64,000 nucleotides of DNA from a bacterium (GTDB lineage Bacteria > 4484-113 > JAFGCY01): positions 1 through 64,000 of the forward strand of contig JADZFO010000040.1 in NCBI GenBank assembly GCA_020849855.1, given 5' to 3'. The notes under the pieces are model-generated. The model was not told where the DNA came from. It worked only from the letters and a program-made list of their open reading frames with translations, and did no database searches. Below, one piece after another: positions 1-64,000 of the stretch. Within the stretch, counting starts at the first letter, position 1. Each line of letters begins with the position of its first letter. The translations under genes and the position numbers were made by a program.

Positions 1-75
1 CCCGTGGCTTTCCAGCACCAGCCTGACTGCCCGATCCTTGAACTCAGGGCTGTAACGCGGATTTGCTTTTCCCAT
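1..75 (-). CDS. IS3-family transposase OrfA, N-terminal fragment cut by window edge
   Basis: This encodes the first 25 residues of a small DNA-binding transposase subunit, beginning MGKANPRYSPEFKDRAV. The 'YSPEFKxRAVxLV' stretch is the first helix of the IS3/IS911 OrfA helix-turn-helix domain. A GAGGAG ribosome-binding site sits 8 bases upstream of the ATG at 75. The reading frame is open to the window edge. OrfB, which would carry the DDE catalytic domain, is not visible. Confidence 0.75.
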   Translation of the reverse strand, partial: MGKANPRYSPEFKDRAVRLVLESHG

Positions 76-125
76 GGCTACATTCTCCTCGTAAATGTAG
101 CCTCCGGAAAACCCGGGACGATTCA
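1..125 (-). mobile_element. IS3-family insertion sequence, one end only
   Basis: The strand reads from a terminal TGAATCG...CCGGGTTTTCCGG sequence at about 125 down to a transposase start at 75, which is the usual arrangement of an IS3-family left end. The rest of the element lies outside the window, so its completeness and any target duplication cannot be judged. The family call rests on the terminus and on the 25 visible transposase residues. Confidence 0.7.
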
Positions 126-308
126 CTAAGAACGAGCAACGAAGCAAGGTAGCCATTTTCACTTCCAAAAGCGGCATCATGGAAGTAACCCTACTTAAGG
201 GCCGATCCAACGATACTCACTCTTACTACGAATTCTGGGAAATCTGGATCAACCAAACCCGCCCAAAATGAGCAAGAGACCCAATGCCATGGAGCCCCAT
301 GCTGGGGG

Positions 309-386
309 CGCCAGACAGAGTCTGGCGTGATCCCGACGCCAGCCCAAGGCTGGCGCTCCTGGGGACGGGCCGAACATGTTCGGCCC
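309..386. repeat. Three consecutive small hairpins
   Basis: CGCCAGAC-AGA-GTCTGGCG lies at 309-327. CGCCAGCC-CAA-GGCTGGCG lies at 337-355 and runs into GCTCC. The perfect palindrome GGGCCGAACATGTTCGGCCC lies at 367-386. Stems differ in sequence but have similar size and spacing. They are too regular to be chance and do not end in T-tracts, so they are not typical terminators. Confidence 0.75.
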
Positions 387-442
387 CTACGGCAAAAGCT
401 GCGGCGCAGCCGCATTCATTAGTAACCTGGCGCACCCGGGAT

Positions 443-495
443 GCAAGCTGAAGCCTGCGTTCCCCAGCAGGGGGCCGGCTTGCAGCCGGCGTTCC
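443..495 (+). repeat. 53-bp dispersed repeat, copy 1 (two hairpins)
   Basis: This copy is similar over its full 53 bases to 664-716. It starts with an imperfect GCAAGC...GCCTGC hairpin followed by GTTCC, and ends with the hairpin GCCGGC-TTGCA-GCCGGC followed by GTTCC. Confidence 0.75.
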
Positions 496-520
496 GGGTC
501 AGGTCGGCGGCCTCTCAGGT

Positions 521-588
521 CTTCTTAGTGCCTTTGTGCCTTAGTGGTTAGAAATTCTGAACCACCAAGACACAAAGACACGAAGGAA
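521..588. repeat. Imperfect long inverted repeat with CTTTGTG core
   Basis: The left arm reads CTTAGTGCCTTTGTGCCTTAG. The complement of the right arm reads CCTTCGTGTCTTTGTGTCTTGG. The arms flank a short AGAAATTCT centre. The 'CTTTGTGTCTTGGTGGTT' word is, to my knowledge, a common intergenic repeat in many environmental bacterial genomes. Its function is unknown. Confidence 0.6.
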
Positions 589-663
589 GATCGGGTGTAG
601 AGCGGAACTGCGGATGGCTACCAGGAATGCGGGCAGGGTGCCAGCGCTCCGACAAGAAGAGAT

Positions 664-716
664 GCAGGCTAAGGCCTGCGCTCCCCAGCTTGAGGCCGGC
701 TTGCAGCCGGCGTTCC
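664..716 (+). repeat. 53-bp dispersed repeat, copy 2 (two hairpins)
   Basis: GCAGGC-TAAG-GCCTGC is followed by GCTCC, then GCCGGC-TTGCA-GCCGGC is followed by GTTCC. It is a direct copy of the element at 443-495, and the second hairpin is identical in both. Confidence 0.75.
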
Positions 717-786
717 GAGGAGAATGCCGAGTACAACTCGTCGCTCCGTAAGAGACGGTCAGGCTGGCGACGCGTCAGATGCGGGC

Positions 787-1980
787 TCAGCTTTCCGTGT
801 ATACCCGGCGCACACGGCGGCCCCAGGCGCAGGTGATCTCATAGCTCACGGTGTCGGCGGCCTCGGCGACTTCATAGATGCTGATGCTGTCCTCGCCCCA
901 GGGGCCGCGCTGGGCGCCGATGTAGACCGCCTCGTCGCCCAGACGCACGTCATAGTCGCCCACGTCGGCCATCACATAGTCCATCGCGATATTGCCCACC
1001 AGCGGGAAGCGCCGCCCGCCGATCAGCACCGCGCTGTGGTTGCTCAGGCGGCGTGGGTTGCCGTCGGCATAGCCATAGGGCAGGGTGGCGATGCTCGTCT
1101 CGCGCTCGGAGATAAAGCTGTGGCAGTAGCTGACGCCCTCGCCGGGCTTAATGCGGTGGATGTCGATCACCTCGCTGCTCAGGCGGCAGCAGGGCTCGAT
1201 GGCGATGCGCGTCTCATAATCCCCCGGCGGGTAGATGCCCATGGGCAGCAGGCCCACCCGCACGCTGTCCAGGTGCGCGGCGGGGAAGTTCAGCACCGCG
1301 CCGGAGTTGGCCAGGTGGCATTCGGGGCGGTAGCCCAGCTCGGCGCTGGCGATCTCGATGGCGCGCTGGAAGCGGCTGATCTGCAGCTCGTTGATCCGCG
1401 CGTCGGGCACCCCGCTGTCGGCGAAGTGGCTGAAGAGGCCCACCACCGCCAGCTGCGGATGGCGGCCGATTTCGCTGAGAAAGCCGGCCAGCGCATCGAC
1501 GCTGACGCCAAGGCGCGTCATGCCGGTGTCGACCTTGACGTGCAGCTCCAGCGGGCGCTTAAGCTCCAGCGCCGCCTCGGCCAGGGGGGCGATGTTCTCC
1601 GGGCGGTAGGCCGAGAGCTGGCAGCCGCTGTGCAGGATCTGGTAGTAGCACTTCGGGTGGGTATAGCCCAGCAGGATGATGCGCCCGGGATAGCCCAGGG
1701 CGCGCAGCTCCAGGGCCTCGTCCGGTGTGGCCACCGCGGCGGACATGTCCTCGAACTCGGCCAGGATCGGCAGCAGGCCGGCGACGCCGAAGCCGTAGGC
1801 ATTGGCCTTCAGCACGGCGATGACCCGCGCGGGGGCGACGAAATCGCGGATGGCGCGCAGGTTGGCGCGGTAGCGGCTGACGTCGATCTCGAGGTTGATC
1901 AGGCTGGAGCCAAGGTCGTCAAGGCCGGCGAGCTTGGGCGTGTAAGTAGTCTCACGAAAGGTGCCTGGACGGGACTGCAT
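787..1980 (-). CDS. alr: Alanine racemase
   Basis: This PLP-dependent enzyme of 397 residues interconverts L- and D-alanine for peptidoglycan synthesis in the cytoplasm. The PLP-binding lysine is K58 in AVLKANAYGFG. The partner catalytic tyrosine is Y285 in EGVSYCHSF. ATLPYGYADGNPR and the C-terminal SYEITCAWGRRVRR are family hallmarks. The ATG at 1980 lies 9 bases past the nnr stop. A perfect TATAAT overlaps that stop and ends 8 bases before the ATG, so alr may have its own leaderless promoter as well as read-through from nnr. Confidence 0.95.
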   Translation of the reverse strand: MQSRPGTFRETTYTPKLAGLDDLGSSLINLEIDVSRYRANLRAIRDFVAPARVIAVLKANAYGFGVAGLLPILAEFEDMSAAVATPDEALELRALGYPGRIILLGYTHPKCYYQILHSGCQLSAYRPENIAPLAEAALELKRPLELHVKVDTGMTRLGVSVDALAGFLSEIGRHPQLAVVGLFSHFADSGVPDARINELQISRFQRAIEIASAELGYRPECHLANSGAVLNFPAAHLDSVRVGLLPMGIYPPGDYETRIAIEPCCRLSSEVIDIHRIKPGEGVSYCHSFISERETSIATLPYGYADGNPRRLSNHSAVLIGGRRFPLVGNIAMDYVMADVGDYDVRLGDEAVYIGAQRGPWGEDSISIYEVAEAADTVSYEITCAWGRRVRRVYTES

Positions 1981-1988
1981 CGCGGGGG

Positions 1989-1994
1989 ATTATA
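1989..1994 (-). promoter_or_regulatory. -10 box for leaderless alr transcript
   Basis: TATAAT on the minus strand overlaps the nnr stop codon, with 8 bases between it and the alr ATG. No Shine-Dalgarno site is seen. Confidence 0.55.
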
Positions 1995-3579
1995 AGCGCA
2001 ATTCCCAGCGCGCTTCACGCTCGGCCTGGATCGCCCGCGGGACGAAACGCGCCAGCTCCAGGGGGCTCATGCCGGTCTCGCCGCGCCGCTGCGCATACAG
2101 CCGCGCCGCCGCCGAGTGCATGTTCACCGCGGCGCAGACAGCCTCCTCGATGCTGCCATAGTCCCGCCTCTGGGCCAGCAGCGCGCCGATCATCCCGGCC
2201 AGCACATCACCGCTGCCACCAACGGCCATCGCCGGGTGCCCGCGGCGCGGGAAGCGCAGCGTGCCATCCGGGGCGGCCAGCGCGCACTGGTTGCTCTTGG
2301 CCAGCACTAAGGCGTTGAAGCGGCTGCTGGCCTCGCGGCTGAGCTCAAACCAGCGCGGCAGCAGCTCCTCCGTGCTGACGCCCAGCAGCCGGGCCAGCTC
2401 GCCGGCGTGCGGCGTAAGCACCAGGGCCTCGGAGGCTTGCTGGCAGGGCAGGGCGCGCAGGGCGTCGGCGTCCAGCACTACGGGCTGTTTCGCCAGGCCA
2501 AGTAGCTTTTTCACCAGCACCTGGCCGGCCTCGCCGCTGCCAAGACCCGGGCCCAGCACCACGCTGTCGGCCCAGTCGAGGTACTCCAGCAGCGCGCTGG
2601 AGGGCGCGGCGGCGAAACCGCCAAAGCCGTCCTCCGGGTGGCCGTCGACCATGATCCCGGGGTTGCTGCAGGAGACGCTGTAGATCGGGTCCGGCACAAC
2701 CAGGCGGATCAGCCCGGCGCCCATGCGGGCGCAGCCCTCGGCCGCCAGGCGCGGAGCGCCGGGATAGCGCCGGTGCCCGGCGATGATCAGCACCTTGCCA
2801 TAGTCGCCCTTGTGCGTATCCGGCCGCCGCCGGCGCAGCGCGGCCAGGGGCAGCTGCCCGCCGCAGTCAAAACTGCTCCAGGGCGGATCAGCGGCATAGT
2901 CGCGGCTCAGGCCGATGTCGGCGACTTCCACCTGGCCGCAGTAGCGCTGCGCCCCCGGGTGGTAGAAGCCCAGCTTGGCATGGCCGAAGCTGACCGTCAG
3001 CCCGGCCTGCACCGCGGCTCCCAGGGGCAGGCCGCTGTCCGCGCTCAGCCCGGAGGGGATGTCAAGCGCGATCAGGGGTATCTCTAGCTCTCTCGAAGCC
3101 TGGTTCAGGGTGGCCAGCAGTTCGGCGTACTGCGGGCTCAGCTCGCGGTCCAGCCCGGTGCCAAAGAGCGCATCCACCAGCAGCAGATTGTTGTGCTCCG
3201 GGCGCAGGCGCTCCAGCGCGGCCGAAAGGCCGGACTGTTCAATGCGCAGGCCGGCGCTGCGGGCCTCCTGGAGGTAATAGTGCGGGTCGCTGCCCGGCGC
3301 GTAGGCTGCCTCGCCCCGGGGGTCGGCCAGCAGCACATCCGCCTCCTGCCCCGCCTGGCGAGCCAGCAGCGCCAGGGCCAGGCCGTCGCCGCCGTTATTA
3401 CCCGGCCCGCAGAGGATCAGCAGGCGGCTGCGCCAGGGGTACTCCAGGCCCAGTTGCTCCAGCACCGCCGCTGCGGCGTTCCCCATCAGCTCGCGACCGC
3501 TGATGCCGCATACTTCTATAGTATGGCGGTCCAGCTCGCGCATCTGGGCTGCGCTCAGCACTGGCAGGCATCTGCTCAC
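1990..3579 (-). CDS. nnr: Bifunctional NAD(P)H-hydrate epimerase / ADP-dependent NAD(P)H-hydrate dehydratase
   Basis: This 529-residue metabolite-repair enzyme restores damaged NADHX/NADPHX to NADH/NADPH. The N-terminal YjeF_N epimerase half shows GPGNNGGDGLALA (about 60), DALFGTGL and DIPSGLSADSG. The C-terminal ribokinase-like dehydratase half shows HKGDYGKVLIIAG, LTPHAGELARL and GGSGDVLAGMIGALL. Length and domain order match the fused bacterial form. The GTG start is chosen because TAAACT ends 6 bases upstream (leaderless). It reads into alr 9 bases downstream, a common pairing. Confidence 0.93.
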   Translation of the reverse strand: MSRCLPVLSAAQMRELDRHTIEVCGISGRELMGNAAAAVLEQLGLEYPWRSRLLILCGPGNNGGDGLALALLARQAGQEADVLLADPRGEAAYAPGSDPHYYLQEARSAGLRIEQSGLSAALERLRPEHNNLLLVDALFGTGLDRELSPQYAELLATLNQASRELEIPLIALDIPSGLSADSGLPLGAAVQAGLTVSFGHAKLGFYHPGAQRYCGQVEVADIGLSRDYAADPPWSSFDCGGQLPLAALRRRRPDTHKGDYGKVLIIAGHRRYPGAPRLAAEGCARMGAGLIRLVVPDPIYSVSCSNPGIMVDGHPEDGFGGFAAAPSSALLEYLDWADSVVLGPGLGSGEAGQVLVKKLLGLAKQPVVLDADALRALPCQQASEALVLTPHAGELARLLGVSTEELLPRWFELSREASSRFNALVLAKSNQCALAAPDGTLRFPRRGHPAMAVGGSGDVLAGMIGALLAQRRDYGSIEEAVCAAVNMHSAAARLYAQRRGETGMSPLELARFVPRAIQAEREARWELRL

Positions 3580-3585
3580 CCGCGC

Positions 3586-3591
3586 AGTTTA
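3586..3591 (-). promoter_or_regulatory. -10 box for leaderless nnr transcript
   Basis: TAAACT on the minus strand is followed by six bases and the GTG start of nnr. It lacks a Shine-Dalgarno site. Confidence 0.5.
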
Positions 3592-3905
3592 CACCGCAGG
3601 CGCAGAGCACAGCGCCGCCGCCATCCGGCGGGGCCGCAGCGCGCCGGCCAAGTTCTGGCAAAAGCCGTGGCAGGATGTCGGAATTCTGGTAAGCTAGCAG
3701 CATGCGTTCACGGGCCGCTGTACAGTGATCGCGAGGTGGCGGCAGTTGGACGTTGCAGTATTGGGGAGCGGGGCTCCCGTCCGGCTGAAGTGTTAATGCC
3801 CAGAGCAACCGGTAGAGCTCGTGCTTGCGGCCGGTGGGACCCCCTCCCTGCCTTGCGCTTCCCGCAGAGCGCATGGCCCGGAGGCAAAATTGTTGCCGCT
3901 TTACC

Positions 3906-3934
3906 TTGCATAGGGCAGCGGTATGTGCTATCTT
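3906..3934 (+). promoter_or_regulatory. Sigma-70-type promoter of the rpsL-rpsG-fusA cluster
   Basis: The -35 box is TTGCAT (3906-3911), followed by a 17-base spacer and the -10 box TATCTT (3929-3934). Transcription would start near 3941, leaving a leader of about 60 bases before rpsL. Confidence 0.65.
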
Positions 3935-3946
3935 TTCCCTTCTGGC

Positions 3947-3971
3947 CCGGCAGCCGGGGCATGGCTGCTGG
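3947..3971 (+). promoter_or_regulatory. Leader hairpin upstream of rpsL
   Basis: CCGGCAGCC, a 7-base loop and GGCTGCTGG form a 9-bp stem with one G-U pair just after the predicted transcription start. It could stabilise the mRNA or bind a ribosomal protein for feedback. This is inference only. Confidence 0.4.
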
Positions 3972-4002
3972 CCGACAATTCATTCCGGGGTTTGTCTAGC
4001 TA

Positions 4003-4395
4003 ATGCCGACGATTAACCAGTTGATCCGCAAGGGCCGCTCTCCGGTCGTTAAGAAGAGCAAGAGCCCGGCCCTCAAGGCCTGCCCGCAGCGCCGCGGCGT
4101 CTGCACGCGCGTCTGGACCGTGACGCCGAAGAAGCCGAACTCCGCGCTGCGCAAGGTGGCCCGTGTGAAGCTGACCTCGGGTTATGAAGTCACTGCCTAC
4201 ATCCCCGGTATTGGCCACAACCTGGCCGAGCACAGTGTGGTGCTGATCCGTGGCGGCCGCGTTCCGGACCTGCCGGGCGTGCGCTACCACATCATTCGCG
4301 GTACTCTCGACGCCGCCGGTACCGCCAACCGCAAGCAGGGCCGCAGTAAGTACGGCACCAAGCGCGGCAAGGCTGCGGCCACCGGCAAGAAGTAA
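4003..4395 (+). CDS. rpsL: 30S ribosomal protein S12
   Basis: This is a 130-residue decoding-centre protein of the small subunit. It starts [12 protein letters not shown] and carries the conserved [13 protein letters not shown] and [10 protein letters not shown] loops, where streptomycin-resistance changes usually map. The lysines in both loops are present, so the sequence looks drug-sensitive. There is a short basic tail. It is first gene of the str cluster, 33 bases before rpsG. The Shine-Dalgarno site is weak. Confidence 0.98.
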
Positions 4396-4428
4396 GCATC
4401 ACAGAGACGATAACGGAGATATTGACCC

Positions 4429-4902
4429 ATGCCTCGTGATTCAAGAAAGGTCCAGAAGCGCACCCCGATGCCGGATCCCGTGTACGGCTCGACCCTGGTG
4501 AGCAAGTTCATCAACAACATCATGCGCCGTGGCAAGAAGAGCACCGCCCAGCGGATCTTCTACCACACCCTGGCGAACATCGAGGCGAAGGTCGGCTCCG
4601 AGCCGATCAAGGTCTTCGAGAAGGCGATCCAGAACGCCCTGCCCACCGTGGAGGTCAAGAGCCGCCGCGTGGGTGGTGCGACCTACCAGGTGCCGATCGA
4701 AGTCCGCCCCGAGCGCCGTTATGCCCTCGCGATGCGCTGGCTGCTGAACGCGGCCCGCTCCCGCGGTGGCAAGACTTTCGTTCACAAGCTGAGCGCCGAG
4801 CTGATGGACGCCGCCAATGGAATGGGCAGCGCGATCAAGAAGCGCGACGACAGCCACAAGATGGCTGAGGCCAACAAGGCCTTCGCCACCTTCCGCTGGT
4901 AA
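4429..4902 (+). CDS. rpsG: 30S ribosomal protein S7
   Basis: This 157-residue protein nucleates assembly of the 3' domain of 16S rRNA. It begins [11 protein letters not shown] and shows the usual [17 protein letters not shown] and [16 protein letters not shown] motifs. Its length is typical. It lies between rpsL and fusA as in the conserved str operon. A 193-base gap with a hairpin follows before fusA. Confidence 0.98.
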
Positions 4903-4936
4903 GGCGGGTATAGAAAGAACAACTGCGGAATTAAAG

Positions 4937-4966
4937 GGGTACTACGCCCGCAAGGGGGTAGTACCC
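4937..4966 (+). promoter_or_regulatory. Hairpin in the rpsG-fusA gap
   Basis: GGGTACTAC (4937-4945) pairs perfectly with GTAGTACCC (4958-4966), with extra GCCC/GGG pairs possible inside the loop. A short T-rich stretch (TTCGTTTG) follows. It may be an attenuator, partial terminator or processing site that sets fusA level apart from the ribosomal proteins. Confidence 0.5.
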
Positions 4967-5095
4967 TTCGTTTGTGAAGCGGGAGGCCGGCTTTATCAGG
5001 GCTTCAGCTTCAGGGTTTAGTTTCAATTTCCCGGCCGCGAGGGTCAGAGCGGCACCGGCGGCAATGGCCGCTTCCTGCCGAACCGGAGGGTTGTC

Positions 5096-7189
<2,094 letters not shown>

Positions 7190-7198
<9 letters not shown>

Positions 7199-7320
7199 GC
7201 GAGACGCAGCTACAGGACCGGAGCGCAGAGAGCCTTTCCGAGCAGCAGCTGGAGAACCGGAGCGCAGAAAGCCTCTCCGAGCAGCCGCTGGAGAACCGGA
7301 GCGCAGACATCCATGTCTGC
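7190..7320 (-). repeat. Left REP array of the RAYT cassette: three 39-bp units plus hairpin
   Basis: The word CCGGAGCGCAGA recurs at 7218, 7257 and 7296, exactly 39 bases apart. The unit nearest the transposase ends in the hairpin GCAGACAT-CC-ATGTCTGC (7303-7320). 7190-7229 is a perfect inverted copy of 8056-8095 and includes the fusA stop codon. The order is the mirror image of the right array. Confidence 0.9.
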
Positions 7321-7399
7321 ATTCTTCAAAGCCGTAGGCAGAACAGAGATTGCAGCGATTTATATTGCACTGAGCATGTCTTTTTGTTACCATTAGTCA

Positions 7400-7987
7400 A
7401 TGGACACGACACCCACACTCGCGCCGTGGCGATCCCGAGGCTACCTGCCGCACTTTGACGAGGCCGGTGCGGTCCAGGCCCTCACCTTCCGCCTTGCTGA
7501 CTCCCTGCCGCGTGAGCTGCTCTTCCGGCGGCTGGAAGGGCTGAGCCCAGAAGAGAAGGCGAGGCATTATCAGCTGCTCGACGACTATCTGGACAGCGGC
7601 AAAGGTGCATGCTGGCTGGCGAGGCCCGAGATTGCCGACTTGATGCAGGGGACCCTGATGCACTTTGACAGCGAGCGCTACCGGCTGCTGGCCTGGGTGG
7701 TGATGCCTAACCACGTGCATGTGGTAATCGAAACCTTTGCCGACCACCCTGTTAGCAAGGTCATGCACTCCTGGAAGGGCTACAGCGCCAGCCAGGCCAA
7801 TAAGATCCTGGACCGGACGGGGCAGTTCTGGATGGTGGAGTATCACGACAGGAAGGTGCGCGACGAGACGCACCTGCACAACGCGATCCGTTACATCGAG
7901 TACAACCCGGTCAGGGCCAGGCTTGCCGCCAGGGAAGTCGACTGGCCCTACAGCAGCGCCAGATATCGCGGCAGGATTCCGGTCTGA
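7400..7987 (+). CDS. REP-associated tyrosine transposase (RAYT, Y1/HUH family)
   Basis: This 195-residue single-domain HUH endonuclease-like protein is related to IS200/IS605 TnpA. Proteins of this family cut and move REP hairpins. The HUH histidines are H105 and H107 in VVMPNHVHVVIE, and the YIEYNPVRARL segment near the C-terminus is the family hallmark that includes the tyrosine region. It sits alone between two mirrored REP arrays, the expected context. Length is normal for RAYTs and the ORF is intact, so it may be active. Confidence 0.93.
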   Translation: MDTTPTLAPWRSRGYLPHFDEAGAVQALTFRLADSLPRELLFRRLEGLSPEEKARHYQLLDDYLDSGKGACWLARPEIADLMQGTLMHFDSERYRLLAWVVMPNHVHVVIETFADHPVSKVMHSWKGYSASQANKILDRTGQFWMVEYHDRKVRDETHLHNAIRYIEYNPVRARLAAREVDWPYSSARYRGRIPV

Positions 7988-8003
7988 TGCGTGTGCAGGG
8001 AAT

Positions 8004-8215
8004 GCAGACATGGATGTCTGCGCTCCGGTCCTGTAGCTGCGTCTCGCTGAAGCTGTCTGCGCTCCGGTCCTGTAGCTGCGTCTCGCTTAGTGCGACCAGC
8101 TCTGCGTCTCGCGGGGTGCGCTGAAGACGAATGCAGACATAGATGTCTGCGCTCCGGTTCTGTAGTCGCGTCTCGCTGGAACTGTCTGCGCTCCGGTCCT
8201 GTAGTCGCGCTCTCG
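8004..8215 (+). repeat. Right REP array of the RAYT cassette: four 39-bp-type units, two hairpins
   Basis: TCTGCGCTCCGG occurs at 8017, 8056, 8146 and 8185. Spacing is 39, 90 and 39 bases, so the array is two 39-bp pairs. Each pair opens with a hairpin, GCAGACAT-GG-ATGTCTGC (8004-8021) and GCAGACAT-AG-ATGTCTGC (8133-8150). The array ends just before the stop of the PAP2 gene, so the cassette fills the gap between two convergent genes. Confidence 0.9.
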
Positions 8216-8218
8216 CCG

Positions 8219-8830
8219 TCACCAGCTCCAGCTGACACCCAGGCCGCTGCTGTCGTCCTCGATCCAGGGCTGCAGGACATAGCCGTGGGGGAGCTGCAGC
8301 TCCAGCTGCGCCAGGCCATAGCCCAGGGCGGCCCCGGCGACAACATCCTTAACCCGGTGGCGCTTCAGCTCCACCCGGCTCCAGGCGATAGCTCCCGCCC
8401 CGGCGTACCAGTATGGCGCGGCATCAGGATAGAACTCGGCCTGCATCGCCGCGATGCTGAAGGCCGCCGTGGCATGCATGGAGGGGAAGCTGTCGTTCCC
8501 GCGACCGTCAGGCCGCTGCTCATTGAAGCCGCGCTTCAGCAGCTCGCAGCAGGCCAGGCTGACGCCCAGGGCGTCGGCGCTGCGCAGGGCCTGCTGCCGC
8601 CCGGTCTGCCCGCTGTCGCGCAGCAGCGGCAGGCCAACTCCCGCAGCCAGGTAGGCGTAGGTGAACTCCTCGCTCAGCAGCTCCGCCACATCCGTCGCTT
8701 CCCCGCCCTGGCACAGACCGGGCGCCGGCAGCAGCACAGCCAGCAGCAGGCTGACAAGCGCCAGCAGGGCCAGGCGCCGGCGGGAGCCGTCAGGGCCGCT
8801 CACTGTCACTCGAAAATGAGGGCAGGACAC
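8219..8830 (-). CDS. Secreted or periplasmic PAP2-family acid phosphatase
   Basis: This 203-residue protein has an N-terminal hydrophobic signal (LALLALVSLLLAVLLPAPG). The three PAP2 phosphatase motifs are present: KRGFNEQRP, PSMHAT (in place of the usual PSGH) and SRVELKRHRVKD with the catalytic His/Asp. The substrate cannot be read from sequence; undecaprenyl-pyrophosphate or phosphatidate are possible. The GTG start is supported by TAGAAT ending exactly 6 bases upstream. The stop abuts the REP array. Confidence 0.85.
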   Translation of the reverse strand: MSCPHFRVTVSGPDGSRRRLALLALVSLLLAVLLPAPGLCQGGEATDVAELLSEEFTYAYLAAGVGLPLLRDSGQTGRQQALRSADALGVSLACCELLKRGFNEQRPDGRGNDSFPSMHATAAFSIAAMQAEFYPDAAPYWYAGAGAIAWSRVELKRHRVKDVVAGAALGYGLAQLELQLPHGYVLQPWIEDDSSGLGVSWSW

Positions 8831-8836
8831 AGAGAG

Positions 8837-8870
8837 ATTCTAGCCTAGGGTTTCTTCTGTATGTACAGAA
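8837..8870 (-). promoter_or_regulatory. Leaderless promoter and palindromic operator of the PAP2 gene
   Basis: The -10 box TAGAAT (8837-8842) sits 6 bases before the GTG. The -35 position, 17 bases further up (8860-8865), falls inside the inverted repeat TTCTGTA-NN-TACAGAA (8855-8870). A dimeric repressor or activator site overlapping -35 is plausible, but the regulator is unknown. Confidence 0.55.
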
Positions 8871-9190
8871 AATACGATAAAAAGAGCAGTGTGAGGGTAT
8901 CTGATATGTTGACGGCAAGCTCCGCAGATATTGGCCCATACTCCAAGTGCGATGCATGCAGGGATCTGCAATTGTCGATAATCCTAGGCAAATTACAGCG
9001 CAGAGCAATGACGAAAGTGCGAAGGCTGTTTTCCGGTGCGAAAGGCCACCCGAAGGTTAAAAAGTCCGCCAGCGGCGCTGTGCAACTCGTGTTTCACGTG
9101 CGAAATCGGCGCTGCAGGTTAAATCCGCGGCTGCAAGCCGGTCATCATCCAGTCGCTCTCAGGACTGACTATTGCACTCAGGCTGAAGGA
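8871..9190. other. Intergenic region between the PAP2 gene and rph
   Basis: No gene is supported. Reading on the minus strand past rph, a short GC-rich CGCC-GCT-GGCG stem followed by T5 at about 9082-9059 may terminate the murI-rph transcript. The rest is unassigned and less GC-rich than its surroundings. Confidence 0.5.
9059..9082 (-). terminator. Possible weak terminator of murI-rph
   Basis: A short CGCC/GGCG stem-loop is followed by TTTTT on the minus strand. The stem is only about 4-5 bp, so this is tentative. Confidence 0.35.
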
Positions 9191-9913
9191 TCAGCCCATG
9201 CCCGAGAGATCCAGGCGGATGTGCTCGCTCTGCAGGTTATAGATCTTCTGCAGGGCCGGGCCGGCCAGGTCCAGCAGGGCGTCCATCTCGGCGCGCTGGA
9301 AGGTAGCGTGCTCGCCGGTGGCCTGAACCTCGGCGAAGCCGCCCACGCTGAGGCCGACGAAGTTGGCGTCCACGCCGGCGTCGGAGTCCTCAAGGTAGTT
9401 CAGGTCCAGCAGGGGCGTGCCGCGGACGATGCCCGCACTGATGGCGCCGACCAGGCTGTAGACCACCGCGGGGTTGAGGCGGCCGCGGTTGTTGTGGATC
9501 AGGTTGCACAGGGCCACCATAGCGCCGGTGATGCTGGCGGTGCGGGTGCCGCCATCGGCAACGATGACATCGCAGTCGATGCGCAGGGTCAGCTGCGGCA
9601 GCATCTCAAGGCGCAGCGCGGCGCGCAGGCTGCGGCCGATCAGGCGCTGGATCTCCTGGGTCCGCCCGCTCTGGGCCGTCTTCTCGCGGTTCTGGCGCGG
9701 CTCGGAGGCCGTCGGCAGCATGTTGTACTCCGCGGTCAGCCAGCCGGTGCCGCTGCCCAGCAGCCACTGCGGCACGCGCTCCTCGATGGAGGCATAGCAC
9801 AGCACTGTGGTGTTGCCATAGCGCACCAGCACGTCATTGCGGCGGAAGTGGTCCGGCTCGATGACAATCGGGCGCATGTCAGAGGGCTGACGGCCGTCGT
9901 TGCGATTGAACAT
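9191..9913 (-). CDS. rph: Ribonuclease PH
   Basis: This 240-residue phosphorolytic 3'-5' exoribonuclease trims tRNA 3' ends. It begins near NDGRQPSDMRPI and shows GNTTVLCYASIEERVPQWLLGSG, the phosphate-site stretch SGRTQEIQRLIGRSLRAAL, and the catalytic-site DCDVIVADGGTRTASITGA. Length and motifs are canonical. It begins 6 bases downstream of the murI stop, so the two are co-transcribed. Confidence 0.96.
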   Translation of the reverse strand: MFNRNDGRQPSDMRPIVIEPDHFRRNDVLVRYGNTTVLCYASIEERVPQWLLGSGTGWLTAEYNMLPTASEPRQNREKTAQSGRTQEIQRLIGRSLRAALRLEMLPQLTLRIDCDVIVADGGTRTASITGAMVALCNLIHNNRGRLNPAVVYSLVGAISAGIVRGTPLLDLNYLEDSDAGVDANFVGLSVGGFAEVQATGEHATFQRAEMDALLDLAGPALQKIYNLQSEHIRLDLSGMG

Positions 9914-9919
9914 GGGTTG

Positions 9920-10915
9920 CTAATCCTCGTACAGGTTCACGATACACATGCGGGTCTGGGGGCGGATGTCCTCGCCGAAGACCCGCTGGCCCATCACATA
10001 GAAACGCTCGCCGGGGCGGCTGGAATAGAAGTGCCGCTGGCCCCGCCCGCCGGATGGCGCTGCGGGCAGGCTGGCCGCCAGGCGCCGGGCCAGGCACTGC
10101 GAGGGGTCGATGCAGTTCAGGCCGGGGTCGATCTCATAGATATAGTCCAGCAGGAGCGGGTAGTGGGTGCAGCCCAGGATGATGTCACTGATCCCGTCGT
10201 CGATCAGGGGCTCAAGATAGCCCTGCAGGGCGCGCAGGATGCGCTGGCGGTCGTGCACCTGGGCCTCGATCAGCGGCACCAGCTCAGGGCAGGCCACCGG
10301 GCGCACACGGATGCCGGTGAAGGCGTTCTCCAGCTGGCGTTCCCAGTAGCGGGCCCGGATGGTGGCCGGCGTGGCCAGGATGGCGATGCGCTGAGGCCGC
10401 TGTGCCTGCTCCCGCAGCCACTGAATCGTCGTGCCGACAAGGTCCAGCACCGGCACGGGATAGCTGTCCAGCTCTTCCTGCCGCAGGATGCTGTTGGAGG
10501 TCTGGCAGCCGATGGCCACCAGGTCGCAGCCCCGGCCGATCAGAAAGTCAATGTTGCCATGGCTCAAACGGTGCAGCTGCTGGGGGCTCTTCTCACCATA
10601 GGGCAGATTCAGGCTGTCGCCGAAGTAGACCAGGTTCAGCTCCGGCCGCAGGCTGAGGATGGCCTGGGCCACGGTGAAGCCGCCGACGCCGCTGTCGAAG
10701 ACGCCGACAGTCTGGGCGGAGAACTGGCCGGCGGCAGCAGAGGAGGCGTCAGCCGGAGTGGATTCGGGGGCGAGCGGCGTCTCAGCGTCAGCAAGGGAGG
10801 CTGAGTCAATGGAGGAATCATTGTCGTCAGGGCCCGGTTCAGCAGGCATCTGTGTCCCGGCCAGAGGAGGCCACTGCTCCTGCATCTCATCCTGCTGCTC
10901 GGGATCTGGGTTCAC
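9920..10915 (-). CDS. murI: Glutamate racemase with acidic N-terminal extension
   Basis: This enzyme makes D-glutamate for peptidoglycan. The racemase core starts at about residue 69 (VGVFDSGVGGFTVA). The two catalytic cysteines are in IGCQTSNS (CQT instead of the usual CNT) and GCTHYPLL. The first 68 residues are low-complexity, rich in Asp, Glu, Pro, Ala and Ser, and are not part of the normal fold. The GTG start is supported by a TATAAT box ending 10 bases upstream. It forms an operon with rph. Confidence 0.92.
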   Translation of the reverse strand: MNPDPEQQDEMQEQWPPLAGTQMPAEPGPDDNDSSIDSASLADAETPLAPESTPADASSAAAGQFSAQTVGVFDSGVGGFTVAQAILSLRPELNLVYFGDSLNLPYGEKSPQQLHRLSHGNIDFLIGRGCDLVAIGCQTSNSILRQEELDSYPVPVLDLVGTTIQWLREQAQRPQRIAILATPATIRARYWERQLENAFTGIRVRPVACPELVPLIEAQVHDRQRILRALQGYLEPLIDDGISDIILGCTHYPLLLDYIYEIDPGLNCIDPSQCLARRLAASLPAAPSGGRGQRHFYSSRPGERFYVMGQRVFGEDIRPQTRMCIVNLYED

Positions 10916-10925
10916 GGGGCCGATG

Positions 10926-10931
10926 ATTATA
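10926..10931 (-). promoter_or_regulatory. -10 box of murI-rph
   Basis: A perfect TATAAT on the minus strand lies 10 bases before the murI GTG. It predicts a leader of only a few bases or none. Confidence 0.55.
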
Positions 10932-10994
10932 GGGCCGCACGCGCTTTTTCAGGGATTTTTCCATATCTTCCCTGCGAAATCCGGGTTGTCTGGG

Positions 10995-11070
10995 TATAAT
11001 CAGATGTCCGGGGAATCATGGGGTTAGCGGTTCCGGAACCTGCCCATGAGTACCCGGACCGGTGTTTTTT
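10995..11070 (+). ncRNA. Possible small RNA: orphan -10 box, bulged hairpin and T-tract
   Basis: TATAAT (10995-11000) is followed about 30 bases later by GGT(T)CCGG (11029-11036), which can pair with CCGGACC (11054-11060). TTTTTT follows at 11065-11070. No ORF begins here on the plus strand, and both flanking genes lie on the minus strand. The transcript would be about 60 bases. There is no -35 match, so confidence is low. Confidence 0.25.
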
Positions 11071-11140
11071 CAGGGCCGGTTCAGACACCAATCCCCCACA
11101 CCACAGCATGCGCCTTTTGCCGCGCACTGCCCGCCTGCCA

Positions 11141-12673
11141 TCAGGCCTCCCCGTCAGCAGCGGCCTCAAAGAGATGGTCCGGATGGCTCAGGGCCCGCGG
11201 CGCGCTTTCCAGGGCCTGCAGCTCCGGGATGTCGTCCTTCCCGCCGGCGCCCAGCGCGGAGAACTTCCTGGCCTGCGGCAGCACCCGGGTCTCCAGCGAA
11301 CCAACAGCGCGGTTATAGGCATCCGTCGCCTGGCCAAGATTCTTGCCCACGGCCTGCAGGTGCTCCGCCATGGTGCGGATACGGTTAAAGAGCTCCCGGC
11401 CCAGATCGCTGATCTCGCGGGCGTTCTCTGCGATCTGCTCCTGGCGCCACCCGAGGGCCACGGTGCGCAGCAGGGCGATCAGCGTGGTCGGCGTGGCCAG
11501 GATCACACGGTTGCTGGCACCGAACTCAATCAGCCCCGGGTCGGCCTCCAGCGCCGCGCTGAAGAAGGACTCGCCCGGCAGGAACATGATCACAAACTCG
11601 GCGCTGCCTTCAAACTGCTCCCAGTAGCTCTTGGTGGACAGCTCCTGCAGACGCCGGCGCACCTTCTGGGCATAGGCCGTCGCCGCTGCGGCGCGCAGCT
11701 CTTCGGTAGCAGCCTCCACGACCGGCATATAGGCCTCGGTGACCGCCTTGCTGTCCACGATGATGCGGCGCTGGCCTGGCAGGTTGACGATCAGGTCCGG
11801 GCGGTCGCGCCCGCCTTCAGCCACCTGCTGCTCGCTGAAGTCGACATACTTGATCATGTCGGCCATCTCGACCACGCGGCGCAGCTGCATTTCGCCCCAG
11901 GAACCCCAGCGCTGGCTCTTGCCCTTCAGCGCCGAGGTCAGCTCCTGGGCCGTGCCATGCAGGCTCTTCTCGGCCTCCTGCAGCTGGCGGATCTGCTCAG
12001 TCAGCGACTGGTAAGCGCCCTCGCGCTTTACCTCAATTGCCTGTACCGCCTTGCCGAAGGTCTCCAGCCTTTCATTGATGGGTTTGACCAGCGACTCAAC
12101 TGCCTTCTCGCGCTTCTCCAGCTCGCTCTTGGCCTGCTCATGCAGGCTGCCCAGCTGCGTCCGCGCCAGGTCCAGGAAGGACTGGTTGTTGGAATCCAGG
12201 GCCTTGCGCGACAGGGCCTCAAAGCTGGCGGCCAGCTTCTGCTGGGCTTCATCCAGCAGCTTCAGCTTCTCGGCCGCGGCCTCGCGCTCCTTGCGCAGTT
12301 CCATCTCGGTCTCGCGTATCGCCGCCCGGTACTCGGCATTCTCCCGGGTAAGCTGCTGCAGCCTTTCGTCCATCTGTGCGATTCGCTCTTCGTGCTCAGT
12401 GCGCACGGCCTCGACCGCCTCGCGCTGCCGCGCCTCAGCCTTCTCCAGCTCGTTGTCCAGCCGCGCTGTGTCCTGCGTGCGCGAGTTGAGCCGCTCATGC
12501 AGAGAGGCTATCTCCGCGCTGGTCTCATGCCGGATGCGCTCCTCGGCGAGCTGGACCGCCTGCTGCTTCTCGCCGTCGGCGCGGCCGCGCAGCAGCCAGA
12601 AGACCAGGCCCGCGCCAAGCGCTGCGCCGGCCAGCAGCGCCAGCAGGATGAACACGAAGGGCAGGGTATTCAT
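11141..12673 (-). CDS. rmuC: DNA recombination protein RmuC
   Basis: This 510-residue protein has an N-terminal membrane anchor (LPFVFILLALLAGAALGAGLVF), a long coiled coil to about residue 230, and the conserved RmuC domain. In that domain are GSWGEMQLRRVVEMADM and DLIVNLPGQRRIIVDSKAV, a PD-(D/E)XK-like core. RmuC limits certain inverted-repeat recombination events in E. coli; the mechanism is not settled. The ATG start at 12673 has TAAGCT ending 6 bases upstream. Confidence 0.93.
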   Translation of the reverse strand: MNTLPFVFILLALLAGAALGAGLVFWLLRGRADGEKQQAVQLAEERIRHETSAEIASLHERLNSRTQDTARLDNELEKAEARQREAVEAVRTEHEERIAQMDERLQQLTRENAEYRAAIRETEMELRKEREAAAEKLKLLDEAQQKLAASFEALSRKALDSNNQSFLDLARTQLGSLHEQAKSELEKREKAVESLVKPINERLETFGKAVQAIEVKREGAYQSLTEQIRQLQEAEKSLHGTAQELTSALKGKSQRWGSWGEMQLRRVVEMADMIKYVDFSEQQVAEGGRDRPDLIVNLPGQRRIIVDSKAVTEAYMPVVEAATEELRAAAATAYAQKVRRRLQELSTKSYWEQFEGSAEFVIMFLPGESFFSAALEADPGLIEFGASNRVILATPTTLIALLRTVALGWRQEQIAENAREISDLGRELFNRIRTMAEHLQAVGKNLGQATDAYNRAVGSLETRVLPQARKFSALGAGGKDDIPELQALESAPRALSHPDHLFEAAADGEA

Positions 12674-12679
12674 ATGTAT

Positions 12680-12685
12680 AGCTTA
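12680..12685 (-). promoter_or_regulatory. -10 box for leaderless rmuC transcript
   Basis: TAAGCT on the minus strand is followed by 6 bases and the rmuC ATG. No Shine-Dalgarno site is seen. Confidence 0.4.
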
Positions 12686-12725
12686 TCATGGCACGGCCAG
12701 CCAGTCAGCGCCTGGCCTGCGGCCT

Positions 12726-12731
12726 TAGAAT
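12726..12731 (+). promoter_or_regulatory. -10 box for leaderless glycosyltransferase transcript
   Basis: TAGAAT is followed by 5 bases (AGGCC) and the GTG start. It lies back to back with the rmuC promoter. Confidence 0.55.
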
Positions 12732-12736
12732 AGGCC

Positions 12737-13900
12737 GTGCGCATCGCATGGGACCTGCAGGCGGTCACCGGCCCCCGGCCAACCGGGCTGGGCCAGTCGG
12801 TGCGCCTCTTGCTGGATGCCTTTCGCGAGTATGAGCCCGGCGTCGGCTTCCTCGGCCTGCCACCCAACAACACCAACAGCCCGCTGTCCAGCGTGAGGGA
12901 CCGCCTGCTCTGGGAGCAGCTGCGCCTGCCCTCAGCCTTGCGCGCAGCGATCAGAAAGCCGGGTGCCGAGGCGCAGCCTGAGCTGCTTTACAGCCCGGCG
13001 CTGGGCGTGCCGCTGAGCTGTCCTGTGCCGCGCATGGCCCATGTCCACGACCTCATCCCCCTGCGATTCCCGCAGCAGTTCAGCGGCTGGGCCGGCTGGT
13101 ACTGGAAGAAGATGCTGCCCGGCGGATGGCGCCGCTGCGCTGCCCTGACGGTCAGCAACAGCTGGCTGGTCCGCGAAGTCAGCACCCACCTGGGTTATCC
13201 CGCTGAGCGCATACATGTAGTGCCCTACTACCCCGATCCGCAGCTGGCCGCCCTGGCCGACGAGATGCAGCCCGGCTGGATGCGGCGCAGGACGCCACCA
13301 GAACCGCTCTTCCTGTGCCTGGGTTCACATGAGCTGCGCAAGAACTTCGCTCTGGCTATTGAAGCGCTAAGCTTGCTTCGGACGCGTGTCCCGGCGGCCC
13401 GGCTGCGGATCATCGGCGGCGAGAGCGCGCACACGGCCGAGCTGCAGGACTTCGCCCGCCGCGCCGGCGTGGCGCAGCAGGTGGAGTTCATCGGCTATGC
13501 CGAGCGGCGCGAGCTGGTCCGGCAGATGCTGGGCGCGACAGCACTGCTTTTCGTCAGCCGCTACGAGGGCTATGGCATGCCGCCGCAGGAGGCGCAGAGC
13601 CTGGGCCTGCCGGTTGTGCTGTCTGATATCCCCTGCCATCGGGCCGTGTATGACGATCCGGCCAGGCTGAGCCACAGCGCGCCGGCAGGGCGGCCCACTG
13701 CGTTCGTCGATCCGGGAGACGCCGGCGCGTTGGCTGCCGAGATGCAGGCCCTGGCCGCCGACGCGGAGTACTGGCAGCAGCTATCCAGCGCCGGGCTGCT
13801 GTATCAGCAGAGTTTTTCTGCCATGGAGACGGCGGGCGCGCTGCGCCGGGCTTTTGAGCAAGGGCTGGCCTTTGCCGCGAAGGCTACTTCAGGCGTATGA
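12737..13900 (+). CDS. Family 4 glycosyltransferase
   Basis: This 387-residue GT-B enzyme likely transfers a sugar from a nucleotide donor to a glycan or lipid acceptor. The N-terminal Rossmann half starts MRIAWDLQAVTGPRPTGLGQ, and HVHDLIPLRFP follows. The C-terminal half has LGSHELRKNFALAIEA and the donor-binding SRYEGYGMPPQEAQSLGLPVVLSD with the EX7E glutamates. No polysaccharide cluster surrounds it, so acceptor and product are unknown. Its last 17 bases overlap the end of the convergent gene at 13884. Confidence 0.88.
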   Translation: MRIAWDLQAVTGPRPTGLGQSVRLLLDAFREYEPGVGFLGLPPNNTNSPLSSVRDRLLWEQLRLPSALRAAIRKPGAEAQPELLYSPALGVPLSCPVPRMAHVHDLIPLRFPQQFSGWAGWYWKKMLPGGWRRCAALTVSNSWLVREVSTHLGYPAERIHVVPYYPDPQLAALADEMQPGWMRRRTPPEPLFLCLGSHELRKNFALAIEALSLLRTRVPAARLRIIGGESAHTAELQDFARRAGVAQQVEFIGYAERRELVRQMLGATALLFVSRYEGYGMPPQEAQSLGLPVVLSDIPCHRAVYDDPARLSHSAPAGRPTAFVDPGDAGALAAEMQALAADAEYWQQLSSAGLLYQQSFSAMETAGALRRAFEQGLAFAAKATSGV

Positions 13901-14981
13901 TCAGGCTGGTGTAGGCCTTGCCCTTCCCGCCGGCGACCACGCTGTAGTAGTAGGTCTGGGCCGGCACGGAGTACTCAACGGATTCGACGCTGTCGCGGGT
14001 CTCAAGCAAAGCGGTGGCCTTGCGGGTGGCGACATCCCATTCAATCAGCTTGCGCGTGCCGTCGCTGGTGACGTAGAGGATATAGAGGACGCCGCTGCGG
14101 CCCTTCCAGTCATAGCTCAGGATGTCTGCCTCGGCGGCCAGGTTGACCGTGCTGACGCTGAGCTTCTTGGGGTCGGCATAGTTGTAAATGCAAAGCTTGA
14201 GGGTCGGGTCCTTCTCACTGAAGGCCATCATCGCCGCCTGCTTGCGCGGGGAGTTGACCTTGATCAGGCCGCTGGACTCAGCGGGGTCCTTGGCCAGCGG
14301 GAACTGGTAGAGCTCGGAGTAGGTGTTGGCGTCAAAGCTCCAGCCCACGATGCTGCGGCTCTTGCCCGCGGCGTCCTCGAGGGTCCAGTACAGCGTGGAG
14401 CCATCGCTGCTGAGGTCATAGTCCGCGCCGATGTTCGCCATCACATCCCGCGGCAGCAGCTGGCCGCCGTCGGAGAAGTAGAGGTTGAAGCTGGGCAGCT
14501 TGCGCGTGCCAACGGTCATGTGGAAGGCGCGGGAGCCGTCGTCGCTGGAGATGGGGTCGAAGCGGTAGGTCTCCAGCACGTCCTTGACCATGTTCAGGCG
14601 CTTGGACTCACCGCTGGCCGGGTCATAGATGAAGTAAGTGACATCGTGGTACTTCTCGACAGAGTTGTCCACCGCCTTGGCAGTCGTGTAGAGGAGGCGG
14701 TTGCGGCCAAGCAGCCAGCACATGCCGCCCGGGTCGTCAGAGCTGGCAATTTCCTTGGGATCACCCTTGTCGGACTTGATCACATAGAGCTTGTACTTGC
14801 CATTTGACTGCTTGGACCAGCAGGACAGCCAGTTGGAGTCCGCCGCACGTACGATCCAGGCTTCGCCGGGGATCTTGGCCACCTGCGAGGGCTTGGCCGC
14901 CTGCGCGGCAAAAGGCAGCGCAGCCAGCGCCAAAGCGCAGATGCATGCAAGGGAGAGGCGACTGAGGCCGATGAACTTCAT
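13884..14981 (-). CDS. Secreted protein with likely beta-propeller fold
   Basis: This 365-residue protein has a clean Sec signal (LSLACICALALAALPFAAQA). The mature part has repeated blade-like segments such as KLYVIKSDKGDPKEI, TYFIYDPASGESKRL and RKLIEWDVATRKATALLE, as in TolB/WD-like propellers that 'report' state. There are no catalytic residues I can point to and I do not recognise a named family. TAGGGT ends 6 bases before the ATG. It is divergent from the HtrA gene. Confidence 0.65.
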   Translation of the reverse strand: MKFIGLSRLSLACICALALAALPFAAQAAKPSQVAKIPGEAWIVRAADSNWLSCWSKQSNGKYKLYVIKSDKGDPKEIASSDDPGGMCWLLGRNRLLYTTAKAVDNSVEKYHDVTYFIYDPASGESKRLNMVKDVLETYRFDPISSDDGSRAFHMTVGTRKLPSFNLYFSDGGQLLPRDVMANIGADYDLSSDGSTLYWTLEDAAGKSRSIVGWSFDANTYSELYQFPLAKDPAESSGLIKVNSPRKQAAMMAFSEKDPTLKLCIYNYADPKKLSVSTVNLAAEADILSYDWKGRSGVLYILYVTSDGTRKLIEWDVATRKATALLETRDSVESVEYSVPAQTYYYSVVAGGKGKAYTSLIIRLK

Positions 14982-14987
14982 CTCTGA

Positions 14988-14993
14988 ACCCTA
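14988..14993 (-). promoter_or_regulatory. -10 box for leaderless transcript of the secreted propeller-like protein
   Basis: TAGGGT on the minus strand is followed by 6 bases and the ATG. It is a weaker match than the other boxes in this window. Confidence 0.35.
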
Positions 14994-15025
14994 CCGAGGC
15001 AAAATTGGCAGCCGGGGCAATAATA

Positions 15026-15040
15026 GCCTGCATTGCAGGC
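15026..15040. promoter_or_regulatory. Perfect short palindrome in a divergent promoter region
   Basis: GCCTGCA-T-TGCAGGC lies between the two divergent genes at 14981 and 15196. It could be an operator. No regulator gene is adjacent. Confidence 0.35.
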
Positions 15041-15195
15041 CTTGCCAAGCGCAGCCAGTTTTCAGACGCCCGGCCGGGCCGACTGTTCGCCGCGGGGGCC
15101 GGGGGAGCGAAAACTAGAATAAGGTGCGAACAAGGCGGTATAAGAAATCGTCGAATTTGCAGCCTGTTACACCAGGACCAAGGAGCTAGGAAGAG

Positions 15196-16557
15196 ATGAC
15201 CGAAACTCGCCGCGCAGACACTTTCTGGAAAGTGCTGTCGCTTGTACTGCTTTTTGCCCTCACTGCTCTGGTCGCGCTCATGATGTGGCAGGGCCGCAGC
15301 AGCCGTCCCGCTTTCTATCAGAGCCCCAAGCGCGGAACTGCTCAGCTTGCCTCCATGGACCGCTCCAGCGGCGGCAAGGCGATCGATGCCTCCAGCAATC
15401 CCTTCTGGATCGCTGATCTGGCCGAGGGCGCCCTGCCCACGGTGGTGAACATCCAGAGCGAGGCCTCGCCGGAGAAGCTCAAGGCCGAGCACGCGAACAG
15501 CGGTGAAGGCGGGCAGCAGATGCCAGAAGGCCTGCTTGAGCAGTGGCAGCAGCTGATGCCGGGCCTGCCGGACTTCGAAATGCCCAATGACCAGCACCAC
15601 CAGTTCATGCAGCCGAACCTGGATGAGCCTATGGAGCTGGGCGAAGGCAGCGGCTTCATCATCCGCGAAGACGGCTATATCGTGACCAATGCCCACGTTG
15701 TTGACGGCGGGGATACTTTCACTGTCACCTTCAACGACGGAACCACCGCCCCGGCCAAGCTGGTCGGTATCGACGAGTTCAAGGACATCGCCGTCATCAA
15801 GGTGGATAAGAGCGGCCTGACCCCGGTCCAGCTGGGCGACAGCGACGCCACCCGGATCGGCGAGCCCGTGGTCGCCATCGGCAGCCCCCTGGGCTATAAG
15901 GCGACCGTGACCAGCGGCATCCTGTCCACCAATCAGCGCAAGCTGACGGATATCACCAACCAGGATGACATCCGCATGCCGCAGAACTACCTGCAGACTG
16001 ACGCCGCGATCAACCGCGGCAACAGCGGCGGCCCGCTCTTCAATGCCCATGGCGAGGTGATCGGCGTTAACCAGGCCATCACGCGCTGGGACCCCAACAG
16101 CATGACAGCGCTGACCTCCGGCGGCATGGTGCCGATCGAGGGTGTGGGCTTTGCCATCCCGATCAACGAAGTGAAGAGCTCGATCCAGCAGATCGTTGAG
16201 CACGGCAAGATCGCCTATCCCGGCATCTCCGCCAAGGTCGCCACCCTTTCGGACTATATCGAGGACTACAAGGCGCGCTATGACAAGGAGCCGCAGCTCA
16301 AGATCAACAAGGGCGTCTTTATCCACAGCACCGTGGTCGGCGGCCCCGCCGACAAGGCTGGAATCAAGGCCGGCGACGTCATCATCAGCGTGGACGGCAA
16401 GGAAGTGAACACAGCCAACGACTTCGTTCGCGAAGTCACCAACCACCGGGTTGGCGACCGCGTGACCCTCAAGGTCGCGCGCCAGGGCGGCGAGGAACAG
16501 GAGAACGTCAGCGTCGTGCTGGAGGAGCTTGACTCCAGCGGCATGCGCGAGCGCTAA
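15196..16557 (+). CDS. HtrA/DegP-type serine protease, one PDZ domain, membrane-anchored
   Basis: This 453-residue envelope quality-control protease has an uncleaved signal anchor (residues 12-31). The trypsin-like domain carries the triad H167 (TNAHVVD), D197 (FKDIAVIK) and S277 (RGNSGGPLF). A single PDZ domain (about 355-445, KGVFIHSTVVGGPADKAGIKAGDVI) senses misfolded C-termini. One PDZ resembles DegS/HhoA more than DegP. An unusual Met/Gln/His-rich insert (about 105-145) precedes the protease domain. A strong terminator follows. Confidence 0.93.
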   Translation: MTETRRADTFWKVLSLVLLFALTALVALMMWQGRSSRPAFYQSPKRGTAQLASMDRSSGGKAIDASSNPFWIADLAEGALPTVVNIQSEASPEKLKAEHANSGEGGQQMPEGLLEQWQQLMPGLPDFEMPNDQHHQFMQPNLDEPMELGEGSGFIIREDGYIVTNAHVVDGGDTFTVTFNDGTTAPAKLVGIDEFKDIAVIKVDKSGLTPVQLGDSDATRIGEPVVAIGSPLGYKATVTSGILSTNQRKLTDITNQDDIRMPQNYLQTDAAINRGNSGGPLFNAHGEVIGVNQAITRWDPNSMTALTSGGMVPIEGVGFAIPINEVKSSIQQIVEHGKIAYPGISAKVATLSDYIEDYKARYDKEPQLKINKGVFIHSTVVGGPADKAGIKAGDVIISVDGKEVNTANDFVREVTNHRVGDRVTLKVARQGGEEQENVSVVLEELDSSGMRER

Positions 16558-16626
16558 ACAAGGCTCAACACGCTTCGCACTAGGTTAGAGCTCCGGCGAA
16601 GCAAGCGCCACAAGGCGTCGAGTAAC

Positions 16627-16659
16627 GCGGCCCCGGTCATCCCGGGGCCGCTGTTTTTT
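16627..16659 (+). terminator. Rho-independent terminator after the HtrA gene
   Basis: GCGGCCCCGG, a short loop and a matching CCGGGGCCGC form the stem, followed by TG and TTTTTT at 16654-16659. It is the clearest terminator in the window. Confidence 0.9.
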
Positions 16660-16699
16660 CGCTATCGGGGGTAAACTAAGCTCAAGCGGGGAGGTTAGG

Positions 16700-17092
16700 A
16701 TGCGAAGCAGATCAATGATTGCGGTGCTGGCGGCGCTGCTGCTGGCCGGCATGGTTTCCTGCGGGGGCAGTGGTTTCACTCCGGACCCCGGACCCTACGA
16801 CGGTGTGTTCACCGTTAACGGCTCCTCTGACGGCAACCTGAGCTTTACGGTCATCAACGGCCAGCTCGGCGGTACTGCCCGCTTCACGCACAATGACCAG
16901 ACTGTGGTGGCGGCAATCAGCGGCGCGGTCAGCGGGAATCAGATCAGCGGCAATGTGCAGGCCACCAACCTGGGCTTTGGTCCTTTCCAGGGCAGCTTCA
17001 GCAATGACGCCGCCTCAGGGAGCTTCTCCTACACCGACAGCGGCGGTATCTCTACAACGACCGGCACCTGGGCCGTGAGCCTCGGGGAATAA
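16700..17092 (+). CDS. Small lipoprotein of unknown function
   Basis: This 130-residue protein has a lipoprotein signal ending MVSC (cysteine at residue 21) followed by GGSG. The mature part is rich in Gly, Ser, Thr and Asn with alternating strands (FTVNGSSDGNLSFTVINGQ, ISGAVSGNQISGNVQ), which suggests a small beta-sandwich or barrel. A GGGGAGG site lies 8 bases before the ATG, and TAAACT lies further upstream. I do not recognise a family. Confidence 0.75.
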   Translation: MRSRSMIAVLAALLLAGMVSCGGSGFTPDPGPYDGVFTVNGSSDGNLSFTVINGQLGGTARFTHNDQTVVAAISGAVSGNQISGNVQATNLGFGPFQGSFSNDAASGSFSYTDSGGISTTTGTWAVSLGE

Positions 17093-17149
17093 AGCCCCCG
17101 AGAGGCTGAGCTGCCCCTGACCCTTAGCGCTGCCTGTCTGCGAGATCTG

Positions 17150-17581
17150 TCAGCGTGAGAAGAGTGCGCGATGCCGCGCCAGCATGCAGTCGTCCATGAT
17201 TACCAGCACGCCCTCGGCGGCCAGCCTTGCGGCAGCAGCTTCGTTCTCCGCGCCTGGCTGCATCCAGAAGTAGCGCGGCCGCGGCTCCATGCGCAGCGTC
17301 TCCTCGGCGATAGCCTCAACGTACTCAGGCGCCCTGAATACATCCACCACGTCCACCTGGGTGCCCGCCGGAATCTCGGCCAGACTGGGGTAGCAGGGGA
17401 AGCCGTCAACCTTGTCTCCCAGCCTGGGGTTGACCGCGATGATCTGATAGCCATGCTGGGCCATATATGCCGGGACGAAGTGGCCCGCGCGCTCCTTTTT
17501 GTCGCTGTAGCCCACCACGGCTATCGTGCGGACGGTCTCAAAGAGCTCGATGAAATCCACGCTTGGCCTGATCTGCTGCAC
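17150..17581 (-). CDS. CoA-binding domain protein (YccU-like)
   Basis: This 143-residue single Rossmann domain belongs to the CoA_binding_2 family. It shows TIAVVGYSDKKERAGHFVPAYM at the nucleotide loop, VNPRLGDKVDGFPCYPSL, and DVVDVFRAPEYVEAIAEE. The cellular role is not known. The GTG start is preceded by GGGAGG, making it a normal Shine-Dalgarno gene. It is convergent with the small lipoprotein gene and divergent from the PKD lipoprotein gene. Confidence 0.88.
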   Translation of the reverse strand: MQQIRPSVDFIELFETVRTIAVVGYSDKKERAGHFVPAYMAQHGYQIIAVNPRLGDKVDGFPCYPSLAEIPAGTQVDVVDVFRAPEYVEAIAEETLRMEPRPRYFWMQPGAENEAAAARLAAEGVLVIMDDCMLARHRALFSR

Positions 17582-17658
17582 TTGCTGCCTCCCTGAACAA
17601 TCAATGTATGTACCTCATGTTAGCCCTGTGTGTTGCGTCGGGGCCTGAACTGCGTTGC

Positions 17659-17664
17659 TATAAT
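17659..17664 (+). promoter_or_regulatory. -10 box (extended) upstream of the PKD lipoprotein gene
   Basis: TATAAT is preceded by TGC, an extended -10 form. It is 53 bases upstream of the TTG start, which has its own GAGGAAGG ribosome-binding site. Confidence 0.5.
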
Positions 17665-17717
17665 CCTCGTCCGGCTGCTGCGGCCCTCTGCAGGCCAGCC
17701 GTGAGGAAGGCGGTGTT

Positions 17718-20700
17718 TTGATCCTGTCTGCGACAAAGTCATCACTTTTTGCGCGCTATCTGATTGGACTGGCTGCAATGCTGCTCTTTTGCGGCTGCCA
17801 GGGCAGCGGTCCGGCCGGCGGGCCCCGCCCGCGCTCGCGCGAAGCCGCCGGTACCAGCGAGGGTCTGCCGGGTGAAGGCGATGTCAGCAACCGCGCCCCG
17901 ATCAACACCAGCGGCGGCGAGCTGAAGTTCCGGCTGGCCCGGATCACGCTGCCGGTGGGTGCCGTCAGCGAGACAGTGTTTATTGAGGTCGGCATACCGT
18001 CAGAGCCCCCGGGGGACGAGATCCTCCCCGACACGGCCTACCAGATCAGCCCCAACGGCTTTGAGCTGAACAAGGATGCCCTGCTGGAGCTGGGCTACTA
18101 CGACGAGGACATCCCCAAGGGCCGCACTGAAGAAGACATCATCCTGGTGCATAACATTGACGGCGTGTGGGTTGAAGTGCCGAACTTCCGGCTGCATACC
18201 CACAACAACAGCCTTGACGCCCCGGTCCGCTACCTGGGGCTTTACGCGCTGCAGGTGCGGGAGATAGACCCGCGGACCATGAACCAGCCCCCCGTGGCGC
18301 TCTTTGAGTACAGCGGCAAGCCTTACGACCCGATTAAAGGCGCCGATGCTGACACACCGGAGGAAGCGCTGAAGAAGCAGCCCAAGGCACCGCCTGCGGA
18401 CGCCGGCAGCGGGGACGCAGGCGAGCTGAACCCGGATGGCTCGCCGAAGATCCAGGATGCGGGAACGGGTGAGCAGGAGGGCGAGGCAACCCAGGTCAGT
18501 TCAGTGCCGCCGGGCCTGATCCGCGAGCGCCGCTTTATCGCCGGTCCCGGCGACCCGGAGAAGAAGCCTGCCCAGGCGGAAGCACCGGCAGACCCGCGGC
18601 GCGAGAGCGAACAGGATGGAGCCAGCAACGTCGCCGAAGGCGGCGGTGGTGGTGGGACAAAGGACGAAGTTGACGCCACTGCTGAGACGGCAGGCGAGGG
18701 TGCAAAGAAGGAAACGGCCGACAAGGATGCGCGGCCCGAGCAGGATGCAGCCGGCACCACGATCTACTTCAACGCCTCCACCAGCCGCGACCCGGATGGA
18801 CGGATCGTGCAGTACGACTGGGACTTCGACTCCGACGGCATCTTTGATTTCACCAGCCACGTCGGGCCCTATGCCAAGCACACCTTCCGCTACAGCGGCG
18901 ACTACACGGTGACCCTGAAGGTTACCGACGACGGCCGCTATGCGCAGACCGCTTTCGGCACCCAGGTGGTGGAGATCCGCAACAAGGACGCCACCCCCAG
19001 TTCCCTGAGCGCGAACATCGCCGCTTACCCGCCCTTTGGCAGCTGCCCGCTGACAGTGCATTTCGCCAGCACCATCACCGGCGGTGTCCCGCCCTACAGC
19101 TATTCCTGGATCTTCTCCGACGGCAGCCAGAGCAACCTGCCAAACCCCTTCACCACCTATCCGGACGCCGGCACGCACAGCGTTGATTTCTGCGTCACTG
19201 ACCTTGAGGGCGAGACCCTTAATGGCAGCCTCTCGGTGGTTTCCTGCGAGCCGGACAGCCTGGCAGAACCTCTGCCGCGCATGACCCTGGACATCACCCC
19301 CGGCTCGGACCGCGGCCAGGCGCCGCTGACCAGCCAGTTCACAATTGAGTCCGAGCGCGCCACCCTGCCGATCACCTACCGCGTGCTCTTTGGCGACGAA
19401 TCTCCCGGCGAAGCTGAGTTCGTGACGGACAACCCCACCTTCGAGCATACCTATACCAACTCCGGCTTCTACCTGCTGAAGGTAGTGGCGACGGACGCCG
19501 ACCTAAAGACGGCCAGCACTTTTGCGACCATCCATGCCATCTCGCCAACCCAGGCCCGGGACTTCACGCCCAGCACCCCTGACGCTGGCATGGATCCCTT
19601 CAGCTTCGGGCACGCGATGCATATCGAGTTCGATTACACCGAGGCCAGCAACCGGACTGTGCGCTTCTATCCCCAGGAGACGCCGGACACTGTGAAGAAC
19701 CTGGCTTTCAACTGGGACTTTGGCGACGGCACCTTCAGCACCGAAGACAAGCCTACCCATACCTTTGCCCGGGATGGCGTGTATGAGGTCCGCCTGAGCG
19801 CCTCGGACGGGATCCAGCGCTGGCGGCACCGCATCTGGCTGCCGATCAGCGACAAGAAGACCGCGGTGGCCATCCAGAGCCCCTTCTATCTGGAGGGGCC
19901 GGCTCCATTCAGGATGCAGTGGGACACCATCGTTACCCGGGGCGAGGAGCCGCTGAAGTATGAGTGGCTCTTTGGCGATGCCAAGCGCTCCGACCCCAGC
20001 ACCTTCTACACCTTCAGCCTGCCCGGCGAGTATGAGGTGAAGCTGAAGGTGAAGGACCGCTTTGACCAGCCCTACGACTCGCCGGTGGTCAAGGTCAGGG
20101 TGCGCGAGGGCACAGCCCAGTACCGCATGCCCCTGGCCGTGGTGGAGGATGTTGCCGGCAGTACGCGCGCCAGCGTGACGGACTTTGACGCGGCTTTCCC
20201 GCAGCCCCTGTCCAACACCAGTGTTGAGGGACCGGTCCAGCTTGTTGACCTCTCGCCCGACGGCCAGCGCATCGGCATGGTCACGCGCGAGGGGGTGCTG
20301 GTCAAGCAGGTCGCCGATGGCCTGCCGCTGATCAGCTTCCTGCCGGCCGTGGGCAGCATCAAGGCCCTGCGGGTGCTGGACTGCGACGGCCTGCTGTGCA
20401 CCGTGGAGTGCGCCGACGGGCTGCTGAGCTATCTGGTGCGGCCCTATACGGATCCGCTGTTGGTGGCTGAAGGCATGCTGCTTGACGCCAGTGCGGACGG
20501 CTCAGTCGCTGTGTTCAAGAACGGTCTCGGCAGCCCGGCCAGCGGGCTGGAGGCCAAGCTGGAGAACGCCTTTTACATCAACCTTGATGTCGCCTCCGGC
20601 TGGTACTCCGATCCCAAGTCGCTGCCCAAGCTGTACGAGGCGGCGCTGACGGCCGACGGCAAGGAGCTGTTCTACGTCGGCACCAACCAGCGCATCACCC

Positions 20701-21194
20701 GCATGCGCCTGGAGGACGGCAAGGAAAAGGACCTCACCGGTGAAGGCGGCCGCCGCTATAACCTCTCGGTCTCAGCCGAAGGCAACGCTGTGGCCTTCGC
20801 CTACAAGAAGGGCGATGAGCAGGACCTGATGTACGGGCGGATGAACAGCGCCGGCGACTATGAGATGACCTCCATCAGCGATACCACCGGGCTGTTCTCG
20901 CCGATAGCGCGGCTGTCCGGGAACGGAGACATGCTGCTTTCCTACGCCTCGCGCAACCGCCTGCAGACCCTGCTGGAGGCCGCGCGGCCCAAGGGCAGCA
21001 AGGAGACTCCCGCGATTGACGCCGAAAAGACCAAGGGCCCGCCGCCCGGAACCAAGCCGCCGGCCAAGCGCGAGCGCTACGGCATCATCAGGATGAACCT
21101 CAGCGCGGAGCCGGATGACTGGGATATCCTCAGCACTAATCCACGTTTCATCATGGAAAGCTCAGCCAGCTTTGATGTCGCCGGCCCCTTCTAG
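17718..21194 (+). CDS. Giant PKD-repeat lipoprotein with C-terminal propeller-like domain
   Basis: This 1158-residue surface or periplasmic protein has a lipobox-like LLFCGC (cysteine 27). An N-terminal beta domain (about 55-195) is followed by an Ala/Pro/Glu-rich linker (about 200-345). Five PKD-type Ig-like repeats follow at about 345-420, 428-510, 525-607, 634-710 and 718-798, with signatures such as YDWDFDSDG, NWDFGDGTFS and YEWLFGDAKRS. The last 360 residues form blade-like repeats (VDLSPDGQRIGMV, AALTADGKELFYV). Adhesion, glycan binding or scaffolding is plausible. The TTG start is supported by GAGGAAGG. Confidence 0.8.
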   Translation: MILSATKSSLFARYLIGLAAMLLFCGCQGSGPAGGPRPRSREAAGTSEGLPGEGDVSNRAPINTSGGELKFRLARITLPVGAVSETVFIEVGIPSEPPGDEILPDTAYQISPNGFELNKDALLELGYYDEDIPKGRTEEDIILVHNIDGVWVEVPNFRLHTHNNSLDAPVRYLGLYALQVREIDPRTMNQPPVALFEYSGKPYDPIKGADADTPEEALKKQPKAPPADAGSGDAGELNPDGSPKIQDAGTGEQEGEATQVSSVPPGLIRERRFIAGPGDPEKKPAQAEAPADPRRESEQDGASNVAEGGGGGGTKDEVDATAETAGEGAKKETADKDARPEQDAAGTTIYFNASTSRDPDGRIVQYDWDFDSDGIFDFTSHVGPYAKHTFRYSGDYTVTLKVTDDGRYAQTAFGTQVVEIRNKDATPSSLSANIAAYPPFGSCPLTVHFASTITGGVPPYSYSWIFSDGSQSNLPNPFTTYPDAGTHSVDFCVTDLEGETLNGSLSVVSCEPDSLAEPLPRMTLDITPGSDRGQAPLTSQFTIESERATLPITYRVLFGDESPGEAEFVTDNPTFEHTYTNSGFYLLKVVATDADLKTASTFATIHAISPTQARDFTPSTPDAGMDPFSFGHAMHIEFDYTEASNRTVRFYPQETPDTVKNLAFNWDFGDGTFSTEDKPTHTFARDGVYEVRLSASDGIQRWRHRIWLPISDKKTAVAIQSPFYLEGPAPFRMQWDTIVTRGEEPLKYEWLFGDAKRSDPSTFYTFSLPGEYEVKLKVKDRFDQPYDSPVVKVRVREGTAQYRMPLAVVEDVAGSTRASVTDFDAAFPQPLSNTSVEGPVQLVDLSPDGQRIGMVTREGVLVKQVADGLPLISFLPAVGSIKALRVLDCDGLLCTVECADGLLSYLVRPYTDPLLVAEGMLLDASADGSVAVFKNGLGSPASGLEAKLENAFYINLDVASGWYSDPKSLPKLYEAALTADGKELFYVGTNQRITRMRLEDGKEKDLTGEGGRRYNLSVSAEGNAVAFAYKKGDEQDLMYGRMNSAGDYEMTSISDTTGLFSPIARLSGNGDMLLSYASRNRLQTLLEAARPKGSKETPAIDAEKTKGPPPGTKPPAKRERYGIIRMNLSAEPDDWDILSTNPRFIMESSASFDVAGPF

Positions 21195-21210
21195 GGCACC
21201 AGGGCTCTGG

Positions 21211-21240
21211 GGCACTGGCAGCTGAGTGCCGGCTGATTTT
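21211..21240 (+). terminator. Weak terminator after the PKD lipoprotein gene
   Basis: GGCACT (21211-21216) pairs with AGTGCC (21225-21230), and TTTT lies at 21237-21240. The stem is short. Confidence 0.4.
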
Positions 21241-21296
21241 CTGCCGGGCTAAGCTAGACCGAGGCCAAGTCAGGTAGATGTTGTCGGTGAAAGACT

Positions 21297-21500
21297 ATGC
21301 CACTGTATGAGTACCACTGCGAGGCCTGCGGCGCCGATTTTGAGGCCCTGGTCAGCTTCAGCAAGGCTGATTCCGTCAGCTGCGAGCTGTGCGGGTCTGA
21401 GAAGGTTCAGCGCGTCAACTCGACCTTCGCGGCGGCCCGCAGCGACTCCGGCTCCTCCGGCTTCCAGGGCTGTCTGCCAAGCTGCTCTCCAGGTGGCTGA
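21297..21500 (+). CDS. FmdB-family zinc-ribbon protein
   Basis: This 67-residue protein begins MPLYEYHCEACGADFEALVSF, the hallmark of the FmdB/CxxC_CxxC_SSSS putative regulatory family. The zinc knuckles are CEAC and CELC, followed by VQRVNSTFAA and a Ser/Gly-rich tail. The role is uncertain; family members are small soluble zinc proteins linked to regulation. It is a single gene between the PKD lipoprotein gene and the nuo operon. Confidence 0.88.
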   Translation: MPLYEYHCEACGADFEALVSFSKADSVSCELCGSEKVQRVNSTFAAARSDSGSSGFQGCLPSCSPGG

Positions 21501-21755
21501 GGCCTGCCGCAAGGCTAAGACCCGTGTGGTCTCTACTTTCGCACCGCTGTTTGCCCCTTCTGACTGCCCCAGCGCTCTTTCGTGAATTCAGGCACAATTT
21601 GGATCACCAAGGAGACTAAACCGCCCTGCGCTAATCTATAATCTTCCGGCGGCCGGCTCAGGCCGTCGCGAGGCTTTTCGAGGCAGGAAGGAGGCAGTTG
21701 TGCTGCCGCTCGGGTTCTGCTTCCTGCCATGGCGCCGTCGGCGCAGGGATTAGAC
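21501..21755 (+). promoter_or_regulatory. Leader region of the nuo operon with -10 box
   Basis: TATAAT at 21637-21642 has no clear -35 partner. The leader would be about 107 bases to the chosen nuoA start. No gene is supported here. Confidence 0.45.
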
Positions 21756-22190
21756 ATGTTGCAGGACTACGCTGGATTTTTCATCTTCTTTGCCATGATG
21801 GCCGGCACGGGTGCGCTGATGATCATCGTCAGCCATCTGGCGGCAATCAAGGTCAAGAGCGACAAATACGACTGGACGCGGCCTTATGAGTGCGGACTGC
21901 GCACCGAGGGCCTGCGGCTGGACCGCTATCCGGTCCACTATTACCTGGTCGGCATCCTGTTTGTCATATTCGATGTTGAAACGGTCTTCTTTGTACCCTG
22001 GGCCGTTGCGGGCACCAGCTTCAGGGCCGCCGACTTCGCCGGCTTCTGGTTTGTCGAAATGCTGATCTTCCTCGTCATCCTGCTGGTGGGCTATGTCTAC
22101 CTGGTCCAGCGGGGTGTCTTCAACTGGGGCACCAAGCGTCCCAATATGGTGGCAGCGGAGGTGCCTGAACATGACAGATCCGCGGCTTAG
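21756..22190 (+). CDS. nuoA: NADH-quinone oxidoreductase subunit A
   Basis: This is a 144-residue membrane subunit with three helices. The conserved loop YECGLRTEG follows the first helix, and [15 protein letters not shown] is in the second. The ATG at 21756 ([12 protein letters not shown]) is preferred over an in-frame ATG at 21729 because it gives the usual length and follows AGGGAT. It is first gene of the fourteen-gene complex I operon and overlaps nuoB by 20 bases. Confidence 0.93.
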
Positions 22191-22740
22191 GCCCATCAAT
22201 GCCCCTTCGATGGACGACTTCCGTCCGTACATCGATAACTGGAAGCCCGGTGACGGCAACGTCCTGCTGACCAACCTTGACAAGATGCTGCGCCTGGCGC
22301 AGACCAACAGCCTCTGGCCCATGGCCTTCGGCCTGGCCTGCTGCGCCATCGAGATGATGGCTTCGACCGCCCCGCGCTTCGACCAGGCCCGCTTTGGCAT
22401 GGAGGTCTTCCGGGCCACCCCGCGCCAGGCTGACCTGATGATCATCCCCGGCCGCCTGAGCTGGAAGATGGCGCCGGTGATCCGTGAGCTCTGGGAGCAG
22501 ATGCCGCACCCCAAGTGGGCCATCAGCATGGGCGCCTGCGCCTCCTGCGGCGGTGTCTTCCAGACCTACAGCATCGTCCCCGGCGTCGACTGCATTGTGC
22601 CGGTGGATATTTACATCCCCGGCTGCCCGCCGCGCCCCGAGGCGCTGCAGGACGGCCTGATCAAGCTGCAGAACAAGATCCGCAGCGGCCGGGCCATGAA
22701 CCCCTTCGCTGAGCCCAGTGGAAGGATGGACGGCCACTAA
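22171..22740 (+). CDS. nuoB: NADH-quinone oxidoreductase subunit B
   Basis: This 189-residue peripheral-arm subunit carries cluster N2, the last iron-sulfur centre before quinone. The cysteine ligands are in [19 protein letters not shown] and [11 protein letters not shown]. The start at 22171 lies inside the nuoA end, with GGAGGTG upstream. It shares TAATG with nuoC, which suggests translational coupling. Confidence 0.97.
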
Positions 22741-23435
22741 TGAGCATGCACGAGGAAAAGGGCGCGTCCAGCAGCGGCAGCACAATCGGCCAGGTGCGGG
22801 TTCCGTTTACACCCGTCGACCTGGAGGCGCTGCAGGTCAAGCTTGGCAGCGGCCTTGGCAGCCTGCTGGAGGCCAGCCATATCGAGAACGGCGCCCTGAT
22901 TGCCCATGTCCGCCCGGAGAACATCCGCGCGGCCCTGGAAGCCCTGCGCGATACCGACGGCCTGCAGCTGACCGTGATGACCCACATGACGGCCGTGGAC
23001 CTGCTGCCCATGGGCCCCGGCCCGATGGCCAGCCAGGCGATTGATGCAGGCAGCGACCTTTACGCAAAGCTGCAGCGCGAGCGCATCGCCGCCGGCGAAC
23101 CGCGTTTCGCCGTCGTCTACGAGCTTTTCAGCCACATCTACAGGCACCGCGTCAGGGTCAAGGCCTTCCTGCAGGACACCGGTTCTGACGAAGTCCTGCC
23201 CGCGATTGACACTGTGAGTGACATCTACCTGACCGCCAACTGGCACGAGCGTGAGTGCTACGACCTGTTCGGCATTGACTTTACCGGCCACCCGGACCTG
23301 CGGCGGATCCTTCTGCCCGACCGCTGGGATGGCTACCCGCTGCGCAAGGAGTATCCCTTCGATGGCAAGCGGGCCTGGCGCCTCGGCACGACGCTTGAGG
23401 ACGCTGTCCAGGCCGACAGCCACCTGGGGCTATAG
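22740..23435 (+). CDS. nuoC: NADH-quinone oxidoreductase subunit C
   Basis: This 231-residue 30-kDa-type subunit of the connecting fragment is separate from NuoD rather than fused as in E. coli. The signature is VSDIYLTANWHERECYDLFGI followed by HPDLRRILLPDRWDGYPLRKEYP. The first 25 or so residues are a variable Ser/Gly tail. It overlaps the nuoB stop by one base. Confidence 0.96.
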   Translation: MSMHEEKGASSSGSTIGQVRVPFTPVDLEALQVKLGSGLGSLLEASHIENGALIAHVRPENIRAALEALRDTDGLQLTVMTHMTAVDLLPMGPGPMASQAIDAGSDLYAKLQRERIAAGEPRFAVVYELFSHIYRHRVRVKAFLQDTGSDEVLPAIDTVSDIYLTANWHERECYDLFGIDFTGHPDLRRILLPDRWDGYPLRKEYPFDGKRAWRLGTTLEDAVQADSHLGL

Positions 23436-23441
23436 CAAGAC

Positions 23442-24659
23442 ATGAGCACACTACTGGCGCCAAACATGACCGTGGAAGAGCGAGGAGCAGGGCACATCAT
23501 CGTCAACATGGGCCCGCAGCACCCCAGCACGCACGGAGTGCTCCGCGTGGTCCTTGAACTTGACGGCGAGACCGTGGTGCGCTGCGTGCCGCATATCGGT
23601 TACCTCCACACGGGCATCGAGAAGCTCAGCGAGTACCACAACTACATCAAGAACATCACCCACTACTGCCGCATGGACTACCTCAGCCCGATGAATAACG
23701 AGCTGGCCTACTGTCTGGCGGTGGAGAAACTGATCGGCGGCGAGATCCCCGCCCGGGCCAGCTATATCCGCGTGATCATGAGCGAGCTGACCCGCGTGAT
23801 CAGCCACATGATCTGGCTGGGCACGCACGCCCTGGACATGGGCGCGTCCAGCGTCTTCTTCTACTGCGCGACCGAGCGCGAGAAGATCATCGAGCTTTAC
23901 GAGATGATCGGCGGCCAGCGCATGATGACCTCCTATATCCGTGTCGGCGGTGTTAAGGACGACACGCCGGAGGGATTCGAGGAGGGACTAGAGGCCTGGC
24001 TGGGTGATTTCATGCCCTTCATGGACATGATCGAGGGCCTGCTTAACGAGAACCCGATCTGGAAGGAGCGCACGCAGGGCGTCGGTGTGCTGGACCAGGA
24101 CACCGTGATCAGCTATGGCCTGATGGGGCCGCTGCTGCGCGCCGCCGGCGTGCCGCAGGATGTGCGCCGCGACGAGCCTTACTGCCGCTATGAAGAGTTT
24201 GACTTCGAAGTGCCGGTGGAGTACGAAGGCGATGTTTACGCCCGCTACCGGGTCAGGATGCGCGAGCTGCGCGAGAGCCACAAAATCGTGGCCCAGGGCC
24301 TGCAGAAGCTGCGGGAGACCCGCGGCATGCCGGTAATGTGGGCCAGCGATGAGTTCGCGCCGCCGAAGCGCCAGGACATCTATGCCGACATCGAGAACCT
24401 GATCCACCACTTCAAGTACTGGACCGAGGGCATGAAGCCGCCGGCCGGCGAAGCCTATGCCAGCATCGAGAGCTCCAAGGGTGAACTTGGCTTCTATGTG
24501 GTCAGCGACGGCAGCGCCAAGCCTGTGCGGGTCAAGGTCCGCGGCCCCAGCTTTGTGAACCTTGCCGCCCTGGGCGCCATGTGCGAAGGGCACCTGATCG
24601 CCGATGTCGTTGCCGTCATCGGCAGCATTGACATCGTGCTGGGCGAGGTGGACCGCTAA
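23442..24659 (+). CDS. nuoD: NADH-quinone oxidoreductase subunit D
   Basis: This 405-residue 49-kDa-type subunit forms the quinone cavity with NuoB. NMGPQHPSTHGVLRVVLELDGE holds the conserved His loop, and the C-terminus ends with the family IGSIDIVLGEVDR. Length is normal. It starts 6 bases after nuoC, and one base separates its stop from nuoE. Confidence 0.97.
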   Translation: MSTLLAPNMTVEERGAGHIIVNMGPQHPSTHGVLRVVLELDGETVVRCVPHIGYLHTGIEKLSEYHNYIKNITHYCRMDYLSPMNNELAYCLAVEKLIGGEIPARASYIRVIMSELTRVISHMIWLGTHALDMGASSVFFYCATEREKIIELYEMIGGQRMMTSYIRVGGVKDDTPEGFEEGLEAWLGDFMPFMDMIEGLLNENPIWKERTQGVGVLDQDTVISYGLMGPLLRAAGVPQDVRRDEPYCRYEEFDFEVPVEYEGDVYARYRVRMRELRESHKIVAQGLQKLRETRGMPVMWASDEFAPPKRQDIYADIENLIHHFKYWTEGMKPPAGEAYASIESSKGELGFYVVSDGSAKPVRVKVRGPSFVNLAALGAMCEGHLIADVVAVIGSIDIVLGEVDR

Positions 24660-24660
24660 G

Positions 24661-25434
24661 ATGACTGTGTTTGAGATTGAAGCCGCGCCGCTGCCCGAGG
24701 TGGTAACCAGCCTGGCGGAATCCATGCGCCGGCATTACCCTACCTCCCGCGCGCTGCTGATTCCCCTGCTGATGGAGTGCCAGAAGCACTACGGCTGGAT
24801 CAGCCCCGAAGTGGCGATGGGAGTGGCGAAACTGTTGGATGTGCCCTATGGCGAGGTGCAGAGCTGCATCAGCTTCTACACCATGCTGCACACCAAGCCG
24901 ACCGGCCGCTACATCATCGGCGTCTGCCGTACCCTGAACTGCGCGCTGGAAGGCGCGCTGGAGCTTCTGCATCACTTTGAGCACAAGTACGGCGTGGAGG
25001 CCACGGAGGTCACCGCGGACGGCAACTTCATGGCCTATGAAGTTGAGTGCCTCTGCGACTGCCACAACGCGCCAAGCATCCAGTGGCTCAAGGCCGGGCA
25101 GGGCGCCGGCAACCAGACCGAGTTCAAGCCCTACTGGGTGAACAACGTCACACTCGAGCTCTTTGACCGCATCCTGGATGAGCTGAGCGGCAAGATCAAG
25201 ACCCCTGAGGGCTTTGACCCCCTGGCCGAGCGCCTGGTGCGGATTGTCGAGAAGGAGAACCCGCCGGACAATCGCCGCTGGTGCTGGCTGGTTACGACCA
25301 ACTGCCAGTACCCCGTGGTGGTCGAGCAGAAGGACGGCGAGTTCCATGTTGACGACGGTTACGGCAAGCTGGCCGGACTGAAGGAGCGCAATCCCTTCCT
25401 GTGGAAGGAGATCCAGGAGGGGCTCAGGAAGTAG
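24661..25434 (+). CDS. nuoE: NADH-quinone oxidoreductase subunit E with C-terminal extension
   Basis: This thioredoxin-like subunit carries the off-path 2Fe-2S cluster N1a. The ligands fall in VCRTLNC and ECLCDC, the Cx4C...Cx3C pattern of the family. It is 257 residues against the usual 160-180. The extra part, about 85 residues after the core, ends WCWLVTTNCQYPVVVEQ...LWKEIQEGLRK and has no assignment. It starts right after nuoD at ATG 24661. Confidence 0.94.
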   Translation: MTVFEIEAAPLPEVVTSLAESMRRHYPTSRALLIPLLMECQKHYGWISPEVAMGVAKLLDVPYGEVQSCISFYTMLHTKPTGRYIIGVCRTLNCALEGALELLHHFEHKYGVEATEVTADGNFMAYEVECLCDCHNAPSIQWLKAGQGAGNQTEFKPYWVNNVTLELFDRILDELSGKIKTPEGFDPLAERLVRIVEKENPPDNRRWCWLVTTNCQYPVVVEQKDGEFHVDDGYGKLAGLKERNPFLWKEIQEGLRK

Positions 25435-25436
25435 CG

Positions 25437-26801
25437 ATGGCCAAGGGTAACCCGATCCTGCAGAATGGCGTGAAGAGCGAGTGGATCACTCCGGTGACCA
25501 CGCTCGACAACGAACACGGCATCCGCCATATCGAAGACTACGAGAAGATCGCGCGCTACGTGCCGGAGGGTGCTCCGGGCGGCTACCGCGCGGCTAAAAA
25601 GGTGCTGCAAAGCGGCATGACCGCCGACGACATCATCAACGCGGTCAAGGCCAGCGGCATCCGCGGCAAGGGTGGGGCAGGCTTCCCCACCGGCCTGAAG
25701 TGGAGCTTTGTGCCCAAGGACAACCCGGGGCCGAAGTATCTGGTGATCAACGGCGACGAGTCCGAGCCCGGCACCTTCAAGGACCGTTTCATCCTTGAGG
25801 ACTGCCCGCACCGCCTGATCGAAGGCTGCATCATCGCCGCCAAGGCGATGGGCGCGCACCAGGTCTACACCTATATCCGCGGCGAGTTCTTTGACTCGAT
25901 CCGCCTGCTGAAGGACGCCGTCAACGAAGCCTATGCCAAGGGCTACCTTGGCGACAGCCCCTTCGGCACCGACTACCCCGTGCACTTCGCGGTGCACAGC
26001 GGCGCCGGCGCTTATATCTGCGGCGAAGAGACCGCGCTGCTGTCCAGCCTGGAAGGCGAGCGCGGGCACCCCAAGCTGAAGCCGCCCTATCCGGCGGTCG
26101 AAGGCGTCTTTAAGAAGCCGACCATCATCAACAACGTCGAGACCATCGCCGGAGTGCCGGCGGTTTTCGACGCCGGCCCGGAGTGGTTCACCGCCCGCGG
26201 CTCGGAGAAGAGCCCCGGCATCAAGCTGGTCTCGGTCAGCGGCTGCGTGCGCAACCCCGGCTGGTGGGAGGTCGAGTACGGCATCACCATCGGCGAGCTG
26301 CTGGACATGGCCGGCGGCCTGCGGCCCGGGCGCAAGCTCAAGGCCCTGATCCCCGGCGGCAGCTCCTGCCCGCTGATGAAGAGCGACTGCCCGCCGGTGA
26401 AGTTCACTTATGAAGATGTACAGGCAGCGGGCTCGATGCTGGGCTGCGCCGCGATGATCGTGCTGGACGACAGCGTGGACATCGTCAAGGCGATGGGCAG
26501 CATCAGCCACTTTTATGCCCATGAGAGCTGCGGCAAGTGCACACCCTGCCGCGAAGGTACCCGCTGGTTCCGCCAGATCCACGACCGCATCGTGGCCGGC
26601 GGCGGCCGGATGGAAGACCTGGATACGCTTATCGATATCTGCGACGGCATCGAGACCAAGAGCTTCTGCCCCCTGGGCGATGCCGCGGCCTGGCCGGTGC
26701 GCAGTGCAGTAACAAGGTTCCGTGAGGATTACGAGGCCCATATCCGCCGCAGCATGGAGGCCCGGGCGGCCGGAGAAACAGCAGCCGTGACGGCGCATTG
26801 A
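25437..26801 (+). CDS. nuoF: NADH-quinone oxidoreductase subunit F
   Basis: This 454-residue subunit binds NADH, FMN and a 4Fe-4S cluster (N3). GKGGAGFPTGLKWSF and NGDESEPGTFKDR form the nucleotide and flavin sites. ESCGKCTPCREGT plus the later FCPLGDAAAWP supply the cluster cysteines. It starts two bases after the nuoE stop. Electrons enter complex I here. Confidence 0.97.
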   Translation: MAKGNPILQNGVKSEWITPVTTLDNEHGIRHIEDYEKIARYVPEGAPGGYRAAKKVLQSGMTADDIINAVKASGIRGKGGAGFPTGLKWSFVPKDNPGPKYLVINGDESEPGTFKDRFILEDCPHRLIEGCIIAAKAMGAHQVYTYIRGEFFDSIRLLKDAVNEAYAKGYLGDSPFGTDYPVHFAVHSGAGAYICGEETALLSSLEGERGHPKLKPPYPAVEGVFKKPTIINNVETIAGVPAVFDAGPEWFTARGSEKSPGIKLVSVSGCVRNPGWWEVEYGITIGELLDMAGGLRPGRKLKALIPGGSSCPLMKSDCPPVKFTYEDVQAAGSMLGCAAMIVLDDSVDIVKAMGSISHFYAHESCGKCTPCREGTRWFRQIHDRIVAGGGRMEDLDTLIDICDGIETKSFCPLGDAAAWPVRSAVTRFREDYEAHIRRSMEARAAGETAAVTAH

Positions 26802-26826
26802 TATCCGGTGCCAGCAAGAGTGAAAC

Positions 26827-29346
26827 ATGGCGAAGCATGAAATAGAGTGGGTGAATATCGAGGTGGACGGCGTCCCCCTGCGCGTGCGCAAGGACCGCTA
26901 TCTGCTCTGGAGTCTGCGCGAGGCCTACTACGACGTGCCGCATTTCTGCGCGCACAAGTGGCTGGATCCTCCCTTCGCCGGCTGCCGCATGTGCATGGTC
27001 CAGATCGAGACCGGCGGCAAGATGTGGCCCAAGCTGCAGACCAGCTGCAGCACCCTGCCCAGCGAAGGGATGAAGGTCTATCTCAAGACCGAGCCGGTGG
27101 TTCAGGCGCGCAAGGAAGAGCTGGAGTTCCACCTGCTTAACCACCCCCTGGAGTGCCCGGTCTGCGACAAGGGCGGCGAGTGCATGCTGCAGGACCAGAG
27201 CATGGACCACGGCGTGTCCGCAGGCCGCTATATCGAAGAGAAGCGCATCCGCCCGGATGCCATCCTGAACGACTACATGCGGATGAACTACAAGCGCTGC
27301 TTCCACTGCAAGCGCTGTGTTCATTACGGTGAGAACATCGACGGCGCGAACCTGATGAAGTTCGTCAAGCGCGGCGCCGAGACCCGTATCGAGAGCTACC
27401 CCGAGCCCGGCGAAGCCCCGCGCTTCTCCGGCAACCTGATTGATATCTGCCCGGTGGGCGCGATCACCGCCCGCAGCTACCGCTTCATGGGCCGCCCCTG
27501 GGAGCAGGAGCTGCGCCACAGCGTGGGCAGCTTTGACAGCGTGGGGGCCAACATCTGGCTGTGCTCCCGCCTCGGCGAGATGGCGCGCGTCATCCCGCAC
27601 GACAACGACCAGGTCGAGTTCGGCCTGATCGACGACGTCACCCGTTTTGCCTACGAATGTGTTAATGACCCGCGCCTGCTGAGCCGGGCCACCCTGCGCA
27701 GCCAGGGCGGCAGCGAGCAGGTCAGCCAGGGCCGCGGTGAATCCGAGGCCGGTCGCCGCCTGGCGGCGGTGCTGGGCGAGCACGGGCCGGACAGCATCGG
27801 CGTGCTTGCCGGCTCCGGCCTGAACAGCGAGGAGTATCTGGCCCTGGCCAAGTGGTGCGGCAGCGTGCTTGGCAGCGGTTACTACCACTTTGGCGAGAGC
27901 CTCTTCGCCGGCGCGGCGCCTTCCGCGGCCGCGCTTTCCAGCTTTGTACATGAACACCCTGGCATCGACGAGATCGTGAATGCCTCAACGGTGCTCAGCC
28001 TTGGCTGCGACCTCTTTGAAGAGGCGCCGGCCCTGGGCCTGCGGGTTGACATCGCCGCCCGCCGCAAGAAGCTCAAGCTGCTTTCGGCGCGCAGCCACCG
28101 CAGCGATGCCGACCGCTTCGCAACCCTGTTTGTCAACTACGGCTACCACAACCTGCTGCGCCTGGTGCGCGGCCTGAGCAATGCGCTCAGCGGCGCTGGC
28201 GAGTGCCCCGAGGAGTTCAAGCCCCTGGCGGAGCAGCTGCGCAGCATCGGTGATGACTGCGCGGTCGTCTATGGCCAGGAAGTCTGGCAGAACGCCGCTC
28301 CGGCTGAGCTGATCGAGGCCCTCTCCGCCTTGCGCAGCGCGATCGCGGCCGCCAACGGCGGCAAGCCCGTGTGGCTGAGTCCGGTCTTCCCGGGTGTCAA
28401 CAGCGCCGGGGCCCTGCTGCTGGGCAACCTGTCTGCCTTTGGTGTGTCCGCGGGCAGCGAGCTCAAGCCGGCGGCTGGCGGACTGAAGACTCTGCTCGAA
28501 GCGGCCGCCAGCGGCAAGCTGCGGGCGCTGGTGATCTTTGACTACGACATTTTGAGCACCTACCCCGACCGCGCACTGGTGCGCAAGGCTCTGGACAGTG
28601 TCGGTCTGGTGGTCTACTGCGGCCCCTTCGAGAACCCGACTAGCGAGGCGGCGCATATCCAGCTGCCGCTTGGCAGCTTCGCCCAGCGCGAAGGCACGGT
28701 CGTCTCCATGGAGTGGCGCGTGCAAAAGCGCGAGGCGGCTGTGCTTGAGATCGCGGCTGCAGATGTCGCCGAGGTGCTGAACGGTCTGACGACGGCGATG
28801 CAGGGCGCGGCAGTAGCGGACACCATGCAGGGCCTGTATCTGGAGCTCTGCGAACGCCTGCCGCAGTACCCCCGCGAGGCCTTTGTTGACTTCCCCTACG
28901 AGGGCCGCCGGATGAAGCCGCAGCTTGCGGAAGCGGCGCCGGCCCAGCGCTCGGAGCTGCCCGCGGAGTTCAAGGGCTCGGCGGACTTCCCCCTGGTGCT
29001 GGTTCCCAAGCGTTTCCTTTACAACGACCGTGCGGAGATCCGCTGCAGCCCCGTCTTTGACCAGGTTGCCAAGCCCTTCCACGCCTTCATGAACCCGCAG
29101 GACATGAAGGTCTACAACCTTGCCGCTGGCGACCAGGTGGAGCTTCAGGACGACAAGGGCAGCAGCACGCTGCCGATCCAGTCAGCGTCCTGGGTCCGCC
29201 CGGGCAGCGTGGTGATCAACGACTACTGCATCGCGGCCCCGGTTAATGTGCTGGCCGGCTTCGACCCGGTGCGGGTGCGGCCGCGCAAGGCCCAGCCCGC
29301 CAAGGCCGGGGAAGCTGCGCTGGCCAGCAGTGGAGGTGCTGAGTAA
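26827..29346 (+). CDS. nuoG: NADH-quinone oxidoreductase subunit G
   Basis: This 839-residue subunit carries the relay of iron-sulfur clusters. The N-terminal 2Fe-2S ferredoxin domain (HFCAHKWLDPPFAGCRMCMVQIE) is followed by CPVCDKGGECMLQD, the RCFHCKRCVHYGENIDG cluster site and NLIDICPVGAITA. The rest is a degenerate molybdopterin-oxidoreductase fold. It is linked to nuoH by TAATG overlap. Confidence 0.95.
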   Translation: MAKHEIEWVNIEVDGVPLRVRKDRYLLWSLREAYYDVPHFCAHKWLDPPFAGCRMCMVQIETGGKMWPKLQTSCSTLPSEGMKVYLKTEPVVQARKEELEFHLLNHPLECPVCDKGGECMLQDQSMDHGVSAGRYIEEKRIRPDAILNDYMRMNYKRCFHCKRCVHYGENIDGANLMKFVKRGAETRIESYPEPGEAPRFSGNLIDICPVGAITARSYRFMGRPWEQELRHSVGSFDSVGANIWLCSRLGEMARVIPHDNDQVEFGLIDDVTRFAYECVNDPRLLSRATLRSQGGSEQVSQGRGESEAGRRLAAVLGEHGPDSIGVLAGSGLNSEEYLALAKWCGSVLGSGYYHFGESLFAGAAPSAAALSSFVHEHPGIDEIVNASTVLSLGCDLFEEAPALGLRVDIAARRKKLKLLSARSHRSDADRFATLFVNYGYHNLLRLVRGLSNALSGAGECPEEFKPLAEQLRSIGDDCAVVYGQEVWQNAAPAELIEALSALRSAIAAANGGKPVWLSPVFPGVNSAGALLLGNLSAFGVSAGSELKPAAGGLKTLLEAAASGKLRALVIFDYDILSTYPDRALVRKALDSVGLVVYCGPFENPTSEAAHIQLPLGSFAQREGTVVSMEWRVQKREAAVLEIAAADVAEVLNGLTTAMQGAAVADTMQGLYLELCERLPQYPREAFVDFPYEGRRMKPQLAEAAPAQRSELPAEFKGSADFPLVLVPKRFLYNDRAEIRCSPVFDQVAKPFHAFMNPQDMKVYNLAAGDQVELQDDKGSSTLPIQSASWVRPGSVVINDYCIAAPVNVLAGFDPVRVRPRKAQPAKAGEAALASSGGAE

Positions 29347-30560
29347 TGAGCCCCGAGTTACTCACCATCATTGTTCGAGGCGGCATCTTCACGCTCTGCC
29401 TGCTGACCGCCTTTGCCTATCTGACATTCATCGAGCGCCGCATGCTGGCCTTCTTTACCTGGCGTGTCGGCCCGAACCGCGTCGGCCCCTGGGGCCTTTT
29501 CCAGCCGGTGGCGGATGGCGTCAAGACCATCCTCAAGCAGGAAATGGTGCCAATGAAGGCGGACAAGGTGCTCTATATGATGAGCCCGGTCATCGCCTTC
29601 GCGGCCTGCTTTGGCATGTTCGGCCTGATCCCGGTGGGTGAGGGCGTCTGGATGAGCAATGTCCCAGTGGCGGTGCTGCTGCTGCTGGGTCTCTCCAGCC
29701 TGGGCGCCTATGGCCTGATCCTGGCCGGCTGGAGCAGCCAGTCGCGTTATCCCTTCCTGGGCAGCCTGCGCACCTGCGCCCAGGTGATCAGCTATGAGCT
29801 GGCGCTGGGCCTGACCCTGCTGGTGCCGGTGATCATCACCGGCAGCCTGAGCTTCAACGACATCGGCAATATCTACTGGGGCCCGCACTGGAACCCCCTG
29901 TACCTGCTGGTGCTGCTGCCGGCGGGCCTGCTCTTCCTTGTCGCCGCCTGCGCCGAAACCGGCCGCGTCCCCTTTGACCTGCCGGAGTGCGAGGCGGAGA
30001 TCGTCGCCGGTTACCACACCGAGTACAGCTCGATGAAGTACGCCATGTTCCCGATGGGCGAGTACATCGCGATGACCGCCTTCAGCGCCATCGCGGTGCA
30101 CATGTTCCTTGGCGGCTACCACCTGTACATCCCAAGCAGCATCGACCTGACCCAGCCCTGGATCAACATCAGCAACTGGGTCGGCCTGCTGGTGGATAAA
30201 ATCGGGCTCAGCGGAGCACTGGCCCCGCCCTGGGGACCGCCCAAGTGGCTGGTGCCGGAGCCTTACTGGGCCAGCCTGAGCCTCAGCCCCGCGGGCCTGA
30301 GCACCACGCTGACCTTCCTGGCCAAGATGGCCATCCTGATCCTGACCTTCATGTGGGTGCGCGCGACGCTGCCCCGCATGCGTTATGACCAGCTTATGCG
30401 CTTTGGCTGGAAGCTTATGCTGCCGGTGGGCCTGGTGCTGGTCTTCCTGACCAGCGTGCTGGTGGTCTTCGCGCCGCCGGCAGGCAGCGAGGCTGAAGAC
30501 GACTACGGCAGCCGGCCGCAGCCGGTGGTCGAAGTGGAGGATGTATATGCATCGCGGTAG
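29346..30560 (+). CDS. nuoH: NADH-quinone oxidoreductase subunit H
   Basis: This 404-residue, mostly helical membrane subunit helps form the quinone entry. The hallmarks are [32 protein letters not shown] and the acidic loop [21 protein letters not shown]. The C-terminus extends about 30 residues past the last helix. It overlaps nuoG by one base and nuoI by 14 bases. Confidence 0.96.
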
Positions 30561-31029
30561 TCTCAGCCCGACAGCCATCCTCGGCGGCCTGAAGATCACC
30601 TTCGCCCAGTTCATGGGCAGCTTCGGCGGCCGCAACACCGTGACCGTGCAGTACCCCCTGCGCAAGAAGCGCATGCAGGAGCGTTTTCGCGGCCTGCACC
30701 GCCTGGAGCGGCATACGGAAGGCCCCTACAAGGGTCTGGAGAAGTGCATCGGCTGCGCGCTCTGCGCGGCGGCCTGCCCGGCCGAGGTGATCACCGTCGT
30801 CGCGGCGGAGAACACGGACGACGAGCGCTACAGCCCCGGTGAGCGCTATGCCAAGGTTTATGACATGGACATGCTGCGCTGCATCTTCTGCGGCATGTGC
30901 ACCGAGGCCTGCCCCACGGAGGCCATTGTGATGAAGCACGACTATGAGCTGGCGGACGACAGCCGCCGGCTGCCCAACAAGTTCATCTACCATAAGGAAG
31001 ACCTGCTGGACAGGCCTTTCCACTGGTAG
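30547..31029 (+). CDS. nuoI: NADH-quinone oxidoreductase subunit I
   Basis: This 160-residue ferredoxin-like subunit has two 4Fe-4S clusters (N6a, N6b). Both CxxCxxCxxxCP motifs are present: [12 protein letters not shown] and [12 protein letters not shown]. The ATG at 30547 is preferred to 30541 because GGAGG sits 6 bases before it. Two hairpins follow before nuoJ. Confidence 0.96.
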
Positions 31030-31037
31030 AGGCACCG

Positions 31038-31090
31038 GGGCGCAGGAGCTGCGCCCGCGCATGGGATACAGGGTGCGCGCAGTGCGCACC
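31038..31090 (+). repeat. Two hairpins in the nuoI-nuoJ gap
   Basis: GGGCGCAG-GAG-CTGCGCCC (31038-31056) and GGTGCGC-GCAGT-GCGCACC (31072-31090) both have perfect stems. This is the only gap of real length inside the nuo operon (84 bases). No T-tract follows, so RNA processing or stabilisation, or a dispersed hairpin element, is more likely than termination. Confidence 0.65.
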
Positions 31091-31113
31091 TAGAGGGATG
31101 GACTGGTAAGCCG

Positions 31114-31842
31114 ATGAGTGGCGAGAGCATAATCTGGTGGGTCATGGCCGCGCTGGCAGTGGCTGCTGCCGCTGGCATGGTCACAAGCAAGAACCCGGTG
31201 CACAGCGCGCTGTGGCTGGTGGTCAACTTCATCGGGCTCGCCATGATCTACCTGGTCCTGTCGGCGCCGATGCTCTTTGCGGTCCAGCTCATCGTCTATG
31301 CCGGCGCCATCATGGTGCTTTTCCTCTTTGTGGTCTGGTTCTTCATGTCGCCGCGCGCGCGCCAGTTCATGCGGCCGCCGCTGCGATCACAGCTGCTCTT
31401 TGGCGGCGTGCTCTCCGTCCTGCTGCTGGGCCTGCTGGCCTATGCGGCCTTCACCGGCGGCAGCAACATGTCCTTTGGCGAGCTGCTTCCCGCTGAGCCC
31501 GGCCAGAGTGTCAACGAGGCGATGAACCTGACCCGCCCGGAGGACACTGCCAGCACCCCGCTGGAAGAGCTGCCCATGGGCCACCCGCGGCAGGTGGGCA
31601 CCTTCATGTTCAGCTATCACGTCCTGCCCTTCACCCTGACCTCGCTGGTCCTGCTGGCGGCCCTGCTGGGCGCCCTGATGGTGGCCCGCGACGAACTGGA
31701 AGAGGGTATCGGCAACTTCAAGCGTTATGCCGCGGTTGTGACCCGCAAGCGTGTAATCCGGCCCCTCAAACCTGCAGCAGGCGCGGCCACAGCGGCCGGC
31801 GCGGATGCTGAGGTTACGGCCAAGGCGGAGGGACAGGCATGA
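31114..31842 (+). CDS. nuoJ: NADH-quinone oxidoreductase subunit J
   Basis: This 242-residue membrane subunit has five predicted helices. The segment LVVNFIGLAMIYLVLSAPMLFAVQLIVYAGAIMVLFLFVVWF holds the pi-bulge helix and matches the family. The C-terminal tail after the last helix is Ala-rich and longer than usual. Its stop overlaps nuoK by ATGA. Confidence 0.94.
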   Translation: MSGESIIWWVMAALAVAAAAGMVTSKNPVHSALWLVVNFIGLAMIYLVLSAPMLFAVQLIVYAGAIMVLFLFVVWFFMSPRARQFMRPPLRSQLLFGGVLSVLLLGLLAYAAFTGGSNMSFGELLPAEPGQSVNEAMNLTRPEDTASTPLEELPMGHPRQVGTFMFSYHVLPFTLTSLVLLAALLGALMVARDELEEGIGNFKRYAAVVTRKRVIRPLKPAAGAATAAGADAEVTAKAEGQA

Positions 31843-32159
31843 TCCCGCTGGTCAGCAACTCACTGATCCTCAGCGCCGTGCTCTTCACCATCGGGGTGGT
31901 CGGCGTGATGATTCACCGCCACCCGGTGATGATCTTCATGTGCGTGGAGCTGATGCTCAATGCCGCCAACCTTTCGCTGGTGGCCTTCAACAAGCAGCAC
32001 TATGCCGAGAACTGGCACGCGGTGGACGGCCAGGTCTATGCCTTCATGGTCATCGCCATCGCTGCCGCGGAAGTGGCTGTGGGCCTCGCAATCATCGTTT
32101 CGCTGTTCAAGCGTCGAGCCAGGGTTGACGTCGATGAAGTCAACCAGCTCAGGAATTAG
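31839..32159 (+). CDS. nuoK: NADH-quinone oxidoreductase subunit K
   Basis: This 106-residue three-helix subunit is part of the proton path. IFMCVELMLNAANLSLVAF and AFMVIAIAAAEVAVGLAIIVSLF carry the two conserved membrane glutamates. It overlaps nuoJ by four bases (ATGA). Confidence 0.96.
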   Translation: MIPLVSNSLILSAVLFTIGVVGVMIHRHPVMIFMCVELMLNAANLSLVAFNKQHYAENWHAVDGQVYAFMVIAIAAAEVAVGLAIIVSLFKRRARVDVDEVNQLRN

Positions 32160-32171
32160 AGGTAGGAGACC

Positions 32172-34262
32172 TTGTTACAGTACGTCTGGCTGACTATCGC
32201 CTTCCCGCTGGTCGGGGCGCTGGTCAACGGCCTTTTTGGCCAGCGGATGAGCAAGAAGGCCTCCGGGACGCTGGGCAGCGCCATGGTCTTCCTCAGCTTC
32301 CTGACCGCCCTGGCGAGCTACTTCAGCTACAAGTCCTGGGCGGCGGGCTCTGACAGCCCCTACTTTGAGCTGACCCTGTGGCCCTGGATCCACGTCGGCC
32401 AGCTGCAGATCGACGCGGCCCTGCTGATCGACCCGCTCAGCACGACCATGATGCTGCTGATCACCGGGGTGGGCTTCCTGATCCACCTCTACAGCACGGG
32501 CTACATGAGCCACGACAAGGGCTACAGCCGCTTCTTTGTCTACCTGAACCTCTTCATCGCCATGATGCTCATCCTCGTGCTGGGCAACAACCTGGCGCTG
32601 ATGTTCGTCGGCTGGGAAGGCGTGGGCCTGTGCAGCTATCTGCTGATCGGCTTCTGGTATCAGGACATGTATAACGCCAAGTGCGGCATGAAGGCCTTCG
32701 TGGTCAACCGCATCGGCGACTTCGGTGTGCTCCTGGGCGCCTTCATCCTCTTCTGGAACTTCAACACCCTCAGCTTCACCGAGCTCTTTGGCAACTTCAG
32801 CTCGGTGATGAACAGCGCGACCATCGAGTCCTGGGTCCCGCTGGCCGCAGCGCTGCTGCTCTTCCTCGGGGCCACCGGCAAGAGCGCACAGCTCCCGCTG
32901 CATATCTGGCTGCCCGACGCCATGGCCGGCCCGACGCCGGTCTCGGCCCTCATCCACGCCGCCACCATGGTCACCGCCGGTGTATACATGGTCTGCCGCC
33001 TGAACCCGGTCTTCACCGCGGCGCCGACGGCGGGCTTCATCATCGCCTGTGTGGGCGCGGCCACGGCCTTCATTGCTGCAACCATCGCCCTGACCCAGAA
33101 CGACATCAAGAAGGTGCTGGCCTATTCCACGGTCAGCCAGCTGGGCTTCATGTTCCTGGCCTGCGGTGTCGGCGCCTACTGGGTGGCGATGTTCCATGTG
33201 CTGACCCACGCCTTCTTCAAGGCCTGCCTCTTCCTCGGCTCCGGTTCCGTGATCCATGCCATGCATGAGGAGCAGGACACCCGGGTGATGGGCGGCCTGG
33301 CGAAATACATGCCGCTGACCTACTGGACCTTCCTGATCAGCACCCTGGCCATCGCCGGCATCGTGCCGCTCTCAGGCTTCTTCAGCAAGGACGAGATCCT
33401 ATGGCGGGTCGCGACCTGGCAGACCCAGTTCGGCAGCGCGCCGATGATCCTCTGGTTTGTCGCGATCGCCACGGCCTTCATGACCGCGTTCTATATGGGC
33501 CGGGTTTTCTTCAAGACCTTCCTGGGCAAGCCGCGCTGGACCAAACATTATGTGGAGCACCATCACCACCCGCACGAGTCCCCGCGCAGCATGACCTTCC
33601 CGCTGGTGGTGCTGGCCACGCTGGCCGCCATCGGCGGCTTCATGGGCCTGCCGCACTTCACGCACGCGCCGAACTTCCTGGAGCCCTGGCTGGCCGCCAG
33701 CACCGGCGGCGAGGAGCAGCTGAACATCGTCGGCCGCATCGGCCTGGAAGAGCATGGCAGCGCAGCGCATGACGATCACGGCACTGCGGCGCATGACGAT
33801 CATGGCGCAGCAGCCGGGCATGCGGAGGACGCTGCCGCGCATCACGAGGCCTTTGTCAGCTTTGGCAGCACCGAGACCACGGAGATCATCTTCGCCCTGG
33901 TCAGTGTGGCCCTGGCGGCCTTCGCCCTGCTGGGCCTCGCCATGCCGCTTTACACGAAGCGCTTCGGGGCCACGGAGAAGCTGCACACAAGCCTCGGCCC
34001 GCTTTACCGGCTGAGCCTGAACAAGTGGTACATCGACGAGCTTTACCACTACCTGATCGTGATCCCTGGCACCGCCCTGGCCTATGGCTGCTGGCGCGTG
34101 TTCGACATGAAGTTCATCGACGGCATAGTCAACGGCGTTGGCAACGTTCTGGGGTGGCTGGGCCACGGCGTCCGCCCCTTCCAGACCGGCTTCGTCCGCA
34201 ACTATGCGATGTATCTGCTGCTGGGCGCAGTCGTCTATCTGGCGCTGAGCCTGCTGAAGTAG
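32172..34262 (+). CDS. nuoL: NADH-quinone oxidoreductase subunit L with His-rich insert
   Basis: This 696-residue antiporter-like proton-pumping subunit has the long lateral helix at its C-terminus. The conserved core includes FVGWEGVGLCSYLLIGFWY, PDAMAGPTPVSALIHAATMVTAG and AYSTVSQLGFMF. Between late helices a hydrophilic insert at about residues 526-560 carries tandem AAHDDHG repeats and about nine His. It uses a TTG start with GGAG upstream. Confidence 0.96.
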   Translation: MLQYVWLTIAFPLVGALVNGLFGQRMSKKASGTLGSAMVFLSFLTALASYFSYKSWAAGSDSPYFELTLWPWIHVGQLQIDAALLIDPLSTTMMLLITGVGFLIHLYSTGYMSHDKGYSRFFVYLNLFIAMMLILVLGNNLALMFVGWEGVGLCSYLLIGFWYQDMYNAKCGMKAFVVNRIGDFGVLLGAFILFWNFNTLSFTELFGNFSSVMNSATIESWVPLAAALLLFLGATGKSAQLPLHIWLPDAMAGPTPVSALIHAATMVTAGVYMVCRLNPVFTAAPTAGFIIACVGAATAFIAATIALTQNDIKKVLAYSTVSQLGFMFLACGVGAYWVAMFHVLTHAFFKACLFLGSGSVIHAMHEEQDTRVMGGLAKYMPLTYWTFLISTLAIAGIVPLSGFFSKDEILWRVATWQTQFGSAPMILWFVAIATAFMTAFYMGRVFFKTFLGKPRWTKHYVEHHHHPHESPRSMTFPLVVLATLAAIGGFMGLPHFTHAPNFLEPWLAASTGGEEQLNIVGRIGLEEHGSAAHDDHGTAAHDDHGAAAGHAEDAAAHHEAFVSFGSTETTEIIFALVSVALAAFALLGLAMPLYTKRFGATEKLHTSLGPLYRLSLNKWYIDELYHYLIVIPGTALAYGCWRVFDMKFIDGIVNGVGNVLGWLGHGVRPFQTGFVRNYAMYLLLGAVVYLALSLLK

Positions 34263-34274
34263 GGGAGCTGGGAA

Positions 34275-35909
34275 GTGCTGGAAGCCAACATTTTGTCGCT
34301 GATCACCTTCCTGCCTGTGGTAGGGGCGCTGGTGCTGCTGGCGATCCCGGAGAACAGCTCTAATCAGGGCCTGTTCCGCTGGGGTTCCTTTGGCATCAGT
34401 GTGGTGACCTTCCTGCTCAGCCTGCTGATCCCCTTCAAGTTCCTGGCCGGCGAGGGGCTGCAGTTTGTGATCCGCCTGCCCTGGATTCCGGCCCTGCATT
34501 CCGAGTACTTCATGGCCCTGGATGGTGTTTCGCTCTGGCTTGTCCTGCTGAACACCTTCCTCTTCCCGCTGGCGATCCTTTCCAGCATCGGCGTGATCAG
34601 CAAGAAGGAAAAGATGTACTACTTCCTTCTGCTGCTGCTTGAGGGCGCCATCACTGGCGTGTTCCTGGCCCAGGACCTGCTGCTCTTCTTCTTCTTCTGG
34701 GAAGCAGTGCTGATCCCGATGTACTTCCTGATCGGCATCTGGGGCGGCAAGAACCGGCTTTATGCCACTACCAAGTTTGTCCTCTACACGATGGTCGGCT
34801 CGATGCTCATGCTGGCCGCGCTGATCGCGACATATCTTTACAGCGGCGGCTTCAGCGCGGTGTCGGGCGCCACCCTGGCCATCCCGCAGCTGGCCGGCCT
34901 GCCAATGCCGGAGCAGGTCAAGCTGTGGTGTTTCCTGGCCTTCTTCCTGGCCTTCGCCATCAAGGTGCCGCTCTTCCCCTTCCACACCTGGCTGCCGGAT
35001 GCCCATACCGAGGCGCCAACCGCCGGCTCGATCATTCTGGCCGGTGTGCTGCTGAAGATGGGTACCTACGGCTTCATCAGGGTGGCGATGCCGCTCTTCC
35101 CTGAGGCGCTGTTCCACCAGTTCAGCATCGGCCCGGTCAGCTTCACGCTAAGGGACCTGGTGATGGCCCTCAGCGTGATCGGCATCATCTATGGCGCCCT
35201 GGTGGCGGCGGTCCAGACGGATGTGAAGCGTCTGGTGGCCTACAGCTCGATCGCTCACCTGGGCTTCGTCATGCTCGGCCTCTTCGCCATGACCCAGCAG
35301 GCCGTGGACGGCGCGATCCTGCAGATGGTGGCGCACGGCATCTCCACCGGCGGGCTCTTCATGCTGGTCGGCTTCATCTATGAGCGCCGGCATACCAGGG
35401 CGATTGTCGACTTCGGCGGCCTGGCTGCCGTGATGCCGGTCTACTACAACATCTTCCTGATTATCATGCTCAGCTCGGTCGGCCTGCCGGCGCTTAACGG
35501 CTTTGTCGGCGAGTTCCTGATCCTGCTGGGCAGCTGGAAGGCCAACTGGCTGATGACGGTGCTGGCCACCAGTGGTGTGATCCTGGCCGCTGTGTATCTG
35601 CTCTACATGTTCCGCCGCGTCTTCTTCGGCGAGGTCACGCATGAAGAGAACAAGGGCCTCAAGGACCTGGGCCGCCTGGAGCTGGCGAGCATCATGCCGC
35701 TCGTGCTGATGGCCTTCTTCATGGGTATCTTCCCCACGGTCTTCCTAGCCCGGATCACGCCTGACAGTACGCCGGTGGTTGAAAGGCTGCAGGAGCTGGA
35801 GAGCAACTCACTGCCGCCGGACAGCAGCGCTGTAAAGATCTTGCCCGGGCCGGAGGGTGCCGCCGACGGCGCCCTGCTGGCCATTGAAAGCTCAGGTGGT
35901 GCACTTTGA
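34275..35909 (+). CDS. nuoM: NADH-quinone oxidoreductase subunit M
   Basis: This is a 544-residue antiporter-like subunit. The motifs are LFFFFWEAVLIPMYFLIGIWGG, FAIKVPLFPFHTWLPDAHTEAPTAGSIILA and VAYSSIAHLGFV, with the essential Glu and Lys in the membrane. It has a GTG start after GGGGAG. The C-terminal 40 residues are polar. It overlaps nuoN by TTGA. Confidence 0.96.
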   Translation: MLEANILSLITFLPVVGALVLLAIPENSSNQGLFRWGSFGISVVTFLLSLLIPFKFLAGEGLQFVIRLPWIPALHSEYFMALDGVSLWLVLLNTFLFPLAILSSIGVISKKEKMYYFLLLLLEGAITGVFLAQDLLLFFFFWEAVLIPMYFLIGIWGGKNRLYATTKFVLYTMVGSMLMLAALIATYLYSGGFSAVSGATLAIPQLAGLPMPEQVKLWCFLAFFLAFAIKVPLFPFHTWLPDAHTEAPTAGSIILAGVLLKMGTYGFIRVAMPLFPEALFHQFSIGPVSFTLRDLVMALSVIGIIYGALVAAVQTDVKRLVAYSSIAHLGFVMLGLFAMTQQAVDGAILQMVAHGISTGGLFMLVGFIYERRHTRAIVDFGGLAAVMPVYYNIFLIIMLSSVGLPALNGFVGEFLILLGSWKANWLMTVLATSGVILAAVYLLYMFRRVFFGEVTHEENKGLKDLGRLELASIMPLVLMAFFMGIFPTVFLARITPDSTPVVERLQELESNSLPPDSSAVKILPGPEGAADGALLAIESSGGAL

Positions 35910-37492
35910 TTGACAGGGACGTTATCGGCTACGACCAGATCTATGCCCTGGGTCCGGTGATCATCCTCACCCTGACGGTCCTGGTGCTGATCCTGGCCGA
36001 CTGCATCTGGCGCGCCTTCAGCCGCCACGTCAAGCCGGGGGATGTCGAGCACGACGACCCCGCGGGCATGGGCCTGATGCCGAACCTGGTCATCACGCTG
36101 ATCGGCGCAACTGCCGCCATTGCCGACATTTTTTACCTGCTGGGCCGCCTGCGCGCCGGCGGCGGCACAGCGCTGGCGGAGCTCTTCATCGCCCGCGGCT
36201 TCCCGGATGCCACCGGCCGCCATGCCTGGGAGGCCGGCGCGCTGGCCATCGACAGCTTCGGGCTCTATGTGGCCCTGCTGGGCTGCCTGATCCTGATTGC
36301 CGTCAGCCTGATCATGCTGCCTTACCTGCAGAGCCGGCGCCTCTTCCGCGCTGAGCTCTTCCAGCTGCTGGTGCTGTCCACCATCGGCATGCTGCTTCTG
36401 GGCTTCAGCCGCGACCTGCTGAACACCTTTATCGCCATTGAGCTGCTCAGCCTGCCGCTGTATGTCCTTTGCGGCCTGAGCGACAAGAGCTCGGCCAGCC
36501 GCGAATCCAGCCTGAAGTACTTTCTGCTGGGCGCCTTCGCCTCCGGCTTCCTGATCTATGGCGCTTCGCTGGTTTACGGCGCCGTGGGCCATCTGAACTA
36601 CAAGGCGATCGCCTTCTACCTCAGCAGCAACCCTGACGTCAGCAACGTACTGCTCGCCGGCCTGTCCCTGGTCGGCGTGGGCATAGCCTTCAAGCTGGCC
36701 CTGGTGCCCTTCCATGCCTGGGTGCCCGATGTGTACCAGGGCGCGCCGACACCGGTGACGGCCTTCATGGCCAGCGGGGTCAAGGTGGCCATGTTCGCCG
36801 CCGCGATCCGCCTGGTGAACGACAGCCTGGTGGGTTTGGATGCCCAGTACTGGCGCGATGCGCTGGCCGTCTTTGCCATCCTGAGCATGATCATCGGCAA
36901 CCTCTTTGCCCTGCATCAGAGCAGCGTCAAGCGCCTGCTGGCCTACAGTGCGATCACCCATACGGGTTACCTGGCCGTGGCGCTCTGTGCCGGCGGCCCG
37001 GCCGCCGCCCAGAGCCTGCTGATCTACCTCGCGGCCTACTGTATCGCCAGCATCGGCGCCTTCATGCTGGTGGCCTACCTGTCCCGCCCGGGCCAGGACG
37101 ATGTCTACTTCGATGAGCTGCACGACCTCAGCCAGCGTTATCCGGCCGCCTCGGCCGCGCTGGCGATCCTGGTGCTCAGCATGGGCGGCCTGCCCATGAC
37201 GGCCGGGTTCATCGGCAAGCTGCTGGTCTTCAGGGATGCCTGGGCCGCCGGCCTGCACGGCCTGGTCATCTTCGCGGTCCTCAACAGCGTCGTCAGCTTC
37301 TATTTCTACCTGCGCTTCCTGCGGGCCATGTACATGCAGCCCCGGGTGCCGGGTACCGCGCCGCTCGAAGCCGGCTCCATGCCTGCCGCCTACGCCATCA
37401 CGGCGGTGGTCAGTGTCGTGCTGACGATCCTCTTTGGCGTGCTGCCGCAGCTTCTGGTGGAGTGGGGCAACAGCGGCGTGATGCTGCAGTAG
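35906..37492 (+). CDS. nuoN: NADH-quinone oxidoreductase subunit N
   Basis: This 528-residue antiporter-like subunit is the last gene of the operon. It shows FIAIELLSLPLYVLCGL, FKLALVPFHAWVPDVYQGAPTPVTAFMASGVK and LLAYSAITHTGYLAVAL. The TTG start shares four bases with the nuoM stop. The next gene, 4 bases past its stop, is convergent. No clear terminator is seen between them. Confidence 0.96.
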   Translation: MIDRDVIGYDQIYALGPVIILTLTVLVLILADCIWRAFSRHVKPGDVEHDDPAGMGLMPNLVITLIGATAAIADIFYLLGRLRAGGGTALAELFIARGFPDATGRHAWEAGALAIDSFGLYVALLGCLILIAVSLIMLPYLQSRRLFRAELFQLLVLSTIGMLLLGFSRDLLNTFIAIELLSLPLYVLCGLSDKSSASRESSLKYFLLGAFASGFLIYGASLVYGAVGHLNYKAIAFYLSSNPDVSNVLLAGLSLVGVGIAFKLALVPFHAWVPDVYQGAPTPVTAFMASGVKVAMFAAAIRLVNDSLVGLDAQYWRDALAVFAILSMIIGNLFALHQSSVKRLLAYSAITHTGYLAVALCAGGPAAAQSLLIYLAAYCIASIGAFMLVAYLSRPGQDDVYFDELHDLSQRYPAASAALAILVLSMGGLPMTAGFIGKLLVFRDAWAAGLHGLVIFAVLNSVVSFYFYLRFLRAMYMQPRVPGTAPLEAGSMPAAYAITAVVSVVLTILFGVLPQLLVEWGNSGVMLQ

Positions 37493-37496
37493 GCAG

Positions 37497-38150
37497 CTAG
37501 AGCGCGTTCCCCTCGCGGTCCAGCAGGCCCAGGCGGCGGCGCTCCAGCACGTGGCCGCAATTGCGCGATTCCAGCAGGCCGCCCAGCAGCATGATGTTCA
37601 GGTGCTGATCCCCGCTGCAGCCGCCAACAAGTGTCAGGGTGTCGCCCTCCAGCTCCCAGCTGCGCAGGCTCAGCGCCAGATCGCGGCTCTTGCCCAGCTT
37701 GTCCGTCACCGGCATGTCAGCGCTCAGCAGTTCACGGATGCCTTCGGGCGCGGCATCGGCAAGGCGCAGCTGGTAACGGGCGTTTACCGCCTGCCGCGAG
37801 ATCAGCGGCACGGCCGCATCCAGCTCCTGAAAGCTGTAGATAAAGTCGCGCGGGGCACTCGCCTCCGCCAGTTTGCCAAGCCAGTGGGCATAGTCCTGGG
37901 GCTGCAGGCGCACACCCTCCTTCAGCTCAACATCCACCACCTCAGCATCGGCCAGGACACCAAGAGGCGCTGTGGGGCAGAAGGTGACGCAGGGCTTGGG
38001 CGAAAAGGCGCCGGCGACGGCATAAGGAAAGCCGGCCCGGCGGAAACAGCGGAACATGAAGCGCATCAGGTCCAGGTGCCCGATGAACATCAGCACTTCG
38101 TCCTTGCGGTAATGCAGCCGCAGACGCTGCAGGTCGGGACGCGTGCTCAT
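37497..38150 (-). CDS. DUF2344 / TIGR03936 protein (radical-SAM-linked), stand-alone
   Basis: This 217-residue protein starts RLHYRKDEVLMFIGHLDLMRFMFRCFRRAGFPYAVAGAFSPKP, the signature of the DUF2344 family. In many bacteria this domain is fused to, or next to, a radical SAM protein. Here no radical SAM partner is adjacent. It overlaps tsaD by ATGA, so the two are translationally coupled, which may hint at tRNA or RNA-related work. The function is unknown. Confidence 0.85.
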   Translation of the reverse strand: MSTRPDLQRLRLHYRKDEVLMFIGHLDLMRFMFRCFRRAGFPYAVAGAFSPKPCVTFCPTAPLGVLADAEVVDVELKEGVRLQPQDYAHWLGKLAEASAPRDFIYSFQELDAAVPLISRQAVNARYQLRLADAAPEGIRELLSADMPVTDKLGKSRDLALSLRSWELEGDTLTLVGGCSGDQHLNIMLLGGLLESRNCGHVLERRRLGLLDREGNAL

Positions 38151-39274
38151 GAGTGCGCTCCTGGCCGGGATGCGGCCAATGCATGAAGTGAGTCCTGGTC
38201 AAGGCCCGCGGGCCCGGAGGCATAGACACCCTGCGCCAGGCCGGGATTCCAGTTGCTCTGGCTGTCGAAGCCGGCCGGCGGCAGGCCTGCGTCGACATAG
38301 AGCTTCAGCAGGAAGGCCAGCATCTCAGCGTTATCCAGGCAATGCTGCGGCGCTGGGAGGGCCAGGCGGATGCCGCGCCGGTCGCAGAGCCCGGCAAAGC
38401 GCTGGCGCAGGAAGCCGTTGATGGCCACACCGCCAGATACGCTCAGCAGCGCGCAGTCGTGCTCCTTCAGGGCCTGCTCAACCTTGATCCATAGTGAGTC
38501 CAGCACCACGGAAAACAGGGCCGCCGCCAGCTCCGGGTATTCCTCCGGCGCTGCGGCTGCACCTTCCTGGCCCCGCACCCGCTTCACCACCGCGGTCTTA
38601 AGCCCGCTGTAGCTGAAGTTCAGATCGCCGCTGTCGCGCATCGGTACCGGCAGGCGCAAAGATCCGCCGTAACGGCCGGCCGCGTCAATACCGGGATACT
38701 CGCGGGCCAGGCGCTCCAGCCTGGCTCCGCCGGGATAGCCCAGGCCCATCATGGCGGAGACCTTGTCCAGCAGCTCGCCCACGGCATCATCCAGGGTCTG
38801 GCCCAGCAGCTCGATGTCCGTCAGCGAGCGCACAAGGTAGAGCTCGGTGTGCCCGCCGGAGACCAGCAGGGCCAGATGCGGGTACACAGGCTCTGTCGCC
38901 GATCCTGGCTCCGCGGCCGCCGGCATGAAGGCGCTGAAGAGATGCCCCGACAGGTGGTTCAGGCCATAGACCGGCAGGCCCAGGGCCTGCGCAGCGCCGC
39001 GGGCGAAGTTGACGCCGGCCAGCAGGCAGCCCGGCAGGCCCGGTCCGGCGGTGACGCCGATGGCCCGCAGCTCCTTCAGCATCTCGGCCGGGATCTGCCG
39101 CCAGAGCTGCGGCAACTGGCTCAGGTGCAGGCGCGCGGCCAGCTCGGGCACGCAGCCGCCATAGGGCGCGTGCAGCTCGATCTGGCTGCTGAGCAGCGCA
39201 AAGACACTGCGGCCCTGCGCGTCGCAGACCGCAATGCCGCTCTCATCAAAGCTGCTTTCGATAGCCAGGTACAT
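38147..39274 (-). CDS. tsaD: tRNA N6-threonylcarbamoyladenosine synthase TsaD
   Basis: This 375-residue ASKHA-fold enzyme transfers the threonylcarbamoyl group to A37 of ANN-decoding tRNAs. AIESSFDESG stands for the usual IETSCDET (Cys replaced by Phe). The metal-binding histidines are H107 and H111 in LNHLSGH. LALLVSGGHTEL, GYPGGARL and the sugar-site FSYSGLKTAVVK are present. It is first gene of the tsaD-DUF2344 pair and divergent from the permease gene. Confidence 0.95.
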   Translation of the reverse strand: MYLAIESSFDESGIAVCDAQGRSVFALLSSQIELHAPYGGCVPELAARLHLSQLPQLWRQIPAEMLKELRAIGVTAGPGLPGCLLAGVNFARGAAQALGLPVYGLNHLSGHLFSAFMPAAAEPGSATEPVYPHLALLVSGGHTELYLVRSLTDIELLGQTLDDAVGELLDKVSAMMGLGYPGGARLERLAREYPGIDAAGRYGGSLRLPVPMRDSGDLNFSYSGLKTAVVKRVRGQEGAAAAPEEYPELAAALFSVVLDSLWIKVEQALKEHDCALLSVSGGVAINGFLRQRFAGLCDRRGIRLALPAPQHCLDNAEMLAFLLKLYVDAGLPPAGFDSQSNWNPGLAQGVYASGPAGLDQDSLHALAASRPGAHS

Positions 39275-39335
39275 CCGGGGGCGAGTAGTTTAGCAAGCCA
39301 CGGAACCCGGCGGGCGAGGGCGTGTCAAAAGGCTG

Positions 39336-40718
39336 ATGGACAGCCAGGCAGCGGATCAGGCCACAGACAGCGCCGGGAAGGGCGGAAAGGGCGGGCTCAG
39401 CAAGTCACTGGGCTTCTTCAGTCTGGCCCTTTTCGGCATCGGCATGATCATTGGCGCGGGCGTCTACTCCATCATCGGCGCCGCCGCCGGCGAGGCCCTT
39501 GACGGGCTGTGGCTGAGCTTCCTGGCCGGCGCCTTCGCCGCACTGCTCACCGGGCTTTCCTATGCTGAGCTCTCCACCGCCATACCCCGTACCGGCGCCG
39601 AGTTCACCTATCTGCGCATGGCGGCGCCGTCTTATCCCTTGCTTGGCGGGGCGGTCGGCTACCTGCTGGTCTTCTCAACCTGTGCCACGGCCGCGACCGT
39701 GGCTCTGGCCTTCGCCGGCTATATGCAGCTCTTCAGCAGCCTGCCGGCCTGGCTCAGTGCGGCAGGCTTGCTGATCCTGTGCGGGCTGATCAGTATCTGG
39801 GGCATCAAGCACTCAACCTGGGTCAACGCCATTCTGACCCTCACCGAGCTGGCGGGTCTGTTCATGGTTGTCGTCGTGGGCTGGGACCTGCCTGCCTTCA
39901 GCGCTTCGATCAGCGCTGAGCTGCACCCGGGGATCTTCGCCGGGGCGGCGCTGATCTTCTTTGTCTACCTGGGCTTTGAGGATATCGCCAACCTATCGGA
40001 GGAGGCCCGCGAGCCGGGCCGCGATCTGCCACGGGCGATACTTGTGGCCCTCGCGGTCACCAGCGTGCTTTATGTGCTGGTGGCGCTCGCGGTGGTAAAC
40101 CTGCTGAGCCCCGCAGAGCTTGCGCAAAGCCAGTCCCCGCTGGCAGCCGCGGTGGCGGCTGAGCAGCCGGGCCTGCGGGGCTGGGTGGGCATCATCGCCC
40201 TGGTGTCCACTGCCAACACAGCCCTGATCGCCAGCATCATCAGCGCGCGCATGCTCTTTTCCATGGCGCGCAGCGGTGCCGCCCCGGCTGCTCTTTCGCG
40301 GCTGGCAGCGCGGCGCAGGACTCCCTGGCTGGCCTCGATTGTGGTCTTCGCGCTGGCGCTGCTTTTCCTGCCTTTTGGCAAGGCTGCGACGACCGCCAGC
40401 TTCTCCTCCTTCGCGGCGCTGATCGCCTTCGGGGCCGTCAATGCCGCGGCTATCCGGCTGCGCTATTCGCATCCGCAGCTTGAGCGGCCCTTTCGCATCC
40501 CGCTCAGTATCGGCCGCTTTCCTCTGCCGGCCGCGCTCGGGCTGCTGACGGTCCTGGCGCTGCTGACGCAGTTCAACTTCCTCACCTATGCCGTCGGTCT
40601 GGCCGCCCTGGCCACAGCCCTGCTTCTGCTGCATTTCCTTCCCGGCAGGAAGAGCGAAGAGGCCGGTGCCGGCCGGGAGGAGCAGGCCGCCAGCGGCGCT
40701 GCGGCGGGCCGGCCCTAG
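39336..40718 (+). CDS. APC-superfamily amino acid permease
   Basis: This 460-residue protein has about twelve hydrophobic segments. The first helix motif FSLALFGIGMIIGAGVYSIIGAAAGEA and FLAGAFAALLTGLSYAELSTAIPRTGAEFTY mark the basic amino acid/polyamine antiporter branch. FVYLGFEDIANLSEEAREPGRDLPRAI is also typical. The substrate cannot be told. The C-terminal tail is charged. Confidence 0.9.
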   Translation: MDSQAADQATDSAGKGGKGGLSKSLGFFSLALFGIGMIIGAGVYSIIGAAAGEALDGLWLSFLAGAFAALLTGLSYAELSTAIPRTGAEFTYLRMAAPSYPLLGGAVGYLLVFSTCATAATVALAFAGYMQLFSSLPAWLSAAGLLILCGLISIWGIKHSTWVNAILTLTELAGLFMVVVVGWDLPAFSASISAELHPGIFAGAALIFFVYLGFEDIANLSEEAREPGRDLPRAILVALAVTSVLYVLVALAVVNLLSPAELAQSQSPLAAAVAAEQPGLRGWVGIIALVSTANTALIASIISARMLFSMARSGAAPAALSRLAARRRTPWLASIVVFALALLFLPFGKAATTASFSSFAALIAFGAVNAAAIRLRYSHPQLERPFRIPLSIGRFPLPAALGLLTVLALLTQFNFLTYAVGLAALATALLLLHFLPGRKSEEAGAGREEQAASGAAAGRP

Positions 40719-40720
40719 GC

Positions 40721-40726
40721 TAGAAT
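40721..40726 (+). promoter_or_regulatory. -10 box for leaderless queuosine-precursor transporter transcript
   Basis: TAGAAT is followed by 6 bases (CCAGGC) and the GTG start. The GGCTAGAAT sequence is identical to the one before the PAP2 gene. Confidence 0.55.
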
Positions 40727-40732
40727 CCAGGC

Positions 40733-41539
40733 GTGCACCTCCCCAACGTCCTCCTCTTCATCGGCTTCCTGATCTTCGACATGGCCTTTGTAGTCCTGCT
40801 CTACCGCTGGTTTGGCAAGCAGGGCCTGTACGGCTATGTCGTGCTGGCGGTCATCGCCTGCAATATTCAGGTAGTCAAGCTGGTGGACATCGGCCCTTAT
40901 GCCGTCACGCTGGGCAACATCCTCTACGGCTCCATCTTCCTGACCACTGACATCATGGTGGAGGTCCACGGAAAGAAGGAGGCCCAGAAGGCCGTCTGGC
41001 TGGGCTTCGCGGCGATGCTGCTTTTCACCGTCTACATGAAGTACGCGATCTGGCTCAAGCCCTCCGCCTTTGATGCCGCCCAGCCGCACCTGGAGGCGAT
41101 CTTCAACGTTCTCCCGCGCATCACCGTGGCCAGCCTGACAGCCTACCTCTGCAGCCAGATGCACGACCTCTGGGCCTTTACCCTGATCCGCAAGTACACC
41201 GGCCGGCCGATGCTCTGGCTGCGCAACAACGCAGCCGCCCTGGTCAGCCAGGCGATCGACACCACCGTCTTCACGCTGCTGGCCTTCACCCCGCTGCACG
41301 CCCTGAAGGATACGCCGGGCTTCGCCTCCTGGGCGGTCGTCCCGGGCTTTGAAAGCTGGTCCACTGTGCTGACCGTCTGGTGGACGACCTACCTGATTAA
41401 GGTCATTGTTTCGGTCAGCGATACCCCCTTCGTGTACTGGGGCCGCAGCATTGGGCATAAGATGTACGGGACTGAAATGGGGGCTCCGCTGGCCGCAGCG
41501 CCGCTGCGCAGCGGAATTGAACTGGCAGCGGGTCTCTAG
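40733..41539 (+). CDS. yhhQ: Queuosine precursor transporter (YhhQ / VUT family, DUF165)
   Basis: This 268-residue integral membrane protein likely imports preQ0 or preQ1 for tRNA queuosine synthesis. The family signature is LGNILYGSIFLTTDIMVEVHGKKEAQKAVWLGF, with SLTAYLCSQMHDLWAFTLI and LWLRNNAAALVSQAIDTTVFTLLAF. The likely leaderless start means no preQ1 riboswitch can precede it. It lies 14 bases after the permease gene on the same strand. Confidence 0.9.
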   Translation: MHLPNVLLFIGFLIFDMAFVVLLYRWFGKQGLYGYVVLAVIACNIQVVKLVDIGPYAVTLGNILYGSIFLTTDIMVEVHGKKEAQKAVWLGFAAMLLFTVYMKYAIWLKPSAFDAAQPHLEAIFNVLPRITVASLTAYLCSQMHDLWAFTLIRKYTGRPMLWLRNNAAALVSQAIDTTVFTLLAFTPLHALKDTPGFASWAVVPGFESWSTVLTVWWTTYLIKVIVSVSDTPFVYWGRSIGHKMYGTEMGAPLAAAPLRSGIELAAGL

Positions 41540-41542
41540 TGT
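41537..41542 (+). promoter_or_regulatory. Candidate -10 box for leaderless lipoprotein transcript
   Basis: TAGTGT overlaps the stop of the transporter gene and is followed by 7 bases and ATG 41550. It is a weaker box than most. Confidence 0.3.
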
Positions 41543-41549
41543 CCTGAGA

Positions 41550-43457
41550 ATGGCTGAAATGAACAAGATGAAGAACTTGACCGGACTGCTGCTGGGCGCG
41601 GCCGCTCTCAGTCTGACTGCTGGGCTGTGTGCCTGCGGCGGAAGCTCGGGCAATCCGCAACCGGATACGACCCCGGCCCCGCAGCCGGGCGTACGTGAAG
41701 TCAGACGCTTTGAAGAGCGCATCAGCCCCGCGGCAATCAGGGTGGACGCGGCACAAGGCCTGGACCTGCGCGCCTTCATCCCCTCCGCCCAGCGCTCAGC
41801 CTCCGCCAGCCTGACCCAGATGCTGCCTGCCCCTCAAAGCCTTGGCCTGAGGCGCAGCAGCGGCCTGAAGAGCACTTCGGATACAGAGCTGGTGACTGTC
41901 TTTGGCAAGGACTTCAGCCAGGCCTCGCCCGGTTCTGATGCAGTGGGCGAGACGGTGGAGCTGGTTTCCACGGCTACTGAGGCAGCCTGGGCCCTCTTTT
42001 CCATGCCGGCAATCTCTACTGAAGACCAGTTCGTCGCCCGCCTGAGCGTCAGGGTCAGTAATGCGCTCTTTTCTGAGGGCGGCGGCTACTACGCCGCGGT
42101 CGCGGACTTCAACCGTCAGCGCTGGGATCTGCTGAACCTGACCCAGGCCGAGACCTATCAGCATTCGATAGGCATCACGCAGGACCTGGTTGACCCGCTG
42201 GGAGTGATGTACCTGGCGGTGATCCTCCCGCCCGGCCAGAGCATGCGCGTAGAGTTTGTGCGCCAGCAAAGGGAGGATGTGGTCAAGCCCTGGTATGTGG
42301 TGGACCCGAACATCAGCGCCGACCACGGCCTTTCCCCCGCCGCGGCCATCTCGCTTTCCGGCGTTCCGATGGCGGCATATATCAACAACAGCGACGGCAA
42401 GGCTTACCTGTTGCAGCCGGACCCGACCTCCGACTTCAACCAGTCCGAGGACTGGCCCAACCCGCAGCAGGCGATGTACAACTTGCAGGACGCCAGCGGC
42501 TTTGACCTGGACCTGCTGATTGACCCCGTGATCGGCTTCCCCCGGGCCAGCCTGCTGCTGAACAAGGAAAACTCGGCCAGCGGCAAGACGCCGGCCCTGG
42601 GCCTCACCGCGGCCCGGCTCAACGCCCAGAACCAGCTTGAGTGGCTCTCCATCGAGCTCAGCGGCGTGGATAGCGGCGAGTACACAAGCATCGCCAGAAG
42701 CCCGGCCAGCGGCCTGTATTCCATCACCTCCAGCGCGCTGAACGCCAATTCGCCCGGCTCCGGGGAGTACGACATCGAGCGGCGCGAGTTTGACATCCAG
42801 CAGCTGCTGAACATCCAGCCAGTGGATGTCAGCGTGGTGAAGTCCTTTGGTGAAGGCCTGCGCTACCCGCACATGCGCTACAGCCTCGACGGCCGCGAGG
42901 CCTATGCCGCGGCCGGCGGTACCGTGATCTACGAGGAGCCCGCCGACCAGTACCTCTTCGCCTATGAAGAGACCGGCACCGAGCCCTGGGGCAGCCTGTC
43001 CTTCGTCCCGGCGACGGCCTCAGTCAGTACAGTCTTTGGCAACACCTACGCCCGCAACAATGCCTCAGGAGGCACGCTTTACAGCGCCGCCTTTGCCGAC
43101 AGCCTGATCGGCGTAGAAGACGAGGTCGACAGCATCAGCGGCTCCGGGAGCTGGATCGGCGGCGTCAGCCAGATTGAGTACCAGGTGGACGGCACGCCCT
43201 GCATCGCCTACAGCTACTGCGACGGCACGAATGTCGGCATCCGCTTTGCCATCATGCGCGCGGGAAGCTGGCAGGTTGAAGATGTGAACGAGGAGCCCAT
43301 GCCGGCGCAGGGCGACCACCAGCGCATCGGCCTTGACCTCGCTGTCGAGCCGCCGGGCATGTTCGTGCTGCCCAGCGGACGGCTCATCATCGCCTTTGAG
43401 CAGTACAACGGCAGCAGCTCTGAGATCCGTATCGCCGTCCGGCAGCCCGGCTTCTAG
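41550..43457 (+). CDS. Large lipoprotein of unknown function
   Basis: This 635-residue protein begins MAEMNKMKNLTGLLLGAAAL, with a lipobox region ending AGLCAC followed by GGSSGN. The start could also be one of two in-frame ATGs at 41559 or 41568; the first is chosen because no Shine-Dalgarno site is present and TAGTGT lies 7 bases before it. The mature protein is beta-rich with repeated Asp/Gly/Tyr segments and no motif I recognise. It is convergent with the phosphohexomutase gene across an 18-base palindrome. Confidence 0.75.
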   Translation: MAEMNKMKNLTGLLLGAAALSLTAGLCACGGSSGNPQPDTTPAPQPGVREVRRFEERISPAAIRVDAAQGLDLRAFIPSAQRSASASLTQMLPAPQSLGLRRSSGLKSTSDTELVTVFGKDFSQASPGSDAVGETVELVSTATEAAWALFSMPAISTEDQFVARLSVRVSNALFSEGGGYYAAVADFNRQRWDLLNLTQAETYQHSIGITQDLVDPLGVMYLAVILPPGQSMRVEFVRQQREDVVKPWYVVDPNISADHGLSPAAAISLSGVPMAAYINNSDGKAYLLQPDPTSDFNQSEDWPNPQQAMYNLQDASGFDLDLLIDPVIGFPRASLLLNKENSASGKTPALGLTAARLNAQNQLEWLSIELSGVDSGEYTSIARSPASGLYSITSSALNANSPGSGEYDIERREFDIQQLLNIQPVDVSVVKSFGEGLRYPHMRYSLDGREAYAAAGGTVIYEEPADQYLFAYEETGTEPWGSLSFVPATASVSTVFGNTYARNNASGGTLYSAAFADSLIGVEDEVDSISGSGSWIGGVSQIEYQVDGTPCIAYSYCDGTNVGIRFAIMRAGSWQVEDVNEEPMPAQGDHQRIGLDLAVEPPGMFVLPSGRLIIAFEQYNGSSSEIRIAVRQPGF

Positions 43458-43458
43458 C

Positions 43459-43476
43459 CTGCTGCAGCTGCAGCAG
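43459..43476. terminator. Perfect palindrome between convergent genes
   Basis: CTGCTGCAGCTGCAGCAG is an exact 18-base palindrome just after both stop codons. It has no T-tract, so it may serve as a bidirectional 3' end or stabilising hairpin. Confidence 0.4.
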
Positions 43477-43481
43477 CGCGC

Positions 43482-44900
43482 CTAGTCACCGGCCAGGCGG
43501 CGCATCTCGGCCTCAATCTCGCGGCAGCTCTGCTCCAGCTCTGCCTGAGTGGAAGTCTCGACATAAACCCGCACCAGCGGCTCAGTGCCGCTGGCCCGGA
43601 ACATGGCCCAGCTGCCATCGCTGAAGACAAACTTGTAGCCGTCGATGTTGTTGCGGCTGATAATCAGGCGCCCGGCAAGCACATCGGCGTCCCAGTCCTT
43701 CAGTGTTGAGAGCAGCCTGCTTTTCTGGGCTTCCGTCAGGTGCGCATCGATCCGGTGATAAGCCACCTGGCCGGCCCGCGACATCAGCTCCTCCAGCAGG
43801 GTCTCCAGGCTCTGTCCGCGCAGCGCGAGCATCTCCAGCATCAGCAGGGTGGCGAGGATGCCATCCTTCTCCGGCACGTGCCCCTGGATCGAGAGGCCGC
43901 CGCTTTCCTCGCCGCCGATCAGCGCACCCTTGCGCATCTCGTCACCAACATACTTGAAACCCACGGCTGTCTCGATCAACTCAGCCCCATGCAGCCGGGC
44001 CACGCCATCCAGCAGGTGGCTGGTGGCCACGGTGCGGATCAGCGCGCCCTTGCGGCCGAGGTCCGCCATCAGGTAGTCGGCCAGCAGGGGCAGGGCCTGG
44101 TTGGCGCCAAACCAGCGGCCCTGGGGGTCCAGCAGGCCGAAGCGGTCGGCGTCGCCATCAGTGCCAAAGACAAGGTCAAACTCGCCATCCCGCGCCCGCT
44201 GGGCCAGGGGCGCCAGGCGTGAGGCGCTGGGGTCGGGCAGCCCGCCGCCAAAGTAGACATCGCGCTCCAGGCCCAGGGCCTCGACCTCCATCCCGCAACG
44301 GCGCAGGTATTCGTCCACATAGCCCGCGCCGCAGCCATGCATGGCTGTGTACAGGATCCGCAGTCCGCTGGTGCCCAGCGCGCTGTTGTTCAGCAGTGAG
44401 TCGAGGTGCTGGAAATACTCTTCGCGCAGGTCCAGGCTCTCGCCGTGCCATTCCAGGTGCAGGCGCGGTTCAACAAAGTCCGGCTGCAGCTCCCGCAGCA
44501 GCTCTGTGATGCGGTCGGTGGTCTCCGGCATCGCCGGGCCGGCGAACCAGGGAATGAACTTCAGGCCCTGATAGTGGTAAGGGTTGTGGCTGGCGGTAAG
44601 CATCACCGCGCCGGCGGCCTGCAGGTGGCTGACCGCATAGGCCACCACGGGGGTGGGGCAGGCGTGGCTGAAGACCTGCACTGCCTGGCCCAGGGACTGC
44701 AGGTGGCAGGCCAGATGCGCGCTGTAGGCCTCGGCGGCGAAGCGCCGGTCATAGCCGATCAGCAGCGGCTTCTCCGCCATGCCGGTCTCCTGCAGATACA
44801 GGCGGATCGCGCTGCCAACCAGCGCCACATTGCCGAAGGTAAAGTCGTCGGCAATGTGCCCGCGCCAGCCGTCAGTGCCGAACTTGATCTGAACATGCAT
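43482..44900 (-). CDS. Phosphoglucomutase/phosphomannomutase (alpha-D-phosphohexomutase)
   Basis: This 472-residue enzyme interconverts hexose 1- and 6-phosphates. The active-site phosphoserine loop is VMLTASHNP, the metal loop is GTDGDADRFG, the sugar loop is GGEESGG, and the phosphate loop near the C-terminus is FRASGTEPLVRVYVE. The ATG at 44900 is chosen over an upstream frame extension because GGAGGATC lies just before it. It is divergent from the galT-GH57 pair, which suggests shared glucose-1-phosphate metabolism. Confidence 0.93.
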   Translation of the reverse strand: MHVQIKFGTDGWRGHIADDFTFGNVALVGSAIRLYLQETGMAEKPLLIGYDRRFAAEAYSAHLACHLQSLGQAVQVFSHACPTPVVAYAVSHLQAAGAVMLTASHNPYHYQGLKFIPWFAGPAMPETTDRITELLRELQPDFVEPRLHLEWHGESLDLREEYFQHLDSLLNNSALGTSGLRILYTAMHGCGAGYVDEYLRRCGMEVEALGLERDVYFGGGLPDPSASRLAPLAQRARDGEFDLVFGTDGDADRFGLLDPQGRWFGANQALPLLADYLMADLGRKGALIRTVATSHLLDGVARLHGAELIETAVGFKYVGDEMRKGALIGGEESGGLSIQGHVPEKDGILATLLMLEMLALRGQSLETLLEELMSRAGQVAYHRIDAHLTEAQKSRLLSTLKDWDADVLAGRLIISRNNIDGYKFVFSDGSWAMFRASGTEPLVRVYVETSTQAELEQSCREIEAEMRRLAGD

Positions 44901-44977
44901 CCGCAGATCCTCCGCGGCCCCGGGCCGCGACAGAATTTTAGCGGCATCAGCCGCTTCTCTGGCCAAGTCTGCCCGGC

Positions 44978-44983
44978 TATACT
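44978..44983 (+). promoter_or_regulatory. -10 box for leaderless galT transcript
   Basis: TATACT is followed by 6 bases (GGCCGC) and the GTG start of galT. Confidence 0.55.
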
Positions 44984-44989
44984 GGCCGC

Positions 44990-46030
44990 GTGCCAGAGTT
45001 CCGCAAAGATCCGCTCCTGGGCCGCTGGGTAATCGTTGCCCGCGAGCGCGGCGAGAGACCGGCCAGCCTGCGCTTTGAGAACAGCGAAGAGCCGCTGGCT
45101 CCGGCTGACGACCCCTTTTCTGAGGGCAACGAGCGCTTCACACCCTCGGAGGTCTATGCGCTGCGCTCTGCCGGATCCGTCCCCAACGGGCCGGGCTGGC
45201 AGCTGCGCGTGGTACCCAACCGCTATCCGGCCCTGCGGGTGGAGGGCGAGCTTGACCCTGCCAGCTATGGCCTCTATGACCGCATGAACGGGGTGGGCGC
45301 GCATGAGGTTGTCATCGAGACCCCGGATTCGAAGCTGGCATTTGCCGATTTCAGCCTGAGCCAGATCAGCAGGGTGCTGGAGGCCTACCGCCAGCGCATC
45401 GACGATCTCTACCGCGATATCCGCCTGGCGCATGTGCTGGTCTTCAAGAACCATGGCCGTGAGGCCGGGGCGACGCAGCAGTACAGCCACAGCCAGATCA
45501 TCGCCACTCCGATGCTGCCACTGCGCCTGCGGGAGGAGCTGAACTCCTGCCTGCAGCACTGGCGGCTGAAGCGGCGCAGCCTCTTCATGGATATCCTCAG
45601 CGAAGAGCTGCGCATGCGCGAGCGGCTTGTCTTCGAGAACGAGCATGTGGTGGCCTTCTGCCCTTATGCCGGCTACTCGCCCTTTGAGGTGATGCTGATC
45701 CCCCGCGTCCAGAGCGCGGACTTCCGCAAGGCCAGCCCGGCCCAGCTTGAGGCCGTGGCTGAAGCGCTTAAGACTGTTCTGGCCATGTGGCGCTCAGCAC
45801 TTGGCGATGGCGCCTGGAACTTCATGCTGCATACCGCGCCGAACGCCGCCAGCCTGGCCGCGCCGGAGGAGGAGTTCCCCGGCTATGAGTCCTTCTTCTG
45901 CTGGCACCTCGAGATGTTCCCCCGCCTGACCACCAGCGCGGGCTTTGAGTGGGGCACGGGCATGCACATCAACCCCGTGCCGCCGGAGGAAGCCGCCGCG
46001 GCGCTGCGAGCCGCAGAGGTTGCGGTTTAG
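44990..46030 (+). CDS. galT: GalT-like hexose-1-phosphate nucleotidyltransferase lacking the zinc ligands
   Basis: This 346-residue HIT-superfamily protein starts FRKDPLLGRWVIVARER and ends WHLEMFPRLTTSAGFEWGTGMHINP, clear GalT marks. The nucleophile His is kept (H167 in YSHSQ). The usual CPFC is DPFS (41-44), the His of PDHSKT is missing and the first His of HPHxQ is Tyr165, so the classical Zn site is gone. With GH57 one base downstream, an ADP-glucose phosphorylase-like or other glucan-linked role is possible instead of the Leloir reaction. Confidence 0.85.
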   Translation: MPEFRKDPLLGRWVIVARERGERPASLRFENSEEPLAPADDPFSEGNERFTPSEVYALRSAGSVPNGPGWQLRVVPNRYPALRVEGELDPASYGLYDRMNGVGAHEVVIETPDSKLAFADFSLSQISRVLEAYRQRIDDLYRDIRLAHVLVFKNHGREAGATQQYSHSQIIATPMLPLRLREELNSCLQHWRLKRRSLFMDILSEELRMRERLVFENEHVVAFCPYAGYSPFEVMLIPRVQSADFRKASPAQLEAVAEALKTVLAMWRSALGDGAWNFMLHTAPNAASLAAPEEEFPGYESFFCWHLEMFPRLTTSAGFEWGTGMHINPVPPEEAAAALRAAEVAV

Positions 46031-48117
46031 TGTCAGCCGGCCTGCACCTGCTTTTGCACCTGCATCAGCCCGACTACCGCATGCCGGATGGCGGCCTGCC
46101 CCTGCTGCCCTGGGTGCGGCTGCACGCGGTGCGCGGCTACCTTGACCTGCTGCGGGTGCTGGAAAGCAACCCCAGGGCCCGATGCTGCGTGAACTTTAGC
46201 TGCGTTCTGCTTGAGCAGCTGGACTATTTGCAGGGGCTCTTCGCCTCGGGTATCACGGCCGTGGACAGCTGGGCGGCCCTGAGCCTGAAGGACGCTGAGC
46301 TGTGGGACAGCACAGAGCGCCTCTTTGCCTTCAGGCACTTCTTTTCAGCCCACGGCGAAAACCTGATCCGCCCCCTGCCGCGCTACTGGGAGCTGCTGCA
46401 AAGGAAGCAGCAGCTCGAGCGCGACTACGAGCCGCAGGAGGCCTGCGAGAAGTTCAGCCCGGCCGATTACACAGACCTGGCGCTGCTCTTCAACCTGGCC
46501 TGGATCGGTTTCTCCGGCCAGCGCCTGCCGGAGGTCCAGCAGCTTCGGCAGCAGGGCAGCGGCTATGTCCAGGCACAGATTGGACAGGTCCTGCGTCTGC
46601 ACGGACAGCTCACAGCAGGCATCCTGAGCGCCTATGCAGGGCTGCAGGACGCCGGGCAGATCGAGATCAGCTTCACCCCCGGCCAGCATCCCATCCTGCC
46701 GCTGCTTTGCGACCTGGCGGCCTATGCCCACCCGGACGCGGATGACCCGCTGCCGCAGTTCCGCCACGCGGACGATGCCCTGCGGCACATCCAGCGGGGC
46801 CAGGCGGAGTATCATCGCCACTTCGGCAGCGCGGCCAGAGGAGTCTGGCCGGCCGAGGGCAGCGTAAGCAATGAGGTCCTGGGGCTTCTGGCCGGGGCAA
46901 GGCTGAGCTGGTGCGCCACTGACCAGGCGAACCTGCCGGCGCAGGGCAATCTGGCCCATGCGCAGCCCTGGCGCTGGCAGCAGCAGGGGCAGGAGATCGC
47001 CGTCTTCTTTCGCGACACCCGGCTCTCGGACAACATCGGTTTTGTCTACTCGCACTGGCAGCCGCGGGAGGCGGTGGAGCATTTCCTGCAGATGGTGGCC
47101 TCAACCGCCCACAGCAGCGGGCTGGCCAGCCCGGTAGTCAGCGTTATCCTCGACGGCGAGAACCCCTGGGAGAACTACCCGGATGGCGGAGAGGCCTTTC
47201 TTGGCCTGCTCTTTGAGCGCCTGGCTGAGCACCCCGAGCTGCGATCTGTGCTCCCCGCTGAGCTGGCGGCCACTGCGGGCAACTCTGGTGTGATCGACTC
47301 GATCCACGCCGGCTCCTGGATCGGCGGCAACTTCAGGATCTGGTCGCGGCATGCCGAGACACGCAGCGCCTGGCGCCAGCTGGCCCGGGCCAGGGAAACC
47401 CTGAGCCCTTATCTGGAGCTCGAAGGCGTGCTGGACGACCTGCTCGCCGCTGAGGCCAGCGACTGGTTCTGGTGGTATGGCGATGACTTCGTCGCCAGTG
47501 GCCAGGAGCTTTTTGACCAGCTCTTCCGTTCCCGGCTGCTCAGCGCCTATAGCCGGGCGGGTCTCAGCCCCCCGCCGGAGCTTCTGGAGCCGATCTGCAG
47601 GGTTTGCCTTGAGCAGCAGCTCCCGGAGGCCGAGACGCTTCTGGACGTGGACATCGACGGCAGGCTGAGCCACTGGCTGGAATGGCGGGACGCAGTGAAG
47701 CTGGCCACCGGCGGCCAGTATGGCAGCATGGCCCTGGCCAGCAAGGCGCCCTTTGCCGCCCTGCACTATGGCTTCAGCGCCAGCGAACTGCTGCTCAGGC
47801 TGGACCCGGAGCCGCAGCTTCTGGAGCTGCTGCGCTCGGGCCTGCTGAAGCTTGAGCTTTACTGCGAGCAGGAGGATGGCCCGCAGGTCTGGCAGATCTG
47901 GCCCGCCAATGGCGCGCGGCCGCTGCGCTGCGCCCTGCGGGACTTCCTGGAATGCGCGCTGCCTCTGGGCGCCGAAGGGCTGCAGTTTGGCCAGATCGCC
48001 TGGCTGCATTTCGAGCTGCGGCAGCCGGACCAGCCCGCGCAGCGCTTCCCCGCCAGCGGACGGATTGGCCTGCGCGTCATCGACCGGGACTTCCGCCTGC
48101 GGCACTGGTCAGTCTGA
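46030..48117 (+). CDS. Glycoside hydrolase family 57 (alpha-glucan hydrolase or transferase)
   Basis: This 695-residue retaining alpha-glucan enzyme starts LHLLLHLHQPDYR, the GH57 HxHQP region. The likely nucleophile Glu is in GVWPAEGSVSNE (about 275). The likely acid Asp is in ILDGENPWENYPDGG (about 374). GH57 members act as amylases, branching enzymes or glucanotransferases; I cannot choose from sequence. The GTG start shares one base with the galT stop, so the two are coupled. Confidence 0.9.
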   Translation: MSAGLHLLLHLHQPDYRMPDGGLPLLPWVRLHAVRGYLDLLRVLESNPRARCCVNFSCVLLEQLDYLQGLFASGITAVDSWAALSLKDAELWDSTERLFAFRHFFSAHGENLIRPLPRYWELLQRKQQLERDYEPQEACEKFSPADYTDLALLFNLAWIGFSGQRLPEVQQLRQQGSGYVQAQIGQVLRLHGQLTAGILSAYAGLQDAGQIEISFTPGQHPILPLLCDLAAYAHPDADDPLPQFRHADDALRHIQRGQAEYHRHFGSAARGVWPAEGSVSNEVLGLLAGARLSWCATDQANLPAQGNLAHAQPWRWQQQGQEIAVFFRDTRLSDNIGFVYSHWQPREAVEHFLQMVASTAHSSGLASPVVSVILDGENPWENYPDGGEAFLGLLFERLAEHPELRSVLPAELAATAGNSGVIDSIHAGSWIGGNFRIWSRHAETRSAWRQLARARETLSPYLELEGVLDDLLAAEASDWFWWYGDDFVASGQELFDQLFRSRLLSAYSRAGLSPPPELLEPICRVCLEQQLPEAETLLDVDIDGRLSHWLEWRDAVKLATGGQYGSMALASKAPFAALHYGFSASELLLRLDPEPQLLELLRSGLLKLELYCEQEDGPQVWQIWPANGARPLRCALRDFLECALPLGAEGLQFGQIAWLHFELRQPDQPAQRFPASGRIGLRVIDRDFRLRHWSV

Positions 48118-48127
48118 GGGGCGGTGG

Positions 48128-48133
48128 TAAAAT
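48128..48133 (+). promoter_or_regulatory. Extended -10 box of tig
   Basis: TGGTAAAAT contains the -10 box TAAAAT with an extended TG. The leader would be about 57 bases and includes a hairpin. Confidence 0.5.
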
Positions 48134-48147
48134 CCTGCTCCGCCCAT

Positions 48148-48174
48148 AAGCCGCAGTTCACGGCTTTGATTTTC
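48148..48174 (+). promoter_or_regulatory. Attenuator-like hairpin in the tig leader
   Basis: AAGCCG (48148-48153), a 7-base loop and CGGCTT (48161-48166) are followed by TGATTTTC. The shape is that of a weak intrinsic terminator between promoter and start codon. Confidence 0.4.
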
Positions 48175-48196
48175 AGGGGCGCCTGGGGCTCAATTA

Positions 48197-49561
48197 ATGT
48201 CATCAGCAGAACTGCTTTCCCGCGAGAACAACATTGCGCGCATCAAGGTCGTGCTCGACGGCGAGACCGTCGACAAGACCTTCCGTGAGGTCTACCGCAT
48301 TCTGGCCAACCAGATCAACGTGCCCGGCTTCCGCAAGGGCAAGATCCCGCCGAATGTCCTGCGCCAGCGCGTCGGCGCCGAGGCCGTCAACTCTGAAGTG
48401 TCCGACCGGCTCCGCGACCAGGCCATCGAGCTGGCCCTGGAGGAGCTGAAGCTGACACCGCGCGTCGGCCGGCCCAGTTTCGACGAGGAAGCTGAGCCGC
48501 AGGCCGGGACGGAGGCCGTCTACCAGTTCACCCTGCCGGTGCTGCCGGATGTCAGCCTGCCTGATTACAAGGCCTTCAGCATCCCGGTGACCCGTCTGCA
48601 GGTCACGGAGCTGATGAAGAAGCGCTATCGCGACCGCATCATTGAGCGCTTCACCGAGTATCCCGCCCGCGAGGACGGTGCTGCGGCCGCTTCGATGCTG
48701 ATCATGGACGTTCACAGCAAGTTCGCCGAGAACGGCGAGGAGTCGCCCTTCCACAGCCACAGCATGGTCTACAAGATCGGCGAGGAGGGCAACCTGCCGG
48801 GCTGGGATGAGAAGCTCAGCGGCGCAAAGGCCGGCGACAAGCAGGAGTTCAGCTATGTAATGCCCGGCGACTTCGCGGACACGCGGGTGGCGGGCAAGGA
48901 GCTGCTGATCGAGCTGAACGTCAGCGCTGTCCACGACACCCTGGTGCCGGAGCTGAGCGAGGACTTCGTCAAGGAGAAGCTCCAGCTTGAGGGCCTGCAG
49001 CAGTTCGAGGAGTTCATGCAGAGCAGCCTGACCCGCGAGAGTGAGCAGCAGTTTGAGTCCCTCAAGCGGGACAAGGCGCTGCAGCAGGTGGCCGAGCAGC
49101 TCAGCGCCGAGATCTCTGAAGACATGATCAGCGATGAGCTGGATGGCATTGTCACCGAGCACGACCGTGAGCTGCGCCAGCACGGCCTCAGCCTGGACGC
49201 CTATCTGCAGCAGTCCGGCAAGAGCCTGGCGGAGTTCCGCGATGAGCGCCGTGACCTGGCCGAGCGCAGGATCCGCACCTTCCTGGCAGTCAAGACGATC
49301 GCCGAGCAGGAAGGCATCCGCGCCACTCAGGACGACCTGATGCAGTACATGTACCTGCTGATGCAGCGGGAGAATGTCAGCCAGGACCAGATCCGCCAGC
49401 TGGCCCGCAACCGCGAGTTCATCAACGAGACCACCTACCAGATCATCCGGGCCAAGGTCCTGGAGCACCTGGTCAACACGGTCAGCTTTGAGGTCAGCGA
49501 GGGCAGCGAGGCCCAGACCAATGAAGCCCTGGCCGCCCTTGAAGAGGGCGAGGAAGCCTGA
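48197..49561 (+). CDS. tig: Trigger factor
   Basis: This 454-residue ribosome-bound chaperone contacts nascent chains at the exit tunnel. The ribosome-docking signature is VPGFRKGKIPPNVLRQRVG (about 42-60). A central FKBP-like domain (about 150-235) and a helical C-terminal substrate-binding domain follow, ending in an acidic tail. Length is typical. It reads toward a dipeptidase gene 3 bases on; clpX and clpP, frequent neighbours, are not here. Confidence 0.94.
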   Translation: MSSAELLSRENNIARIKVVLDGETVDKTFREVYRILANQINVPGFRKGKIPPNVLRQRVGAEAVNSEVSDRLRDQAIELALEELKLTPRVGRPSFDEEAEPQAGTEAVYQFTLPVLPDVSLPDYKAFSIPVTRLQVTELMKKRYRDRIIERFTEYPAREDGAAAASMLIMDVHSKFAENGEESPFHSHSMVYKIGEEGNLPGWDEKLSGAKAGDKQEFSYVMPGDFADTRVAGKELLIELNVSAVHDTLVPELSEDFVKEKLQLEGLQQFEEFMQSSLTRESEQQFESLKRDKALQQVAEQLSAEISEDMISDELDGIVTEHDRELRQHGLSLDAYLQQSGKSLAEFRDERRDLAERRIRTFLAVKTIAEQEGIRATQDDLMQYMYLLMQRENVSQDQIRQLARNREFINETTYQIIRAKVLEHLVNTVSFEVSEGSEAQTNEALAALEEGEEA

Positions 49562-49564
49562 GCC

Positions 49565-50617
49565 ATGCTGCCGCCCGGTCTGTTCTGGGTCGACGCCCAT
49601 GAGGACCTGGCCTGCCACTGCCAGGAGTACCAGCGCGAGCTGGTGGATCCCGGCATCGTCAGGGCGATGATCACCCTGCCGCGGCTGATGCGCATGGGCG
49701 TCCGGCTGGTCTGCGCCACTCTCTTTGTCCCGCACACCGGCAGCCTGGATTCCCGCAAGGCCCTGCTTGAGGACCAGTACCGCATCTATCAGCGCTGGCT
49801 GGAGAGCTATCCGCAGGCCTTGCGGCTGGTCAAGAGCAGCGCGGACCTGGAGCTGCTTGCACAGGCTGAGCCGGTGGAAATCCCGCGGGCCAACCCCGGC
49901 GAGGAAGCCAGCAACCTGGTGCAGGAAGGCGAGCTGGCCTATCCGCTTGGCATGCTGCTGCTCATGGAGGGCTGCGACCTGCTCAGCGGGCCGGCGGACC
50001 TGGAGCTGTGGCACTCGCGCGGCCTGCGGATGGCCAGCCTGACCTGGAACGGCAGCAACAGCTTCGCCAGCGGCTGCTTCAGCGACGGCCTGGGGCTCAA
50101 GCCGGCCGGCTTTGAGCTGCTGGATGCCTTCGCCGACCTGGGCCTTATCCTGGACTTCTCGCACCTGAACGACGCCGGCACCAGCGATGCCCTGGGCCAT
50201 GCGAAGGTCCCCGTCTGCGCCTCGCATTCCAACTCCAGGATGCTCTGCCAGCATGAAAGGAACCTCACCGACCAGCAGGCTGAGGAAATTGCAGCCCGCG
50301 GCGGGGTTATTGGCCTGAACCTGCTGGCCACCTTCGTCCAGACCGGCTGGCGCCCCGACATGCGGCTGCCTGAGCTGCGCGAAGCCGTGGACCATCTGGA
50401 CCACCTGGCCCGCCTCTGTGGCGCGGACAAGGTCGGGCTGGGCAGCGACCTTGACGGCGGCCTGACCCCCGAGAACACCCCGGAAGGGATCGACACCGTT
50501 TCAGACCTGCCCCTGCTGGCCGATGAACTGCTGTCCCGGGGCTGGACGGAGGCCTCGATAGCCGGCTTCTGCGGCGCCAACTGGTGGGCCTTTCTTGAAC
50601 GCAGCCTGCCGCGCTGA
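49565..50617 (+). CDS. Membrane dipeptidase-like (renal dipeptidase, peptidase M19)
   Basis: This 350-residue amidohydrolase-fold protein resembles zinc dipeptidases. The first metal motif reads VDAHEDL where DGHNDL is usual. Other marks are MEGCDLL, LTWNGSNSFASG, LDFSHL, VCASHSNSRM (with the Asn-Ser-Arg pattern), GVIGLNL and VGLGSDLDGG. The substrate is a dipeptide or similar amide. It starts 3 bases after tig, and is likely co-transcribed. Confidence 0.88.
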   Translation: MLPPGLFWVDAHEDLACHCQEYQRELVDPGIVRAMITLPRLMRMGVRLVCATLFVPHTGSLDSRKALLEDQYRIYQRWLESYPQALRLVKSSADLELLAQAEPVEIPRANPGEEASNLVQEGELAYPLGMLLLMEGCDLLSGPADLELWHSRGLRMASLTWNGSNSFASGCFSDGLGLKPAGFELLDAFADLGLILDFSHLNDAGTSDALGHAKVPVCASHSNSRMLCQHERNLTDQQAEEIAARGGVIGLNLLATFVQTGWRPDMRLPELREAVDHLDHLARLCGADKVGLGSDLDGGLTPENTPEGIDTVSDLPLLADELLSRGWTEASIAGFCGANWWAFLERSLPR

Positions 50618-50684
50618 CGTCAAGGCGCAGGCTATACTTGGCAGCTCAGTTTTACCGGCTGACAATAAGAGGTGCAGGTCAAGC

Positions 50685-52058
50685 ATGCGTCCGAAGACGA
50701 CTCACACACTGCTGCGCGCCATTCTGGCCCTGGTCGCCATGCTCGCTGTTTTCGCCCTGCCTGGCTGCAAGGGCAAGGAGCAGGCCGGCACAGGCAAGAA
50801 GGGGCTGGCCAGCGGCCGCGGGCTTGAAGAGAGCCTGAACTCGGATAAGGCCCCGGACTATCCGGTTCTCTGGGATACGCGGCCCTACAAGAACATCCAC
50901 AAGTCCGCTCAGCAGGCCTGGTTCCTCACCGAAACGGCCTACTTTGTCGTCCAGGACAAGTGGCGCAGTGCAACGGGCGAGCAGCGCAAGGCCGTCGAGC
51001 AGGAGATTGACCGCAACGTCTTTGGGGTCAATGACGAGGTCAAGCAGCTCTTCGAGGACGCCATCAAGGCCGAGCCGGACAACGCGCTGAACTATGCCAG
51101 CTATGCCATGTGGCTCAAGCCGCGCAAGTACATCAAGGAAGGCGGCTTTGTTAACGCCTACCCGGATGCGCTGAAGAACATCGACAAGGCCATCGAGCTG
51201 TGGCCTGATGAGAGCCGCTTCTATCTGCAGAAGGCCTGGATCATCTATGCGCCGAACTACTGCGGCGACTGGCTCCGCGCCGGCGTGGACGACAAGCTCG
51301 CGGTGAACGCGGCACTGCCGGACATTGAGCAGCTTTTCGCCACCGCAGAAAAGTACGACCCGAACAACGCCTACATCAACTACCACCATGCGCTGACGCT
51401 CTACCGCTTCACCGATCCGGCGCAGTTTGACAGCATCAAGGACGCCCTGCTGCGCGAGCTCCGCGCGGGCAACCAGAAGAGCCGCAACTTCTTCTTCTTC
51501 CCCCCGCCGCTGCTGCCTTACAGCCAGAGCGCGCGCGTCGCTGTGCTCTGGGGGACGGAGACCGAGGCCATCTTCTATGACCACTGGCACCAGTTCGGCG
51601 AGTACCCCGTCAGCGCCGTGCGCTCGCTGGTGGACACCATGACCACCTCGCTGCAGTGGCCCGAGCAGAAGCAGGAGATCGCCGAGGTGATGTACTTTGC
51701 CTATGCGGTGGGCCGGACCGAGCCCTTTGACAGCAGCTACTTCCACATGCAGCAGCGCGTGATGGACATCATCATGGAGCAGCAGAAGGACAATGCTGAA
51801 GAGCGCCGCAAGCTGGCCGAGGAGGCCCGCTATCTCTTCGCGCAGTATCGCGATACCGCGCAGGAGCTCTATGACCGCAAGCTGATCACTGATGTTAAGC
51901 GGCTGGACGTCTCCGGTGTGGAGGATGTCGAGCGCAGCGGTTCGCGCAAGAACAACATCAAGGACATTGTCCAGCGCCGTCACGCCGGCTATCTGAAGCA
52001 TTTCGCCGAGACCTTTGACGTGCAGTTTCCCCTGCCAGAGAGCCCTGAGGAATGGTAA
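50685..52058 (+). CDS. Lipoprotein with possible TPR-like helical repeats
   Basis: This 457-residue protein has a lipoprotein signal ending FALPGC (about residue 26). The mature part is helical and rich in charged residues. Segments such as EDAIKAEPDNALNYASYAMWLKPRKY and ATAEKYDPNNAYINYHHALTLYRF look like tetratricopeptide-type units. The function is unknown. TATACT about 48 bases upstream is a likely -10 box. The start ATG 50685 is chosen because the signal peptide begins there. Confidence 0.72.
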   Translation: MRPKTTHTLLRAILALVAMLAVFALPGCKGKEQAGTGKKGLASGRGLEESLNSDKAPDYPVLWDTRPYKNIHKSAQQAWFLTETAYFVVQDKWRSATGEQRKAVEQEIDRNVFGVNDEVKQLFEDAIKAEPDNALNYASYAMWLKPRKYIKEGGFVNAYPDALKNIDKAIELWPDESRFYLQKAWIIYAPNYCGDWLRAGVDDKLAVNAALPDIEQLFATAEKYDPNNAYINYHHALTLYRFTDPAQFDSIKDALLRELRAGNQKSRNFFFFPPPLLPYSQSARVAVLWGTETEAIFYDHWHQFGEYPVSAVRSLVDTMTTSLQWPEQKQEIAEVMYFAYAVGRTEPFDSSYFHMQQRVMDIIMEQQKDNAEERRKLAEEARYLFAQYRDTAQELYDRKLITDVKRLDVSGVEDVERSGSRKNNIKDIVQRRHAGYLKHFAETFDVQFPLPESPEEW

Positions 52059-52067
52059 ACCCCGGCC

Positions 52068-53216
52068 TTGCAGCAAAGTGAGCCGACACCCGGGATCCAG
52101 CGCGAGGTCTTAGTCGACCTGCCACTGGCGCGCCTGCAGTCCCTGCTGGCTGATGTCGGCCAGCCGGCCTACCGGGCGGGCCAGATCTTCCGCTGGCTGC
52201 ACCTGCGCAATGCCGGCAGCCTGGAGCAGATGACCGACCTGCCCAGGACCCTGCGCGAGGAACTGGCCGCGCGCTGCGTGGTCTGGCCGATGCGCCTCAG
52301 CGCCAAGGTCAAAAGCTCCGACGGCAGCATCAAGTACGGCTGGATGACGCCGGAAGGCGACCCGGTGGAAGCCGTGGTCATGCCGGGCTTCAAGTACGGC
52401 ACCGCGATCTGCGTCAGCAGCCAGAGCGGCTGCGGCATGGCCTGCAAGTTCTGCGAGACTGGCTATATGGGCCTGCGCAGCTACCTCTCCGCCGGCATGA
52501 TCCTGCAGCAGCTCTACCAGGCTGAGGCGGACAGCGGCGTGGCGGTTGACCGCATTGTCTTCATGGGCATGGGCGAGCCGCTGCTGAACCTGCGCGCCAT
52601 CCGCCGCGTGATCGGCCAGCTCTGCGGCCGGGCCGCGCGGGAGTTCGGCCGGGGCTGGAGCCCGCGGCGCATCACCGTCAGCACCGTCGGCCTGGTCCAG
52701 CCCATCCTCAAGATGGCGGACACCTTCCCGCGGGTGAACCTGGCGCTGAGCCTGCATTTCACCACCAACGACGCCCGCAAACAGCACATGCCGCAGGCCG
52801 ACAGCGACGTCACCGAGCTGGCGGAAGCGCTCTACTACTACCGCCAGATCAACGGCGGCAAGGTCACCATTGAGTACGCGCTGATGAAGGACATCAACGA
52901 CACGGATGCCGATGCCCAGCGCCTGATCCGCTTTGCCCGCCTGGGCCTGGTGCGCAAGGACTCGGAACTGGTCGCGCGCGCTGACGCCCGCCCCGCACCG
53001 CCGCACCAGCAGGCCCTGCCGCTGCACGTCAACCTGATCGCTTACAACCCGATCCCCAGCGCGAAGCAGTACCTGCCCACCTCCGAGAGCCGCATCGACG
53101 AGTTCGCCCGCATCCTGCGCGATGCCGGCATCCCGGTAACAGTGCGCCACAGCCGCGGCCAGGACGTCGCCGCCGCCTGCGGCCAGCTTGGTGCGGCTAT
53201 GCTGAAGGGTGGCTAG
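52068..53216 (+). CDS. rlmN: 23S rRNA/tRNA adenine-C2 methyltransferase RlmN
   Basis: This 382-residue radical SAM enzyme methylates A2503 of 23S rRNA and A37 of some tRNAs. The SAM cluster motif CGMACKFC (CxxxCxxC) lies in SSQSGCGMACKFCETGYMG. FMGMGEPLLN and STVGL follow, and the methyl-carrier cysteine is in VRHSRGQDVAAACGQL. A TTG start is the only candidate in frame. It lies 9 bases after the preceding lipoprotein gene. Confidence 0.94.
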   Translation: MQQSEPTPGIQREVLVDLPLARLQSLLADVGQPAYRAGQIFRWLHLRNAGSLEQMTDLPRTLREELAARCVVWPMRLSAKVKSSDGSIKYGWMTPEGDPVEAVVMPGFKYGTAICVSSQSGCGMACKFCETGYMGLRSYLSAGMILQQLYQAEADSGVAVDRIVFMGMGEPLLNLRAIRRVIGQLCGRAAREFGRGWSPRRITVSTVGLVQPILKMADTFPRVNLALSLHFTTNDARKQHMPQADSDVTELAEALYYYRQINGGKVTIEYALMKDINDTDADAQRLIRFARLGLVRKDSELVARADARPAPPHQQALPLHVNLIAYNPIPSAKQYLPTSESRIDEFARILRDAGIPVTVRHSRGQDVAAACGQLGAAMLKGG

Positions 53217-53227
53217 GCCCGCGCGCC

Positions 53228-53244
53228 GCAAAGTGATACTTTGC
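53228..53244. promoter_or_regulatory. Small hairpin downstream of rlmN
   Basis: GCAAAGT-GAT-ACTTTGC has a perfect 7-bp stem. It could be an operator for the next gene or a 3' hairpin of rlmN. No T-tract follows. Confidence 0.35.
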
Positions 53245-53309
53245 CGGATTGACCTGCATCCTTGCCCTTCCCGCCGCCTGGGGCCATAGCAGTCCCGCCG
53301 GGCGCCTGC

Positions 53310-53315
53310 GACAAT
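53310..53315 (+). promoter_or_regulatory. -10 box for leaderless dehydrogenase transcript
   Basis: GACAAT is followed by 6 bases and GTG 53322. The first base departs from TANNNT but the spacing matches the other genes. Confidence 0.35.
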
Positions 53316-53321
53316 GCAGCA

Positions 53322-54386
53322 GTGCGTATCCTCCTGGCCTACGAGATGGCGCCGGCCACCCTGGCGCAGTTCCGCGCGCGGCTCAGCGCTGAACTGAGCG
53401 GCTTTGAGGGCTGGGAGCTGCATGACTGGCCGGGCAGCGATGAAGCCCTGGCGGCGCAGCTTCCGCTGGCGGATGTGATCCTCGGGCCTAAGGTGACGCC
53501 GGAGCAGCTTATGCAGTGTCAGCGCCTGCAGCTCTGGATCAACCCCTGGGCCGGCGTGCAGCAGATCGTCGGCAGTTTCCAGCAGGTCAGGGCAGACTGG
53601 GAGGCCGCGCAGGGCCGGCCCCTGCTGCTGGCCAACAGCCACGGCAATGCCTACCAGACCGCCCAGCATGGGGCGGCGCTGACCCTCGCGCTGTGCAACC
53701 AGCTCGCCCGGCACGACAGCGCCATGCGGCGAGGAGAGTGGCGGCTGTGGAAAGACGACTGGCCCAGCACCCCTCTGCGCGGCAGGACACTCGGTCTGCT
53801 GGGCTATGGCCATCTGGGCCAGCACATTCATCGCTTTCTGAGCGGCTTTGAGCTGGACTTCATCGCCCTGAAGCGCGAGTGGCGCGTTGAGACCGCTGAT
53901 GCTGGGGACACGGCCGGCCTGCGGCCTCTTTCCCGGCGCTACGACAGTGCGGAGCTGCTGCAGTTCTGCAGCGCCAGCGACATCATCGTCTGCACACTGC
54001 CGGCCACGCCGGCCACTGAAGGGCTGATCGGAGAGGCGCAGCTGGCGGCCCTGGGGCCGCAGGGCCTGCTGGTGAATCTGGGGCGGGGCAGTGTGCTGCA
54101 GGAGGCCGCGCTGTACCACGCACTGCGCGAGGGCACTATCGCCGGCGCTGCGATAGATGTCTGGTACAACTACCGCCCTGAGGCGGATGCCCAGGACCGC
54201 CTGTATCCATATGACGCCCAGGCCCATCCCTTCCATGAACTGCCTAATCTGCTCCTCAGTCCGCACCGCGCCGCCTCGCCGCTGGAGGAGCCCTCGCGCT
54301 GGGATGATGTGGTGGAGAACCTCCGCCGGGCCTGCCAGGGACGCCGGGATTTCCTCAGTCTTGTGGATATTGCAGCAGGTTACTGA
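53322..54386 (+). CDS. D-isomer-specific 2-hydroxyacid dehydrogenase family protein
   Basis: This is a 354-residue NAD(P)-dependent oxidoreductase. The Rossmann motif is GLLGYGHLGQHIHRF. The catalytic Arg lies in NLGRGSVLQ and the catalytic His in LLLSPHRAAS. AIDVWYNYRPEAD holds the usual DVW turn. The specific substrate is not clear. The GTG at 53322 (MRILLAYEMAP) gives a natural N-terminus; an upstream ATG would add 20 Pro/Ala-rich residues. Confidence 0.88.
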   Translation: MRILLAYEMAPATLAQFRARLSAELSGFEGWELHDWPGSDEALAAQLPLADVILGPKVTPEQLMQCQRLQLWINPWAGVQQIVGSFQQVRADWEAAQGRPLLLANSHGNAYQTAQHGAALTLALCNQLARHDSAMRRGEWRLWKDDWPSTPLRGRTLGLLGYGHLGQHIHRFLSGFELDFIALKREWRVETADAGDTAGLRPLSRRYDSAELLQFCSASDIIVCTLPATPATEGLIGEAQLAALGPQGLLVNLGRGSVLQEAALYHALREGTIAGAAIDVWYNYRPEADAQDRLYPYDAQAHPFHELPNLLLSPHRAASPLEEPSRWDDVVENLRRACQGRRDFLSLVDIAAGY

Positions 54387-54413
54387 CTGATGTCGCTCAA
54401 AAGTCGCTGAGCT

Positions 54414-54442
54414 GGAACATCAGCCTGCCGCGGGCGGTTTTA
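54414..54442 (+). promoter_or_regulatory. Possible ECF-type promoter A
   Basis: GGAACA (54414-54419), 17 bases, and GTTTTA (54437-54442) resemble the GGAAC...GTT pattern used by general-stress ECF factors such as EcfG. It lies 38 bases upstream of the small acidic protein gene. Confidence 0.45.
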
Positions 54443-54479
54443 CTTATGTGACAGAACTAAGCTTGTAAAGGAGGCTCAG

Positions 54480-54785
54480 ATGACCCCCAGGAACATAACT
54501 GACGCCATCGTGAAGCCGTTTTCAATCGAAGACCTCGCAGAGGCCTTCTATGCCCGGGAGGAAATGCTGCTGCAGGCCCGCTGCTTCGCCAGCATGGACC
54601 TGCCGCCCAGGCCCGGTGAGGACGAGGACGACCCAGACCATGTGCCCGCAGACGACGAGGACTGGGATGGCGATGCCGGCGCGCCGGATGAGCGGCCCGT
54701 CCCGGACAGCACAGATCCTGATCATGAAGAGAACCGTCCGCCCCGCAGCCCGGAGGACGACGCGAACGTCGAACCCATCCGCTAG
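54480..54785 (+). CDS. Small, very acidic protein of unknown function
   Basis: This 101-residue protein is preceded by an excellent AAAGGAGG site. The first 45 residues contain a short predicted helix (SIEDLAEAFYAREEMLLQARC); the rest is disordered and packed with Asp, Glu and Pro (DEDDPDHVPADDEDWDGD). I know no family for it. The GGAAC-type promoter upstream and the neighbouring small charged proteins suggest a stress role. A hairpin follows. Confidence 0.78.
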   Translation: MTPRNITDAIVKPFSIEDLAEAFYAREEMLLQARCFASMDLPPRPGEDEDDPDHVPADDEDWDGDAGAPDERPVPDSTDPDHEENRPPRSPEDDANVEPIR

Positions 54786-54806
54786 CAGGTGTCTGGTCAA
54801 AGGAGC

Positions 54807-54834
54807 GCCGGCTGGGCCTCAGGGCTCAGCCGGC
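54807..54834. terminator. Hairpin between two convergent genes
   Basis: GCCGGCTG (54807-54814) pairs perfectly with CAGCCGGC (54827-54834), and a further GCC/GGC pair sits inside. A short ATTTCT follows on the plus strand. It probably ends the acidic-protein transcript. Confidence 0.6.
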
Positions 54835-54895
54835 ATTTCTGCGCAGCCGTTGCATCAATTGTCACTGCATCAGTATCCGCAATGGACCCGCCGGA

Positions 54896-55399
54896 TCAGC
54901 GTCCCAGCAGCAGGTGAATCAGGTCTTCACCCTGGGGCGCATGGCCGCAGCGCCGGATGGCTGCAATAAGCTGCGCCCTGGTGTGCGTGCCGTGATTGGC
55001 CACGTGCAGCAGCAGCTTCCACAGCGGCAGGGCAGAGACAGTCACCCCGGGCACATTGATGGGCCATTCGACCACCACGGCCTCCTGCGACAGGCCCTTG
55101 ATCGTCCGCTCGGTCTGCTCGCGCACGGCGACCCAGCGCGAGGCGGCCTGCTCAAGGGTGCTTACCTGCTCGGGCGCGATGCGCAGCTGCATGGCCTCTT
55201 CGGGCTTCTGGCTGCCGCTGAACCAGCTGAACCAGCACCACTGCACCGATAAGAGATGCGCCATGGTGTCCCGGATCGTTCCGTGCCCGCTGGCCTCCAC
55301 GCCGGCATACTCCTCCGGCTTCAGCAGCCTGAGGTCACTGAGCAGCCGGCCCATGGCCCAGGCGTCAAAGTCGTACATCTGCTGGATTGCTGTCAGCAT
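54896..55399 (-). CDS. DinB-family protein
   Basis: This 167-residue four-helix protein belongs to the DinB/YfiT-type group. The likely metal-binding histidines are in MAHLLSVQW and in LLHVANHGTHTRAQLIAA. Members bind divalent metal and are often thiol-dependent transferases; the substrate is unknown. The ATG at 55399 is preferred because GGAGGTGG precedes it, rather than an in-frame GTG six codons upstream. Confidence 0.88.
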   Translation of the reverse strand: MLTAIQQMYDFDAWAMGRLLSDLRLLKPEEYAGVEASGHGTIRDTMAHLLSVQWCWFSWFSGSQKPEEAMQLRIAPEQVSTLEQAASRWVAVREQTERTIKGLSQEAVVVEWPINVPGVTVSALPLWKLLLHVANHGTHTRAQLIAAIRRCGHAPQGEDLIHLLLGR

Positions 55400-55465
55400 T
55401 TCCACCTCCACTTCCACTTGAGCAGACGATTCTGCTACGCAGCTTGTTTCAGCCCCGCCGCTGCA

Positions 55466-55493
55466 GGAACCATCGAATTCAAGACTGGTCTAA
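55466..55493 (+). promoter_or_regulatory. ECF-type promoter B
   Basis: GGAACC (55466-55471), exactly 16 bases, and GTCTAA (55488-55493) closely match the sigma-E-like consensus. Transcription would begin near 55500, giving a 50-base leader with AGGAGG before the ATG at 55551. Confidence 0.6.
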
Positions 55494-55550
55494 GCCCTGC
55501 ATACGCCGCCTGCGCAAGAGACAGGGGCGGACGTTAATCAGGAGGAAGTA

Positions 55551-55781
55551 ATGTCAACTTGAAAAGACTCAGACGACCGTGACAAGCTCAACAACCCCAG
55601 GGATCCTTACCCTGCCCAGAGGCCGGTCGAGATGCCGGAGCAGAACCCCGGGCAGCGCAAGGAGCGGGTAGGTGAGGTCATGGGCGACAACACCGGCGGC
55701 CACGAGAAGGCACCCGAGGACCCCAAGTCAGACCAGGCCCCGGCGTCCCGCTCGGAGATCAAGGTCAAGCCCGGCGAGTGA
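55551..55781 (+). pseudogene. Small hydrophilic protein gene with in-frame TGA at codon 4
   Basis: AGGAGG leads to ATG TCA ACT TGA AAA GAC. After the TGA at 55560-55562 the frame stays open for 72 codons and gives a hydrophilic, disordered-looking protein (KDSDDRDKLNNPRDPYPAQR...SRSEIKVKPGE) ending at TGA 55779. The downstream part reads like real coding sequence. It may be a nonsense mutation, an assembly error or recoding; no convincing SECIS-like hairpin is seen. Translation could restart at ATG 55632 (49 residues). ECF-type promoter B precedes it. Confidence 0.5.
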
Positions 55782-55788
55782 GCTTGCC

Positions 55789-55816
55789 GGAACCCAAAGC
55801 GCAGCCTTGCTTCTGC
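55789..55816 (+). promoter_or_regulatory. Possible ECF-type promoter C
   Basis: GGAACC (55789-55794), 16 bases, and TTCTGC (55811-55816) repeat the -35 and spacing of promoter B with a poorer -10. It precedes the small basic protein gene at 55860. Confidence 0.3.
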
Positions 55817-55859
55817 AAGGGCTGCGCTGCAGCGGCCAGGCGGCCGAAGGAGCTGCACA

Positions 55860-56180
55860 GTGCCACGAGGCGACAAGTCAGCCTATACCGAAAAGCAGAA
55901 ACGGCAGGCAGCGCACATAGAAGAAAGCGCGAAGGAGCGCGGCTATTCTCAGGAACGGGCAGAGCAGATCGGCTGGGCTACGGTGAACAAGCAGTCCGGC
56001 GGCGGGATCAAGTCTGGCCAGGGGCGCGGCCCGGCAGCAGATAAGAGTGCCACTGCCAAAAGCGCGGCGCGGTCCCGCAAAAGCGGCAGCAGTGCTGCAG
56101 AGCGCAAGTCTGACTCCGGCAAGAGCAGCGCTAAGAGGAGCAGCAAAGGCGGCAGCAGCGCCGGGAAAAAGACCGGCTAG
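55860..56180 (+). CDS. Small basic protein of the MPRGDKSAYTxKQK family
   Basis: This 106-residue protein has a conserved N-terminal domain (MPRGDKSAYTEKQKRQAAHIEE...AWATVNKQSGGG-like), a family often labelled 'plasmid stabilization protein' without direct proof. The C-terminal 50 residues are a Lys/Ser/Ala-rich disordered tail that could bind nucleic acid. The GTG start follows GGAG. It sits among small charged proteins behind GGAAC boxes, so stress-linked expression is likely. Confidence 0.78.
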   Translation: MPRGDKSAYTEKQKRQAAHIEESAKERGYSQERAEQIGWATVNKQSGGGIKSGQGRGPAADKSATAKSAARSRKSGSSAAERKSDSGKSSAKRSSKGGSSAGKKTG

Positions 56181-56274
56181 GCGGAGGAAACCGCCGAGTC
56201 GCTTGGTCTGCGCTGCAATAAGAGCGTGCGTGGCAGGTATCTAAGTTAGCGGATCTCCGCCCGCGAGACCAGCC

Positions 56275-58737
56275 ATGATCAAGTTTGACCGTTTTACCCA
56301 AAAGGCCCGGGAAGCCCTGGAAACAGCCCAGGGCGCACTGCTCCAGCTTAAGCAAACCCAGCTGGATACCGAGCACCTGCTTTATGGCATCACCTTCGTC
56401 GAAGGCAGCCTGATGGAGGGCATCCTCCAGCACTGCGCCGAAGGCGCGGCCCGGCAGCCGGAGGACTTCCGCCAGCGGATCCGTCAGGCGGTGCTTGGCG
56501 GCCAGGTGCTGGACGACAGCGCCCGGGCGGATGCCGATACGGCGCAGATCTACCTCACCCCGGACAGCGCCGCCGTGCTGCGGCAGGCCGAGACCGAGAT
56601 GGAGCAGCTGGGGGACAAGTACATCGGCACAGAGCACATCCTGCTGGCCCTGATCTCGCAGCGGCGCGGCCGGGCCGCCGGGCTGCTGGAGAAGCTCGGC
56701 CTGAGCCATGACAAGGTCCTGCTGGCGCTCAAGGCGCTGCGCGGCAGCCGCAGCCTGGACAGCGAGTCCGGCGAGGAGCAGTATCAGGCCCTGCAGAAGT
56801 ACGCCATCGACCTGACCGAGCGCGCCCGCCAGGGCCGCATCGACCCCATCATCGGCCGCGACGAAGAGATTGAGCGCGCGGTGCAGATCCTCAGCCGGCG
56901 CTCAAAGAACAACCCTGTCCTCATCGGCGAGCCCGGTGTGGGCAAGACGGCGATAGTGGAAGGCCTGGCCCTCAAGATCGCCGAAGGGACGGTGCCCGAG
57001 GTGATCCGCGACAAGCGCGTGCTCAGCCTGGACATGGGGGCGCTGATCGCCGGATCAAAGTTCCGCGGCGAGTTCGAAGAGCGTCTCAAAGCTGTGCTGG
57101 ATGAAGTGAAGGGCCAGCGCCGCGGCGTGATCCTCTTTATCGATGAACTGCATACAGTGGTCGGCGCAGGTGCGGCCGAGGGCGCGATGGACGCCAGCAA
57201 CCTGCTGAAGCCGGCGCTGGCGCGCGGGGAGCTGCAGTGCATCGGGGCCACCACGATCAAGGAGTACCGCAAGTACATTGAGAAGGACGCCGCACTCGAG
57301 CGGCGCTTCCAGCCGATCTATGTCGGCGAGCCCACTCCCGAACAGGCTAAGGCCATCCTGCGCGGCCTGCGGAGCAACTATGAGCAGCACCATGGCATCG
57401 CGATCAGCGATGCCGCCATCGATGCGGCCGTGGATCTCTCAGTGCGCTACATCAGCGGGCGCTTCCTGCCGGACAAGGCGATTGACGTGATCGACGAGGC
57501 CGCCAGCCGGGTCCGCATCGAGAACATGGGCCAGGTCTCACAGCTGCGCGAACTTGAAGACCAGCTTGAGCGCAGCCGCCAGGAGGAGCAGGAGGCTTTC
57601 AGCGCCGGGGACTATGAGCGGGCCGCGCGCCTGAAGCAGCAGGAGGCCCAGCTTGAGCAGCGCCTGAGCGCCGAGCGGCAGCGCGTTGGGCAGGAGGAGA
57701 AGGCCGTCACAGTCACAGCAGAAGACGTGGCGGCGATCATTTCCCGCTGGAGCGGTGTGCCGGTCAGCAAGCTCAGCCTGGAGGAAGCGCGGCGTTATCT
57801 GGAGCTGGAGCAGGTGCTGCACCAGCAGCTGATCGGCCAGGAGCCCGCGGTGAAGGCCGTCTCGGAAACCATCCGCCGCAACAAGGCCGGCTTGTCTGAA
57901 CCGGGCCGCCCCATCGGCTCCTTCCTCTTCTGCGGCCCCACCGGCGTGGGCAAGACTGAGATGGTGAAGGTGCTGGCGGAGTTCCTCTTCGGCAGCCGCG
58001 AGGCCATCGTCAGGATCGACATGGGCGAGTACACGGAGAAGTTCAGCGTGACCCGCCTGATCGGCTCACCGCCGGGCTATGTGGGCTATGAAGAAGGCGG
58101 CCAGCTGACCGAAGCTGTGCGCCGGCGGCCCTACAGCATTGTGCTGCTGGATGAGCTGGAAAAGGCGCACCCGGATGTGCTGAACGTGCTGCTGCAGCTG
58201 CTGGACGACGGCCGCCTGACCGACTCCAAGGGCGTGACAGTCGACTTCAGTAACACCCTCGTCGTGATGACCAGCAACATCGCGGCCCATGAGATTGCCG
58301 ACTTCACACAGGGCAAGGACGAAATGATGCTGCAGCTTGCCTGGCCCAGCCTGAATGCGATGGTCCTCGAGCGCCTGAGGCAGCACCTGAAGCCGGAGTT
58401 CCTCAACCGCATCGATGAGCTCGTGGTCTTCCACACGCTCACGCAAAGCCAGGTGGCGGAGATCGCGCGCCTGCAGATGCGGGCCCCGGCGCAGCGCCTG
58501 GCCGAGCATGGCATCAAGCTGCTGGTCAGCGACGCGGCCTATGCGCACCTGGCCCAGGCCGGCTACGACGCCAGCTTTGGCGCAAGGCCGATGCGCCGCG
58601 CCATCATGCGCGAGGTTGTCAACCCGCTCAGCGAAAAGGTGATTCTGGGCGAGTTCAAGGCGGGCGATACCGTGCTGGTCGATGTCGGAAGCGACGGCAG
58701 GCTCAGCATCGGGCTGGCCAGGGAGGCGCAGGCCTGA
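56275..58737 (+). CDS. clpC: Clp ATPase, ClpC-like with UVR-type middle domain, no visible ClpP loop
   Basis: This 820-residue AAA+ unfoldase starts with a Clp_N domain ([17 protein letters not shown]). The first ATPase has GEPGVGKT (218-225) and [22 protein letters not shown]. The middle holds a short UVR-like coil (about 423-472), as in ClpC, not the long ClpB coil. The second ATPase has GPTGVGKT (554-561) and [13 protein letters not shown]. Between SNIAAHEI and [10 protein letters not shown] see no [LIV]GF tripeptide for ClpP docking, so it may act as a disaggregase. Confidence 0.9.
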
Positions 58738-58745
58738 GCCTGCAG

Positions 58746-59513
58746 CTAAGCCCCGGGGGCCAGGCTGTCCAGGTAGTCCTTCCAGAGCGTCTCAACATCC
58801 GCCCCGCAGAGGCTCTTGATCGTGTCAGGGCCATAGCTCTGCTCCCGCAGCGCGCTGTTCAGCAGCGGCACGATCTGCGGGTTGCGGTTCAGGCGCAGCC
58901 ATTCCAGGAAGCGGGCGGACTGCCCATAACCGGAGTCGTAGTTTCCGGGGTCATGGCCGGCATAATCGGCCAGGGTCTTCTTCTCGTACCAGAAATAGCG
59001 GACCCAGTCCGCGATGCCCTCGGTCAGCCATCCCGGGCAGTCCCCGCCGCTGTAAGCCTGGATGATGTGCACCAGCTCGTGGATCGGCATGCCGATGTCG
59101 TCCAGGTGATCCTCAACATAGTCGCAGTTGATGTGGATCCTGCCTCCCGCCGCGTAGGCGATTGAGCCGTCCTCCCTGCGGTAGAAGACCAGCTCGATGC
59201 TCTCTGGGTGGGCCGCGCGCGGCGAGACAAGCTGCGCATAAATCAGCGGGTAGTTCGCCTCAAGGTCAAGGCGTGTGCGCTCCGCCCACGCGGATAGCGC
59301 GCTGTTCTCCTTGTCCGCCGCTTGCTCGAAGTTGATGCTGAGGGCCGGCACTGTGATCGCGCTGTGTATCTCCGCGCCGCTGCTGTGCGTATCCATGGGC
59401 TGATTCTCTGCGGCGCTGGCTGGCCCCGCCTGCAGCAGCGCAGCTATCAGCATCAGCAGTGTTGTCGCCAGAACGCAGTGCCAGGCGGCCTGGAGCTTTG
59501 AAGGATTGAGCAT
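58746..59513 (-). CDS. Secreted BSP-type metallopeptidase-like protein
   Basis: This 255-residue protein with a signal peptide (TTLLMLIAALLQAGPASA) belongs to the basic secretory protein family. The zinc-binding HExxH motif is present in IHELVHIIQAY, followed by CPGWLTEGIADWVRYFWYE, the family's signature. It is probably a periplasmic or secreted protease. TAAAGT ends 6 bases before the ATG and overlaps the stop of the next gene upstream. Confidence 0.87.
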   Translation of the reverse strand: MLNPSKLQAAWHCVLATTLLMLIAALLQAGPASAAENQPMDTHSSGAEIHSAITVPALSINFEQAADKENSALSAWAERTRLDLEANYPLIYAQLVSPRAAHPESIELVFYRREDGSIAYAAGGRIHINCDYVEDHLDDIGMPIHELVHIIQAYSGGDCPGWLTEGIADWVRYFWYEKKTLADYAGHDPGNYDSGYGQSARFLEWLRLNRNPQIVPLLNSALREQSYGPDTIKSLCGADVETLWKDYLDSLAPGA

Positions 59514-59519
59514 TGAAAC

Positions 59520-59525
59520 ACTTTA
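59520..59525 (-). promoter_or_regulatory. -10 box for leaderless BSP-type peptidase transcript
   Basis: TAAAGT on the minus strand is followed by 6 bases and the ATG. It overlaps the stop codon of the upstream gene, as at alr. Confidence 0.5.
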
Positions 59526-60200
59526 GCGCCGGGCAGCGCCTGTCTCAGCTTTCGCTTCCGCAACTAGTGGCCGCAGCTCCCCGCTGCGCTCAAGGTGTCG
59601 GCGGGCGATGCTAACAGCTCCGGGCAGCAGGCGCCCGCGGCAGTTGGCCTGCCAGAGCCGCTCATACCAGTCCTCGCGCCGGTCCAGCCCCGAGTAGAGC
59701 AGCGCATAGTCGCATTCCGTGCTCCCGCAGAGCTCGATGGATTGGCCGGCGCCTGGAATTTCTGCCACTATCGGCGTGGCTTCCCGGAAGGGCGGGCCCA
59801 GCGCCAGCAGCACATAGCCATCAGGCGCCGGCTCTGCTGAGTGCTGCCCTGGGTAGTAGATAAGCTGGCCTGGCAGGGGCGAACTGCCAGGAGCAGCGCT
59901 GGCCCCGGCGCCAGGATTGAACGGGTTGCCAGGCAGGCGGGTGAGGTAGCCCTCGGCCAGCAGCTCGGAAAGGGCGGCCGGGTAGGTGCTGTCGCGCTGG
60001 TGAAGCGCGTAGCGCTCCAGCGCCAGCTGGACCTGAAAGAGGTTGTGCTCACACAGCAGGATGCGTCTGGCGGCCGAGACATGCAGCAGGAAAACCAGGC
60101 CGGCAGCCAAAAGCAGCGCCAGCGCTGCGGCAGCAATCAGCACCCGGCGCGCGCCGGATCGCAAACCTGTAGCTGAGGGCTTTCTCTGCTCCTTCTCCAC
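59523..60200 (-). CDS. Membrane-anchored pseudopilin-like protein
   Basis: This 225-residue protein has an N-terminal membrane helix (VLIAAAALALLLAAGLVFLLHV). CEHNLFQVQLALERYALHQRDSTYPAALSELLAEGYLTRLPGNPF resembles the body of type II secretion pseudopilins. No prepilin peptidase site (G-F/M-x4-E) is present, so it is not a normal pilin. The GTG start has TATACT 7 bases upstream. It ends 9 bases before the peptidase gene. Confidence 0.65.
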   Translation of the reverse strand: MEKEQRKPSATGLRSGARRVLIAAAALALLLAAGLVFLLHVSAARRILLCEHNLFQVQLALERYALHQRDSTYPAALSELLAEGYLTRLPGNPFNPGAGASAAPGSSPLPGQLIYYPGQHSAEPAPDGYVLLALGPPFREATPIVAEIPGAGQSIELCGSTECDYALLYSGLDRREDWYERLWQANCRGRLLPGAVSIARRHLERSGELRPLVAEAKAETGAARR

Positions 60201-60207
60201 CTCTGGC

Positions 60208-60213
60208 AGTATA
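60208..60213 (-). promoter_or_regulatory. -10 box for leaderless pseudopilin-like transcript
   Basis: TATACT on the minus strand is followed by 7 bases and the GTG start. Confidence 0.5.
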
Positions 60214-60270
60214 GGCGCGCGGCCCGCCGGGTTTTGCTAAGCTTAGGTGGAATTTCCGGGGGAGGAAAGC

Positions 60271-60933
60271 ATGTCGGAACAGGAAAAGCCCGCGGCGGAA
60301 AGCCCGGCAGCGGAGCACAGTGAAAAAGCCGAGCAGCGCTTCGAGACCATCTGCGGCGCGCTGTTGGCCATCTTCGCCGCGGTGCTCGCCTTCAGCGACC
60401 TCGGTGGCGGCAACGCCAATGAGGACCGCGGCCTGGCCGACAACGCCCAGGCCAGCCAGTATTCCTGGTACCAGAGCAAGAGCATCAAGGAAAGCCTGGC
60501 CGAGAACCAGCTCAACATGCTTTCCAGCCTCAACGAGGCTGGGTCCTTCACCACCCAGGTCCAGCCGCAGATCTCGCAGCAGATCTCAGAGCTGGAGACT
60601 GACGTCGAGCGCTATGGCAAGGAGAAGAAGGAGATCCTGCTCGGCTCAGCCACTGTGGGACAGGAAAACTGGGCCCAGGACGTCAACGGCGAGATGGGCA
60701 AGGTGATCGGCGCCGAGGAGTACAAGGCCAAGGTCGCGTCGCTCAACGAGGTCGACGCGCGCTATGACAGCGCCGGGCTCTTCCTGCAGCTCTGCCTGGT
60801 GATTGGCGCCCTGAGCCTGCTGTTCAAGGTCACGCCGGTGCGCTATGCCTTCCTTGGCATGTGCCTCATCCTTGGCGCGATCGGCAGCTGGTACACGGTC
60901 CTGGGCCAGATCGCCTACAGCGCGGTCCCCTAG
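60271..60933 (+). CDS. DUF4337-family membrane protein
   Basis: This 220-residue protein has one hydrophobic segment near residues 28-45 (ICGALLAIFAAVLAFSDLGG), a central polar coiled region, and two C-terminal membrane helices (LCLVIGALSLLF, GMCLILGAIGSWYTVLG). NEDRGLADNAQASQYSWYQSKSIKESLAENQL is typical of the DUF4337 family. Function is unknown. ATG 60271 is chosen because GGGGAGGAAAGC precedes it; TAAGCT at 60238 is the likely -10 box. Confidence 0.85.
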   Translation: MSEQEKPAAESPAAEHSEKAEQRFETICGALLAIFAAVLAFSDLGGGNANEDRGLADNAQASQYSWYQSKSIKESLAENQLNMLSSLNEAGSFTTQVQPQISQQISELETDVERYGKEKKEILLGSATVGQENWAQDVNGEMGKVIGAEEYKAKVASLNEVDARYDSAGLFLQLCLVIGALSLLFKVTPVRYAFLGMCLILGAIGSWYTVLGQIAYSAVP

Positions 60934-60945
60934 GGCGCCAGGCTG

Positions 60946-60956
60946 TATGCTATATT
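60946..60956 (+). promoter_or_regulatory. -10 boxes of the metal-efflux operon
   Basis: TATGCT (60946-60951) and TATATT (60951-60956) overlap, just after the DUF4337 gene stop. The ATG is 14 bases after the second box, so the leader would be short. Confidence 0.4.
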
Positions 60957-60969
60957 CAAGTTCGCGTCG

Positions 60970-61413
60970 ATGAAACTCTGTCTCAGACAGCTTGCCCGCC
61001 TGCTTGCTCTGGTGCTCGCGCTCCAGGCGGGCATGCCGCGCGAACTGGTCTGGTGCTGCCAGAAGGACGGAGACATCGCCCTGGAGCTGGCCCACGGCGG
61101 ACGCTGCCTGGGCCTGGCCGGGCCGGGCTGCGGCGCGGATGAGCACCAGCACACTGACGAGGCGACGCCAACTGGTCCGCTCCTGGCCGCAGACCTCCAC
61201 GGTCCCTGCGAAGATATCGCCATCGTCCAGGCGGACAGCCGCCAGCAGCGCTGGGGCGGAAATGTCCTGGCCGCACCGCGCCTGCTGGAAGCCGCTGCCC
61301 TCAGCCTGCCGGCCCCGCTGCATTTGCCTACGCCGGCAGCTTCCTCACTTGAATGGCAGCATTGCCAGAAGCAGCGAAGTCTGCAACGGGCTTCCACAGT
61401 TCTGCGCATCTAG
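60970..61413 (+). CDS. Small secreted Cys/His-containing protein heading the metal-efflux operon
   Basis: This 147-residue protein has a signal-like start (QLARLLALVLALQAG) followed by VWCCQKDGDIALELAHGGRCLG and a DEHQHTD segment. The Cys and His pattern suggests metal or redox contact. Similar short proteins are, as far as I recall, found before RND metal-efflux genes, but I know no defined function. It precedes the TolC-like gene by 66 bases. Confidence 0.65.
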   Translation: MKLCLRQLARLLALVLALQAGMPRELVWCCQKDGDIALELAHGGRCLGLAGPGCGADEHQHTDEATPTGPLLAADLHGPCEDIAIVQADSRQQRWGGNVLAAPRLLEAAALSLPAPLHLPTPAASSLEWQHCQKQRSLQRASTVLRI

Positions 61414-61479
61414 ACACCTCGGCCCATGCCGGCCGGTGCGCACCCGCGCACTCCTCAGTCTGACTCTGGAGGAAGGTGA

Positions 61480-63054
61480 ATGTCACCCTGTCTACGGGCC
61501 CTGTGTGGGCTCATCGCAGCCGCAGCTGTGCACCTGCTTTCGCTGGTGCCTGCCGGCGCTGATGCAGACGATAACGAAAACTATGTTGAGATACCGGCGG
61601 CGCAGCATGACGCTGGCGGAGTCGGTGGACTGGCCCAGCAGCTGCCTGATCCCAGCGCGGTCCCGGCCGAGCCCGAGGACGCCGCTGCTCCGTCGGCGGA
61701 CGAACTGGCCGGGCCGGATGCCGCCGCGCTGCTGGCCCTGGATTACAGCTTCGATGGTCCTGCGCTGTCGCTGGACGAGGCGGTCAGCCGCGTCCTGGAG
61801 GGCAACCCGGAGCTGGAAGCCCTGGAGTACGAACAGCGGGCCGCCTATGGGCGCAAGGTCCAGGCCGGCCTGCTGCCAAACCCGGAGTTCTCCGCCGAGC
61901 TCTCGGAGTTCATGGGCACCGCCGAGATGCGCTTCCTGCGCAGCGCGGTCAGCGGTGTGGGTATCTCGCAGCTCATCGAGCACAGCTGCAAGCGCATTGC
62001 CCGCTGCGATCTCGCCGAGCGCGAGGGCCAGCTGGCCCTGGCCGAGCTTGAGCGCAGGCGCCTGGACATTCTGCTGGAGGTCAGCGAGGCCTACTACGCG
62101 GCCCTGATTGCCCAGCAGCGGCTGGCCCTGGCGGCGAAGCTGGAAGGGCTGCTGACCCAGGTGCAGGAGGTAGTGGCGCTCAAGGTGGAAGGCGGCAAGG
62201 CGGCCCGCCTGGAGCTGACGCGCTCAGAGCTTGAGCTGCGCAACACTGCGCTGCAGCGCCAGCAGCGCGAGCGTGAGCTGGATGCCGCCATGCTGCGGCT
62301 CAGCTCGTTGTGGGGAGGGCAGGGCGGCGAGTTCAGCCATGTCGCCGGGGCCCTGCTGCTGCCCGAGGAGGTTCCGGCCTCAGAGCAGCTACAGGCCCTG
62401 CTGGACCAGAGCCCGGATGCCCTGCTTTGGGATGCCGAAAAGGAACTGCGCTCAGCCCGCCTGGCCCTGGCCAGCGCGGAAGCGCGCAAGGACTACACCA
62501 TCAGCGGCGGCCTGGCCCGCTATGAAGAGACCGACAGTTTCGGTTTCAGCCTTGGGATCAGCTTTCCGCTGAAGCGCCGCAACCGTAACGAAGGCGCCAT
62601 CCTGGAGGCCCAGGAATACCTCAACCAGGTCGAGAGCCTGCGCCAGGCCGACCTGCGGAGACAGTACCAGGCTCTGACAGAACAGTATGCCCGTCTGGCG
62701 AATGCCCATGAGCTGGCCCGCTCCATCGAGCAGGACATCCTGCCGGTGGCGCTGGAGAGCTTTGAGCTGACCCAGCTTGGCTACCGCTATGGCAAGTTCA
62801 CCCTGCTGGATGCCCTGGATGCCCAGCGTGTGCTGATCGAGGCCCAGGCCCAGCACCTGGAAGCCCTGGCGGAGTACCAGCTCGCCTCGGTGCAGATCGA
62901 GCGGCTGATTGCGTCTCCCCTGGGCGACGCGCTGCAGCCGCAGGCAACAACACAGAACGAAAGCGCCGGATCAGATGCGGAATTAGAGGCCTCGGCCGGC
63001 GCGGCCGAAGAAGAGCTTCAGACAACCATCACAACCACAGGAGAGTCATCATGA
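61480..63054 (+). CDS. TolC-family outer-membrane efflux channel (CusC/CzcC-like)
   Basis: This 524-residue protein has a signal peptide (LIAAAAVHLLSLVPAGADA) and two OEP repeats. LSLDEAVSRVLEGNPELEALEYEQRAAYGRKVQAGLLPNPEFSAELSEF opens the first, and FSLGISFPLKRRNRNEGAILEAQEYLNQVESLRQ opens the second. GYRYGKFTLLDALDAQRVLIEAQ is the classic outer-membrane factor C-terminus. It has GGAGG upstream and overlaps the next gene by ATGA. It would form the outer exit of an RND pump. Confidence 0.92.
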   Translation: MSPCLRALCGLIAAAAVHLLSLVPAGADADDNENYVEIPAAQHDAGGVGGLAQQLPDPSAVPAEPEDAAAPSADELAGPDAAALLALDYSFDGPALSLDEAVSRVLEGNPELEALEYEQRAAYGRKVQAGLLPNPEFSAELSEFMGTAEMRFLRSAVSGVGISQLIEHSCKRIARCDLAEREGQLALAELERRRLDILLEVSEAYYAALIAQQRLALAAKLEGLLTQVQEVVALKVEGGKAARLELTRSELELRNTALQRQQRERELDAAMLRLSSLWGGQGGEFSHVAGALLLPEEVPASEQLQALLDQSPDALLWDAEKELRSARLALASAEARKDYTISGGLARYEETDSFGFSLGISFPLKRRNRNEGAILEAQEYLNQVESLRQADLRRQYQALTEQYARLANAHELARSIEQDILPVALESFELTQLGYRYGKFTLLDALDAQRVLIEAQAQHLEALAEYQLASVQIERLIASPLGDALQPQATTQNESAGSDAELEASAGAAEEELQTTITTTGESS

Positions 63055-63506
63055 CCAGTGTTCTGCGCATCTTCCTTGTCTTCAGCGTCCTTTGCGGACT
63101 GCTTGTCTTCAGCGGCTGCTTCGAGCGCTTCACGCAAAAGAAGGCCACGGACAGCCACGCCGGCGAGACTGCCGAGGAGCATGCGGCTCACAGCGAGGAC
63201 GGCCACGAGGGCGAGACTGCTGAAGAGCACGCTGCCCACAGCGAGGATGGCCACGAGGGCGAGACTGCCGAGGAGCATGCGGCCCACAGCGAGGATGGCC
63301 ACGCCGGCGAAACTGCCGAGGAGCATGCCGCCCACAGCGAGGACGGCCACGAGGGCGAGACGGAAGAAGAGCATGCCTCCCACAGCGAGGACGAGCATCA
63401 GGAAGGCGAGGGGCATTCCCACGAAGGCGAAAGCGCCGAGGAGCATGCCGGGCACTCTGAGGAAGGCGGATCTGAAGCCGAGGGTGGGGAGGGCGCAGGC
63501 AAGTGA
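63051..63506 (+). CDS. Lipoprotein built of tandem 16-residue His/Glu repeats
   Basis: This 151-residue protein has a lipobox ending VFSGC (Cys 23). From residue 36 five near-identical 16-residue units with the core GETAEEHAAHSEDGH follow. After an 8-residue spacer a sixth unit (HEGESAEEHAGHSEEG) occurs, then a Gly/Glu tail. Each unit offers about three His and many carboxylates, so it should bind metal ions as a periplasmic buffer or chaperone. It overlaps the TolC gene and the adaptor gene. Confidence 0.85.
   Translation: MTSVLRIFLVFSVLCGLLVFSGCFERFTQKKATDSHAGETAEEHAAHSEDGHEGETAEEHAAHSEDGHEGETAEEHAAHSEDGHAGETAEEHAAHSEDGHEGETEEEHASHSEDEHQEGEGHSHEGESAEEHAGHSEEGGSEAEGGEGAGK
63156..63467 (+). 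repeat. Coding tandem repeat, 48-bp units
   Basis: Five 48-bp units, a 24-bp partial unit and one diverged 48-bp unit encode the His/Glu repeats of the lipoprotein. The DNA is more alike than codon choice alone would need, so recent expansion is likely. Confidence 0.85.
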
Positions 63507-64000
63507 TCCTGACACGACATGGCCTGGCGGCTTTGGCCGTCTACCTGCTGAGCGGCTGCCTGCTGTGTGCCTGCCCGGCCCGGGAAAAGGCTGCCACTGA
63601 TCCGCATGCGGGGGAAAGTGCTGAGGAGCATGCAGCGCACAGCGAAGGCGGCGCGGAACATGGCGAGGACAGCCACAGCGGTGAGAGCGCTGAAGAGCAT
63701 GCGGCGCATGCTGAACATGCCGAGCATGATGAGCACGGCGCCAGCGACGAGGAAGGCGGCCATGAAGGCCACGACCACGCGGAGCTGGTGAAGCTCAGCC
63801 CCGAGCAGCTGCGGCAGTATGGCGTCAAGATCGCCAGCGCCTCCGGCGGCAGGCTGGAGCAGTACCTGACCCTGCCGGGCGAGGCGGCGGTGAATGCCGA
63901 CACTGTCGGCCATGTGCTGCCCAAGCTGCCCGGCGTGGTTAAGAGCGTGCATGCCAATATCGGCGACCAGGTGCGCAAAGGCCAGCTGCTGGCCGTCATC
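63503..64000 (+). CDS. RND efflux periplasmic adaptor (CusB/CzcB-like), C-terminus beyond the window
   Basis: The 166 visible residues start at GTG 63503, which shares GTGA with the previous stop. A lipobox ends LLSGC (Cys 19). Residues 35-92 are His/Glu-rich, with two units of the same GESAEEHAAH repeat as the upstream lipoprotein. The fold proper starts at LVKLSPEQLRQYGVKIASA and continues TLPGEAAVNADTVGHVLPKLPGVVKSVHANIGDQVRKGQLLAVI, the barrel-sandwich biotinyl-lipoyl region of membrane-fusion proteins. The RND pump gene probably follows. Confidence 0.87.
   Translation, partial: MILTRHGLAALAVYLLSGCLLCACPAREKAATDPHAGESAEEHAAHSEGGAEHGEDSHSGESAEEHAAHAEHAEHDEHGASDEEGGHEGHDHAELVKLSPEQLRQYGVKIASASGGRLEQYLTLPGEAAVNADTVGHVLPKLPGVVKSVHANIGDQVRKGQLLAVI

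Follow-up and report, generated by a model that had tools for sequence, protein, structure and literature searches.

At the end of a 64,000-nucleotide stretch of bacterial DNA (the window) lies a heavy-metal efflux (HME-RND) operon of the czcCBA type that contains an additional gene, encoding a putative lipoprotein with six copies of a 16-residue His/Glu unit that is also found in the N-terminal tail of the neighboring adaptor. We consider it probable (roughly 0.6) that this gene descends from an ancient duplicate of part of the adaptor gene, namely, its 5′ end, and that its product serves as a disordered periplasmic buffer of divalent metal for the pump. The novelty lies in the extra lipoprotein gene in a czc operon; His/acid-rich adaptor tails are already widespread in CzcB-like proteins. 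The route of divalent metal from the periplasm to HME-RND pumps is unsettled, with CusF serving Cus and CzcI proposed for Czc-type systems, and a repeat common to a free lipoprotein and an adaptor tail would provide a natural test of metal concentration and hand-over by disordered His/acid tails, with a unit that is short enough for peptide synthesis.

Organization of the Operon and Likely Substrate of the Pump

The genes are arranged in the order small exported Cys/His protein, czcC, lipoprotein, czcB-like adaptor, czcA, and then a Csp3-type gene; the window ends within the adaptor, and the contig was read beyond this point for the adaptor end, CzcA, and the Csp3-type gene. The outer-membrane factor (OMF) CzcC (61480..63054, plus strand) matches Pfam OEP (E = 1e-32) and NCBIfam IhpA (E = 1e-45, below the IhpA cut-off). 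Its stop overlaps the start of the lipoprotein gene (63051..63506, plus strand) by 4 nt (ATGA), and the overlap of the lipoprotein and adaptor genes described in the initial annotation is likewise one of 4 nt (GTGA), such that, with a 4-nt overlap at each junction, the three genes look translationally coupled. The adaptor (63503..64000 and on to contig position 64876, plus strand, GTG start) is a predicted lipoprotein of 457 aa, and its earlier assignment as CusB/CzcB-like is borne out by its matches to HlyD_D23 (E = 5e-46) and to ZneB (3lnn, E = 2e-36), the best solved relative of this HME-RND adaptor. The CzcA pump (contig 64918-68184) scores 1511 bits against TIGR00914, for which the cut-off is 701. 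The components that define an HME-RND operon, namely, a CusA/CzcA-family pump, a barrel-sandwich adaptor, and an OMF, are therefore encoded together. In its OMF-adaptor-pump order, ZneA-like pump, and ZneB-like adaptor, the operon resembles CzcCBA/ZneCBA, from which it differs by the repeat lipoprotein gene between OMF and adaptor.

The gene ahead of czcC (60970..61413, plus strand) encodes a small exported protein of 147 aa that contains Cys and His, and gave no Pfam or NCBIfam match. In the sister genome G002, czcC likewise comes after a gene of comparable layout (L027 9261-9740, minus strand), also with no Pfam match, and this exported protein, present upstream of czcC in both genera, is a candidate second accessory protein of the pump. 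The gene just downstream of czcA (contig 68257-68733, L003 10258-10734) encodes a protein that resembles Csp3, a cytosolic copper storage protein and its closest solved relative (E = 9e-30); its length is 158 aa by the first start and probably 139 aa.

Among solved structures, CzcA is closest to ZneA (E = 2e-194), with CusA at E = 6e-176, and it shares DFGLIVDGAVIIVEN with ZneA (the DFG..DGA..EN segment). Residues H599, V649, and E700 align to the three Met residues of the periplasmic substrate site of CusA, and the three-Met site of the Cu(I)/Ag(I) CusA-like subgroup is absent from CzcA in this alignment. Based on the closeness to ZneA, the ZneA-like segment, the H/V/E residues at the CusA Met positions, and the ZneB-like adaptor, we favor a divalent-metal pump over one for Cu(I)/Ag(I), and the resemblance to ZneA would place it in the Zn/Co/Cd/Ni subgroup (CzcA, ZneA, CnrA). 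The metal is nevertheless uncertain due to the Csp3-type copper-store gene downstream, which is the one contrary hint.

The Lipoprotein and Its Repeat Units

The lipoprotein ORF has an ATG start with AGGAG ahead of it, and encodes 151 aa that begin with a signal peptide (R6, a hydrophobic core, and VFSG-C at residues 19-23, read by eye against the usual lipobox rule). Its signal peptide and lipobox Cys point to a bacterial lipoprotein, in which Cys23 (..LLVFSGC; 63117..63119, plus strand) is predicted by this rule to be lipidated. In E. coli, Phe after the lipid Cys sorts a lipoprotein to the outer membrane, which is where the present protein, with Phe at this position, would go if the rule holds in the host phylum. 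The mature chain of 129 aa contains 20 His, 43 Asp/Glu, 4 Lys/Arg, no Met, and no Cys other than that of the lipobox. AlphaFold2, run without an alignment, returned a signal helix and an otherwise unstructured chain at low confidence (about 50-54), as would be expected of a disordered chain, and the protein is thus predicted to be disordered outside the signal helix. Searches of Pfam, NCBIfam, and PDB sequences with the lipoprotein gave no CusF-like match and only weak matches below the cut-offs, of which those to the Pfam families PFF1_TM, OAD_gamma, and DUF4834 were set aside as compositional; a tblastn search of plasmids gave no match, and a description of such a repeat lipoprotein was not found in the literature.

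The array, which was picked up by both TRF and a repeat finder, consists of units of 48 nt (16 residues), all on the plus strand. Units L1 (HAGETAEEHAAHSEDG, 63156..63203), L2 (HEGETAEEHAAHSEDG, 63204..63251), L3 (HEGETAEEHAAHSEDG, 63252..63299), L4 (HAGETAEEHAAHSEDG, 63300..63347), and L5 (HEGETEEEHASHSEDE, a variant, 63348..63395) are contiguous, and L6 (HEGESAEEHAGHSEEG, 63420..63467) follows an 8-residue spacer, HQEGEGHS. The count of six H-x-G-E-[TS]-A-E-E-H-A-A-H-S-E units originally proposed for the lipoprotein is therefore correct, with the qualification that units 5 (HEGETEEEHASHSE) and 6 (HEGESAEEHAGHSE) are variants of this core; the broader pattern HxGE[TS]xEEHAxHSE covers all six. 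In the adaptor tail, the "at least two" units of the same proposal can be refined to exactly two, A1 (HAGESAEEHAAHSEGG, 63605..63652) and A2 (HSGESAEEHAAHAEHA, 63674..63721), also on the plus strand. The His residues of each unit are at fixed spacing (H1, H9, and H12). The adaptor tail has no Met, and no Cys besides its N-terminal lipobox Cys, and with lipoprotein and tail both of this composition, hard or borderline divalent ions would be a better fit than Cu(I)/Ag(I).

In a pattern search for EEHAAHSE across 289 genomes, all eight exact or one-mismatch sites of the host genome fell within the lipoprotein and adaptor genes, and those matches in other genomes that were read showed no such repeat in any ORF. 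A second genomic match to the array DNA (G000:C50, 78% over 58 nt) proved to be a GC-rich chance match within a SurA/PPIase-like gene. Further tandem repeats occur elsewhere in the window, at 7206-7307, 8015-8216, and 33756-33814 (periods of 39, about 40, and 24, respectively).

Relationship between the Two Repeats

The best 14-residue match between the lipoprotein and the adaptor tail has 13 identical residues, compared to a mean of 7.8 and a maximum of 11 for the best match in 2000 shuffles of the adaptor tail, and to at most 10 of 14 for the tail of any other homologous adaptor in the comparison. We used this identity test instead of a BLOSUM local score against shuffled tails, which was dominated by composition and uninformative. 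The identical positions include ones that are not metal-binding (G, T/S, A, A), and the comparison as a whole supports a relationship between the two repeats beyond composition. By eye, the linker before the first unit agrees as well (KKATDS-HAGE versus KAATDP-HAGE, with KARTADSH in the sister adaptor), suggesting that the homologous stretch extends a few residues beyond the repeat, into the linker.

At the DNA level, no similarity between the lipoprotein and adaptor units is left beyond that imposed by the protein, which rules out a recent, but not an old, duplication. Specifically, 56 of 136 aligned codons are identical, where 65 are expected from the shared amino acids given the codon usage of the long ORFs of the window (using the two genes' own usage gave the same result), and with codon identity at or below chance, the DNA carries no direct trace of copying. 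The 145 nucleotide differences include 100 at third codon positions, which marks the plus frame as the coding frame; an antisense ORF at 63018-63515 was rejected as a mirror of the repeats, the differences tracking the plus-strand codon frame. Silent sites have thus been randomized while the protein unit was kept, which argues for purifying selection on the protein, and a recent duplication between adaptor and lipoprotein is excluded. Units A1 and A2 of the adaptor (5 of 12 codons identical) are as diverged from one another as are the lipoprotein-adaptor pairs. Within the lipoprotein, 132 of 183 codons are identical between units, compared to 88 expected, a value as high as this being reached in none of 1000 simulations, and the lipoprotein units have therefore been recently duplicated or homogenized.

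Distribution among Related Operons

The collection holds ten genomes of the host phylum, and the lipoprotein was found in none of the nine others, in which the one match (in G003) falls in the adaptor tail; it is known from one genome only. Among close relatives, the operon is complete only in the sister genus genome G002, which does not have the lipoprotein: its CzcC and adaptor genes share 8 nt, without a gene in between, and its adaptor tail carries a different 16-residue repeat (DEHDDHDHAAHAEPAA) with H-A-A-H-A-E in common. In G003, the operon is split over two contigs, and the OMF ORF continues into that of the adaptor, whose tail likewise repeats with a period of 16 residues. With regard to other genes at these loci, G002 encodes a P-II-like protein (Pfam P-II, E = 2e-19) directly after CzcA (L027 2871-3269, minus strand), and a similar PII-like ORF lies between adaptor and CzcA in L117 (5692-6033); the PII-like gene is absent from the present operon.

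A wider survey covered 385 genomes, and 40 further loci were read and pooled with the named loci to give 52 adaptors, including the present one; the surveyed phyla centered on G042 and G059 are tiny. The OMF lies directly upstream of the adaptor and abuts it, with nothing between, in 37 other operons, and among the operons examined only the present one has an insert at this position (448 nt). A His-rich adaptor tail is found in at least 23 of the 52 adaptors; the count was strict and left out several, the present adaptor among them, as the tail boundary was lost in a few loci. As His/acid-rich tails are common among relatives, and have a 16-residue period in the sister genus, the adaptor tail appears to be the widespread, older part, and the separate lipoprotein, which was seen in none of the homologous operons compared, a local novelty. 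That the sister genus has the adaptor tail without the lipoprotein favors the direction from adaptor to lipoprotein.

The initial annotation had proposed that the lipoprotein arose by duplication and expansion of the adaptor tail, and had named unrelated codons in the two repeats, together with absence of the lipoprotein from related operons, as what would refute it. Both were in fact observed, yet this combination cannot separate an old duplication from none. What stands of the proposal is the relatedness of the repeats, the expansion in the lipoprotein, and the favored direction; a recent copy is not supported, codon identity not being above expectation. The membrane-tethered metal sponge feeding the pump, which was also suggested there, would be a plausible role.

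Origin and Role of the Lipoprotein

In the reading that we prefer, the 5′ end of the adaptor gene, comprising signal peptide, lipobox, linker, and His/Glu tail, would have been duplicated long ago directly upstream of the adaptor; the folded adaptor core would then have disappeared from the duplicate, in which the 16-residue unit would have been amplified to six copies, with the protein sequence kept by selection. The product would be a membrane-anchored, disordered, polyanionic chain that may weakly bind several divalent ions (of the Zn2+, Co2+, Ni2+, Cd2+, or Cu2+ class) in the periplasm. By analogy with other pump accessories, the bound metal could raise the local concentration beside the pump, and could be transferred to the adaptor tail, whose unit is almost identical, and then to CzcA. 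Counting against duplication, a disordered chain rich in His and Glu readily arises from composition, and the unit spans just 14-16 residues.

Alternatively, the lipoprotein could be a His-rich metal buffer of independent origin, which came to have the unit in common with the adaptor by convergence, or because both genes drew on a third, unseen source. Such an origin would account for the lack of excess codon identity between the two genes, and both His/acid-rich tails and unrelated stand-alone His-rich lipoproteins do occur near other HME pumps (L037 and L038). We nevertheless consider it unlikely, as identity at 13 of 14 positions, including non-metal ones, was never reached by shuffles or other adaptors, the genes adjoin and their linkers agree, and the unit has no further copy in the host genome. 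Very little probability attaches to the lipoprotein having come about by recent slippage in the adaptor tail and being functionless by itself: the saturated synonymous sites, the excess of third-position differences (100/145), and the nearly unchanged protein unit speak of long purifying selection, and the ribosome site and signal peptide are intact, with start and stop coupled, even though the homogenized units L1-L5 do reflect a recent tandem expansion and the protein is present in one genome only.

A different function is also conceivable, with the repeat acting as a metal-independent spacer or as a periplasmic pH- or cation-responsive linker, and the protein as a pump assembly factor and not a metal buffer. 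The predicted disorder and the strongly acidic character (43 acidic versus 4 basic residues) would fit this role; however, the 129 residues include 20 His with a fixed spacing, which, in a metal-pump operon, makes metal binding the simpler reading, and other pump adaptors retain His while nearly all else changes, leading us to regard this role as improbable.

Comparison with Other Pump Accessories

CusF, the Cu(I)/Ag(I) chaperone of CusCBA, is small, folded, and soluble, and binds metal via Met, His, and Trp. The present lipoprotein is likewise a small, presumably periplasmic and metal-binding accessory encoded with an HME pump, but unlike CusF, it is predicted to be lipidated and disordered, and is repetitive and without Met. 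CusF hands Cu(I) via the adaptor CusB to CusA (PMC8277102), and CzcI has been proposed to bring zinc to CzcB (PMC10393844). CzcI and CzcE of Czc systems are likewise accessory periplasmic proteins, and we know of no report of CzcI or CzcE being built from an adaptor tail repeat. The His/Asp/Glu-rich N-terminal tails of CzcB-like adaptors resemble the present repeat in their position after the signal peptide or lipobox, their His/acid composition, and, in the sister genus, their 16-residue period; the difference is that here the tail copy is a separate protein with more units.

Two planctomycete loci encode lipoproteins that are comparable in being short and next to a CzcA gene. That of L038 (4497-4877, 126 aa) directly follows CzcA, and its cassette WCxEHGxPExxC aligns with adaptor tails from other genomes (47% over 45 aa, E = 3e-13). 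That of L037 (5366-6013) is a stand-alone HDH-repeat lipoprotein, located upstream of an adaptor whose tail is poor in His. Both differ from the present lipoprotein in metal motif (CxxHG..C..C and HDH, respectively) and gene position, and have no sequence in common with the His/Glu unit. These precedents suggest that tail-like lipoproteins arose more than once, with different ligands. It is possible, though we advance this only tentatively, that stand-alone adaptor-tail lipoproteins are a class of HME-pump accessory that recurs and has no name, the metal-binding N-terminal tail of the adaptor having become a separate, lipid-anchored protein in different lineages (with the His/Glu unit here, the Cys/His cassette in L038, and the HDH repeats in L037). 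If true, such a class would constitute an independently dosed periplasmic metal buffer that is matched to the adaptor's own docking tail. We note, finally, that the adaptor tail of a locus from another phylum (L107 4902-6239) is an 8-residue repeat, HAGEAPDA, with half the period of the repeat studied here and again with H-x-G-E.
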